A stretch of 5,136 bases of DNA, taken from NCBI GenBank assembly GCA_021805585.1, contig JAJZEY010000271.1, forward strand, positions 1 through 5,136. Reading direction: 5' to 3'. The position numbers were made by a program, and so were the translations under genes. Positions within the stretch are counted from its first letter, which is position 1; each line of letters begins with the position of its first letter. Positions 1-5,136 of this stretch are shown here, piece by piece. The stretch comes from Planctomycetota bacterium (lineage in GTDB: Bacteria > Planctomycetota > Phycisphaerae > WQYP01). Under the pieces are notes generated by a model that was not told where the DNA came from, made no database searches, and was given only the letters and a program-made list of their open reading frames with translations.

Positions 1-1050
1 ATCTTCACTCAATAATTTTGTCCGCACAGCCCTTCGCGAAGCGTTGAATAAGTAGGACGGCGAGGGGGGATGCGTCAGCCCCTGATCCTTGGCCAGCCAA
101 TCTTCGCCGCGTAAAAAACTCCATCGGCGGCCGCCGTTGGCGCTCCATGCAATTCCGTCGTCGGTTGCAACCCATGCGGTCCCATCGGGCGTTACAAGAA
201 GATCGTTCAATAAATTGCCGGGAAGGCCGTTGCCCCGGGGAGTTAACGGCGGGGCCTCGACAAACCCGCTTTTTACTATCTTCCACCTCCCATATCGGAT
301 GGGGCCATTTAATTTGTGATGGCGAAGCGCTTCGCGATCTTTTGGGATGGGGCGGCTTATGGCCAATCCATCGCAGCCTGTGGCCGCATAGACCCGCCCG
401 TGCGGCCCAAATGCGACTTTCCAAATGTCATCTGAAGGCAATCCCCCGGTCACGGTATAATAAATCCATTGGCCAACAATTTTGTCCTTGCCTGATTTGC
501 CGCCTATCTCATAGCGAGATATGCCGCTATTTGTACATATCCATATGCTTCCATCCAAGGAACTGACTTTTATTGAAAAGACGTGCTCGCCAATCGGTCC
601 GGCCCGTTCATCACGCCGTTTATCCGTCAACAGGCCGTAGCGCTGCCAATATTTTCCGTTAAATACCGCAACCCCATGGTTCAGTGTGCCAGCCCATATC
701 CGACCTCGTGAATCACAAGCCAATGCCTCCACCGTGCTGTCGTCCAGGCCTTTGCCGGTTGTGAACTGGGTCCACGGAGATTGCGATATCTGATTCGGAT
801 TGAATCGGTAAACGCCATGGCCTTCCGTGCCGACCCAAATATTTCCAGCTTTATCGTCACAGAGTGAAACAACGAAATGCGCGGGGCAAGCGGCTATAGT
901 TGAGCCGCCGAATTTCCCGTCGGCCATCAGCTTGGGCCCTGCGTTCGCGAAAGCGACGAGAATCATTACCAATCCGGATAATCGGGGAATCGCCACCTTC
1001 CGCCACGAATCGTGGATCGCGGGGCCTGATTTCCGGGCATGGGAATTCAC
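1..1050 (-). CDS. Secreted Reg_prop-type beta-propeller protein, C-terminus beyond the window
   Basis: The minus frame is open for 350 codons from a GTG at 1050 to the window edge, with no stop inside. Residues 17-37 form a signal peptide: basic residues (WRK, R23), a hydrophobic core (LVMILVAFA) and an AxA-like site FANA before G38, so the rest is probably exported. Five degenerate repeats of the form D-x-x-G-x-I-W-V-G-T-x-x-x-G-V follow, at about residues 65-84 (IWVGTEGHGV), 113-131 (IWAGTLNHGV), 164-181 (IWICTNSGIS), 215-232 (VYAATGCDGL) and 287-303 (AWVATDDGIA). This is the blade motif of two-component-regulator propellers (Reg_prop). Linkers such as TTGKGLDDSTV and TGGLPSDDI are typical of that family. 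Known family members are sensor domains of hybrid histidine kinases or stand-alone secreted propellers. Any transmembrane, kinase or other C-terminal domain would lie left of the window, so the role (ligand sensing or extracellular binding) is open. The start was chosen because GGAG lies 8 bases upstream. The coding frame is confident; the function is only at fold level. Confidence 0.85.
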   Translation of the reverse strand, partial: MNSHARKSGPAIHDSWRKVAIPRLSGLVMILVAFANAGPKLMADGKFGGSTIAACPAHFVVSLCDDKAGNIWVGTEGHGVYRFNPNQISQSPWTQFTTGKGLDDSTVEALACDSRGRIWAGTLNHGVAVFNGKYWQRYGLLTDKRRDERAGPIGEHVFSIKVSSLDGSIWICTNSGISRYEIGGKSGKDKIVGQWIYYTVTGGLPSDDIWKVAFGPHGRVYAATGCDGLAISRPIPKDREALRHHKLNGPIRYGRWKIVKSGFVEAPPLTPRGNGLPGNLLNDLLVTPDGTAWVATDDGIAWSANGGRRWSFLRGEDWLAKDQGLTHPPSPSYLFNASRRAVRTKLLSED

Positions 1051-1091
1051 AATTTGCGCTCCAGCGAACCGAATCCACGCACAGTTTCCAT
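1047..1091 (-). CDS. Possible short leader ORF overlapping the propeller start
   Basis: A 14-codon reading frame (METVRGFGSLERKL) runs from ATG at 1091 to TGA at 1047-1049. The stop overlaps the GTG start of the propeller gene in the form GTGA. A strong Shine-Dalgarno sequence, GGAGGA (1092-1097), touches the ATG directly, which is too close for normal initiation. An in-frame GTG at 1080-1082 is 10 bases from the GGAGG core and would give an 11-codon version. The overlap would suit translational coupling, but a frame this short can arise by chance and there is no conservation evidence. Low confidence. Confidence 0.2.
   Translation of the reverse strand: METVRGFGSLERKL
1059..1062 (-). promoter_or_regulatory. 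Ribosome binding site deciding the GTG start of the propeller gene
   Basis: On the minus strand GGAG stands 8 bases before GTG (1048-1050). The next in-frame ATG (964-966) lies inside the hydrophobic core of the signal peptide and would destroy it. The in-frame GTG at 994-996 would remove the W-R-K part of the basic n-region. The 1050 start is therefore preferred. Confidence 0.6.
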
Positions 1092-1132
1092 TCCTCCGGT
1101 CAGAGGGCCTGAAGTTTCATCGTACCGGTCGG

Positions 1133-1163
1133 ATTATATCTTACCGCCCCCCCCCTATGTCAA
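1133..1163 (-). promoter_or_regulatory. Sigma-70 promoter of the propeller gene with a G-tract in its spacer
   Basis: Read on the minus strand, a perfect -35 box TTGACA (1158-1163) is followed by a perfect -10 box TATAAT (1133-1138). The spacer is 19 bases, 2 longer than the 17-base optimum, and contains nine consecutive G. Transcription would begin near 1126 and give a leader of about 75 bases before the GTG start. Both hexamers match consensus at 6 of 6 positions and the orientation and distance fit the gene, so the promoter call is good. The strength is uncertain because of the long spacer. Confidence 0.75.
1147..1155. repeat. C9/G9 homopolymer tract inside the promoter spacer
   Basis: Nine C on the plus strand (nine G on the minus strand) lie between the -35 and -10 boxes of the minus-strand promoter. 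Runs of this kind are prone to slipped-strand mispairing. A change in tract length would change the hexamer spacing directly: losing two bases would give 17. The tract may also be miscounted by sequencing, so the exact length should be treated with care. Confidence 0.8.
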
Positions 1164-1167
1164 GCCA

Positions 1168-1173
1168 ATTATA
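1168..1173 (-). promoter_or_regulatory. Second TATAAT upstream of the propeller promoter
   Basis: On the minus strand a second perfect TATAAT lies 35 bases upstream of the -10 box at 1133-1138, just before TTGACA. No recognisable -35 hexamer is found 16-18 bases further upstream. It may be an AT-rich upstream element, a weak alternative promoter, or chance. Confidence 0.25.
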
Positions 1174-1354
1174 GCTCGTTACCGATCTTTTAAGGTGATT
1201 TGCCGGAACAGGCGGTGTATGGCGCGCCGTCCGGGAGCAAGGGATTATGACGGGCAAGTGAGGGTTGAGCGCGTTAACTGGGTTTGCGGATATTCCGTCC
1301 ATCCCCCGTTGGCACGAAAAATCAGGCGGCCTGAACGGCTTCCTGCCCGGCTGT

Positions 1355-1394
1355 GCCCTGACCGCAAATGCCAGGGCGGGCGGTTGCCCTGCCC
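1355..1394 (+). other. Two competing GC-rich hairpins in the leader region
   Basis: GCCCTG at 1355-1360 can pair with CAGGGC at 1372-1377 (loop 11). GGGCGGGC at 1374-1381 can instead pair with GCCC-T-GCCC at 1386-1394 (loop GGTT, one bulged T). The two structures share bases 1374-1377 and exclude each other, and GCCCTG occurs twice (1355-1360 and 1386-1391) as the alternative partner. T-rich stretches follow at 1416-1420 and 1427-1431. This geometry resembles an attenuator, but no family is recognised and the GC-rich context makes chance pairing likely. Confidence 0.3.
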
Positions 1395-1532
1395 GACAGA
1401 AGGCGGCCGAGATAGTTTTTCGCCGATTTTTCAGACCAGGACCGGGCGCATGTCTTGGGAATCGCCGTTGCGGGCCACCGCAGGCCGGCGTAACGTGTCG
1501 GGCAATCCATTGGGGGTTAAGATTTTATCCTT

Positions 1533-1558
1533 CACTTGCGGCGGGGACGCCTGAAGTG
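1533..1558 (+). other. Hairpin with a GGGA loop just upstream of the FtsB-like gene
   Basis: CACTT (1533-1537) pairs with AAGTG (1554-1558), and GGCG (1540-1543) pairs with CGCC (1548-1551). The two helices are separated by a 2x2 internal loop and closed by a GGGA tetraloop of the GNRA type. The nine-pair stem ends 30 bases before the ribosome binding site at 1589-1593. It could be a regulatory or stabilising element in the mRNA leader. There is no T-run, so it is not a typical terminator. Confidence 0.35.
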
Positions 1559-1600
1559 CAGAATAGCAGCGCAGACCACTGGCTGCTGAAGGATGATTTC

Positions 1601-2131
1601 ATGCGTCGTTACCGTCATACCCCGGCCGTACTGACACTGCCTTTTGTATTCGGCGTCGGTGCGCTGACCTGGGCGGCGCTTTTTGCCGCATTGGCCATTG
1701 TGGCCGCGGTAATTCTGGCTCCCGCCGCCGCCAATCTTCATCAGGCGCGCGTGCAGCGGAATAATCTGCAAGCGTCGCTGGCGCTGCTGAATGAAAAAAT
1801 ATCACAGGATCGGCGACTGCTGCATCTTGTGGCCACCAATCCGGTCATTCTTCAGCGGTTGGCTGATCGGCAGTTGGATGTCGTCAACCCCACGGAGCAG
1901 GTTCTTCCGCTGGGCCGAATTGCCCATCCGCGTGATGTCCAAAGCCTGATCGATGAAACTCTCAAGCCGGTAAATCCGGCACCGGTTCCCCCCGTTCCGT
2001 GGTATCTGGCGGCAGCCCTGAACCCGGTCACGCGCACCCCGCTTATTCTGGCCGCCATGGCCGGACTTGTCTTCGCCTTCCTGCTGGATGTGCGGCGCGT
2101 AAAGCGACCGGATGACATTGCGACTGTTTAA
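1601..2131 (+). CDS. Two-pass membrane protein with an FtsB/DivIC-like coiled-coil region
   Basis: The product is 176 residues. The start at 1601 follows AAGGA (1589-1593) with a 7-base gap. The same frame is open further upstream to 1265, but that part looks non-coding. A basic N-terminus (MRRYRH) leads into a long hydrophobic stretch at about residues 9-43, then a polar helical segment at about 44-76 (leucine-spaced, Q/R/N/E-rich) that looks like a coiled coil. Next comes VATNPVILQRLADRQLDVVNPTEQVLP at about 78-103 (N80, P81, R90, P97, E99). It resembles the stretch after the coiled coil in the septum formation initiator family (FtsB/DivIC), whose members read roughly D/N-P-x-x-I-E-x-x-A-R-x-x-L-x-x-x-x-P-x-E. 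A proline-rich linker (122-133) precedes a second membrane segment (about 146-162) and a basic tail (VRRVKRP). FtsB is normally about 100 residues with a single membrane segment, so this is at best a divergent or extended relative. Known FtsB/DivIC act in the divisome; that role here is inference. Confidence 0.8.
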   Translation: MRRYRHTPAVLTLPFVFGVGALTWAALFAALAIVAAVILAPAAANLHQARVQRNNLQASLALLNEKISQDRRLLHLVATNPVILQRLADRQLDVVNPTEQVLPLGRIAHPRDVQSLIDETLKPVNPAPVPPVPWYLAAALNPVTRTPLILAAMAGLVFAFLLDVRRVKRPDDIATV

Positions 2132-2322
2132 GGTCGCAACGATATTCACGCTTGCGGATTCGGCCTATGCGGCGGCGGTGCGGCCCATCAATATTTTCGC
2201 AATCCGCCCAGTCGCGGCCCCCAGCCTGTTGCAGGCCACTTCCCGCACACCAGCTATTCGTCGGCTATAATCAGGACGGTGTTTTTCGCAGTGTTTCTCC
2301 CGGTTTGCAGGATGCCTCGTGC
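2132..2322 (+). other. Spacer between the FtsB-like gene and the transporter gene
   Basis: These 191 bases hold a long-range inverted repeat, GCGGATT (2154-2160) with AATCCGC (2201-2207), and an inner GGCC pair (2162-2165 and 2182-2185). There is no T-run to make a convincing terminator. A -10-like TATAAT lies at 2266-2271. The transporter frame is open back to 2152, but the translation there (RIRPMRRRCGPS...) shows no transporter character. Confidence 0.4.
2266..2271 (+). promoter_or_regulatory. Candidate -10 box for the transporter gene
   Basis: TATAAT matches consensus fully and lies 51 bases before the chosen ATG (2323). It would place the transcript start near 2278. The -35 is poor: CGCACA at 2244-2249 with a 16-base spacer matches only the last three consensus positions. 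If real, it rules out the far-upstream start at 2152. Confidence 0.4.
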
Positions 2323-4338
2323 ATGAAGTCCAGTCGTCAGCGGTTTAAAGATTTTCGCCAAAAGTTCCGTCAGGGTTTGCTTAAGGGAGACCGGCTTTCC
2401 GACGCCCAGGACCACCGGGAACCGCCACCGCAAATGGGCGGCCGCCACGCGCCTGTTTCCATGGAAAAGCATGAATTTAAATACACACGCCGTCAGCTAT
2501 TCCGGCAATACCGCCAGATTCTGCGCGGCTACTACGGTTCCGTAGTGGTACTGATTGTGCTGGTCATCATGGGAGCCATAGTCGCGCTGGTGCCGCCGCT
2601 GGTTCTTAAACTGGCCATTGATTATGTCTTCCGCAGCCGTCCGCTCCCGTTTCCATCCCAAATGCTTCCGCGGCAGGCGGCCGCTCGGATGGCGCACTGG
2701 CTGGCCGCGGCCCCTTCGCACGGCCTTGCAGCGCTGGTTATTGTGTTGCTTGTCGCCGAGGCCGTCTCGGTTATTTCCCAGTGGGTGCGCGTGCTGGCCA
2801 TCCGCCGCCTTAATTACAAACTTGCGGCCACATTGCGTCAGAAACTCCATGCGCATATCGCAAGCCTGCCCCTGGCCCAGATCGCCGATTACCGTACTGG
2901 CGGCATTATCAGCCGCATTATGAGTGATACGGATCAGGTAGCCGGCGGCGTGCAGAATGCGGTCGTGAATCCCATCGGCGCATTGATCCGCGTGGCCTGC
3001 ATTCTGCTTATTCTGATTGCCACAAACTGGAAACTGTTTCTCTCCGCGGCGGCGCTTATTCCGCCGGTCATTCTTATTCATTACCTGATATTCCGCCGCC
3101 TGCGGCCGCTGTGGCGGAATATTCAGGATGATCGCAGCACGCTTTCATCGCGCGTCAGCGATATGTTCGCCGGCATTCGCGTGGTGCGCAGCTTCCGCCG
3201 GGAACGCAGTGAATTCACCGAGTTCGGCGTTCGGCAGCACACCATGGTGCGCAAACAATATTACACCTCCCTGCTGGGCCGTCTGCTTATGACCGGCTGG
3301 GCGGTGTTTGTGCCCACCATGGCCATTGTCATTTTATGGTATGGCGGCAACCTGGTGCTGGAACATAAATTAACGCTTGGCAGTCTGGTCATGTTCCAGA
3401 CCTACGCCCTTATGCTGCTTGGCCCGATCACCCAAATGCTTGATTCCCTTCAGGCGCTTCAGCAGAATCTTGGTGCCCTGGACCGCGTGTGTGATGTGCT
3501 GGCCCAAAAACCGGATATGCCCGACGCAGCGGATGCCCGGGCACTGGACAATTCCATTCCAGAGCTTGAACTTCGCGGTGTCGGCTTTGGCTATCGGCCC
3601 GACCAAACCGTTCTTGACGATATCAATCTGCGCATTGAGCCGGGTGCCACCGTGGCGATCGTAGGCCCTTCAGGCAGCGGCAAAACCACGCTGATTAACT
3701 TAATCGCGCGGTTTTACGATGTTCGCAATGGCCATATATTGTTAAATGGAACGGATATCCGGCACATTCGCCTGGCCGATTACCGCCGCCTGTTTGCCAT
3801 GGTGCTTCAGGATGTTTATTTATTTGACGGCACCGTGCGGGAGAACATCGGTTTTGGCAAACGCCACGCAACCGCCGACGACATTCTGTCCGCCGCCCGC
3901 AAGGCCAATGCCGACGAATTCATTACCGCACTGGAAAAAGGATACGACACACAGATTGGAGAACGGGGCGTTAAACTTTCCGGCGGCCAGAAACAACGCA
4001 TCTCGATCGCCCGGGCCATCCTGGCCGATCCGCGCATTTTGATTCTGGATGAAGCCACAAGTTCACTGGACACCCAAAGCGAACGCCTGATACAAACCTC
4101 GTTGGATGATCTGATGCGCAGCCGCACCACGCTGGTTATTGCCCACCGATTAAGCACCATTATTCACGCGCGGCGGATTATTGTGCTGGTGGATGGCCGG
4201 ATTGTGGAAACGGGAACGCACAATGAATTGCTGGAAAAACGCGGCGTCTATCATGCCATGTTCACCCAGCAGTTCGCGCAGCGAAACGACCCGGCCCTTG
4301 AAAAAATAAACTGGGACCCGGTGGGTGCCCCGTCCTGA
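2323..4338 (+). CDS. ABCB/MsbA-type ABC exporter half-transporter (fused membrane and ATPase domains)
   Basis: The product is 671 residues, probably a homodimer in the cytoplasmic membrane that uses ATP to export a lipid, drug or other hydrophobic substrate; the substrate cannot be read from sequence. The membrane domain spans about residues 70-375, with likely helices near 74-101, 134-158, 212-234, 236-258, 318-342 and 350-372. The nucleotide-binding domain is intact: A-loop Y424, Walker A GPSGSGKTT (448-456), Q-loop Q496, X-loop TQIGERG (543-549), signature LSGGQ (552-556), Walker B ILILDE (572-577) with catalytic E577, D-loop SSLD (580-583) and H-loop H608. Typical family length is about 580 residues; the excess is mostly a charged N-terminal extension (about residues 1-68, starting MKSSRQRFKDFRQKF) with no predicted membrane segment. 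The start at 2323 is chosen because AGGA (2309-2312) lies 10 bases upstream, a TATAAT lies at 2266-2271, and the in-frame sequence before it looks non-coding. The ATG at 2461 (MEKHEF) is an alternative but lacks a ribosome site. Family is very sure; start is moderately sure. Confidence 0.95.
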   Translation: MKSSRQRFKDFRQKFRQGLLKGDRLSDAQDHREPPPQMGGRHAPVSMEKHEFKYTRRQLFRQYRQILRGYYGSVVVLIVLVIMGAIVALVPPLVLKLAIDYVFRSRPLPFPSQMLPRQAAARMAHWLAAAPSHGLAALVIVLLVAEAVSVISQWVRVLAIRRLNYKLAATLRQKLHAHIASLPLAQIADYRTGGIISRIMSDTDQVAGGVQNAVVNPIGALIRVACILLILIATNWKLFLSAAALIPPVILIHYLIFRRLRPLWRNIQDDRSTLSSRVSDMFAGIRVVRSFRRERSEFTEFGVRQHTMVRKQYYTSLLGRLLMTGWAVFVPTMAIVILWYGGNLVLEHKLTLGSLVMFQTYALMLLGPITQMLDSLQALQQNLGALDRVCDVLAQKPDMPDAADARALDNSIPELELRGVGFGYRPDQTVLDDINLRIEPGATVAIVGPSGSGKTTLINLIARFYDVRNGHILLNGTDIRHIRLADYRRLFAMVLQDVYLFDGTVRENIGFGKRHATADDILSAARKANADEFITALEKGYDTQIGERGVKLSGGQKQRISIARAILADPRILILDEATSSLDTQSERLIQTSLDDLMRSRTTLVIAHRLSTIIHARRIIVLVDGRIVETGTHNELLEKRGVYHAMFTQQFAQRNDPALEKINWDPVGAPS

Positions 4339-4498
4339 TATGGGCCAGCGTCACGAACGGGTTGAATCATGCACCGGTTGTGCGGATTGCCGGTAGGGTG
4401 ATCACCATACGCTTTGAAATACAGTTGCAAATCGCCATCGGCGGCCAAGATGAGCGCCCCCGCAACTTGCTAACGGGCAACGACTTGCATTGTGTAGT

Positions 4499-4518
4499 TA
4501 AATATGCGTAAATATGGG
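4499..4518 (+). repeat. Tandem 10-base repeat TAAATATGSG x2
   Basis: TAAATATGCG (4499-4508) is followed directly by TAAATATGGG (4509-4518). The copies differ at one base and the period is about one helical turn. It sits in the AT-rich part of the spacer, about 90 bases before the lipoprotein start. It could be a regulator binding site or part of a promoter. Confidence 0.45.
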
Positions 4519-4525
4519 CAGGTAT

Positions 4526-4539
4526 CGATAGAACTATCG
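4526..4539. promoter_or_regulatory. Possible operator CGATAG-AA-CTATCG
   Basis: Perfect 6-base arms (CGATAG 4526-4531, CTATCG 4534-4539) flank two A. The symmetry and the place, next to a tandem repeat and 68 bases before the lipoprotein start, suit a dimeric regulator. No known regulator motif is recognised. Confidence 0.35.
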
Positions 4540-4549
4540 GCGGAACCAG

Positions 4550-4570
4550 CGCCGGAAAGATCGTCCGGTG
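4550..4570 (+). other. Leader hairpin before the lipoprotein gene
   Basis: CGCCGGA (4550-4556) pairs with TCCGGTG (4564-4570), including one G-U pair, around a 7-base loop. It lies 37 bases before the start codon, within the likely mRNA leader. It lacks a T-run. Confidence 0.3.
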
Positions 4571-4607
4571 TCTGAATGTCGGCGCCGAATTTGTCGGAGA
4601 CTTGCCC

Positions 4608-5072
4608 ATGAAACGTCTTTTGGCTCTGTTACTGGTTCTTTCGGGAACAATCGCGGTTGCCGGCTGCGGCCCGCGGGTAAGCGGTCTTAATGAAACCCAG
4701 CTTGGCCAGGCCATGGCCCAGCAGAGCAATCAGGGCGAGCGCAAGGCGGCAGCGATGGAACTCGGCCGCCGTGGCGGGTCGGAATCAGAAAGCATTCTGC
4801 TGCAATATTTAAATGATCCGAATCCGGATGTTCAGATAAAAGTCATGCACGCGCTGGCGGTGTACATGTACGACCGTCATGCCGCGCCGCAAATTGCCGC
4901 GCTCATGTTCAGCCCGCATCCGTCGGTGGCGCGCAAGGCTATTTCATGCCTGAAGCATCTGGATTACGCGGCCGCCGTCGGGCAGTTAAAACACCTGCGT
5001 GACACCTCGCCGCGGCCGAGTGTGGTGCGAGCCGCACAGAACGCCATTGTTTACTTTCGCCGCCATGGGTGA
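4608..5072 (+). CDS. Small HEAT-repeat lipoprotein
   Basis: The product is 154 residues. GGAG (4596-4599) lies 8 bases before ATG 4608. A TTG six bases earlier is in frame but would leave only 2 bases to the ribosome site, so ATG is chosen. Residues 1-20 form a lipoprotein signal: MKR, a leucine-rich core, and lipobox VAGC with lipidated cysteine C20, followed by G21 rather than an aspartate retention signal. After a short linker, three or four helical HEAT/PBS-type repeats follow at about 43-70, 73-102, 104-131 and 136-152. They show the usual D/P-x-x-V-x-x-x-A pattern (NPDVQIKVMHAL, HPSVARKAISCL, RPSVVRAAQNAI). Such repeats are protein-binding scaffolds, so a membrane-anchored adaptor or assembly role is likely, with partner unknown. 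The gene lies 269 bases after the transporter gene on the same strand and may have its own promoter. Lipoprotein and HEAT calls are sure; the function is not. Confidence 0.9.
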   Translation: MKRLLALLLVLSGTIAVAGCGPRVSGLNETQLGQAMAQQSNQGERKAAAMELGRRGGSESESILLQYLNDPNPDVQIKVMHALAVYMYDRHAAPQIAALMFSPHPSVARKAISCLKHLDYAAAVGQLKHLRDTSPRPSVVRAAQNAIVYFRRHG

Positions 5073-5079
5073 GGCCACC

Positions 5080-5121
5080 CGCTTCACGTGATCAAGCGAA
5101 TCGCCGGCGGAAAATGCCGGC
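5080..5121 (+). terminator. Hairpins after the lipoprotein gene, possible terminator
   Basis: Two small hairpins follow the stop codon: CGCTT (5080-5084) with AAGCG (5094-5098), and GCCGGC (5103-5108) with GCCGGC (5116-5121) around a 7-base loop. The expected T-run is missing before the window ends (only TTATT at 5131-5135), so intrinsic termination is doubtful. They may be Rho-dependent or mRNA-protecting structures. Confidence 0.3.
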
Positions 5122-5136
5122 AATGCGGTGTTATTC

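Follow-up and report, generated by a model that had tools for sequence, protein, structure and literature searches.

A candidate phase-variable promoter with a poly-G spacer ahead of a predicted exported propeller gene of a planctomycete

The promoter of a gene encoding a predicted exported propeller protein, located in a 5,136-nucleotide stretch of planctomycete DNA (the window), is probably controlled by slippage of a run of nine G and would accordingly be phase-variable, as judged from sequence comparison. This reading is suggested by the perfect boxes which flank the only G9 of the window, by the recurrence of the same architecture at promoter spacings throughout the class of its relatives (86 of 397 genomes; 150 matches against 10 for the reversed pattern), by homologous promoters of relatives whose tracts differ in length, by an export-like bias of the downstream open reading frames (ORFs) and by repeated use within the window's own gene family. 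Against it speak the 50 of 64 upstream regions of homologues without such a tract and the lack of conservation of the G9 itself, as well as the occurrence of G or C runs of at least eight bases, which are not rare in some genomes, and of G7-8 promoters without a clear export bias. The features of the window are the following.

1158..1163, minus strand: -35 box TTGACA, six of six consensus positions (sequence reading)
1139..1157, minus strand: spacer of 19 nt, TAGGGGGGGGGCGGTAAGA (sequence reading)
1147..1155, minus strand: homopolymeric tract of nine G, the proposed slippage site (sequence; homologous promoters of relatives vary in tract length)
1133..1138, minus strand: -10 box TATAAT, six of six consensus positions, at a spacer of 19 nt (sequence reading)
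1138..1143, minus strand: alternative -10 box TAAGAT at a spacer of 14 nt, sharing one base with TATAAT (sequence and scripted reading)
1059..1062, minus strand: GGAG, 8 nt ahead of the GTG, likely the ribosome binding site (sequence reading)
1..1050, minus strand: predicted exported Reg_prop (PF07494) propeller protein with a GTG start at 1050, truncated by the window edge (ORF and domain match)

The minus strand from 1163 to 1133 reads TTGACA-TAGGGGGGGGGCGGTAAGA-TATAAT, the plus-strand counterpart of the tract being a C9 at 1147-1155, and reading the sequence confirmed the perfect boxes, the 19-nt spacer and the nine G of the preliminary description. Its estimate that a run of nine G or C is expected about 0.1 times by chance agrees with the computed expectation of 0.12, and the window contains one such run only. 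Of 200 shuffles of the window 17 produced at least one copy; the G9 run by itself is not very rare, and its position is what counts. The combination TTGACA-N15..20-TATAAT, on the other hand, occurs once in the window and in none of 200 dinucleotide shuffles of it. The description has to be amended by the TAAGAT hexamer 14 nt from the same -35 box, because of which the 19-nt spacing is not the sole reading. A generic promoter scan misses the site since it accepts spacers of 16-18 nt only. In its anatomy, with a homopolymer placed between two identifiable promoter boxes, the arrangement corresponds to the porA/tp0126 type, and both spacings, 19 nt for TATAAT and 14 nt for TAAGAT, deviate from the 17-nt optimum by a few bases only, so that small changes would matter.

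The N-terminus of the propeller protein was scored as export-like by a simple hydrophobicity rule, and the predicted hydrophobic segment together with the Reg_prop repeats upholds the proposal of an exported or surface-located target. Open frames of the homologues mostly comprise about 750-1150 aa. The ABC transporter of the window has its counterparts, among 15 genomes searched, in G006 (70% identity), G002 and G010 (69% each) and G004 (65%).

According to the proposed mechanism the G9 tract would gain or lose G during replication, the altered number of G would alter the distance between the boxes and hence how often transcription of the exported propeller gene is initiated, and the cells of a clonal population would come to differ, some having more of the propeller protein and others less. 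TATAAT would reach a distance of 17 nt by the loss of two G and TAAGAT by the gain of three. What we infer here is that the window tract slips, at what rate it does so, that transcription depends on its length and at which length the promoter would be on. The expectation that loss of one or two G raises expression could not be established: the commonest spacer of relatives with at least nine G is 19 and not 17 nt, and the alternative -10 box at a spacing of 14 lends this direction no support either. Two overlapping -10 hexamers 14 and 19 nt from one -35 box are found in L341 (TAGAATAAGAT) as well as in the window (TAAGATATAAT), and with such pairs G gain and G loss could each put one hexamer at 17 nt.

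In the relatives' class (probably the Phycisphaerae) 86 of 397 genomes contain the pattern TTGACN1-14-G9-N0-10-TANNNT, with 150 matches in comparison to 10 for the reversed pattern, and 26 of the 397 contain the C9 version (37 matches, 11 reversed). A G7 version was present in 95 of 198 genomes of the class. The T9 version with a strict TTGAC is rare (9 of 198 genomes, 11 matches, 2 reversed), which is why the poly-T form with TTGC at the -35 position, described below, may be peculiar to the gene family of the window. Elsewhere, the G9 pattern was detected in 17 of 148 genomes of the class of the Schlesneria record G003 (22 matches, 4 reversed), in 6 of 114 of the class of the Chiayiivirga record G403 (7 matches, none reversed) and in 11 of 119 of the phylum of the Acidobacteria record G402 (20 matches, 3 reversed). 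The architecture is not confined to one class, and the relatives' class is the richest among the four groups tried.

After removal of eight overlapping readings the 150 G9 matches correspond to 142 distinct sites, and the 37 C9 matches to 36 after removal of one. Sequences were fetched by hand for 93 of the 142 G9 sites, one batch of which was picked mostly as look-alike pairs, for three C9 sites and for four sites from the class of G003. Tracts at sites of the G9 pattern are 9 to 17 bases long, with one of 24. Runs of at least eight G or C are not rare in some genomes, as 16 were counted in 400 kb of control sequence; the control stretches (L236-L255) also contain isolated G or C runs of 21, 40 and 43 bases.

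At the 142 sites with at least nine G the spacers were distributed as follows: 14 nt, 10 sites; 15 nt, 5; 16 nt, 20; 17 nt, 18; 18 nt, 9; 19 nt, 39; 20 nt, 16; 21 nt, 9; and outside 14-21 nt, 16. Promoter distances of 16-20 nt are thus found at 102 of the 142 sites. The commonest spacer, 19 nt, is that of the window; a further peak lies at 16-17 nt, and the two are separated by a dip at 18. Spacers of the G7+ pattern peak at 17 nt among the 150 matches listed. When 17-18 nt spacers are compared with those of 19-21 nt, runs of seven to eight G are divided 56 to 10 among the matches listed and runs of at least nine G 27 to 64 (p 3e-12, related sites being counted separately). The spacers of the 36 C9 sites spread over 13-21 nt without a clear peak. 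In about half of the sites with at least nine G (74 of 142) the run directly adjoins the -10 box. The two peaks around the dip at 18 fit promoters which are often off their optimum, or alternatively an optimum displaced by poly-G. The sites provide a natural data set on spacer length, in which those with at least nine G show this two-peaked distribution, unlike those with G7-8.

The ORFs behind G9 or C9 promoters were export-like in 56 of 90 cases compared to 6 of 27 behind promoters of the ordinary kind, TTGACA-N16..18-TATAAT, from that class (p 3.4e-4), the call being made by the hydrophobicity rule on the longest downstream ORF and paralogues being counted each. With restriction to ORFs within 150 nt the figures are 52 of 79 and 3 of 21, and in a comparison with 20 random 20-kb stretches 54 of 87 versus 60 of 312. 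G7-8 promoters showed no clear export bias (7 of 22). A Pfam search of 75 of the 83 downstream proteins yielded N_methyl (pilin-like) six times, Reg_prop five times, MauE three times and DoxX twice, and clustering of the 75 gave one family of nine members and two of seven, the first of these two consisting of propellers and the second being pilin-like. The members of the pilin-like family (L117, L118, L123, L171, L181, L182, L183), which lie directly behind G-run promoters, are possibly phase-variable pseudopilins. The nine-member, mostly export-like family comes from several genomes (L120, L127, L167, L168, L175, L180, L192, L197, L201); neither of the two members scanned, L120 and L197, had a Pfam or NCBIfam match.

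Ten sets of homologous promoters from relatives were compared, and in eight of them the tract length was unequal, a proportion that is not a rate, as some sets were chosen because a length difference was visible by eye; inclusion of the G389 pair (11/11), which is outside this comparison, would result in 8 of 11. The sets are:

L012, L136, L015, L137: 9/9/11/10, at four places in one genome
L117, L118: 10/12, with flanks well conserved on one side only
L145, L146: 11/12
L139-L141: 13/13/15
L142-L144: 9/9/10
L149-L151: poly-C, 12/13/13
L152, L153: 14/12
L154, L155: G11/G14, in two genomes
L206/L207 and L224/L225: tracts equal in length within each set

L154 and L155 are identical for 75 nt on either side and differ in the run alone (95.4% identity over a wider 305 nt). 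The length differences come from eight of ten related sets and from the poly-T homologues, the window tract having no close copy for comparison. The proposal of a length-variable tract in the promoter of an exported-protein gene gained support in part, and all of it from relatives: from their promoter spacing, from length differences between conserved flanks, from the export bias and from reuse within the family. L012, L015, L136 and L137 also contain a conserved inverted repeat, GGCCGGGG...CCGGCC, just 3' of the -10 box, one side of which is GGCGGGGG in L136. The pair L004/L031 (G12/G10, 98.4% over 306 nt) resembled a variable promoter but was taken out of the counts, since its run (L004:3260-3271 and L031:2466-2475) lies at the 3' terminus of a coding sequence located upstream and the two sequences differ there by three bases. 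This difference abolishes the stop in L031, so that the protein may vary in length at its C-terminus.

The window protein was compared with 36 of the 83 downstream ORFs, and homologues behind G-run promoters were identified in G004, G093, G070, G006 and G005 (E 1e-54 to 4e-16), where G004, G005 and G006 had been chosen via propeller loci and only G070 and G093 are independent of that choice. Family homologues were found in 26 of 298 genomes with at least 74 matches (at most seven scored candidates per genome). Of the 74 matches listed 70 were retrieved, among which 64 extended far enough upstream to be read. Two sets of control windows were used, namely 205 baseline windows from genomes selected for G-run sites and 161 windows from 16 stretches in 14 of the 26 propeller genomes. 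A G or C run of at least eight within 700 nt upstream was present in 15 of the 64 family members, 6 of the 205 baseline windows and 1 of the 161 from the same genomes. A run of at least eight of any base inside a spacer between a TTG[AC]-type -35 box and TANNNT was found in 14 of 64 (nine poly-T, five poly-G) under a rule, with TTGC accepted as -35, that was devised after the poly-T examples were known; the controls gave 0 of 205 (p 5.7e-10) and 0 of 161 (p 7e-9). Within the 14, L325, L341, L352 and L356 are the same promoters as L224, L222, L142 and L223. Strict TTGAC gave 5 of 64 versus 0 of 161 (p 0.002), and A/T runs per se are not enriched upstream of the family (11 of 64 versus 17 of 161, p 0.18). 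By the rule applied, 50 of the 64 upstream regions lack such a tract, which means that the family is not fixed for the trait.

The four closest homologues among the matches listed have a poly-T of T9 to T13 at the place of the tract, followed by GCG and the -10 box: L289 (62% identity, TTGCG-T13), L315 (59%, TTGCG-T9), L290 (59%, TTGCG-T9) and L291 (55%, TTGC-T11). The G9 itself is therefore not conserved. In L289, L315 and L290 the T13, T9 and T9 are embedded in closely similar flanks. The next homologues, L292 and L294, show no run of eight upstream, and L293 has a C11 for which boxes were not assigned. A C13 upstream of L001, the best match in genome contigs (49%), was left uncounted because its boxes are unconvincing. 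A part of the propeller family thus retains the architecture with a different base in the tract.

There are other ways in which such a tract could be explained. It could be a structural or regulator-bound element, either A-like DNA or a protein binding to G-runs, so that the tract tunes promoter strength near an optimum of 19 nt and length variation is neutral drift. The preference of runs of at least nine G for 19 nt and of G7-8 runs for 17 nt among the matches listed is what a shifted poly-G optimum would produce, and the direct contact of 74 of 142 runs with the -10 box points in the same direction; one shifted optimum does not, however, predict the additional peak at 16-17 with the dip at 18, and a G-specific element is at odds with the poly-C sites and with the poly-T which close homologues have in this position. 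In addition, an export bias is typical of contingency loci. We consider this explanation, in either variant, unlikely.

Less probable still is chance, by which a G run without any function would have arisen between the boxes of an ordinary promoter. A G9 does arise in 17 of 200 window shuffles, and 6 of 205 baseline upstream windows contain G or C runs of at least eight, but a fifteen-fold excess over the reversed pattern, the promoter spacing of the sites and the family counts (14 of 64 versus 0 of 205 and 0 of 161) speak against chance. Long G-runs are difficult to sequence, and at 8 of 80 G9 sites (e.g. L192, L195, L212, L225, L227) the contig ends no more than 250 nt away, where 0.91 such sites are expected, so that the length of nine could be an assembly or sequencing error and the state of the site misread; the tracts of 9 to 17 bases (one of 24) which 86 of 397 genomes carry in this arrangement render this highly improbable, and one or two wrong bases would leave the architecture in place. 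The contig ends near tracts could reflect mixed lengths, but repeats and dropout of poly-G reads explain them equally well.

Slippage which alters the distance between -35 and -10 has been described, in passages of PMC7864442, for tp0126 of Treponema pallidum and porA of Neisseria meningitidis. In tp0126, encoding an OmpW homologue, a poly-G lies between the boxes and transcription is best at a spacing of 17 nt, and in porA transcription is lost once the 17-nt spacing is reduced (PMC7864442). The window resembles porA in the poly-G spacer and the (predicted) surface-protein target and differs from it in the planctomycete host, in two boxes with six of six positions, in the spacing of 19 as assembled and in the poly-T which its related genes carry at the place of the tract. 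With tp0126 it shares the poly-G between the boxes; tp0126, however, encodes an outer-membrane protein of a pathogen, whereas here the pattern recurs across numerous genomes and precedes genes of several kinds. Neisserial opc/opcA is similar in that its expression depends on the length of a promoter tract, a strain with 11 C being different from one with 12 C according to passages of PMC3447861, but its poly-C spans the -35 region and not the spacer (passages of PMC7864442). Homopolymeric tracts inside coding genes have been presented as a general regulatory mechanism (passages of PMC2831843), which has in common with the present case the use of homopolymer slippage across prokaryotes; it acts by within-gene frameshifts, promoter spacers are not a subject of those passages, and planctomycetes go unmentioned in the main text of PMC2831843. 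The passages of PMC4060949, a general survey, contain no planctomycete report. No report of promoter-tract phase variation in planctomycetes was found in the full-text literature, which mostly excludes subscription papers. The mechanism is already known; the host group, the breadth and the exchange of T for G appear to be new.

Promoter-tract phase variation is known mainly from pathogens, and its usual explanation there is immune escape. If it holds widely in uncultured planctomycetes, on exported propellers and pilin-like proteins, other pressures such as phage, grazers or attachment would come into question, and reads at the 142 distinct sites with at least nine G should hold mixed tract lengths. 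We see an even balance for and against the wider proposal that the class, presumably the Phycisphaerae, has a large, hitherto undescribed contingency system of homopolymer switches in the spacers of many promoters, mainly on exported proteins and with exchange of T and G tracts within a family; the same balance applies to propellers, pilin-like proteins and one unnamed secreted family as its exported targets. As a minor observation, the 17-mer TTGACATAG9 of the window is found identically at L091:1501-1517 in the planctomycete genome G005, where it lies ahead of a different, short ORF.
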